From an uncultured Paracraurococcus sp. (GTDB taxonomy: Bacteria > Pseudomonadota > Alphaproteobacteria > Acetobacterales > Acetobacteraceae), in NCBI GenBank assembly GCA_903896535.1, contig CAITYE010000164.1:1-32331 (forward strand): 32,331 bases of DNA, written 5' to 3'. The position numbers and the translations under genes are program-made. Below the pieces are notes generated by a model. It was not told the origin of the DNA, ran no database searches, and saw nothing but the letters and a program-made list of their open reading frames with translations. Shown piece after piece: positions 1 to 32,331 of the stretch (positions are counted from its first letter, which is position 1; the number at the start of each line of letters is the position of its first letter).

Positions 1-297
1 ATTCACATCGGGGAAGACGATGCCGGTGACGCCGTTATCCAGCAGCGCCTGCACGTCCGGATCGCGCACGGAGCGCACGCGCGCCAGCGGCGCGATGCCC
101 AGCGCGAAAGCGGTCTGGGCGATGTGGCCGATGGTCTCCAGGTTGAACAGGCTGTGCTGGACATCGATGAAGAGGAAATCGTGCCCGGTGGCGCGGGCGA
201 TGCGGGCGATCTCCGCCGAACGCGACATGCGCACGCCGAGGCCGAGCGCCACGCCGCCCGCCGCGAGTTTCGCCTTGACCGGATTGACCAGTTCCAT
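1..297 (-). CDS. HpcH/HpaI-family aldolase, N-terminal part (cut by window edge)
   Basis: This is the first 99 codons of a minus-strand gene that continues beyond base 1. The translation starts MELVNPVKAKLAAGG, then has a GLGVRMSRSAEIARIA stretch and FLFIDVQHS with His48. That layout matches the first beta strands of the HpcH/HpaI class II aldolases (2-keto-3-deoxy sugar acid or hydroxy-oxo acid aldolases), where a conserved Asp-x-x-His segment sits at the active site; PLARVRS near residue 85 fits the substrate-binding Arg region. The start is supported by a strong AGGGGAGG ribosome site 5-12 bases upstream. It begins 48 bp after the ftsY stop, so it may be read as the last gene of the dapF-mtaB-ftsY unit. 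The substrate cannot be told from this part. Confidence 0.8.
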   Translation of the reverse strand, partial: MELVNPVKAKLAAGGVALGLGVRMSRSAEIARIARATGHDFLFIDVQHSLFNLETIGHIAQTAFALGIAPLARVRSVRDPDVQALLDNGVTGIVFPDVN

Positions 298-345
298 CGC
301 CGCCTCCCCTAATTCTTGGCCGGCATGGCAGCACCCGCACCTGCC

Positions 346-1464
346 CTAGTCCAGCCCCACCAGGCCCAGCGCGAAATCGGCGGCGGAGAAGGGGCGCAGA
401 TCGCCGGCCTGCTCGCCCACCCCGACGAAATGCACCGGCAGGCCGAATTCCTGCGCCAGCGCCACCACCACACCGCCCTTGGCCGAGCCGTCGAGCTTGG
501 TGACCGCGAGGCCGGTCACATCGACCATCTCGCCGAAGACTTTGGCCTGCTGGATGGCGTTCTGGCCGGTGGTGGCGTCGAGCACCAGCAGCACGGAATG
601 CGGCGCCGTTGCATCCACCCGCTTGATGATCCGCACGATCTTGCGCAGCTCGTCCATCAGCGCGGTCTTGTTGTGCAGCCGCCCGGCGGTATCGACCAGC
701 AGCACCTCTGTGCCATCGGCCTTCGCCGCGCCCAGCGCATCGAAGGCGAGACCGGCGGCATCTGCCCCGGGCTTGGCTGGCACATGCACCCGCGCGCCGG
801 TGCGTTCGCCCCAGATCTGCAACTGTTCCACCGCCGCGGCGCGGAAGGTATCGCCCGCGACGAAGGCGCAGCGCAGGCCCTGCTCGCGATACTGCTGCCC
901 CAGCTTGGCGATGGTGGTGGTCTTGCCGGTGCCGTTCACGCCGACCACCAGCACCACATGCGGGGCATGCGCGGGATCGATCGGCATCGGCCGCGCGACC
1001 GGGGCGAGGATGCCGGCGATCTCCTCGGCCAGCGCTTCCTTCACTTCGGCGTCCGTTACCTCGCGCCCGAAGCGCGTCTTGCGGAAGCCCTCGACAATCC
1101 GGGCGGAGGCGGCGACGCCAAGATCGGCGGCGATCAGCGTCTCCTCCAACTCCTCCAGCGCCGCCTCGTCCAGCCGGCGCTTCGTGAAGATCGCCGAGAC
1201 GCTTGCGGTGAGCTTCGTCGTGGAGCGCGACAACCCGGCCTTGAGGCGGGACAGCCAGCCACCGCGACCGGCTTCGGCGGCCGGCGCTGCCTCAGGGGGC
1301 GCCGGCGCGGCGAGCGCAGGCGGGGCCGGCGGGTCGGCGAGCACAGGCGCTGGCGGGGGCGCCTCGGCGGCCGGCGATGCGGGCGGCTCCGGTGTGGCTT
1401 CAGGCGCTGCCGCGGGCGGCGCCTCCTTGCCGCGCAGCCGGGTGACCCAATCGCGCAGCGCCAT
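346..1464 (-). CDS. ftsY: Signal recognition particle receptor FtsY
   Basis: FtsY is the membrane-associated GTPase that docks SRP-bound ribosomes for cotranslational insertion of inner-membrane proteins. The 372-residue product has a low-complexity Ala/Pro/Glu N-terminal region (about residues 14-66), then the helical N domain from about 70 and the G domain. Motifs seen: P-loop GVNGTGKTTT at 175-184, FVAGDTFRAAAVEQL around 201-215, DTAGR at 258-262 and TKLDGSAKGG at 322-331; the C-terminal GVGEQAGDLRPF is typical of FtsY rather than Ffh. There is no Met-rich M domain, which also excludes Ffh. Its ATG overlaps the mtaB stop (ATGA), so the two are translationally coupled. The proline-rich stretch replaces the long acidic A domain of enterobacterial FtsY, as is common in alphaproteobacteria. 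Confidence 0.97.
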   Translation of the reverse strand: MALRDWVTRLRGKEAPPAAAPEATPEPPASPAAEAPPPAPVLADPPAPPALAAPAPPEAAPAAEAGRGGWLSRLKAGLSRSTTKLTASVSAIFTKRRLDEAALEELEETLIAADLGVAASARIVEGFRKTRFGREVTDAEVKEALAEEIAGILAPVARPMPIDPAHAPHVVLVVGVNGTGKTTTIAKLGQQYREQGLRCAFVAGDTFRAAAVEQLQIWGERTGARVHVPAKPGADAAGLAFDALGAAKADGTEVLLVDTAGRLHNKTALMDELRKIVRIIKRVDATAPHSVLLVLDATTGQNAIQQAKVFGEMVDVTGLAVTKLDGSAKGGVVVALAQEFGLPVHFVGVGEQAGDLRPFSAADFALGLVGLD

Positions 1465-2702
1465 CAGGCGGCCTCCGCCAACAGGCCATGCGCCGCCACG
1501 CCGATGACGCGCAGTCGCTGAAGCGTCCCCGGCACCGCCTCTCCCGCCGCCAGGCGGATCGGGGCGAAATGCGCGGTGTGGCCGCGATCCGGGCGCTCAA
1601 ACAGCACGTCTTCCTCGGCGCCGAGGCGGCTGCGGTAGAAGCGGGCCGCCGCCGCCTCCCCGGCCGCGCGCAGTGTCGCCGCGCGGGCACGCCGCTCCGG
1701 GGCCGGCACCTGCGGCATGCGCGCGGCCGGGGTGTCCGGACGCGCGGAATAGGGAAAGACATGCAGGAAGGTCAGGCCCATTTCCTCGATCAGGGACAGC
1801 GTCGCCGCCGCCTCCGCCTCGGTCTCGGTCGGGAAGCCGGCGATCAGGTCGGCGCCGAAGACGATATCCGGCCGCGTCGCCCGCGCCCGCCGTGCGAAGG
1901 CCAGCGCATCCGCCCGGCTGTGCCGGCGCTTCATGCGCTTCAGGATCAGGTCATGCCCGTGCTGCAGCGAAAGGTGCAGATGCGGCAGCAGCCGCGCCTC
2001 GCTCTCGATCAGCGCCCAGAGATCGGCATCGACCTCGACCGGGTCGAGCGAGGAAAGCCGCAGGCGCCCCAGCTCCGGCACCAGCGCGAGCAGCCGGCGC
2101 ACCATCTGCCCGAGGCTGGGCTGCCCTGGCAGATCCGCGCCATAGCTGGTGATGTCGACGCCGGTCAGCACCAGCTCGCGGTAGCCGTTCGCCACCAGGG
2201 CGCGGGCCTGCTCGACGATGGCGCCGATCGGCACGCTGCGCGACGGACCACGGCCGAAGGGGATGACGCAGAAGGTGCAGCGGTGATCGCAGCCCTGCTG
2301 CACCTGCACGAAGGCGCGGGCGCGGCCGGCGAACTCCGTCACCAGATGCGCCGCCGTCTCCCGCGCCGTCATGATGTCGGTGACCGGCAGCGCCGCCCCG
2401 GCGCCCCAGGCCTCCGGCTTCAGCTTGTCGGCATTGCCGATGACGCGGGCGACGCCGGGCAGCGCGCCCCAGGCCGCCGGCGCGATCTGTGCGGCGCAGC
2501 CGGTGACGATGATCCGCAGGTCCGGCCTCTCCCGCGCCGCGCGCCGGATCGCCTGGCGGGCTTGCCGCTCCGCCTCCGCCGTCACCGCGCAGGTATTCAC
2601 CACCAGCACGTCCCGCTCGCCGGCCTTGCCGGCTAGGTCGCGCATCGCCTCGGACTCATAGGTGTTCAGCCGGCAGCCGAAGGTCAGGAGTTCGATGCTC
2701 AT
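1464..2702 (-). CDS. mtaB: tRNA t6A37 methylthiotransferase MtaB
   Basis: This radical-SAM methylthiotransferase converts N6-threonylcarbamoyladenosine at tRNA position 37 to its 2-methylthio form. The product is 412 residues. The N-terminal UPF0004 domain carries three cluster-binding cysteines, Cys10 (FGCRLN), Cys38 (NTCAVT) and Cys69 (TGCAAQ). The radical-SAM triad is Cys138, Cys142 and Cys145 in [16 protein letters not shown]. The FGCRLN start and the [12 protein letters not shown] segment are characteristic of MtaB rather than MiaB or RimO. The start chosen is the ATG that overlaps the dapF stop (ATGA at 2699-2702); a longer in-frame reading upstream lies wholly inside dapF and is not needed. 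The gene order dapF-mtaB-ftsY is common in alphaproteobacteria. No anomalies were seen. Confidence 0.95.
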
Positions 2703-3538
2703 GCCGGCAGCGCCGCCAGATCGAGCGCGCCGGTGAAGGCCGTGGCGACCGGGCCGGTCATCAGCACATGGCCATCGGCGCGCCATTCCATCCGCAGGTC
2801 GCCGCCGGGCAGGGAGACGGTGGCGTGTCGCCCGGTCAGCCCGCGCCGGGCTGCGTTCACGATGGTGGCGCAGGCGCCGGAACCACAGGCCAGCGTCCGG
2901 CCGGCGCCGCGTTCCCAGACCTCCAGCCGGATATGTTCGGGCGAGAGGATCTGGGCGAAGCCGATATTGGCGCGGTCCGGGAAGATGGGGTCCTGTTCGA
3001 AGCCCGGGCCCAGGGTGGTGACCGGCACCCGGTCCAGATCGGGCACGAAGAAGGTGGCGTGCGGATTGCCCATGGAACAAGCGGCCGGATCGGCGACGCC
3101 GTCCTGGCCGAGCGGCAGGTGCAGCGTGTCCATCGCCCGGGCCAGCGGCACATCCCGCCAGTCCAGCCGGGCCGGGCCCATATCAGCGCACCAGAGATCG
3201 CCGGGCCGGCGTTCCACCGGCAGATCCCCGGCGATGGTCCGCACCACCAGCGCGTCGCGGCCCAACGCCTCCGCGACCAGCGCGGCGACGCAGCGGGTCG
3301 CATTGCCGCAGGCCCCGGCTTCCGAGCCGTCCGGGTTGCGGATGCGCATGAAGACATCGGCGCCCTCGGCCGCTGGCTCCAGGATGATGATCTGATCGCA
3401 GCCGACGCCGAGCCGGCGATCCGCGATCGCCGCGGCGCGGCGCGGCGTGATCGGCAGGGCAGCGCCGCGGGCGTCGAGCACGACGAAATCATTGCCCAGG
3501 CCATGCATCTTGCGGAAGGGGGTCATATTGGCGGACAT
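2699..3538 (-). CDS. dapF: Diaminopimelate epimerase
   Basis: DapF interconverts LL- and meso-diaminopimelate, feeding lysine and peptidoglycan synthesis, without a cofactor and using two cysteines. The 279-residue product has [12 protein letters not shown] at 11-22, the first catalytic cysteine Cys77 in ACGNATRC, and the second, Cys218, in [23 protein letters not shown] and [10 protein letters not shown] match substrate-contact regions. The length is normal for the family. The start is uncertain: the first ATG (3538) has no clear Shine-Dalgarno site, and a second in-frame Met four residues later (MTPFRK) is equally close to the usual DapF N-terminus. It is the first gene of the dapF-mtaB-ftsY unit. 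The 146 bp upstream includes the hairpin that ends the preceding transglycosylase gene, so a dapF promoter should lie in 3539-3640. Confidence 0.96.
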
Positions 3539-3639
3539 ATGCGCCGGCCCGGCCGGCGATCCAAGGCGTCACGGCCCGACCAGCCATCGGTAGGGCAGCC
3601 CGCGCCCAGCTGTCTCCGTCAGAACGCGCGCTGTCTGAA

Positions 3640-3683
3640 GGAAGAAACCCGTTCAGATGATTCCACCGGAACGGGTTTCTTTC
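3640..3683 (-). terminator. Strong hairpin terminator after the lytic transglycosylase gene
   Basis: The arms GAAACCCGTTC (3644-3654) and GAACGGGTTTC (3669-3679) are a perfect 11-bp inverted repeat with a 14-base loop. Pairing extends outward through A-T pairs and one wobble to about 3640/3683. The gene it would terminate stops at 3685 on the minus strand. On that strand the run after the stem is TTCCTTC rather than a pure T-run, so termination is likely but not textbook; the outer stem is A/T-rich on both sides and could work in either direction. Confidence 0.7.
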
Positions 3684-3684
3684 T

Positions 3685-4368
3685 CTAGGTGCGGGCGCAG
3701 GTCAGGCGGGGGCGGCGCTGCGGTGGCTGGAACCGCAAGGCGGGGCGGAACCCCGGGGCGCAGAGCCCGTCGAGCGCCGCGGAGGGGTGCAGCGGCACCA
3801 CGCCGCCGACCGTCCAGGCGCTGCCCAGCCGGGCGAGCGCGACCTTGCGGTGATACGCGCCGCCGCGCGCCGGATCGGCCGAGTGATAGGCGGCGATAGC
3901 GGCTTCCCAGGCCCCGTGGCGGGCATAGAGGCGACGCAGGAAGCCGGCGGCGTAGCGGATATTGGTGGCGGGCTCGAAACCTTCCTCCAGGCTGGCGAAG
4001 GCCTCCGGATGGTGCAGCAGATTGATCTGCATGCAGCCGATATCGATGGACCGCCGGCCGGCGCTGAGCAGCGCCCGCGCCTCGGCGATGGCGGCAGCCC
4101 GGCTGGCCAGGGTGCGGCCCTCGCCCTCGACGTTCAGCGCCCAGGGCCAGGGCTCCAGCCGCCCGGCGCCCGGCATGGCGCGGCCGGTCTCGACCAGGGC
4201 GATGGCCAGCAGCAGGCCGGGGGGCAGGCCGGAGCCAGGCTCGGCGGCGGCGATGGCGGTCCGGCAAGCCGCCCAGGGATCGACGGTGGGGGCCGGCCGC
4301 TCCGCCGCACCAGCCGCCGCAGGGGCGGGCAGCAGCAGGCAAAACAGCAGGGGCAGCAGCCGGCGCAT
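3685..4368 (-). CDS. Small lytic transglycosylase (SLT domain), exported
   Basis: The 227-residue product starts with a signal peptide (MRRLLPLLFCLLLPAPAAAG) and carries a goose-lysozyme-like SLT fold. Evidence is Glu60 in ALVETGR (the position of the catalytic glutamate), IDIGCMQIN at about 108-116, ATNIRYAAGFLRRLY around 134-148 and AAYHSADPARG at about 159-169. Such enzymes cleave the MurNAc-GlcNAc bond of peptidoglycan to form 1,6-anhydro ends and often serve envelope machines. An upstream in-frame start at 4404 exists, but the one at 4368 puts the signal peptide at the N-terminus, so it is preferred. The gene lies 49 bp after mntH on the same strand and ends at a hairpin. The partner machinery is unknown. 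Confidence 0.85.
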   Translation of the reverse strand: MRRLLPLLFCLLLPAPAAAGAAERPAPTVDPWAACRTAIAAAEPGSGLPPGLLLAIALVETGRAMPGAGRLEPWPWALNVEGEGRTLASRAAAIAEARALLSAGRRSIDIGCMQINLLHHPEAFASLEEGFEPATNIRYAAGFLRRLYARHGAWEAAIAAYHSADPARGGAYHRKVALARLGSAWTVGGVVPLHPSAALDGLCAPGFRPALRFQPPQRRPRLTCART

Positions 4369-4417
4369 CGGGACGATCTCGCGCCATCGGGCGGTGACGG
4401 TCAACCGCGGTGCGGGG

Positions 4418-5743
4418 TCACCCGAACAGGGCGTCGAGGAGGAGCTTGAGGTTCAGCAGGATGATCAGCCCCGCCGCCGCCCAGCCCAGCGCCAACTGCC
4501 AGCCGGGAGCGGTAAGCGCCCCGAGCCGCCCCCGGTCGCTGGCAACCAGCATCAGCGGGACCACCGCGAAGGGCAGCTGCAAGCACAAGATCACCTGGCT
4601 CAGGATCAACAGCTGGGCCGTCCCGGACGCGCCATAGAGCCAGGTGACGAGGATCGCCGGCACGATGGCGATCCCGCGGGTCAGCAGCCGGCGCAACGCG
4701 GGCGGCAGCCGCAGGCCGAGGAACCCCTCCATGACCACCTGACCGGCCAGGGTGGCGGTGACGGTCGCGTTCAGCCCGCAGACCAGCAGCGCGAGGGCGA
4801 AGAGAGTCGCCGCCAGCGCGGTGCCGACCATGGGCGCGAGCAGCGCGTAGGCGTCCTGGATTTCCGCGACCTCGGTACGGCCGCCGGCATGAAAGACGGC
4901 GGCGGCGGTGATCAGGATGGCCGAGTTGACGAGGAGCGCGAGGCAGAGGGCGACCGTGCTGTCGATGCCGGCGAAGCGGATCGCCTCCCGCTTCGCAGGA
5001 AGCGTGTCGGCCACTGCGCGGGACTGCACGACGGCGGTATGCAGGTAGAGATTGTGCGGCATCACCGTGGCGCCGAGGATGCCGATGGCGATGTAGAGCT
5101 GCGCGTCATCCAGGACGATCGAGGCCTGCGGCAGATAGCCGGCCAGGACCTCGCCCCAGACCGGCTGGGCCAGGGCGAGCTGGACGGCAAAACAGCCGAA
5201 CACCAGAACAATCATACCAGCGACCAGGGCTTCCAGCCACCGCACGCCGCGGTGCTGGAGCCAGAGGATCAGCAGGGCATCGAGCGCGGTCAGCGCGACC
5301 CCGGCCAGCAAGGGAATCCCGAACAGCAACTGCAGCGCGATCGCCGTGCCGATCAGTTCGGCGAGATCGGTGGCGCAGATCGCCACCTCGGCCAGGAACC
5401 AGAGGCCGAGGTTGACCGGTCGGGGAAAGCGCTCCCGGCACAGCTGGGCGAGGTCGCGGCCGGTGGCGATGCCGATCCGGGCACACAGCGCCTGCAACAG
5501 CATCGCCATGAGCGAGGAGGCGAGCGCCACCGATAGCAGCGTGTATCCGAAGGCCGAGCCACCGGCCAGCGCGGTGGCCCAATTGCCGGGGTCCATGTAG
5601 CCAACCGCGACCAGATAGCCCGGCCCGATGAAGGCCAGCAGCCGCCGCCAGGTGCTGCCGGCGCCCGGGACGCTGACGCTGCGATGCATCTCCGGCAGGC
5701 TGACCGTGGCCGGCGGCGGCGGTGGGTCGGCGGGGTTCAGCAT
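4418..5743 (-). CDS. mntH: Nramp-family Mn(II)/Fe(II) transporter MntH
   Basis: MntH is a proton-coupled divalent metal importer of the inner membrane. The 441-residue protein has about eleven hydrophobic segments and both signature motifs. Asp-Pro-Gly-Asn-Trp is at 51-55 in TM1, and MPHNLYLH is at 228-235 in TM6; together their Asp, Asn and Met side chains bind the metal. The first 30 residues are a proline-rich cytoplasmic tail. The ATG has no evident Shine-Dalgarno sequence, and a downstream Met (MHRSVSVPG, residue 19) is an alternative start. I found no manganese riboswitch or clear Mur/MntR box in the upstream gap, although a short palindrome lies 71 bp upstream. The lytic transglycosylase gene follows at a 49-bp gap and may be cotranscribed. 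Confidence 0.95.
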
Positions 5744-5813
5744 GGAGCGTCGCAGGCGATGCCTGAACAGGTCTTCAACTGCTCAAAGGTTCCCTCAACA
5801 TCAGCGGGTTGTC

Positions 5814-5829
5814 CTGCCACCTGTGGCAG
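5814..5829. promoter_or_regulatory. Palindrome upstream of mntH
   Basis: CTGCCAC (5814-5820) and GTGGCAG (5823-5829) form a perfect 7-bp inverted repeat with a 2-base centre, 71 bp upstream of the mntH start. The size suits a dimeric regulator, but it matches no metal-regulator box I know, so its role is a guess. Confidence 0.3.
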
Positions 5830-6107
5830 TCTGGGCAGCCCGTCAAGGCAGGTTTGCCGGAAATCGATCAAAGCGCGAGCCTGTGCGGAGAAGCGGGGGC
5901 GGCCGCGATACGGGCGGGGAAGGGCCGCCTGGTGCAGCCCGGCTGGTGCAGGCGGATCAGCGCGGTCGGTAAGACCAGCATGTCCGGTCGATGCGGTCCG
6001 ACCGGGTCGACCGCGTGGCGGAATGGGATGCGGCGGCCGAGACCGGCGGCTGGAGCAGCCTGCGGTCCGATGGGTCACGGCGTGATCCATCAAACCTCTG
6101 TTAAGGT

Positions 6108-6133
6108 GCTCTAGACCCTCTACTTTCTAGAGC
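6108..6133. repeat. Inverted repeat upstream of ctaC
   Basis: GCTCTAGA (6108-6115) and TCTAGAGC (6126-6133) are perfect 8-bp arms with a 10-base centre, 151 bp upstream of ctaC. It could be an operator or a small hairpin. The TAGAGC end resembles the edge of the 92-bp repeats elsewhere in the window, but the flanking sequence does not continue the match. Confidence 0.35.
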
Positions 6134-6284
6134 GAGAGATCCGATTGCGCTTTCCGGGAATGGCGGCCTTGTGCGCTGCGGCAAAGCGCGCTTATGGTTC
6201 GCGCGCGGCAGGCCGCCCTGGCCGTTCGGTTCGGGGCGGCAAGTTCGCGGTGCAATCCGCCAACGCGGCGGGCGGGGATACGGG

Positions 6285-7175
6285 ATGGGATTCGTGAGCG
6301 TTCTGCGGCATACCCTGGCATGGAAGCTCTGGCTCGCCGGCCTTTTTCTGCTGGTCGGCCTGGGCCCGACCCTGGCCGAGGAGTTGGTCGGGCAGCCGAC
6401 CCCCTGGGGCATCGGCCTGCAGCCGTCGGCCGGGCCGGTGAAGGAAGCGATCCATCACTTCAATGATCTGGTGCTCTGGATCATCATCCCCATTGCCGTC
6501 TTCGTGCTCGGGCTGCTGGGCTTCGTGATGGTGAAGTTCAGCGCCCGGGCCAATCCGAACCCTTCGAGCACCAGCCACAACACCATCTTGGAAGTGGCCT
6601 GGACGGTGGTGCCGGTCCTGATCCTGCTGGTTATCGCGATCCCGTCCTTCCGGCTGATCTATTATCAGGACCGGGCGCGGGACGCCGATCTGACCATCAA
6701 CGTCCAGGGACGGCAGTGGTACTGGCACTACAGCTACCCCGATCACGGTGATTTCGCCTACGACAGCCGGCCGATCCCGACCGCTGACCTGAAGCCGGGG
6801 CAGGTGCGGAACCTGTCGGTCGATGAGCCGCTGGTGATCCCGGTGGGAGCAACCGTGCGGGTCATGGCCGTCGGGCAGGATGTGATCCACAGCTTTTTCG
6901 TGCCCGCGCTCGGCGTGCAGAAATACACGATTCCAGGGCGCGCGTTGGAGACCTGGTTCAAGGCTGATCGGGTCGGAGTCTTCTACGGGCAGTGCAACCA
7001 GATCTGCGGCACCAACCATTGGTTCATGCCGATCGAGGTCCGCGCCGTCCCGGCCGAGGAGTTCAAGACCTGGGTTGAGCAGGCGAAGAAGAAATACGCG
7101 CGTGCCGACGGCACGCCGGCCGCGGTCGCCGCTGCGCCCGCTGCCATTCAGCAACTCGCGGCGCTGCCGCGGTAA
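6285..7175 (+). CDS. ctaC: Cytochrome c oxidase subunit II
   Basis: Subunit II accepts electrons from cytochrome c at its binuclear CuA centre on the periplasmic side of the aa3-type oxidase. The 296-residue product has a signal peptide (to about Ala31), two transmembrane helices (about 61-84 and 103-123) and a cupredoxin domain. CuA ligands visible are His202, Cys237, Cys241, His245 and Met248, with Glu239 replaced by Asn in GQCNQICG; the residue at this site binds copper through its backbone. The aromatic patch QWYWHYSYP (144-152) is the electron entry path. The start at 6285 is chosen because it puts the signal peptide first and has a G-rich ribosome site; an upstream frame extension is arginine-rich and unlikely to be translated. 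No haem-c domain is fused. Confidence 0.96.
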
Positions 7176-7198
7176 CCGATCGAACAAGGCGCAAAGAT

Positions 7199-8797
7199 AT
7201 GGCGACCGCGACCGATACCCATCATCACGACGATCATCACGACCACGCGCCCCCCTTCTTCCAGCGCTGGTTCTTCAGCACGAACCACAAGGACATCGGT
7301 ACGCTGTACCTGGTGTTCTCGGTCATCGCCGGGATCATCGGCGGCGGGCTGTCGGTCCTGATGCGCATGGAACTGCAGAACCCCGGCATGCAGTACTTTG
7401 CCGATGGCCAGACCTGGAACAGCATCGTCAGCGCACACGGGCTGATCATGGTGTTCTTCGTGGTCATGCCGGCCTTGATCGGCGGGTTCGGCAACTGGTT
7501 CGTGCCGATCATGATCGGTGCGCCGGACATGGCCTTCCCGCGCATGAACAATATCAGCTTCTGGCTGCTGGTGCCCGCCTTCCTGCTGCTCGGCGCCTCG
7601 GCCTTCGTGGGTGAGGGGCCCGGCGCGGGCTGGACGATCTATACCCCGCTGTCGGACAGCCAGTTCCATCCCAGCCCGGCGATGGATATGGCCCTGTTCA
7701 GCCTGCACCTCGCGGGCGCCAGCTCGATCATGGGGGCGGCCAATTTCATCACTACCATCCTGAATATGCGCGCGCCGGGGATGACCCTGCACAAGATGCC
7801 GCTATTTGTCTGGTCGATGCTGGTCACCGCCTTCCTGCTGCTGCTGGCCGTGCCGGTGCTGGCGGGTGTCATCACCATGCTGATCACCGACCGCAACTTC
7901 GGCACCGCGTTCTTCCGGCCCGAGGGCGGCGGCGATCCGGTGCTGTTCCAGCACCTGTTCTGGTTCTTCGGCCACCCCGAAGTCTACATCATGATCCTGC
8001 CGGGCTTCGGCATCGTCAGCCACATCATCTCGACCTTCTCGCGCAAGCCGGTCTTCGGCTATCTCGGGATGGCCTATGCGATGGTGGCGATCGGCGTGGT
8101 GGGCTTCGTGGTCTGGGCGCACCACATGTACACTTCGGGCATGGATGTCGACACGCGCGCCTACTTCATGGCGGCGACCATGGTCATCGCGGTGCCGACC
8201 GGCATCAAGATCTTCTCCTGGATCGCCACCATGTGGGGCGGTTCGATCGAGCTCCGCACGCCGATGCTGTTCGCCATCGGCTTCATCGCGCTGTTCACCA
8301 TCGGCGGCGTCACCGGCGTGAAGCTGGCCAATGCCGGCGCCGATGTGGTGCTGCACAACACCTACTACGTCGTTGCGCACTTCCACTACGTGCTCTCGCT
8401 CGGCGCCGTCTTCTCGATCTTCGCCGGCTGGTACTACTGGATCGGCAAGATGAGCGGCCGGCAGTACCCGGAGTTCTGGGGCAAGGTGCATTTCTGGCTG
8501 TTCTTCGCGGGCGCCAACATCACCTTCTTCCCGCAGCACTTCCTGGGCGCGCAGGGCATGCCGCGTCGCTACCCGGATTACCCGGATGCCTTCTGGGGCT
8601 GGAACATGATCTCCTCCCTCGGCTCTTACCTCTCGGCGGCCTCGGTCCTGGTGTTCCTCTACGTGGTCTACCGGACCTTCACCTCTGGTGAGCGCGTCGG
8701 CGCCAACTACTGGGGCCCGGGGGCGACCACGCTGGAATGGCAGGTCAGCAGCCCGCCGCCGTTCCACACCTTTGAGGAACTGCCGCGGATCCGTTGA
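7199..8797 (+). CDS. ctaD: Cytochrome c oxidase subunit I
   Basis: This is the catalytic haem a/a3-CuB subunit that reduces oxygen and pumps protons. It has 532 residues and twelve expected membrane helices. Ligands seen are His80 and His396 (haem a), His394 (haem a3), and His259, His308 and His309 (CuB), with the cross-linked Tyr263 in HPEVY. Glu261 (end of the D channel), Asp110 ([12 protein letters not shown]-channel mouth) and Lys337 (K channel) are present, so it is an A1-type oxidase. The first 16 residues are unusually rich in His and Asp ([10 protein letters not shown]), with no counterpart in the catalytic core. The gene is 23 bp after ctaC and clearly in the same operon. A strong hairpin follows the stop. 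Confidence 0.98.
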
Positions 8798-8819
8798 TCC
8801 CCGGCACCGACCAGAAACC

Positions 8820-8849
8820 GGGACGCCACGCCGCCGGCGTTGGCGTCCC
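8820..8849 (+). repeat. Hairpin in the ctaD-ctaB gap
   Basis: GGGACGCCA (8820-8828) pairs with TGGCGTCCC (8841-8849). An inner CGCC (8829-8832) pairs with GGCG (8836-8839), giving about 13 bp with one bulged T and a three-base loop. There is no following T-run, so it is more likely an RNA processing or stability element within the operon than a full terminator. Confidence 0.5.
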
Positions 8850-8870
8850 AGCCATTTCAGGACCTGTACC

Positions 8871-9794
8871 GTGAGCGAGACCAGCACCGCCGAGATCGGC
8901 CCCGACCTGTCCGAAGTCCGCGACTGGGTCGACCTGCTGAAACCGCGGGTGATTTCGCTCGTCGTCCTGACCGGCGTTTGCGGCCTGCTGGTGGCCCCCG
9001 GGCGGCTGCACCCGGTCCTGGTGCTGACCGCCGTGCTTTGCATCGCGCTCGGCGCCGGTGCGGCGGGTGCCATCAACATGTGGTACGACCGCGATATCGA
9101 CGCGCGCATGAAGCGCACGGCGAAGCGGCCGATCCCGGCCGGACGGATCGCCCCGGGCGGGGCGCTCGCCTACGGCGTGGCGCTGAGCTTTGCCTCGGTG
9201 CTGATCATGGGGCTGGCCACCAACTGGGTGGCGGCCGGTATCCTGGCGCTTTCGATCGGCTTTTATGTCTTTATCTACACCGCCTGGCTGAAGCGCCGGA
9301 CCAGCCAGAACATCGTCATCGGCGGCGCCGCGGGCGCCTTCCCACCGGTGATCGGCTGGGCCGCGGTGACCGGTAATGTGACGCTGGAGCCGCTGATCCT
9401 CTTTGCCATCATCTTCTTCTGGACCCCGCCGCACTTCTGGGCGCTGAGCCTATTCGCCCACGCCGATTACGAGCGGGTCGGCGTGCCCATGCTGCCCGTC
9501 ACCCATGGCGCGAAGGAAACGCGCAAGCAGGTCCTGATCTACACCCTGGCGCTGCTGCCGCTGACGCTGGCGCCCTGGCTGCTGGGCTTCGCCGGCTGGA
9601 TCTACGCCGGCGCGGCGGTGCTGCTGGGGGCGGAGTTCCTGCGCCAGTCCATCGCCGTCTATCGCGACCGTCAGGATGCCCAAGGCCGCAGCCTGACCAA
9701 CGATGCCCCGGCCAAGAAGTGCTTCCGCTATTCGCTGTCCTACCTTGGCCTCCTGTTCATCGCGCTGGCGATTGACCACCTGATCCTCGCATGA
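8871..9794 (+). CDS. ctaB: Protohaem IX farnesyltransferase (haem O synthase)
   Basis: CtaB transfers a farnesyl group to haem b to make haem O, the precursor of haem A for the oxidase encoded upstream. The 307-residue protein is a UbiA-family prenyltransferase with about nine membrane helices. The first metal-diphosphate motif is Asn69, Asp73 and Asp77 in NMWYDRDID; KPRV near 24-27 and RTAKRPIPAGRI at about 82-93 are typical of haem O synthases. The start is a GTG at 8871, chosen because the sequence from there (SETSTAEIGPDLSEVRDWVDLLKPR) matches family N-termini, while longer readings run back into ctaD. Its stop overlaps the next start (ATGA at 9791-9794). Confidence 0.95.
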   Translation: MSETSTAEIGPDLSEVRDWVDLLKPRVISLVVLTGVCGLLVAPGRLHPVLVLTAVLCIALGAGAAGAINMWYDRDIDARMKRTAKRPIPAGRIAPGGALAYGVALSFASVLIMGLATNWVAAGILALSIGFYVFIYTAWLKRRTSQNIVIGGAAGAFPPVIGWAAVTGNVTLEPLILFAIIFFWTPPHFWALSLFAHADYERVGVPMLPVTHGAKETRKQVLIYTLALLPLTLAPWLLGFAGWIYAGAAVLLGAEFLRQSIAVYRDRQDAQGRSLTNDAPAKKCFRYSLSYLGLLFIALAIDHLILA

Positions 9795-9940
9795 CGCTCG
9801 AGACCATTGCGATGACGCCGGAGGAGCGGGCGGCCTTCGATCGCCGCCGCCGGCAGAAGAACTGGGCCGTGCTGGTGGTATTGGTGCTGCTGGTGGTGCT
9901 GTTCTTCATGATCTCCACGGCCCGGATGACGCCCGGATGA
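9791..9940 (+). CDS. CoxF-like small membrane protein of the oxidase assembly cluster
   Basis: This 49-codon gene overlaps the ctaB stop (ATGA, 9791-9794) and the ctaG start (ATGA, 9937-9940), so all three are coupled. The product begins MTLETIAMTPEERAAF, has a basic RRRRQKN stretch (18-24) and a single hydrophobic helix (about 26-42), then STARMTPG. Short proteins of this form, with a charged N-terminus and one helix, sit between ctaB and ctaG in many alphaproteobacteria and are called CoxF or left hypothetical. Position and form, rather than a catalytic motif, support the call. A second Met at residue 8 has no better ribosome site. Its biochemical role in oxidase assembly is not settled. 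Confidence 0.8.
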   Translation: MTLETIAMTPEERAAFDRRRRQKNWAVLVVLVLLVVLFFMISTARMTPG

Positions 9941-10536
9941 ACGCCCCGTCGCTCCGGCAAAAGAACCGGCGGCTGGCCACCGGGATCGCAGGGATCGCCC
10001 TCGGGATGGTCGGCCTCGCCTATGCCTCGGTCCCGCTCTATCGCCTGTTCTGTCAGGTGACCGGCTTCGGCGGGACGGTGATGGTCGATGGCGGCCCCGC
10101 CCCCGGCGCCACCGCCCAACCGATCACCATCCGCTTCAATGCCAATGTCAGCCAGGGCCTGCCCTGGCATTTCGCCCCCGCGCAGCGGTCGCTCACCCTG
10201 CACCTCGGAGAGGAGGGGGTGGCCTTCTATGTGGCCCGCAACCTGGCCGATCGGCCGGTCACGGGGGTCGCTGCCTATAACGTCACCCCGGCCATCGTCG
10301 GGCGCTATTTCCACAAGACCGCCTGCTTCTGTTTCGAACAACAGACCCTGGCGCCTGGCCAGGACATCGATATGCCACTGGCCTTCTGGGTCGATCCGAA
10401 ACTGGCCGCCGACCCGGCGACGCGGGACATCCGCACCATCACCATCAGCTACAGCTTCTTCCGCAGCCTTGAGGACGCCGATCGGGCGGGGGCGCTGGCC
10501 AATGCCGGCGCGCATGTCGGCCGCGCCACGCCGTAA
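9937..10536 (+). CDS. ctaG: Cytochrome c oxidase assembly protein CtaG/Cox11
   Basis: CtaG (Cox11) delivers copper to the CuB site of subunit I. The 199-residue protein has a short cytoplasmic tail, one N-terminal membrane helix (about 13-35) and a periplasmic immunoglobulin-like domain. The copper-binding CFCF motif is at 130-133 in KTACFCFEQQTLAPGQ, and the conserved cysteine after the helix is Cys39 in YRLFCQVTGFGG. Length and motif spacing are normal. It is translationally coupled to the coxF-like gene. In many relatives ctaE follows, but here the next gene is convergent (stop 24 bp away), so the cluster ends at ctaG. Confidence 0.96.
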   Translation: MNAPSLRQKNRRLATGIAGIALGMVGLAYASVPLYRLFCQVTGFGGTVMVDGGPAPGATAQPITIRFNANVSQGLPWHFAPAQRSLTLHLGEEGVAFYVARNLADRPVTGVAAYNVTPAIVGRYFHKTACFCFEQQTLAPGQDIDMPLAFWVDPKLAADPATRDIRTITISYSFFRSLEDADRAGALANAGAHVGRATP

Positions 10537-10559
10537 AGCCGGCCGGCCCAGCCCTTGGG

Positions 10560-11225
10560 TCAGGCGACGTTCGGCACCCGGACCAGGGTAAAGAGGCCAA
10601 ACGGCGGGCAGGGATCGATCACCGTCGCCGCGCTGACATTTTCCAGCAGATCGCCCAGCGCGAAATCCGGATGCCAGCCGAGGACGCGCGACAGCGGCGC
10701 CAGCGTCCGTTCCGCCCACCAGCGCAGGCCGCGCTCGGCCGCGAAGTGATTGACAAAAAGCAGCTCGCCGCCCGGCCTGACCACCCGCCGCATCTCCCGG
10801 TAGAGCTGCCGTGCATCCGGCACCACGGTCGCCGTGAACATCGCCACCGCGATATCGAAGCTGCCATCGGCGAAGGCCATGTGCTCGGCGTCCATTTCGG
10901 CAAGCCCGGTGACGTTGCGCAGCCGCTGGTCCCGAATCCGGGTCTGGGCATGCCGCAACATGTCGCGCGAGAGGTCGATGCCGGTGACCCGCTTGCGCGG
11001 ATCGTAATGGGGCAGGGCGAGGCCGGTGCCGACGCCGACTTCCAGCACCCGCATCCCCGGCAAGGCATTGACGGCGGCGACCGCACGTCGCCGGCCGGCG
11101 CCAGAGACAGCGCCGAATACCTCGTCATAGACGCCCGCCCAGCGGCGATAGGCGTCCCGCACCGAAGCGGCATCGAGCGCGGCGCGCGGATGGCCTATCC
11201 GGGCTTCCTGAAGCAGCTCCGTCAT
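10560..11225 (-). CDS. pmtA: Phosphatidylethanolamine N-methyltransferase-type SAM methyltransferase
   Basis: This 221-residue class I SAM-dependent methyltransferase has motif I LEVGVGTGLALP (61-72), an acidic residue after the second strand (GIDLS, about 82-86) and a long C-terminal half ending LFTLVRVPNVA. The N-terminal AYRRWAGVYDEVFGAV, VNHFAAERGLRWWAE and LGWHPDFALGDLL are the pattern of the Rhodobacter-type PmtA enzymes, which methylate phosphatidylethanolamine to phosphatidylcholine. Assignment to PmtA rather than UbiE rests on these segments and the length. It is convergent with ctaG and downstream of the EamA gene on the same strand (41-bp gap). No obvious terminator separates it from ctaG. 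Whether it performs all three methylations cannot be read from the sequence. Confidence 0.75.
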   Translation of the reverse strand: MTELLQEARIGHPRAALDAASVRDAYRRWAGVYDEVFGAVSGAGRRRAVAAVNALPGMRVLEVGVGTGLALPHYDPRKRVTGIDLSRDMLRHAQTRIRDQRLRNVTGLAEMDAEHMAFADGSFDIAVAMFTATVVPDARQLYREMRRVVRPGGELLFVNHFAAERGLRWWAERTLAPLSRVLGWHPDFALGDLLENVSAATVIDPCPPFGLFTLVRVPNVA

Positions 11226-11266
11226 GGCTCAGGTAGTACCGCGTGCGGCCGAAACTGGCCAGGGGG

Positions 11267-12151
11267 TTAACGCGTCCCTGCGCCCGCCCGGCTGCGCCGA
11301 TCCGGGATCGCCACCAGCAGCCCCCCGAGGGCGATCACCACCGCCCCCACCAGGGTCATGCCGTCCGGCCAATCCCCGAAGACCAGCACGCCCGCCAGGG
11401 CCGCCCAGATCAACTGGGTATAGGACATCGGCGCCAGCAGGCTCGCCGGGGCCCGGGCATAGGCCAGCACCAGCAGCCCATGCCCGACCGCGCCCAGCAG
11501 GCCGAGGGCGATCAGCATGACCCAATCAGTCCCGCTCGGCGCCAGCCAGACCATCGGTTGCAGGGCCGAAGCGACCAACGCGCCGGCAAAGTTCGTATGC
11601 AGAATGGTCGTGCGGGGATCGTCGATCGTGGCCAGTTTGCGCGTGAGGATCTGGTAGACCGCGAACATCGCTGCCGTCCCAAGCGGTAGCAGCGCCGCCC
11701 AATGCATCGGCGCCCCCCCGGTGAGGAAGGGCGGCCGCAAGGCAATCAGCACACCGACAAACCCGATCGCCACGCCCAACCAGCGCCGCGGACCCACATG
11801 TTCCCGCAACCAGACCGCCGCCAGCGCCACGGTGAATAGCGGTGAAGCAAAGCCGATCGCCGTGCAGTCGGTCAGCGGCAGATGCGCCAGCGCGGTGGAG
11901 AACAGCAGATTGCTGGCCGCAAGCAGCAGCGAGCGGACGGCCTGGAGCACCGGCGCATGCGAGCGCCAGGGAAAGCGACCGGCGACGAGGCGAATGGCAA
12001 CGGCCGCCGCGATCAGCCCGAACAGGAAACGCGCCCACATCAGCTGCGGCACCGCATAGCGCGCGGTGAGCAGCTTGAGCATCGTGTCCATGCAGACAAA
12101 AACCGCGAGCGCCGCGAGCTGGAAGGCGACGCCCGCGAACCGACCTTTCAT
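11267..12151 (-). CDS. EamA/DMT-family transporter
   Basis: The 294-residue protein has about ten hydrophobic helices arranged as two EamA repeats (about 6-140 and 150-285), the second containing YTQLIWAALAGVLVFGDWPDG, typical of drug/metabolite exporters of the RhaT/EamA type. It presumably exports a small metabolite across the inner membrane; the substrate cannot be predicted. The start at 12151 is chosen over an in-frame ATG eleven codons upstream because AGGTG lies at Shine-Dalgarno distance and the first helix then begins near residue 5. The gene is 41 bp upstream of pmtA on the same strand, which suggests cotranscription. Confidence 0.85.
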   Translation of the reverse strand: MKGRFAGVAFQLAALAVFVCMDTMLKLLTARYAVPQLMWARFLFGLIAAAVAIRLVAGRFPWRSHAPVLQAVRSLLLAASNLLFSTALAHLPLTDCTAIGFASPLFTVALAAVWLREHVGPRRWLGVAIGFVGVLIALRPPFLTGGAPMHWAALLPLGTAAMFAVYQILTRKLATIDDPRTTILHTNFAGALVASALQPMVWLAPSGTDWVMLIALGLLGAVGHGLLVLAYARAPASLLAPMSYTQLIWAALAGVLVFGDWPDGMTLVGAVVIALGGLLVAIPDRRSRAGAGTR

Positions 12152-12318
12152 GGCACCTAGCTTGGGGTGTGAAGCGCAAGACACAAGCGATGTCGGCGCA
12201 GATCAGCCCTGCACCGACATGCGACGGGCGCGGCTACCCACGATCAAATCCGTGGCCGGTGGGAATATACCAAAGGCACGAGGCTTCAAATCGTGCCCTG
12301 CGCCCAAATGGGCGCCGC

Positions 12319-12415
12319 GGCCAATGCCGCGCACTTCAGGAAACCGCAGGTTCCGCCCGGCGCATGAGGGCCAGCAAAAGCGAATGCCAGCGGTCAAAGG
12401 GTTTACCGCTGGTAC
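12319..12415 (-). repeat. Dispersed repeat family 2, copy A
   Basis: Read on the minus strand from 12415, this segment aligns with 17537-17640 on the plus strand. Shared blocks include CCTTTGACCGCTG, GCTTTTG, GCGCCGGGCGGAA and TGCGCGGCA. By hand count there are about 16 differences over about 97 columns. It opens with an 8-bp hairpin, CCAGCGGT (12387-12394) with ACCGCTGG (12405-12412), eleven bases past the gcrA stop, and may serve as the gcrA 3' end. Two more hairpins flank or lie in it: GCGCCC-AAAT-GGGCGC (12300-12315) and CGCGG/CCGCG near 12316-12331. Confidence 0.65.
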
Positions 12416-12422
12416 TATCCGC

Positions 12423-12932
12423 TCAGGCCGCATCCTCGCGCCGGTCGCGCACCCGAACATAGGCGATCGCCGCGTGCTCGGCGCAATAGGGCTTACCGAA
12501 GATCGACTCGCCGCCGCAGAAGTGGAAGCCGGGCGTGCCCGGCTCACCGAGCGGCCAGCAGCAGGACCGGTTGCTGGAGCGGGGGAAGGAACGGACGACA
12601 GCGGCCTGGGCGACCGGCGCCGGCGGGGCGACCACCGGGCGGGGGGCCGAAGCGGGCTCGACCCGCCGCGGCGCCAGGGCGGGCTGGCTCGCCGGCATCC
12701 GGAAGACCGGCAACTGGGGCGGGCGGCGCGGCTGCAGGGTCCGCTGCGCGGCCCGGGCTTGCGCTGCCGGATCGCGGCGGATTGGGCTGGGGCGCGCCGA
12801 GAGATTGAGCCGATGCGCCTTGCCGACGATGGCGTTCTTCGAGACGCCCATACGGCGACCGATCTCGGCGGTGGAATGACCTTCCGCCCAAAGCGTCCTC
12901 AGTTGCTCGATCGCCTGCGCCGTCCAATCCAT
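12423..12932 (-). CDS. gcrA: Cell-cycle regulator GcrA
   Basis: GcrA is an alphaproteobacterial sigma70-associated transcription factor that acts with CcrM methylation of GANTC sites to drive S-phase and division genes. The 169-residue product has the N-terminal helix-turn-helix region MDWTAQAIEQLRTLWAEG then STAEIGRRMGVSKNAIVGKAHRLNL (20-44), a proline/alanine-rich linker (about 46-112) and a C-terminal cysteine-rich module with Cys124, Cys125, Cys139, Cys150 and His153 (RSCCWPLGEPG, FHFCGG, YCAEH). An AGGGGG ribosome site precedes the ATG. It stands alone on the minus strand between two other minus-strand units. A 31-bp palindrome lies 22 bp upstream and may be its operator or leader hairpin. 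Repeat copy A follows the stop. Confidence 0.95.
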   Translation of the reverse strand: MDWTAQAIEQLRTLWAEGHSTAEIGRRMGVSKNAIVGKAHRLNLSARPSPIRRDPAAQARAAQRTLQPRRPPQLPVFRMPASQPALAPRRVEPASAPRPVVAPPAPVAQAAVVRSFPRSSNRSCCWPLGEPGTPGFHFCGGESIFGKPYCAEHAAIAYVRVRDRREDAA

Positions 12933-12954
12933 GTGGTATCCCCCTGTCGCTGAC

Positions 12955-12985
12955 TACCATATCTTGCGACCCACAAGATACGGTA
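12955..12985. promoter_or_regulatory. Long palindrome upstream of gcrA
   Basis: TACCATATCTTG (12955-12966) and CAAGATACGGTA (12974-12985) form a 12-bp inverted repeat with one mismatch and a 7-base centre (CGACCCA). The near end is 22 bp before the gcrA start codon and the far end is 88 bp from the upstream terminator, so it lies at or just downstream of the gcrA promoter. It could be an operator for a dimeric regulator or a hairpin in the leader RNA. I do not recognise it as a CtrA, DnaA or GANTC site. Confidence 0.6.
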
Positions 12986-13073
12986 GGCGACACGCCTCAT
13001 CGACCACAAGCTATGGCGTGCCTGGGAGTTGCGATTTTCTGTGGAAAACCCGGTCAGATGTTTCCCGAAAATG

Positions 13074-13103
13074 AAAAACCCGCCGCACCGAAATGCGGCG
13101 GGT
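13074..13103 (-). terminator. Rho-independent terminator of the binding-protein operon
   Basis: On the minus strand, CCCGCCGCA and TGCGGCGGG form a perfect 9-bp GC stem (arms 13079-13087 and 13094-13102) with a 6-base loop. It is extended by one A-T pair and followed by a run of five T (13078-13074) and further T-rich sequence. It lies 26 bp past the stop of the substrate-binding gene at 13129 and isolates gcrA from that operon. Confidence 0.9.
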
Positions 13104-13128
13104 CTGACGGGGGCTGCGCAGCGCGCGC

Positions 13129-14733
13129 TTATTGCAGATCGACGGTCACCAGGTCCTGGAACCAGGACTGCGCCGAGACAAAGCCCTTCACCCGCCGCGA
13201 CATCGCCCGTGGGTTCAGGTCGTGCACGATGTAGAGCCAGGGCGGGTTATCGACGAGCCGGGCATGCGCCTTGGCGTAGGCCGCGTTGAAGGCGGCCTCA
13301 TCGCGGGCGTTTTCCAGCTGGAGAAACGCCGCCTCGAAGGCCGGATCGTTCCATTGCGCCCAGTTGAAGCCGTTCGGCGGCACGAAGGCCTGCAGGAAAT
13401 ACCGCGCGGCGACCGAGGGGTCCGAGGAGGGCGAGGACGGGTTGACCGCGGTGGAGCCGCTCAGGATCGGCGCTTCCGGCCCACTGCGGACCGCGGTCAG
13501 CAGCGTGTTCCACTCGGTCACCTCGAAGCCGACCTCGACGCCGCAGGCCTCCTTCAGGTTCTGCTGCATGTACTCGTTCATCGGCAGCGGCAGCATCTGG
13601 CCGGACCCGGAGGCCGAGATCATGACCTTGAACTTCAGCGGGTTCTGCGGCCCGAAGCCGGCGGCGGCGAGCAGCGCCTTGCCCTTCGCCGGATCGAACG
13701 CATAGCGCTGTTCGGGCGTGCCGAAATTCGGATCGCCCGGCTTCAGCCAGCCGACGCTTGGCTCGGCGGTGCCGTTCAGCAACTGCACCAGGCCGGCGCG
13801 ATCGACGCAGTAGTTCAGCCCCTGGCGGACCCGCACATCCTTGAACGGCGTCGCATTGCCGCCGGTCTGGAAGAACCACGGCCAGACATGCGGGTAGGAA
13901 TTGGTCACCACGCTGAAGCCCGCCTGCTTGAGCGAGGGGATGGCATCCGGCGGCGGCACCTCGATCCAATCCACCTGGCCGGAGCGCAGCGCGGCCAGCC
14001 GGCTATTCGCCTCCGGAATCGGCAATAGCAGCACACGATCAAGCTTCGGCACTCGCGTCGCGTCCCAATAGCCCTCGTTCTTCGACAGCTCCGCCGAGAC
14101 GCGCGGGGTGAATTTCGAGAGCTTGAACGGCCCGGTCCCGGCCGGTGGGGTCAGCGCCACCTTGCCCCAATCCCGCCCCGCCTGCTCAAAGCTCTGCGGG
14201 CTGACGAACAGCACATAGGTGATCATGTAGGGGAAATAGCTGGCGACGCGGCTGGTGGTCAGCGCCACCGTCATGTCGTCGATCTTGCGATAGCCGGCCA
14301 TGATCGGCACCCGCGCCTTGGACGCGCCGGCCCCCGCGGGGTCGAATTGCGGGCTGTCATTGCGGAAATGCCGGTCGAGATTCCAGATCACCGCATCGGC
14401 ATTCAGCGCCGTGCCGTCATGGAACTTCACCCCGGGACGCAGCTTGAAGATCCAGGTCTGCGGATCGGCCGGGTCTTGCGACCAGCTTTCGGCCAGGCCG
14501 GGGCGCAGCGTCGCCGGCCGGTCGGCGCGGCTGAGATCCCAGAGCACCAGCCCCTCATAGGCCGGATAGCCAAGAAAGCGGACGCCCTCGAAGCCGTTGT
14601 TGGGCGCGCCGGTGGTGGTCGGGACATCGGCGGCGGTCATCGCGATGCGCAGCACTTTCTGCTGCGCCAGCGCCGGCGCGGCGGCGAACAGGGCCGCGAG
14701 CGCGACGGCACCGGTACGAAGGGTATTTCTCAT
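13129..14733 (-). CDS. Peptide/nickel-type ABC substrate-binding protein (SBP_bac_5), paralogue 1
   Basis: The 534-residue protein has a signal peptide (cleavage expected after Ala23, ALA-QQ) and the family 5 extracellular solute-binding fold: GFEGVRFLGYPAYEGLV, LRPGLAESWSQDPADPQTWIFKLRPGVKFHDG (about 77-108) and a long C-terminal domain ending FVSAQSWFQDLVTVDLQ. Such proteins bind oligopeptides, nickel-chelates, opines or similar ligands for ABC import. GGGAG precedes the ATG at normal spacing. It is the last gene of a three-gene unit, 40 bp after its paralogue, with the terminator just beyond. Most aligned residues match the upstream paralogue, including almost the whole mature N-terminus, so they arose by tandem duplication. 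No permease or ATPase gene is adjacent. Confidence 0.92.
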   Translation of the reverse strand: MRNTLRTGAVALAALFAAAPALAQQKVLRIAMTAADVPTTTGAPNNGFEGVRFLGYPAYEGLVLWDLSRADRPATLRPGLAESWSQDPADPQTWIFKLRPGVKFHDGTALNADAVIWNLDRHFRNDSPQFDPAGAGASKARVPIMAGYRKIDDMTVALTTSRVASYFPYMITYVLFVSPQSFEQAGRDWGKVALTPPAGTGPFKLSKFTPRVSAELSKNEGYWDATRVPKLDRVLLLPIPEANSRLAALRSGQVDWIEVPPPDAIPSLKQAGFSVVTNSYPHVWPWFFQTGGNATPFKDVRVRQGLNYCVDRAGLVQLLNGTAEPSVGWLKPGDPNFGTPEQRYAFDPAKGKALLAAAGFGPQNPLKFKVMISASGSGQMLPLPMNEYMQQNLKEACGVEVGFEVTEWNTLLTAVRSGPEAPILSGSTAVNPSSPSSDPSVAARYFLQAFVPPNGFNWAQWNDPAFEAAFLQLENARDEAAFNAAYAKAHARLVDNPPWLYIVHDLNPRAMSRRVKGFVSAQSWFQDLVTVDLQ

Positions 14734-14773
14734 CTGACAACTCCCATAACGAAGAGCCCGGCCGCGCGGGCGG

Positions 14774-16366
14774 CTATTGCAGATCGACGCGGCTGAGATC
14801 GATGAACCAGCTCTGCGGGCTGACGAAGCCGGTGACCCGCTTGCTCATCGCCCGTGGATTGAGGTCGTGCACCACCCAGAGCCAGGGCGCGCCATCGACC
14901 AGGCGGGCCTGCGCGGTGCGGGTCAGCGCGTCGCGCTTGGCCGCGTCCGTCTCGGTCTCCAGCGCCGTGAAGGCGGCATCGAACGCCGCGTCCTTCCAGT
15001 GCCCGGCATTCGAGCCTTTCGGCGTGAAGTTCGGCGAGAAGAACCAGCGACCCATCGCCGAGGGATCAGAGGAATGCAGGCTGATATTGAGCGCGTCAGC
15101 GCCCAGCCATTGCGGCTGCCCCGGTTCGTAGCGCAGCCCAGCGAGGAGCGTGTTCCACTCGACCACATCGAAGCTGATCTTCACGCCGCAATGCTGCAGC
15201 AGCTGCGCCTGCAGCAACTCGTTCATCGGCAGCGGCAGCATCTGGCCGGACCCGCTGTTGGAAATCCCGATCTTCAAGGAAAGCGGCTTCTGCGGCCCGT
15301 AACCAGCCGCCGCGAGCAGCGCCTTGCCCTTCGTCGGATCGAGCCCGTAGCGATTCTGCGGGCTGCCGAAATTCGGGTCATTCGCCTTCAGATAGCCAAC
15401 CGCGGGCTCTGCCGTGCCGTTCAGCAGCGCCACCATTTCGGCGCGGTCGATGCAATAGTTCAGCCCCTGGCGGACCCTTTCGTCGGCGACCGGGCTGTCC
15501 GGCCGGCCGGCGGCGAAGACCCAGGGCCAGATATGCGGATAGCTGCCGGTCACCACGGCGAAGCCCGCGGCTTTCAGCGAGGCGATCGCATCCGGCGGCG
15601 GCACCTCGATCCAATCGACCTGCCCCGAGCGCAGTGCTGCAAGCCGGCTATTGGCCTCCGGCACCGGCAGCAGCAGGACGCGATCGAGCTTCGCCTTCTC
15701 CCCCCAATAGGCGTCGTTCCGCACGAACTCGACCTGCTGGCGTGGCACGAAGCGAGAGATCTTGAACGGGCCGGTGCCGGCCGCCGGCAGGGCCGGCACC
15801 TTGCCCCAGTCCCGCCCCGCCGCCTCGAAGCTTTGCGGCGAGGTCAGCAGGACATAGGCGGTGAGATAGGGCCAGTAGGAGACCGGTCGGGTGGTCTCCA
15901 TCTCGACCGTCATGTCATCGATCTTGCGATAACTGGCGAGCACCGGAATCCGGCCCCGCGTGATGGCGCTGCCGGCGGGGTCGAATTGCGGGCTGTCGTT
16001 GCGGAAGAACCGATCGAGGTTCCAGATCACCGCATCGGCGTTGAACGCGGCGCCATCATGGAAGGCGATGCCGCGGCGCAGGCGAAACACCCATTTCTTC
16101 GGATCGGCCGGGTCCTGGGTCCAGCTCTCCGCCAACCCGGGCTTGATGTCGGACAGCCGGCTCGGGTTGCTGTGGTCCCAGGCGACCAAGGGCTCGAACA
16201 CCGGGTAGCCCAGGAAGCGCATGCCTTCGAAGCCGTTATTCGGCATACCCGTGGTGGTGGGCACATCGGACGCCGTCATGGCGATGCGCAGCACTTTCTG
16301 CTGCGCCTGCGCGGCCAGTGGCAGGGCCGCCAACAGGGCGGCCAGGGTGAAACGGGCAAAGGTCAT
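14774..16366 (-). CDS. Peptide/nickel-type ABC substrate-binding protein (SBP_bac_5), paralogue 2
   Basis: The 530-residue product starts with a signal peptide (MTFARFTLAALLAALPLAAQA, cleavage expected before QQKVLRIAM). It then follows the SBP_bac_5 pattern seen in its downstream neighbour, including GFEGMRFLGYPVFEPLVAWD, SGQVDWIEVPPPDAI and the closing FVSPQSWFIDLSRVDLQ. The start at 16366 is preferred over an in-frame ATG 12 codons upstream because GGGAG sits eight bases before it and the signal peptide then begins at residue 1. The two proteins differ mainly in the C-terminal half, so their ligands may differ. It lies 45 bp downstream of a Bug-family gene on the same strand. Bug proteins normally serve a different transporter type, which makes the pairing unusual. 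Confidence 0.92.
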   Translation of the reverse strand: MTFARFTLAALLAALPLAAQAQQKVLRIAMTASDVPTTTGMPNNGFEGMRFLGYPVFEPLVAWDHSNPSRLSDIKPGLAESWTQDPADPKKWVFRLRRGIAFHDGAAFNADAVIWNLDRFFRNDSPQFDPAGSAITRGRIPVLASYRKIDDMTVEMETTRPVSYWPYLTAYVLLTSPQSFEAAGRDWGKVPALPAAGTGPFKISRFVPRQQVEFVRNDAYWGEKAKLDRVLLLPVPEANSRLAALRSGQVDWIEVPPPDAIASLKAAGFAVVTGSYPHIWPWVFAAGRPDSPVADERVRQGLNYCIDRAEMVALLNGTAEPAVGYLKANDPNFGSPQNRYGLDPTKGKALLAAAGYGPQKPLSLKIGISNSGSGQMLPLPMNELLQAQLLQHCGVKISFDVVEWNTLLAGLRYEPGQPQWLGADALNISLHSSDPSAMGRWFFSPNFTPKGSNAGHWKDAAFDAAFTALETETDAAKRDALTRTAQARLVDGAPWLWVVHDLNPRAMSKRVTGFVSPQSWFIDLSRVDLQ

Positions 16367-16411
16367 GGCATGGCTCCCGGCAGGATCTCGCGGGTCATGC
16401 AAGACTCGTGC

Positions 16412-17368
16412 TCATTCCTTCTCCCGCCAGGGACGTTCCTGCCAGACCCGCCCGTACTGGGCCCGTTGGGCGGCGATCTCGGCCGCGAAGCGGGCGCTGT
16501 CCCAGAAGGCCAGCGGCATCGCCTGTTGCTTGGCCAAAGCCTGGAAGGCTGGATCAGCCGCCGCCTCCCCGATCAGCGCCGAGAGCCGTGCCACGATCGC
16601 GGGCGGGATGCCGACCGGCGCGGCGAACCCGCGCAGGGAACTCAGCACGACATCGAAGCCCTGCTCGCGCAACGTCGGCACATCGGGGGTGCCGGACCAG
16701 CGCGCCGCCGCCATCTGGCCCAGCGCCCGCACCTGCCCCTGCGCCATTTCCTGCGCCGCATCGGTCATCGAGACGCCAGCGACCTGCAACTCCCCCTGCA
16801 GCAACGCCAGGCGCATGGCCGCGGTGCCGCCATAGGCAACGGGGGTGAGGGAAATCCCCGCCTGACGCTCCAGCGCCAACATGCCGAAATGCGCATAGGT
16901 GCCGATGCCCGTGGTGCCGAAGCTGATCGCCCCCGGCGCGGCCTTCGCCGCCGCGACCAGATCGGCCAGGCTGCGGAAGCGGCTATCGGCGCGGACGAAG
17001 ACACCGCCCACGTCATCGACCAGATTGGCGATCGGCGCGATCTGCTCCACCGCATAGGAGGCCCGCCGCTCTAGCGGGATGGTGACCAGGTTCGGCAGGG
17101 TGACGACGCCGATCGTGTAGCCATCCGGGATGGCACGGGCGATGGCGGCAAAGCCGATCTCGCCGCCGGCGCCGGGGCGGTTGACGATCACGAAGGGCTG
17201 CCCGAGCCGGGATTCGATCCAGCGCCCAAGGGTGCGGGCGGCGATATCGGCGCCACCGCCCGGGCCGAATGGCACCAGCACGGTGATCGGCTTTTCCGGC
17301 CAGGCAGCGGCGGCCGGGCCGGCCACGGCGATGAATACCGACAGAACCAGCGCCAGCAGCCCGCGCAT
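16412..17368 (-). CDS. Bug-family (TctC-like) periplasmic substrate-binding protein 1
   Basis: The 318-residue protein has a signal peptide (MRGLLALVLSVFIAVAGPAAAA) and the Bug/TctC fold: WPEKPITVLVPFGPGGGADIAARTLG, the NRPGAGGEIG segment, IPDGYTIG, FGTTGIGTYAHFGM and a YGGTAAMRLALLQGELQ stretch. Bug proteins bind carboxylates or other small organic acids in the periplasm, sometimes for TctAB transporters, but many are orphans as here. An excellent AGGGAGGGGC ribosome site (17371-17380) fixes the start and rejects an arginine-rich upstream extension that would run into a repeat. It is the first gene of the three binding-protein genes. Repeat family 1 copy a begins one base beyond its Shine-Dalgarno site, so the leader RNA would include the repeat if the promoter lies above it. 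Confidence 0.92.
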   Translation of the reverse strand: MRGLLALVLSVFIAVAGPAAAAWPEKPITVLVPFGPGGGADIAARTLGRWIESRLGQPFVIVNRPGAGGEIGFAAIARAIPDGYTIGVVTLPNLVTIPLERRASYAVEQIAPIANLVDDVGGVFVRADSRFRSLADLVAAAKAAPGAISFGTTGIGTYAHFGMLALERQAGISLTPVAYGGTAAMRLALLQGELQVAGVSMTDAAQEMAQGQVRALGQMAAARWSGTPDVPTLREQGFDVVLSSLRGFAAPVGIPPAIVARLSALIGEAAADPAFQALAKQQAMPLAFWDSARFAAEIAAQRAQYGRVWQERPWREKE

Positions 17369-17381
17369 CCGCCCCTCCCTC

Positions 17382-17472
17382 AAGCGGGATGTGTTGCGGC
17401 GGAATCGCCGAAAACGCCAAATCCCGCGACCAAACAACTGTTAGAGCAGGATGCGTGAGCGAATGCGAACGC
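17382..17472 (+). repeat. Dispersed 92-bp repeat family 1, copy a
   Basis: This copy aligns along its whole length with 25187-25278 and 26311-26402. It carries GCGGGAT (17384-17390) pairing with ATCCCGC (17421-17427), the inner GGCGGAATCGCC, the GACCAAACAA block, and the 3' half ending GCGTGAGCGAATGCGAACGC. The orientation is the same as the other copies. It lies in the leader region of the Bug gene at 16412-17368, immediately beyond that gene's ribosome site. Confidence 0.85.
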
Positions 17473-17536
17473 CTCATGCTTTCGTGTTTGCGGCCGCCAG
17501 GGTAGGCGCGCTTCGGCCCGGCTGGAAACGGTTCTT

Positions 17537-17663
17537 ATATCAGCGGTCAAATCCTTTGACCGCTGATATTGGCTTTTGACGCCCCTCAAGCGCCGGGCGG
17601 AAACCTCCGGTTTCGTGGACTGCGCGGCACTCGGCACGAGCCAAAGCCGCGGGCCGCTGATAT
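17537..17663 (+). repeat. Dispersed repeat family 2, copy B
   Basis: The element opens with a perfect 15-bp hairpin (arms 17537-17551 and 17555-17569, three-base loop TCC). It continues with the blocks shared with copy A and ends with CCGCTGATAT (17654-17663), the reverse complement of its first ten bases ATATCAGCGG (17537-17546). The end lies inside a CTGATATCAG palindrome (17657-17666) that contains the stop codon of the lipoprotein gene. The terminal inverted repeats and lack of coding capacity are like a miniature element, but no target-site duplication was identified. Confidence 0.7.
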
Positions 17664-18199
17664 CAGGCGCCTTCGCGGCTGCTTGGCCCCAGCGCCAGCG
17701 GCAGCGTGCCGCCGCGCGGGCGGCCGCTTGGTGCCAATTCCTGCAGGCATTGCGCTTCGGTGCGTGGCACCGTGCCGCTGGCCCGGGCGGCGGCATGCGT
17801 CACCCGCAGCCCCTCGGCAGATTGATAGAGCACGAGGTCGAGGGCGCAGGCCGTGCCGGCATAAAGCCAGACCTCCGCCCCCCCCTCCGGACGGCGGAGC
17901 GCGGGCTCACCAAGCCAGCGGCGCAGCGCCTCAGGTCCGGCGCCAAGCAGCCCGGTCGCGCCGGCCGGGGCCGGCCCGGTCGCGGCCACCACGCGCTGAA
18001 GCGCCGACGCGGGCCCGGCAGCGGCGGGCCGAGGTGGGATGGGTGCGGCCGCGGGCAGCGAGGCGCCGCGCGGCGCCGTCGCGGTGCCGAGGCTGGCCAG
18101 GCCATTGTCGAAGGCGGCGACGAGTTCTGCGCCACGCTCCTCCCGCCCGGCGCAGCCGAGCAGCAGAAGGAAACCAAACATCCAAACCCAGCGCGGCAT
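17663..18199 (-). CDS. Predicted small lipoprotein, function unknown
   Basis: The 178-residue product starts with a lipoprotein signal peptide (MPRWVWMFGFLLLLGC, lipobox ending at Cys16). A low-complexity Ala/Pro linker follows (about 40-65). Next is a short conserved-looking segment, LLGAGPEALRRWLGEPALRRPEGGAEVWLYAGTAC, then ALDLVLYQSAEGLRV. The GEPALRRPEGGAEVWLYAG phrase (small domain with a Trp-x-Tyr strand) resembles outer-membrane lipoproteins of the SmpA/BamE-like or COG3810-like shape, but I cannot assign a function. It is 85 bp downstream of the bactofilin gene on the same strand. The TGA stop lies inside the terminal palindrome of repeat copy B, so its C-terminus (PSSREGA) may have been set by the repeat. 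Confidence 0.7.
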   Translation of the reverse strand: MPRWVWMFGFLLLLGCAGREERGAELVAAFDNGLASLGTATAPRGASLPAAAPIPPRPAAAGPASALQRVVAATGPAPAGATGLLGAGPEALRRWLGEPALRRPEGGAEVWLYAGTACALDLVLYQSAEGLRVTHAAARASGTVPRTEAQCLQELAPSGRPRGGTLPLALGPSSREGA

Positions 18200-18254
18200 C
18201 GCGGGCGCGTCTCCGGGCCGGGAGGCGCGGCCCGCACGGCGCCTTGGCAGGGAC

Positions 18255-18279
18255 CCGGCCGCGCGTCAGGCGCGGCCGG
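18255..18279 (-). terminator. GC hairpin after the bactofilin gene
   Basis: CCGGCCGCGC (18255-18264) and GCGCGGCCGG (18270-18279) form a perfect 10-bp stem with a five-base loop, six bases past the bactofilin stop. No T-run follows on the minus strand, so it may be a weak terminator or a processing/stability hairpin before the lipoprotein gene. Confidence 0.45.
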
Positions 18280-18284
18280 CGGCC

Positions 18285-18905
18285 TCAGACCTCAGCCGAC
18301 GGCATGCTGCGCGGCGGGCTGGACGGGGCGGAAGCCTGCGCCTCAGAGAGCATTTCCATCTTGCCGGAAAGTTGCCCACCTTCCTCGACCGAGAGGCGCC
18401 GGCTGCGCGCCGTACCGCTCACCTTGCCGGTCGTCTTGATGATGAGGCTGTTGCGGGCGGTCAGGGTGCCGTCGAAATGGCCGGCGACCACCGCGTCCTC
18501 GACCTCGACCTCGCCCTTGAAGACGCCGTTCTGCGCGACGAAAAGTTCGCTTGCCTGGATCATGGTCGACTCGACCGTGCCTTCCACCTCCAGCCGCTCC
18601 GCATCCGCCACCGTGCCCTGCAGGCTGATGCCGCGGCCGACCACGAGAGTCCGGCGCTCGATGCCCTCAGCGCGCGCCGGGCGGCCTGGCAGACCCGCGC
18701 CGGTCGGGCGCGGCGGCGCGCCGAGGCCAGAGGCGGCGGGGCTGGGCTTCGGGGGCATGCTCATGCTGGACGCATCCTTGGGAACGGCGGGACGGATGGG
18801 CGGGACGGCGATCTCGGAGTCGCGACCGGGCGCGGCGCCCGGCGTGGCGGCATCGCTGGCAGGGCCGCTCGGCCCATCGTCTTTCTTGCGGCCGAAGATG
18901 GCCAT
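18285..18905 (-). CDS. Bactofilin (polymer-forming cytoskeletal protein)
   Basis: The 206-residue protein has a disordered proline/alanine-rich N-terminus (about 10-80), a bactofilin (DUF583) domain at about 82-185 and a short disordered tail. The domain shows the right-handed beta-helix repeat pattern: LVVGRGISLQGTVADAERLEVEGTVES, then LFVAQNGVFKGEVEVEDAVVAGHFDGTLTARNSLIIKTTGKVSG. Bactofilins assemble into nucleotide-independent filaments that organise cell-wall enzymes and envelope structures; this one could recruit membrane partners through its tails. The start is backed by an AAAGGGAA ribosome site. A lipoprotein gene of unknown function follows on the same strand and an EI24-type membrane protein gene lies upstream (136 bp). 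No dedicated peptidase (LmdC-type) gene is adjacent. Confidence 0.92.
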   Translation of the reverse strand: MAIFGRKKDDGPSGPASDAATPGAAPGRDSEIAVPPIRPAVPKDASSMSMPPKPSPAASGLGAPPRPTGAGLPGRPARAEGIERRTLVVGRGISLQGTVADAERLEVEGTVESTMIQASELFVAQNGVFKGEVEVEDAVVAGHFDGTLTARNSLIIKTTGKVSGTARSRRLSVEEGGQLSGKMEMLSEAQASAPSSPPRSMPSAEV

Positions 18906-19041
18906 GATGTTCCCTTTCCTGCGGCGGCGAGGCCGGTCTTCGCACCCGGGCGGCCGGCGCGATCCGGAGCCTTCGGGGCTAGCACGCGACCTGCCGCGGG
19001 TACAGCGGCGGGTCTGGTAAATCGCGCCTCTGCCAGAATCG

Positions 19042-19695
19042 TTAACCGGCGCGGTGCAGCAGATGCGTCATCGCCGCGGTGCCCAGCACCGGCACCAGCA
19101 GGTTCAGCCCCGGCACCAACGACAGCAGAGCGAGCAAGCCGCCGAGCCCGAGCACCGCCCCTTCCTGCTGGCGCCGCGCGGCGCGCGCCGCGGCAAGCCC
19201 CATGCGCCGCTGCGCGACCCCTTCGAACAACCCATGGCCCAGCCCGACGGCGCCGATCACCAGGAAGGCCACCGCGCCCAGCGGCGGGAACAGCAGCGCC
19301 AGCGGTAGGGCGAGCAGCGAGGCCAGGCCCGCCTTCAGGCCGAGCCAGAGATTGAAGCCGCCTTGGGCCAGCAGCCCGGCCCCCGCGGCCGGCGGCAGCC
19401 CGGGATAAAAGCGCCGCTCCACCGCCGCCGCCACGACATCGACGAAAAGCCCGGAGATCGCCAGCATCACCGGCACGAACAACCAGATCGCCAGGCCGAG
19501 CGTCAAAACCCCGCCGGCCGTCGCCACCAGCCCGGCCAGCCAGCCGGTGCCACCCGCCAGCGCGCCAAGCCCCCAGGCCGCCAGCCCGGCTAGCCCGCAA
19601 AAGACCGCGAGCGCGCCAAGCAGGCCGCCCAGCAGCGGCCAGAGAAAGGCCCGATCGCCAAGTTGGCGGAAGGTCAGGGTGATGGCGTCGAGCAT
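19042..19695 (-). CDS. EI24/CysZ-like integral membrane protein
   Basis: The 217-residue protein has several long hydrophobic stretches (about 18-45, 55-85, 118-150 and 180-205). The segments RQLGDRAFLWPLL, LFVDVVAAAVERRFYPGLPP and LLSLVPGLNLLVPVLGTAAMTHL match the EI24 domain family, which includes the sulfate permease CysZ. In alphaproteobacteria such proteins are usually annotated only by domain and a sulfate role is unproven; no cys genes are nearby here. The start at 19695 gives the family-like N-terminus MLDAITLTFRQLGD; a longer reading upstream is arginine/proline-rich and would cross the start region of the divergent adenosine kinase. The 86-bp divergent gap to 19782 should hold both promoters. 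Confidence 0.8.
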   Translation of the reverse strand: MLDAITLTFRQLGDRAFLWPLLGGLLGALAVFCGLAGLAAWGLGALAGGTGWLAGLVATAGGVLTLGLAIWLFVPVMLAISGLFVDVVAAAVERRFYPGLPPAAGAGLLAQGGFNLWLGLKAGLASLLALPLALLFPPLGAVAFLVIGAVGLGHGLFEGVAQRRMGLAAARAARRQQEGAVLGLGGLLALLSLVPGLNLLVPVLGTAAMTHLLHRAG

Positions 19696-19781
19696 GGCGC
19701 GAAATCCGCACGGCCGGGCCGGTTGCCGCGGCGCGGCGAGAGGGCTATCCCGGCGCGCCGCCGCAAACAAGGGACCCCGCC

Positions 19782-20765
19782 ATGCACGAGCCAAGCCTCG
19801 ATATCCTCGGCATCGGCAATGCCATCGTCGATGTGCTCGCCCGCGCCGAGGACAACTTCCTGGACGCCCGCGGTCTCGACAAGGGCGGCATGCGGCTGGT
19901 CGGGCCCGAGGAGGCGGAGAGCCTCTATGCCGCCATGGGCCCGGGCATCGAAAGCTCCGGTGGTTCGGCCGGCAATACCTGCGCCGTCGCCGCCGCACTC
20001 GGCGCAAGGGTCGGCTTCCTCGGCAAGGTCGCCGACGATGTGCTGGGCCAGGTCTTCGCGCATGACATCCGCGCCGCCGGCGTGCATTTCCCGACCGCCC
20101 CGCTGCGTGGCCGCGCCCCCACGGCGCGTTGCCTGATCCTGGTAACGCCGGATGCCCAGCGCACAATGAACACTTTCCTTGGCGCCTGCGTGGAATTCTC
20201 GGCCGCCGATGTGGCGGAAACCGAGGTGGCCCGTGCCAAGGTGGTGTATTTGGAAGGCTATCTGTTCGACCCGCCGGCCGCACAGGCGGCGTTTTATGAA
20301 GCAGCGCGGCTGGCGCATGTGCATGGCCGGCAGGTCGCGCTGAGCCTGTCGGACGCCTTCTGCGTCGACCGCCACCGCCATGCCTTCCGCAAATTCGTGC
20401 GCGAGGAGACCGACATCCTGTTTGCCAACGAGACCGAGCTGCTGTCGCTGTATGAGACCGACGACTACGCGGCGGCGGTCGAGCTGGTGCGCGGCGATGT
20501 CGCCTTCGCCGCGCTGACCCGCAGCGAGCAGGGCAGCGTGATCGTGGCCGGGGATACCACGCTGACGGTCGATGCGGTGCCGACCAAGGTGGTGGATACG
20601 ACCGGGGCGGGCGATGCCTATGCGGCGGGCTTCCTGGCCGCCTTCACCCGGGGCCTGGATCTGGCCGCCTGCGGGCGCTGGGGCGCAATCGCCGCGGCCG
20701 AGGTGATCTCCCATGTCGGCGCCCGGCCGCAGGCGGATTTGAAGGCGCTGATCGGCGGCCGCTGA
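19782..20765 (+). CDS. PfkB-family carbohydrate/nucleoside kinase, probable adenosine kinase
   Basis: The 327-residue protein is a ribokinase-fold (PfkB) kinase. It has the N-terminal ILGIGNAIVDVLA, the GGSAGNTCAVAAALGARVGFLGKVADD region (60-86, sugar binding) and the PfkB signature VVDTTGAGDAYAAGFLAAF (270-288) with the catalytic base Asp278 and anion hole before it. Alphaproteobacterial orthologues with this N-terminus and length are generally adenosine kinases, which salvage adenosine to AMP; sugar kinases of the family cannot be excluded on sequence alone. AAGGGA lies 8-13 bases before the ATG. It is divergent from the EI24 gene and 151 bp upstream of typA. Confidence 0.85.
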   Translation: MHEPSLDILGIGNAIVDVLARAEDNFLDARGLDKGGMRLVGPEEAESLYAAMGPGIESSGGSAGNTCAVAAALGARVGFLGKVADDVLGQVFAHDIRAAGVHFPTAPLRGRAPTARCLILVTPDAQRTMNTFLGACVEFSAADVAETEVARAKVVYLEGYLFDPPAAQAAFYEAARLAHVHGRQVALSLSDAFCVDRHRHAFRKFVREETDILFANETELLSLYETDDYAAAVELVRGDVAFAALTRSEQGSVIVAGDTTLTVDAVPTKVVDTTGAGDAYAAGFLAAFTRGLDLAACGRWGAIAAAEVISHVGARPQADLKALIGGR

Positions 20766-20779
20766 GGCAAACCGGGCGG

Positions 20780-20803
20780 GCGGAAAAGGCTCGCTTTTCC
20801 CGC
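20780..20803 (+). terminator. Hairpin after the adenosine kinase gene
   Basis: GCGGAAAAG (20780-20788) pairs with CTTTTCCCGC (20794-20803) with one bulged base and a five-base loop, 15 bp after the stop. The A/T tract is within the stem rather than after it, so it is an imperfect terminator candidate. Confidence 0.45.
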
Positions 20804-20852
20804 GCGAACCTTATAAGGGTGCGCCGCAACATGTCGCCTGCCGAAGTCCCCC

Positions 20853-20888
20853 CACCGATGGCCTTAGCCATCGGTGAGCGGCGCTTTT
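20853..20888 (+). terminator. Strong hairpin with T-run in the typA leader
   Basis: CACCGATGGC (20853-20862) and GCCATCGGTG (20867-20876) are a perfect 10-bp stem with loop CTTA. Eight bases later there is a run of four T (20885-20888). It lies 29 bp before the typA start. It may be the final terminator for the kinase transcript or, if the typA promoter is upstream (TTATAA at 20812-20817), an attenuator-like hairpin in the typA leader. Confidence 0.5.
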
Positions 20889-20916
20889 GCGTTGCGGCCA
20901 GCAGGAACGAGCCCGC

Positions 20917-22746
20917 ATGGAACTCCGCAACGTCGCGATCATCGCGCATGTCGACCACGGCAAGACCACGCTGGTCGACAACCTGCTGAAGCAGGCCGGC
21001 GCCTTCCGCGCCAACCAGCATGTCGCCGAACGCGCGATGGACCGGAACGATCTGGAGCGCGAGCGCGGCATCACCATTCTCGCCAAATCCACCGCGGTTG
21101 AGTGGAAGGGCGTCAAGATCAACATCGTCGACACCCCCGGCCACGCCGATTTCGGCGGCGAGGTGGAGCGCATCCTCTCCATGGTCGATGGTGCGATCGT
21201 GCTCTGCGACGCCGCCGAGGGGCCGCTGCCGCAGACCAAGTTCGTGCTGACCAAGGCCCTGGCCCGCGGCCTGCGCCCGATCGTTGTGATCAACAAGGTG
21301 GACCGCCAGGACGCCCGCCCGGACGAGGTGCATAACGAGGTTTTCGACCTGTTCGCCGCGCTGGGCGCGACCGATGAACAGCTCGATTTCCCGACGCTCT
21401 TTGCCTCCGGCCGGCAGGGCTGGGCGGATCTCGAACTGGAAGGCGCGCGCAAGGATCTGGCGCCGATGTTCGACCTGATCCTCAGCCATGTGCCGGCGCC
21501 GACGGTCGATCTCGACAAGCCCTTCGCGATGAACGCCTCGATCCTGGAGGCCGATAATTTCCTCGGCCGCATCCTGACCGGGCGGATCGAACAGGGCACG
21601 GCGCGGATCAACATGCCGGTGCGCGTGCTGCGCCAGGACGGATCAGTGGTGGAAAGCGGCCGGCTGACCAAGCTGATGACCTTCTCCGGCCTCGACCGCG
21701 TGCCGGTTGAGGAAGTCCAGGCCGGCGACATCATCGCCATCGCCGGGCTGTCCGATGCCACCATCCCCGACACCATCGCCGCCCCCGAGGTGACCGAGCC
21801 GCTGCCCGCCATCCCGGTCGATCCGCCGACGCTGGCGATGACGTTCCGCATCAATGACGGCCCGCTTGGCGGCCGCGAGGGCAAGAAGGTCACCTCGCGG
21901 CAAATCCGCGAACGGCTGTTCAAGGAAACCGAGGGCAATGTCGCGATCAAGGTGAAGGTGAGCGAGGAAGTCGATGCCTTCGAGGTCGCCGGCCGCGGCG
22001 AACTTCAGCTTGGCGTGCTGATCGAGCAGATGCGCCGCGAGGGCTTCGAGCTCACCATCGGCCGGCCGCGCGTGCTGACCCGGCTGAACGAGGAAACCGG
22101 GGAGCGCGAGGAGCCCTTCGAGGAAGTCCTTGTCGATGTCGATGATGGCTATTCCGGCGTGGTGGTGGAGAAGCTCTCCATCCGCAAGGGCCAGATGCAG
22201 GACATGCGCCCGTCCGGCGGCGGCAAGACCCGCATCACCTTCGAAATCCCCTCACGCGGGCTGATCGGCTACCATGGGGAGTTCATGACGGACACCCGCG
22301 GCACCGGGCTGATGAACCGCCTGTTCCTGGGCTATCGCCCCTGGGCCGGCGTGGTCCCCGGCCGGCGGAACGGCTCGTTGATCTCCTCCGAGGATGGCGA
22401 GGCGATCCAGTACGCGCTGTTCTACCTGCAGGAGCGCGGCGCGCTCTTCGTCGATCCCGGGGTCAAGGTCTACCAGGGGATGATCCTCGGCGAGCACAGC
22501 CGGGAGAACGACCTTGAGGTCAATCCGATCAAGGAAAAGAAGCTGACCAACATCCGCGCCGCCGGCAAGGACGAGGCGCTGCTCCTCACCCCACCGCGGC
22601 GGATGAGCCTGGAGCAGGCGATCGCCTATGTGGAGGATGACGAGCTGGTCGAAGTGACCCCCTCGGCGATCCGCCTGCGCAAGCGCTTCCTCGACCCACA
22701 TGAGCGCAAGCGCCACGCCAAGCGGGCGGATAGCGAGGCGGCGTAA
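20917..22746 (+). CDS. typA: Ribosome-associated translational GTPase TypA/BipA
   Basis: TypA (BipA) is an EF-G-like GTPase that binds the ribosome and aids 50S assembly and translation under cold or stress. The 609-residue protein has G1 AHVDHGKTT (10-18), switch I ERGITI (49-54), G3 [16 protein letters not shown] (72-87) and G4 NKVD (126-129). EF-G-like domains follow, and the BipA-specific C-terminal domain includes [19 protein letters not shown] and [24 protein letters not shown] precedes the ATG; a start ten codons earlier adds only an unusual leader. Length is standard. It is preceded by a strong hairpin and followed by overlapping hairpins at 22749-22785. Confidence 0.97.
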
Positions 22747-22748
22747 GG

Positions 22749-22785
22749 CCGCCCAACCCTCCGGGCGGTGCAACGCATCGCCCGG
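22749..22785 (+). terminator. Overlapping alternative hairpins after typA
   Basis: CCGCCC (22749-22754) can pair with GGGCGG (22763-22768). The latter also belongs to a longer 11-bp stem (22761-22771 with 22775-22785, loop AAC, one wobble). The two structures exclude each other. No T-run follows, so termination is uncertain. Confidence 0.4.
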
Positions 22786-22837
22786 CAGGACTGAGAGCAG
22801 GCATGACAAGGTCAGCGCGCTGCGCCACCTTGGCTGC

Positions 22838-23794
22838 ATGTTCACCACCCGCGTCACCCACCTGCTCGGCATCCGTCACCCCATCATTCAGGGCGGTCTC
22901 GCCCGCGTCGCCGGGGCGGAGCTGGCCGCCGCCGTCTCGAACGCCGGCGGGCTCGGGCAGATCGCCAGCGCCGGGCTGGCCGATGCCGCCGCGCTGCGGG
23001 CAGAAATCCGCCGCTGCCGGGCGCTGACGGACCACCCCTTCGCGGTGAATTTTCCGATCGGGCGCGGCGACATCTGGCCTGCGCTTGAGGCGGCGCTGGA
23101 GGAAGGCGTCCGCGTCATTGCGCTGACCGCCGGCAATCCCGCGCCCTATATCGCGCGCTGCCAGGCGGTGGGGGCGAAGACCCTGGTGCTGACCGCCGGG
23201 CCGGAGCTGGCGAAAAAAGCCGAGGCCGCCGGCGCCGACATGGTGGCGACCGTCGGCTTCGAAGGCGGCGGCCATATCGGGCGTTCGGATGAGACCACGC
23301 TGGTCATGGTCCCGCGCGTTGTCGCGGCGGTGACGATCCCCGTGCTCGCCTCCGGCGGCATCGCCACCGGGGCGGGGCTGCTCGCCGCCCTGGCCCTGGG
23401 CGCGGAGGGCGTCGAGCTCGGCACCCGCTTCGTTGCGACCACCGAAGCCCGCGCGCATCCCGCCTACAAACAGGCGCTGGTTGCCGCCGCGCCGGCCGAT
23501 ACCATGTTGATCAAGCAAAGCCTTGGTATGCCCGGGCGCGTGCTGCGCAGCCGGCATGCCGAGGCGATCCGCGCCGCCGAGACGGCCGGCGCGCCGCAGG
23601 AGGAGATCGTTGCGATGATCGCCGGCGGCGTGAATGCGCGCGGCACCGATGCCGGGGAGCTCGACACCAGCTATGTCTGGGCCGGGCAATGCGTCGGGCT
23701 GATCGGGCAGGTGGAACCGGCCGGCGCCGTCGTGGCCCGCATGATGGACGAAGCCATGGCCGGCCTCGCCCGGCTTAGGGGGATGACGGCATGA
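22838..23794 (+). CDS. Nitronate monooxygenase-family FMN flavoprotein
   Basis: The 318-residue product is an FMN-binding TIM barrel of the nitronate monooxygenase (2-nitropropane dioxygenase-like) family. It has the N-terminal LLGIRHPIIQGGLARVAGAELAAAVSNAGGLGQIAS, the GFEGGGHIGR region at about 143-152, ASGGIATGAG around 170-179 and the phosphate-binding EGVELGTRF near 190-198. Members oxidise alkyl nitronates or propionate-3-nitronate, while others are FMN oxidoreductases of unknown substrate. No His catalytic base typical of class I enzymes can be assigned with certainty beyond GGGHIG. The ATG at 22838 has only a weak ribosome site; the in-frame upstream extension runs into typA and is not family-like. 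Its stop overlaps the amidase start (ATGA). Confidence 0.88.
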   Translation: MFTTRVTHLLGIRHPIIQGGLARVAGAELAAAVSNAGGLGQIASAGLADAAALRAEIRRCRALTDHPFAVNFPIGRGDIWPALEAALEEGVRVIALTAGNPAPYIARCQAVGAKTLVLTAGPELAKKAEAAGADMVATVGFEGGGHIGRSDETTLVMVPRVVAAVTIPVLASGGIATGAGLLAALALGAEGVELGTRFVATTEARAHPAYKQALVAAAPADTMLIKQSLGMPGRVLRSRHAEAIRAAETAGAPQEEIVAMIAGGVNARGTDAGELDTSYVWAGQCVGLIGQVEPAGAVVARMMDEAMAGLARLRGMTA

Positions 23795-25188
23795 GCGACC
23801 CGGCACGGCTGTCCGCCGAGGCGCTGGCCGGGCTGTTCGCCCGCGGCGCGTTGTCCCCGGTGGAGGCGCTGGCGGCGGTGGCGGCGCGGATCGCCCGGCT
23901 GAACCCGACGCTGAACGCCCTCATCGCGCAGGACGCCGCAGGCGCCCGCGCGGCGGCCGCGGCGTCCGAGGTGCGTTGGCGCGCCGGCACACCGCTCTCG
24001 CCGCTCGATGGCGTGCCGATCAGCGTGAAGGACAATATCGCCCAGGCCGGCCTGCCCTGCGCCTGGGGCAGCCCCTTGTTCCGCGACACGGTGCCGCCGT
24101 GCGACGAGCTGCCGGTGGCCCGGCTGCGCGCCGCCGGCCTCGTGCTGCTGGGCAAGACCAATGTCCCGGAGTTCACCCTGCAGGGCTATACCGACAATCT
24201 GCTATTCGGCCCGACGCGCAATCCGTGGAACCCGGCACTCACCCCGGGCGGCAGTTCCGGCGGCGCGGTCGCTGCCGTCGCCGCCGGGCTCGGGCCGCTC
24301 GCGCTTGGCACCGATGGCGGCGGGTCGATCCGCCGCCCCGCCTCGCATACCGGGCTGCTCGGGCTGAAGCCGACGCCCGGGCGGGTGCCGCGCTGCGACG
24401 GGCTGCCGGCGATCCTGCTGGATCTGGAGCAGATCGGCCCGATCGCCCGCACCGCCGGCGACCTTGTGGCGCTGCTGCGCCTGCTGGCGCCGCCCGATCC
24501 GCGCGATCCGCTCAGCCGCGCGGCGCCGGTCTTCGCCGTACCGGCACCCGCGCCGCGCCAGCGCATCCTGTACCTGCCGCGCTTCGGCGCGCATCCGGTC
24601 GACCCGGACATCGCCGAACGCTGTGCCGAGGCGGCGGCGCGGCTCGCCCAACTCGGCCATCGGGTCGAGGAGGGGGAGGCGCCCTTCTCGGTCGAGGAAC
24701 TCGGCGCAATCTTCGCCCCGATCTCGGCCGCCGGTCTCGCCTGGCTGCTGGAGACGCGCGGCGGCGCGCCGGAGGCGCCGTTGCTGCGAGAGATGGCGGC
24801 GGCTGGGCGGGCGCTCGGCGCGGGGGGGCTGTTTGCCGCGCTCGATGCGCTGGCCGGATTCCGCCGCCGCATGGCGGGCTTCTTCGGGGCCTGGGACCTC
24901 ATCATGACGCCGGCTGCCGCCGCCCTGCCCTGGCCGGCCGAAACGCCGGCGCCGACCCATATCGACGGGCAACCGGTCGGGCCGCGCGGCCATGCGGTCT
25001 TTACCAATTTCGCCAACCTGGCGGGGCTGCCCGGCCTTGCCCTGCCGGCGGCGCCCTCTCGCACCGGCCTGCCGATCGGCTTCCAGCTGGTCGGCCCGGC
25101 CTTCGCCGATGGGCTGCTCTGCGCGCTCGCCGCCGAATGGGAAGCCGCCGAGCCCTTCGCCGAACGCTGGCCGGCGCTGGCGCTCTAG
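23791..25188 (+). CDS. Amidase-signature family hydrolase
   Basis: The 465-residue protein is an amidase-signature enzyme with the Ser-cisSer-Lys triad: Lys80 in PISVKDNI, Ser155 in TPGGSSGGAVAAVAAG and Ser179 in GTDGGGSIRRPA. These enzymes hydrolyse amides to carboxylate and ammonia. It lacks the partner genes of GatCAB and is not in a gat operon, so it is likely catabolic rather than tRNA-linked. It is translationally coupled to the nitronate monooxygenase gene (ATGA at 23791-23794), which suggests the two act on the same compound class. The TAG stop (25186-25188) is formed by the first bases of repeat copy b, so the present C-terminus ALAL may be slightly altered from the ancestral one. 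Confidence 0.93.
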   Translation: MSDPARLSAEALAGLFARGALSPVEALAAVAARIARLNPTLNALIAQDAAGARAAAAASEVRWRAGTPLSPLDGVPISVKDNIAQAGLPCAWGSPLFRDTVPPCDELPVARLRAAGLVLLGKTNVPEFTLQGYTDNLLFGPTRNPWNPALTPGGSSGGAVAAVAAGLGPLALGTDGGGSIRRPASHTGLLGLKPTPGRVPRCDGLPAILLDLEQIGPIARTAGDLVALLRLLAPPDPRDPLSRAAPVFAVPAPAPRQRILYLPRFGAHPVDPDIAERCAEAAARLAQLGHRVEEGEAPFSVEELGAIFAPISAAGLAWLLETRGGAPEAPLLREMAAAGRALGAGGLFAALDALAGFRRRMAGFFGAWDLIMTPAAAALPWPAETPAPTHIDGQPVGPRGHAVFTNFANLAGLPGLALPAAPSRTGLPIGFQLVGPAFADGLLCALAAEWEAAEPFAERWPALAL

Positions 25189-25278
25189 AGCGGGATGCGT
25201 TGAGGCGGAATCGCCGAAGCCGCTGAATCCCGCGACCAAACAAAGCTGAGAGCGGGATGCGTGAGCGAATGCGAACGC
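25187..25278 (+). repeat. Dispersed 92-bp repeat family 1, copy b
   Basis: This is the most regular copy. It begins AGAGCGGGATGCGT (25187-25200) and repeats the same 14 bases exactly at 25249-25262. A central ATCCCGC (25227-25233) is complementary to GCGGGAT in both halves (25190-25196 and 25252-25258). The first half contains GGCGGAATCGCC and the second ends in GCGAATGCGAACGC. Its first two bases are part of the amidase stop codon. Copy c is about 11 differences away by hand count. Confidence 0.88.
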
Positions 25279-25346
25279 AGCCTGCTAGACAGGGCTTGTG
25301 CCGGGGCGGCCGGCTTGGCAAGGCTGGTCCGCCGAGGACCCACGCC

Positions 25347-26312
25347 ATGCCGCTGACGCGCCGCGCCCTGTTCGCCACGCCTGCCCTGCTCGCCACGCCG
25401 GCGTACGCCCAGCCGGCCTTTCCGGCGCGGCCGATCTCTGTGCTGTCGGGCTATACGCCGGGCGGCGTGACGGATGTCACCTCCCGCGCCGTGGCGGAGC
25501 GGATGGGCCGCGCGCTGGGCCAATCTATGGTCGTCGAAAACCGCGCCGGCGCGGCGACGGCGGTCGCCAATACCGCCGTCGCGCAAGCCCGGCCCGATGG
25601 CTACACGCTGTTGATGGGCACCTCGACCCTGGCGATCAACCCGTCGCTGCAACCCAATCTGACGCCGCATGCGCCGATGCAGGCGCTGGCACCCATCGGC
25701 ATGGTATTCCGCACCGCCTTCGTGCTGCATGTCGATCCCGCGCTGGCGGTGCGCAGCACGGCCGACCTCATCGCCTGGGCGAAGGCCAATCCGGAAAAGC
25801 TGATGTTCGGCTCCTCCGGCACCGGCGCGGTCAATCATCTGGCGCAGGCGCTGTTCGTGCAGCGGGCCGATATCAAGGTGACGCATGTGCCCTACAAGGG
25901 CGGCGCGCCGGCGCTGCTCGACCTGCGGGCCGGGCGCATCCAGGCGATGTTCCAGGCGGTGCTGGAAGCACTGCCGAGCCTGGAGGAGCGGGCCACGCGG
26001 GGGCTCGCCGTCTCCTCGGCCCAGCGGGCGCCGCTGCTGCCGAACCTGCCACCGGTGGCCGATACGCTGCCCGGCTTCGATGTTGTGTTCTGGCAGGGGC
26101 TTTTCGCGCCAGCCGGCACGCCGGCGCCGGTGCTGGAGAAGCTGGGCGCGGCGCTGCGCGAGGCGACCGAGGATCGCGAACTGCGCGCCCGGATGGCCCA
26201 GAGCGGCGTCGATATCACCACCGGCGATGCCGCCGTGCTGGCCCGCACCCTGGCCGAAGATACCAAGATGTGGGGCGACCTGATCCGCAAGGCCGAGATC
26301 AAGGCGGATTAG
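25347..26312 (+). CDS. Bug-family (TctC-like) periplasmic substrate-binding protein 2
   Basis: The 321-residue protein starts with an export signal containing a twin arginine (MPLTRRALFATPALLATPAYA), so either Tat or Sec export is possible. The mature part follows the Bug pattern: FPARPISVLSGYTPGGVTDVTSRAVAERM, VENRAGAATAVANTAVA, ARPDGYTLLMG, FGSSGTGAVNHLA and VPYKGGAPALLDLRAGRIQ. The family binds small organic acids; the ligand is unknown and no TctA or TctB gene is present. The start at 25347 is preferred because it begins the signal peptide and has AGGA upstream. It is bracketed by repeat copies b and c in the same orientation, and its TAG stop (26310-26312) is formed by the first bases of copy c. 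It shares only family-level similarity with the Bug protein at 16412-17368. Confidence 0.93.
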   Translation: MPLTRRALFATPALLATPAYAQPAFPARPISVLSGYTPGGVTDVTSRAVAERMGRALGQSMVVENRAGAATAVANTAVAQARPDGYTLLMGTSTLAINPSLQPNLTPHAPMQALAPIGMVFRTAFVLHVDPALAVRSTADLIAWAKANPEKLMFGSSGTGAVNHLAQALFVQRADIKVTHVPYKGGAPALLDLRAGRIQAMFQAVLEALPSLEERATRGLAVSSAQRAPLLPNLPPVADTLPGFDVVFWQGLFAPAGTPAPVLEKLGAALREATEDRELRARMAQSGVDITTGDAAVLARTLAEDTKMWGDLIRKAEIKAD

Positions 26313-26402
26313 AGCGGAATGCGTTGAGGCGGAATCGCCGTAGACGCTGAATCCCGCGACCCAACAAACGTGCGAGCAGGGTGCGTGAACGCATGCGAAC
26401 GC
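26311..26402 (+). repeat. Dispersed 92-bp repeat family 1, copy c
   Basis: It has the same layout as copies a and b, with GGCGGAATCGCC, ATCCCGCGACC and a 3' half ending GCATGCGAACGC. It has diverged slightly in both GCGGGAT arms (GCGGAAT and GCAGGGT). Its first two bases complete the TAG stop of the Bug gene, exactly as copy b does for the amidase. It ends 91 bp before the acyl-CoA synthetase start. Confidence 0.85.
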
Positions 26403-26493
26403 AGCATGCCCCAGCCCGCCCTTGCCCCGCCCGGCCGGAAGCGTGGCATAGTACCCGCGGAACGGCGCCCGACGCCGCGAGGGGAGGACACCC

Positions 26494-28134
26494 ATGCTCG
26501 GTCTGATGCAGGATCGCCCGCTGCTTATCTCGGCGATCCTCGAGCACGCGGCGCGCAACCATTTCGGCGCGAAGATCGTCTCTGCCCGGCCGGATGGCAG
26601 CCGTGTGCGCCATACCTGGCCGCAGATCGCGGCCCGCGCCGCGCAGTTGGCCCATGCCCTGACCAAGCGCGGCGTCAGCCAGGGGGAGCGCATCGCGACC
26701 CTGGCCTGGAACGAGCACCGGCACCTTGAGGTTTATTACGGCGTCTCTTCGATGGGTGCCGTGCTGCACACGGTCAATCCGCGGCTTTTCGCCGAACAGA
26801 TAGGCTTCATCCTGGCCGATGCCCAGGACACGCATCTGTTCGTCGATGCGACGCTGCTGAAGGTCGCCGAAGGACTGACCGAGCGCTTGCCGCCCTGCCT
26901 CAAGACCGTGGTCGTGCTGGGCACCGCCGCCGAGCTGCCGGCGGACAGCCCGCTGCGCGCCCGGTGCGAGGTGATCGACCATGAAAGCCTGCTCGCCGGC
27001 CAGCCGGAGCGCTTCGATTGGCCGGATCTGGACGAACGCGCCGCCTCCTCGCTCTGCTACACCTCCGGCACCACGGGCGACCCGAAGGGTGTGCTCTATT
27101 CGCACCGCTCCACGCTGCTGCACGCCATGGCGGTGGTGCAGCCGGATTGCTTCAACATCCGCGCCGTCGATGTGGTGATGCCGGTGGTGCCGATGTTCCA
27201 TGTGAACGCCTGGGGCATGCCGTATGCGGCGGGCATCGCCGGCTGCAGCATGGTGCTGCCAGGGCCGCGGCTCGATCCCGCCTCGCTGTTCCAGCTGATC
27301 GAGGAGGAAGGCGTCACCGGCTCGGCCGGGGTGCCCACCATCTGGTCTGCCCTGCTGCAATGGCTGCGCGCCGACCCGACGCGGAAATTCGCCCGCCCGC
27401 CGCGCCTCGCGGTCGGCGGTACGGCGCTGCCGACGGCGGTCAATGCCGGCTTCCTCAAGGAATACGGCATCGAGATCCTGCACGCCTGGGGCATGACCGA
27501 GGTGAGCCCGGTTGGCAGCACCGGCGCGCGCCTGCCGCAGAACGCCGATTGGGATGAGGATCGCTTCCTCGATTACGCCCGCAAGCAGGGCCGGCCGCTA
27601 TTCGGCGTCGAGATGCGGGTGCGCGACGATAAGGGCCAGGACATCGCCCATGACGGCACCGCTTTCGGCGAGCTGGAAGTGCGCGGGCCCTGGGTGGCCA
27701 GCGCCTATTTCAACCGCGCCAGCGATGACGCCTTCACCGGCGATGGCTGGTTCCGCACCGGCGATGTGGTCACGGTGGACGAGCTCGGCTGCATCGAGAT
27801 CGTCGATCGCGCCAAGGATGTGATCAAGTCGGGCGGCGAGTGGATCAGCTCCATCACGCTGGAGAACGTGATCCTGGGCCACCCCGATGTCGCGCAGGCG
27901 GCGGTGATCGGCATCCGCCACAGCAAATGGGATGAACGGCCGCTGCTGCTGGTGGTGCCGAAGGAAGGCCGCACGCCCGGCGCCGAGAGCATCCTGCGCT
28001 TCTACGAAGGCAAGGTCGCCAAGTGGTGGATTCCCGACCAGGTGGAGTTCGTCGACAAGCTGCCGATGACCGCGACCGGCAAGATCTGGAAGGCTGAGCT
28101 GAAGACGCAGTACCGCGACCGCGTCGCCGGGTAG
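26494..28134 (+). CDS. AMP-forming acyl-CoA synthetase (medium/long-chain type)
   Basis: The 546-residue ANL-superfamily enzyme activates a carboxylic acid to its acyl-AMP and then acyl-CoA. Motifs are the P-loop-like [11 protein letters not shown] (189-199), [15 protein letters not shown]-type HAWGMTE (about 328-334), GDGWFRTGD, the hinge region [15 protein letters not shown] and the catalytic Lys530 in MTATGKIWK. The overall sequence resembles AlkK-like fatty-acid or 3-methylmercaptopropionyl-CoA ligases; the exact acid is not determined. GGGGAGGA seven bases upstream fixes the start. It follows repeat copy c and precedes a GMC oxidoreductase gene by 46 bp on the same strand, fitting an oxidation-activation route for alcohols or acids. 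Confidence 0.92.
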
Positions 28135-28180
28135 CCGATGCCCCCCTGCCGTGGCATGTTTCGCCGGGGAGAGCGAAAAG

Positions 28181-29788
28181 ATGGATGAATTCGATTATGT
28201 GGTCGTCGGTGCCGGCGCCGCGGGCTGCGTCCTGGCCTATCGCCTCAGCGCCTCGGGCCAGCACAGCGTCGCGGTGCTGGAGGCAGGCGGGCCGGATCGC
28301 AACATCTTCATCAAGATCCCCGCCGGCTTCAACAAGACCGTCTACGACCCGAAGCTGAACTGGGGGTATGAGACCGCCCCCGGCCCCTATATCGATAATC
28401 GCCGCATTCCTTTCCCGCGCGGCAAGGTGCTGGGCGGCTCCGGCTCCATCAACGGGCATCTCTATGTGCGTGGACAGGCGGCGGATTACGACATGTGGGG
28501 GCAGCTCGGCTGCCGCGGCTGGTCGTGGGACGATGTGCTGCCCTATTTCAAGCGGGCCGAGACGCGCGGCAATGACGGCGGCGATCCTTCGGTGCGCGGC
28601 CGCGAAGGGCCGCTCAACATCCAGGACCAGCGCGATCCGCATCCGCTCTCCGATGCCTATATCGCGGCCAATGAGGCGCTCGGCCTGCACCGCACGCCGG
28701 ATTACAATCGCGGCGACCAGGAAGGCACCTTTCTTTATCAGCAGATGATGAAGGATGGCCGGCGCTGGAGCCCGGCGGATGCCTATCTGCGCCCGGCCAT
28801 GCAGCGGCCGAATGTGCGCGTCATCCAGCGCGCCTTGGCCGAGCGCATCGTGTTTGAGGGCAAGCGCGCCGTCGGTATCGAGTATCGCCCGGATGGCGGC
28901 CCGCCAGTGACCATCCGCGCCCGGCGCGACGTCATCCTTTCGGGCGGGGCGATCAATACGCCGCAGCTGCTGCAGATCTCGGGCGTCGGCGATCCGGAAT
29001 GGCTGCAGGAGATCGGCGTCGCCGTGCAGCACGCGCTGCCCGGCGTCGGCAAGAATTTGCGCGACCACTACGCGGTCCGCGTCTCCGCCCTGGTCAAGGG
29101 CGCGGGCTCACTTAACGAACGCTCCCGCGGGCTGCCGCTGGTTGCGGAGGTGATCCGCTACGCCTTCACCCGCAAGGGCCTGCTGACCGCGAGCCCGAGC
29201 CATGCCGGCGGCTATGTGAAGACGCGGGAGCGGCTGGAGACGCCGGATATGCAGCTTTATTTCGCCCCGGCGAGCTACCCGACCGGGCGCTACGGCGTCA
29301 CCGATCTCGACACCCAACCTGGCATGACGCTGGGCGCCGCGCAGTTGCGCCCGGAAAGCAAGGGCTGGCTGAAGGCGCTGTCGGCCGACCCGCGCCAGAA
29401 GCCGGAAATCCAGCCGAACTATCTGATGGACCAGATCGACCGGGATTCCCTGCTGGCCGCGCTGAAATACATGCGCCGCCTGCTGCAAACCCGGCCACTG
29501 GCCGATTTCGTGAAGGAAGAGAATTTCCCCGGGCCGCAGGTGCAGACCGATGCGGACTGGATGGCGCATGCCCGCGCCAGCGGTTCCACCACCTATCACC
29601 CCATCGGCTCCTGCAAGCTCGGCACCGATCCGCTGGCGGTGGTCGATCCGCTGTCCATGCGGGTGATCGGGCTGGAGGGGCTGCGCGTCGCCGATGCCTC
29701 CTGCATGCCGACCATGGTCTCTGGCAATACCTACGCCGCGACGAACATGATCGCCGAGAAGGGCGCGGATCTGATCCTGGCGGGGTAA
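28181..29788 (+). CDS. GMC-family FAD-dependent oxidoreductase (choline/alcohol dehydrogenase type)
   Basis: The 535-residue flavoprotein has the N-terminal FAD-binding DYVVVGAGAAGCVLAYRL (GAGAAG at 10-15), the ADP-binding Glu in AVLEAGGPD, GMC signature 1 GKVLGGSGSINGHLYVRG and signature 2 around GGAINTPQLLQISGVGD. The catalytic pair is His473 (STTYHPIGSCK) and Asn516 (SGNTYAATNM). The family oxidises choline, long-chain alcohols or polyols. No betB or betaine genes are near, so a choline role is not supported; the acyl-CoA synthetase next door suggests an alcohol or aldehyde route. GGGGAGAG precedes the chosen ATG. It ends 7 bp before a strong hairpin. Confidence 0.93.
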   Translation: MDEFDYVVVGAGAAGCVLAYRLSASGQHSVAVLEAGGPDRNIFIKIPAGFNKTVYDPKLNWGYETAPGPYIDNRRIPFPRGKVLGGSGSINGHLYVRGQAADYDMWGQLGCRGWSWDDVLPYFKRAETRGNDGGDPSVRGREGPLNIQDQRDPHPLSDAYIAANEALGLHRTPDYNRGDQEGTFLYQQMMKDGRRWSPADAYLRPAMQRPNVRVIQRALAERIVFEGKRAVGIEYRPDGGPPVTIRARRDVILSGGAINTPQLLQISGVGDPEWLQEIGVAVQHALPGVGKNLRDHYAVRVSALVKGAGSLNERSRGLPLVAEVIRYAFTRKGLLTASPSHAGGYVKTRERLETPDMQLYFAPASYPTGRYGVTDLDTQPGMTLGAAQLRPESKGWLKALSADPRQKPEIQPNYLMDQIDRDSLLAALKYMRRLLQTRPLADFVKEENFPGPQVQTDADWMAHARASGSTTYHPIGSCKLGTDPLAVVDPLSMRVIGLEGLRVADASCMPTMVSGNTYAATNMIAEKGADLILAG

Positions 29789-29794
29789 TGCCAA

Positions 29795-29819
29795 CGGCAC
29801 GTGGCGAAGCCACGTGCCG
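29795..29819 (+). terminator. 11-bp hairpin after the GMC oxidoreductase gene
   Basis: CGGCACGTGGC (29795-29805) and GCCACGTGCCG (29809-29819) are perfect complements with a GAA loop, seven bases past the stop. No T-run follows. It is the likely end of the synthetase-oxidoreductase transcript and separates it from the convergent dinB gene. Confidence 0.6.
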
Positions 29820-29871
29820 CGCAGCCAAGCCGTGCGGAGCGCGGCGCTCGGCGCCTGAGGGCGCAAAAAAT

Positions 29872-31134
29872 CTACCCCCCCTTCGGCGGCAGGCTGCGGC
29901 CCTGCAGCACGGCCGCGGCGCCGAAGCGGGCGCGCAATGTCTCCACCGCCGCCCAGCGGGCAGCACGGCGCGGCGCCTCGGGGTCGGCGAGGTCGCCGCG
30001 ATCCGCCTCCGCCGCCGGCGCCAGCGGCTGCGCGCCGATGCCGATCAGGCGAAAGGCGGTGCCATCGGCGGCGTCTGCCAGCAGCGGCCGGGTGGCGGCG
30101 AACAGCGTCTCCGGCAGGCGCGTGGGTATCGCCAGCCGCACCGTCCGGGTGCGCGTTGCGAAGGCCGCCGTCTTCAGCTTCAGCACCACGCCGCCGGCGG
30201 CGAAGCCCTGTTCCCCCAGCCGCCGCGCCAGCTTTTCGCACAGCGGCCAAAGCCGCGCTTCCAGTGCCGCTTGCGCAGCCAGATCGCTCTCGAATGTCGT
30301 CTCGGCGCTGATGCTTTTCGTCTCCCGCGCCGGATCGACCGGGCGGGCATCCTCGCCGCGCGCGCGGGCGGCGAGCAGCGGGCCCTCCTCCCCCAGCCGG
30401 CGCGCCGCCTCCAGCGGCGGCAGCGCGGCAAGCTGGCCAAGCCGGGTGATGCCAACTGCGCCGAGGCGGCGTTCCAGCGCCGGCCCGATGCCCGGCAGCA
30501 CGCCCACCGGCTGCGGCGCCAGCCAACCGGCCGCCTCCCCCTGCCCCAGCACCGCGAAGCCGCGGGGCTTGTCGCGTTCCGCCGTCAGCTTCGCCAGCAG
30601 CCGGTTGGGCGCGAGGCCGATGGAGACGGTCACGCCCACCTCGCGTTCCACCGCCCGGGCAAAGCGCGCCAGCACAATGGCCGGCGGCGCGCGGTGCAGC
30701 GCTTCGGTCCCGCGCAGGTCCAGCACCGCCTCGTCGATCGACAGCGGCTGCACCAGCGGCGTCAGATCCTGCATCAGGGATCGCACCTGCCGCCCGGCGG
30801 CGACGTATTTCGCCATCTCCGGCTTGATCACCACCGCATCCGGGCAGGCGGCCAGCGCCTTGAACATCGGCATGGCGCTGCGCACGCCGCGGGTGCGGGC
30901 GATGTAGCAGCAGGCGGCGACCACGCCGCGCCGACCGCCACCGACGATCACGGGGCGGGCCAGCAGCTCCGGCCGGTCGCGCTTCTCGACGCTGGCGTAG
31001 AAGGCATCGCAATCGACATGCGCGACGGTCAGCGTGAACAGTTCGGGGTGGCGCAGCAGGCGCCGTCCGCCGCAGGCGCAGCGCGCGGCGTCCGCCGGCA
31101 GCGCCTCGCAGCAATCGCGGCAGAGCGCGGGCAT
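29872..31134 (-). CDS. dinB: DNA polymerase IV (Y-family translesion polymerase)
   Basis: DinB copies past damaged bases and is error-prone. The 420-residue protein shows the Y-family active site: AHVDCDAFYASVE (38-50, Asp41), YIARTRGVRSAMPM and SIDEA (132-136, Asp134 and Glu135), then helix-hairpin-helix-like GVLPGIGPALERRLG and the little-finger domain. Before the polymerase core there is a short cysteine cluster (Cys5, Cys8, Cys9, Cys19, Cys21, in CRDCCEALP and RCACGG) that may bind zinc, a form common in alphaproteobacterial DinB. The start at 31134 is one base after the ROK kinase stop (TGA-g-ATG), so translation is coupled. No LexA-box-like site was seen immediately upstream, because the upstream gene abuts it. 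A later in-frame Met would remove the cluster and is less likely. Confidence 0.94.
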   Translation of the reverse strand: MPALCRDCCEALPADAARCACGGRRLLRHPELFTLTVAHVDCDAFYASVEKRDRPELLARPVIVGGGRRGVVAACCYIARTRGVRSAMPMFKALAACPDAVVIKPEMAKYVAAGRQVRSLMQDLTPLVQPLSIDEAVLDLRGTEALHRAPPAIVLARFARAVEREVGVTVSIGLAPNRLLAKLTAERDKPRGFAVLGQGEAAGWLAPQPVGVLPGIGPALERRLGAVGITRLGQLAALPPLEAARRLGEEGPLLAARARGEDARPVDPARETKSISAETTFESDLAAQAALEARLWPLCEKLARRLGEQGFAAGGVVLKLKTAAFATRTRTVRLAIPTRLPETLFAATRPLLADAADGTAFRLIGIGAQPLAPAAEADRGDLADPEAPRRAARWAAVETLRARFGAAAVLQGRSLPPKGG

Positions 31135-31135
31135 C

Positions 31136-32035
31136 TCAGCCCGGCGGGTCCCAAAGCCGCGCCGCGCCCAGCACGCCGGAACTGTCGCCATGCCGCGCCT
31201 GCAGCAACGGCGTCGTCACCGCATCGCTGAAGACGTAGCGCGGCCAAAGCGCGGGCACCTGCGTGTAGAGATGCGCCATGTTGGACAGGCCGCCGCCCAG
31301 CACGATGCAATCGGGGTCGAGGATGTCGATCACCTGCGCCAGGGCCCGGGCCAGCCGGTCCGCATGCAGGGCCAGCGCCGCCTGCGCCCGCACCTCCCCC
31401 GCCGCGGCGCGGGCGGGCAGTGCCGTAGCGTCGCGCGCGCCCGGGCCATCGGCGCTGGCGGCCAGGGCGGGGCCGGAACAGAAGCTCTCGATGCAGCCCT
31501 GCCGGCCGCACCAGCAGGCCGGGCCGGGGTGTTCGTCCGCCCGCATCCAGGGCAGCGGCGCATGGCCCCATTCGCCGCCGATGCGGTTGCGGCCTTCCAG
31601 CAGCCGCCCGCCAGAGACGATGCCGCCGCCGATGCCGGTGCCGAGGATGACCGCGAAGACCGTGCCATGGCCCGCCCCGGCACCGTCCGCCGCCTCGCTC
31701 ATCGCCAGGCAATTGGCGTCGTTGCTGACGCGCACTGGCCGGCCCAGCCGCGCGGCGAGGTCGGCATCCAGCCGCCCGCCATTCAGCCAGGTGGAATTCG
31801 CCCCGCGCACCAGGCCGGTGGTCGGCGACAGGCTGCCGGGGATGCCGATGCCGAGGCTGCCGGGGCCGCCGAGCTCCGTCTCCGCCGCCTCCACCAGCCC
31901 GGCGATGGTGCCGATCACCCCGGCATAGTCGGGTGGCGTCGCCACGCGGCGGCGCAGCCGGATCGCGCCCGTGGGATCGAGTGCGGCGATTTCCGTCTTG
32001 GTGCCGCCGAGATCGATGCCGAGCCGCCAGCGCAT
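31136..32035 (-). CDS. ROK-family sugar kinase (fructokinase/Mak-like)
   Basis: The 299-residue kinase has the ROK phosphate motif LGIDLGGTKTE (5-15), catalytic Asp106 in SNDANCL, LGTGIGGGIVSGG (131-143) and the zinc site His158, Cys174, Cys176 and Cys181 in GEWGHAPLPWM and CWCGRQGCIE. The GHAPLPWM followed by CWCGRQGCIESFCSG resembles fructokinase/manno-fructokinase (Mak) more than NagC-type regulators, and there is no DNA-binding domain. It phosphorylates a hexose using ATP; the exact sugar is inferred only. The start at 32035 is chosen because it begins the family N-terminus; upstream extensions run into the promoter of the divergent TusA gene. dinB follows directly on the same strand. Confidence 0.9.
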   Translation of the reverse strand: MRWRLGIDLGGTKTEIAALDPTGAIRLRRRVATPPDYAGVIGTIAGLVEAAETELGGPGSLGIGIPGSLSPTTGLVRGANSTWLNGGRLDADLAARLGRPVRVSNDANCLAMSEAADGAGAGHGTVFAVILGTGIGGGIVSGGRLLEGRNRIGGEWGHAPLPWMRADEHPGPACWCGRQGCIESFCSGPALAASADGPGARDATALPARAAAGEVRAQAALALHADRLARALAQVIDILDPDCIVLGGGLSNMAHLYTQVPALWPRYVFSDAVTTPLLQARHGDSSGVLGAARLWDPPG

Positions 32036-32107
32036 GGCCCAGGGTGCGGCGCGGCCGGCCGGACCGCAAGCCTTGCCGCCGGCCGGGGCGGGTGCTGCAC
32101 TGGGGCG

Positions 32108-32331
32108 ATGGAGGAAAACCTGCTCGACGTGCGGGGGCTGATCTGCCCGCTGCCGGTCCTCAAGGCCAATAAGGCGCTGCGCGGCCTGCCGCCGGGCGGG
32201 CGGCTGGTGGTGCTGGCCACCGACCCCGCCAGCGCCCGCGACTTCCCCGCCTATTGCGCCGAGACCGGGCACCTGCTGCTGGGCAGCAGCGAGGCCGAGG
32301 GCGTCTTCCGCTTCGAGCTGCAGCGCCGGGC
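32108..32331 (+). CDS. TusA-family sulfur carrier protein, N-terminal part (cut by window edge)
   Basis: The first 74 codons of a gene running off the right edge encode MEENLLDVRGLICPLPVLKANKAL and RLVVLATDPASARDFPAYC. The Cys-Pro-x-Pro motif (Cys13) is the sulfur-carrying cysteine of TusA/SirA-like proteins, which pass persulfide sulfur for tRNA thiolation, molybdenum cofactor synthesis or other thiol routes. At typical length (about 75-85 residues) only the last few residues are missing. It is divergent from the ROK kinase gene, with 72 bp between the starts. Its exact acceptor is unknown. Confidence 0.85.
   Translation, partial: MEENLLDVRGLICPLPVLKANKALRGLPPGGRLVVLATDPASARDFPAYCAETGHLLLGSSEAEGVFRFELQRR

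Follow-up and report, generated by a model that had tools for sequence, protein, structure and literature searches.

NrdR-like boxes and a putative NrdR operator upstream of the cell-cycle gene gcrA in an uncultured Paracraurococcus

The gcrA locus and its palindrome

The stretch of DNA analysed here, called the window (32,331 nucleotides from an uncultured Paracraurococcus sp.), carries on its minus strand gcrA, the gene of the master cell-cycle regulator GcrA, an S-phase transcription factor. The product was recognised by the Pfam model (Table 1), and its match to the NCBIfam model NF050816 reached 100.6, that is, below that model's own cut-off of 280. Across the intergenic region the neighbour of gcrA is a co-oriented gene for a solute-binding protein, separated from the gcrA promoter by a stem-loop that resembles an intrinsic terminator; therefore, read-through into gcrA from upstream seems improbable. 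On that side of gcrA, two consecutive and clearly similar solute-binding protein genes look like a tandem duplication.

Table 1. Coordinates of the features at the gcrA locus (positions in the window; box scores are those of the nrdA-derived matrix described in the text).
Feature	Position	Strand	Remarks
gcrA	12423-12932	minus	Pfam GcrA PF07750, 1.2e-33, 117.2 bits against a cut-off of 26.9
Palindrome	12954-12986		inverted repeat; consists of the adjacent boxes 1 and 2, offset by 17 bp
NrdR-like box 2, TCGCAAGATATGGTAG	12954-12969	minus	proximal half of the palindrome; score 13.84, best of the window
NrdR-like box 1, CTACCGTATCTTGTGG	12971-12986	minus	distal half of the palindrome; score 12.70, second in the window
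Candidate -10, TACCGT	12980-12985	minus	inside box 1; 18 nt from TTGTGG; inferred
Candidate -35, TTGTGG	13004-13009	minus	inside box 0; inferred from its position relative to box 1 and from relatives
NrdR-like box 0, ACGCCATAGCTTGTGG	13004-13019	minus	weaker, score 10.0; 33 bp upstream of box 1
DnaA-box-like element, TTTTCCACA	13040-13048	minus	upstream of gcrA, beyond the palindrome
Intrinsic-terminator-like stem-loop	13076-13105	minus	separates the first solute-binding protein gene from the gcrA promoter
First solute-binding protein gene	13129-14733	minus	extracellular solute-binding protein family 5
Second solute-binding protein gene	14774-16402	minus

The preliminary description of this DNA had pointed to a 12-bp inverted repeat, with one mismatch and a 7-base centre, just before gcrA. 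The repeat is real, and its arms extend by one more base on each side (CTACCATATCTTG and CAAGATACGGTAG: 13 bp, 12 of 13 positions paired, one mismatch, 7-nt centre); the distance to the gcrA start, previously put at 22 bp, is 21 nt to the ATG when measured from this longer palindrome. It was rightly called AT-rich in a GC-rich region (52% A+T, against 30% in the window), and it is, as had been claimed, neither a CtrA nor a GANTC site, given that inspection of positions 12940-12995 found neither the CtrA motif TTAA-N7-TTAA nor the CcrM motif GANTC.

As a bare inverted repeat, the palindrome is unremarkable in 32 kb and, alone, it proves little. Inverted repeats this good (arms of 12, at most one mismatch, loops of 3-20) have 28 placements here; the background, 30 resamples of a first-order Markov model, gave 8.7 ± 4.8. 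Several others in the window equal the palindrome in quality. What stands above chance is the conservation and the identity of the motif, not the inverted repeat as such. A genome-wide search for the same palindrome, which had been suggested earlier, returned a single copy (31-mer, up to three mismatches), and a regulon defined by this 31-mer pattern was rejected because of this one genomic copy.

NrdR-like boxes at gcrA and nrdA

NrdR is the dATP/ATP-sensing repressor of the ribonucleotide reductase (RNR) genes. The 16-bp dyad upstream of gcrA resembled the NrdR box, and a symmetric matrix was built exclusively from nrdA promoters, with 128 sites contributed by 64 of 70 loci and the NrdR consensus used as seed; the 70 nrdA regions were taken from the 143 genomes with an nrdA match. 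As a positive control, the matrix recovered both boxes in the E. coli nrdHIEF oligonucleotide used in the cryo-EM of NrdR (PMC12176259), with scores of 16.4 and 15.5 and at a distance of 31 bp. When the 32 kb of the window were scanned, the top two sites were exactly the two halves of the palindrome. By the same matrix all three boxes of the locus match the 16-bp palindromic boxes of RNR promoters, and inspection of the sequence revealed C4 and G13 in each of them.

Box 0 is weak, having a G where position 9 is normally T, and three sites of the window outside this region score slightly above it, so that box 0 counts only by virtue of its spacing. This spacer, 17 bp between boxes 0 and 1, falls within the first of the two ranges, 14-17 and 24-27 bp, that NrdR accepts between boxes according to PMC12051234. 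The pair of boxes 0 and 1 scores 22.7, against a maximum of 12.75 in the flanks of gcrA loci; in 491,044 flanking bases no pair reached 14. Boxes 1 and 2, instead, are separated by 1 bp, outside the NrdR-compatible spacings, and are therefore too close for one NrdR tetramer.

Candidate -35 and -10 elements of gcrA were recognised inside boxes 0 and 1 (Table 1), and relatives show TTGAGC-N17-TACCAT-like pairs. A scan with the sigma-70 consensus called no promoter and missed these candidates too. It is plausible, on the basis of position and comparison with relatives, that boxes 0 and 1 overlap the -35 and -10 of gcrA.

The genome from which the window comes (G000) encodes one NrdR, P0002, with a TIGR00244 score of 172.9 bits against a cut-off of 124.65; the five solved structural relatives found for it are all NrdR entries. 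Its sequence has D15, R17 and the arginines RRRR at 26-29, and D15, R17 and arginines 26-29 are the DNA-contacting residues of S. coelicolor NrdR, as described in PMC9110341. The nrdA promoter of the same genome carries the boxes ACACCCTATTTGGTGT and CACCAACATCTAGTGG, 32 bp apart.

NrdR was detected in 141 of the 150 genomes of the family, and seven of the nine others are draft assemblies. In five of these drafts (G027, G090, G112, G127 and G149) the nrdA stretches have box-like sites, the strongest in G149 and G127, and nrdR may therefore just be missing from the assembly. The remaining two, G029 and G115, are near-complete Acetobacteraceae genomes with no detectable NrdR and no boxes at either nrdA or gcrA; since they share one genus, this absence counts as one event. 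A different situation was found in eight reduced genomes of Acetobacteraceae (G135, G061, G130, G054, G116, G117, G030 and G040), in which NrdR is present but the gcrA score stays below 5: box-like sites are present at their nrdA, as pairs in most and as a single strong box in G130 and G054, so that here the link to gcrA is gone although NrdR has been retained.

Conservation of the boxes upstream of gcrA

To compare the region among Acetobacteraceae, 106 loci (76 + 30) were collected; omission of 10 without a usable start left 96 regions, reduced to 87 after removal of identical stretches. At least three of the 87 (L057, L060 and L066) probably belong to other Alphaproteobacteria and the rest are nearly all Acetobacteraceae, the genus of the window being represented by its own genome only. 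In most of these regions gcrA is preceded by a 16-bp dyad with the consensus NTACYGTATNTNGTRG, which usually starts 37-59 nt before the ATG and whose counterpart in the window is box 1. Taking the best site of each region, C4 is present in 86/87 and G13 in 86/87. A second box 17 bp further on, that is, the arrangement of box 2, was found at 18 loci, the window included. With 107 stretches from Acetobacteraceae and a few other bacteria, a score of 10 was reached in the 75 nt proximal to gcrA in 77 of 107 cases, and in none of 107 in the distal control.

The spacing spectra of nrdA and gcrA both peak at 31-33 bp. Pairs scoring at least 18 at this distance were present in 39 of the 87 gcrA regions, against 1/87 at the control spacing of 36-38 bp, which leaves 48 loci of the Acetobacteraceae set with no qualifying pair. 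Other families were represented by 90 upstream regions from 98 matching genomes; those left out were the window's own genome, the Acetobacteraceae G040 and G121, and G150, G186, G221, G222 and G225. Here 44/90 regions had such a pair at 31-33 bp (control 0/90) and 46 had none, and with both NrdR-compatible spacing classes the count became 47/90 against 6/90 in the control. The gene across the intergenic region from gcrA in these families was an ABC-2 permease in all ten loci tested, never an nrd gene. In 20 further regions, mostly picked for partial gcrA matches, at most four have a pair of at least 16, and this speaks against control by NrdR in that group.

In a Caulobacteraceae-like family, for which 30 genomes out of 50 provided loci, a pair at NrdR-compatible spacing was present in 28/30 loci (control spacing 2/30). 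The boxes are 41-42 and 62 bp apart, and the spacing spectrum of this family has its peak at 41-42 bp, which corresponds to a spacer of 25-26 bp, within the second spacing class given in PMC12051234. In the loci L338-L367 we also observed an array of NrdR-like boxes at about -168, -106 and -65 from gcrA, with spacings of 62 and 41-42 bp, and an element like GGCGCCYATTGTGT that recurs between the first two boxes. Individually, strong boxes are limited to -168 and -65 in L338, and in L346 a single one lies at -71; the N-terminus of GcrA in both equals that of C. crescentus GcrA.

The footprinting in relatives suggested by the preliminary description thus had a double outcome: the long palindrome is not kept, its arms pairing on average at 8.7 of 13 positions in the 18 two-box loci (window included, with 12/13), and the 16-bp boxes are kept across the class. 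The comparison indicates that the units under selection are probably the 16-bp boxes and not the 12-bp inverted repeat.

In the window's own genome, a tandem pattern at 32 bp was found in six places, including nrdA, and the other five score 4.9-15.1. The same genome has a second GcrA-like gene (L108; contig C137, 20901-21344), and no strong NrdR-like box was found there, the best score being 8.2.

The earlier view that the palindrome has no likeness to a DnaA box holds for the palindrome itself, whose motif differs; a DnaA-box-like element does lie farther upstream (Table 1). In 73 of the 87 regions TTDTCCACA occurs within 150 nt upstream of gcrA, and in 0/87 between -300 and -150. In several relatives the DnaA-box-like element is TTATCCACA and can overlap the NrdR-like dyad CCACAACTTTTTGTGG, and in some it belongs to a dyad recognised by the matrix as an NrdR box, so that both labels overlap there.

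Possible control of gcrA by NrdR and known systems

Other explanations of the conserved site were considered. That it is chiefly the core promoter of gcrA, i.e., the -10 with its flanks, and resembles an NrdR box incidentally, appears improbable to us: the site is a dyad whose C4 and G13, to the left and right of AT, are conserved; in other families gcrA is again preceded by box pairs, 31-33 or 41-42 bp apart, whose distance to the ATG varies; and CYACNNTATNTNGTRG, searched with zero mismatches, occurs in the window's own genome at gcrA alone and not at other promoters. These observations are set against a nearly fixed distance of about 17-18 nt between box 1 and a TTGAGC/TTGTGG -35-like element in relatives, and against a gcrA consensus stricter than that of nrdA. 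We give little credit to a dimeric repressor other than NrdR that would recognise a similar motif and be dedicated to gcrA. Box 1 of gcrA (CTACCGTAT) does have CG at positions 5-6, where it deviates from the consensus of nrdA, and the strict pattern NTACYRTATNTNGTRK is largely private to gcrA, as 59 of its 81 matches in 150 genomes lie at most 80 nt upstream of this gene and it was found upstream of nrdA in two genomes (G074 and G135); however, a matrix made from nrdA promoters detects the gcrA sites, with the known NrdR spacing classes, and sites like box 2 in relatives hardly differ from the boxes of nrdA. In fact, CAACATCTAGTGG occurs both at the gcrA of L007 and at the nrdA of the window's genome. 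Finally, we find it hardly credible that an RNA leader hairpin controls gcrA translation, as once proposed for the palindrome, or mRNA stability, since the strong fold (-20.1 kcal/mol for the element, z = -3.2 for a 71-nt stretch) is confined to this genome, whereas the other 17 two-box loci fold at -3.5 to -12.4 kcal/mol with 6-10 of 13 arm positions paired, in most relatives a single box stands there, without such a stem, Rfam gave no match for the element, and TACCGT as -10 would put the start within it. A conserved long hairpin was likewise rejected, near-perfect arms and strong fold being peculiar to this genome.

We conclude that the palindrome very probably consists of two adjacent 16-bp NrdR boxes and forms, with the weaker third box, an operator for NrdR that covers the promoter of gcrA. 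The operator proposed in the preliminary description is thus supported, and its dimeric repressor, called unknown there, need not be so, given the match of these sites to NrdR boxes. What was observed is the motif with its spacing and its class-wide conservation, and NrdR together with canonical nrdA boxes in the same genome; the best reading is that gcrA would be a member of the NrdR regulon, and from this we infer binding, repression and a nucleotide signal acting on gcrA.

In such a mechanism, at high dATP NrdR carrying dATP and ATP would bind boxes 0 and 1 as a tetramer, which would bend the DNA and block RNA polymerase at the -35 and -10 elements overlapped by the boxes; when replication consumes dATP, NrdR would leave and gcrA would be released together with nrdAB. 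Box 2 would be an extra site in this clade. The arrangement suggests a direct link of nucleotide supply to cell-cycle control in these bacteria. Whether control of gcrA by NrdR is an ancient connection shared throughout the class Alphaproteobacteria is, to our judgement, evenly balanced: one sensor would repress both dNTP synthesis and GcrA, and GcrA would rise only as replication draws down dATP, providing a transcriptional dNTP checkpoint parallel to DnaA and CtrA. The locus would thus present an operator of a known kind at an unexpected target, conserved well beyond this species, and, if this holds, nucleotide supply would be tied to cell-cycle transcription. No link between NrdR and gcrA was found in the open literature searched, at the level of main texts; that of PMC5343134, on NrdR regulons in Proteobacteria, contains neither 'gcrA' nor 'cell cycle', and a listing may exist in its supplement or in RegPrecise.

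The likeness to the NrdR operators of RNR genes lies in the 16-bp dyads with C4 and G13 around AT, in spacers of 14-17 or 24-27 bp and in the position near the promoter. According to PMC9110341, NrdR with dATP and ATP is a DNA-binding tetramer, which suits a pair of boxes separated by roughly three turns of the helix, it represses by promoter blocking and bending, and it is described as specific to RNR genes. By contrast, the target here is the gene of a cell-cycle regulator and not of an RNR, and this clade has three boxes, two of which are 1 bp apart.

In Caulobacter crescentus gcrA is activated by DnaA, as stated in PMC3193534, and the DnaA-like box upstream of gcrA in the window (Table 1) fits with this; the palindrome, however, is a separate element, nearer to the start and with another motif. 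In the same species, when the dNTP hydrolase FssC is deleted, dNTPs rise and the initiation of replication is delayed independently of CtrA, by a mechanism that PMC12186491 states as undefined, with no mention of GcrA in its accessible part. The same source reports that a ΔnrdR mutant, made to raise dNTPs, spreads 10% more and that the double mutant with ΔfssC is synergistic; relief would be expected if dNTPs acted only via NrdR on gcrA, and these data therefore argue against the simplest model in C. crescentus. What the FssC system shares with the arrangement proposed here is that dNTP level and NrdR are tied to the cell cycle, and the possible control of gcrA by NrdR makes the replication delay caused by dNTP excess in C. 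crescentus a testable question.
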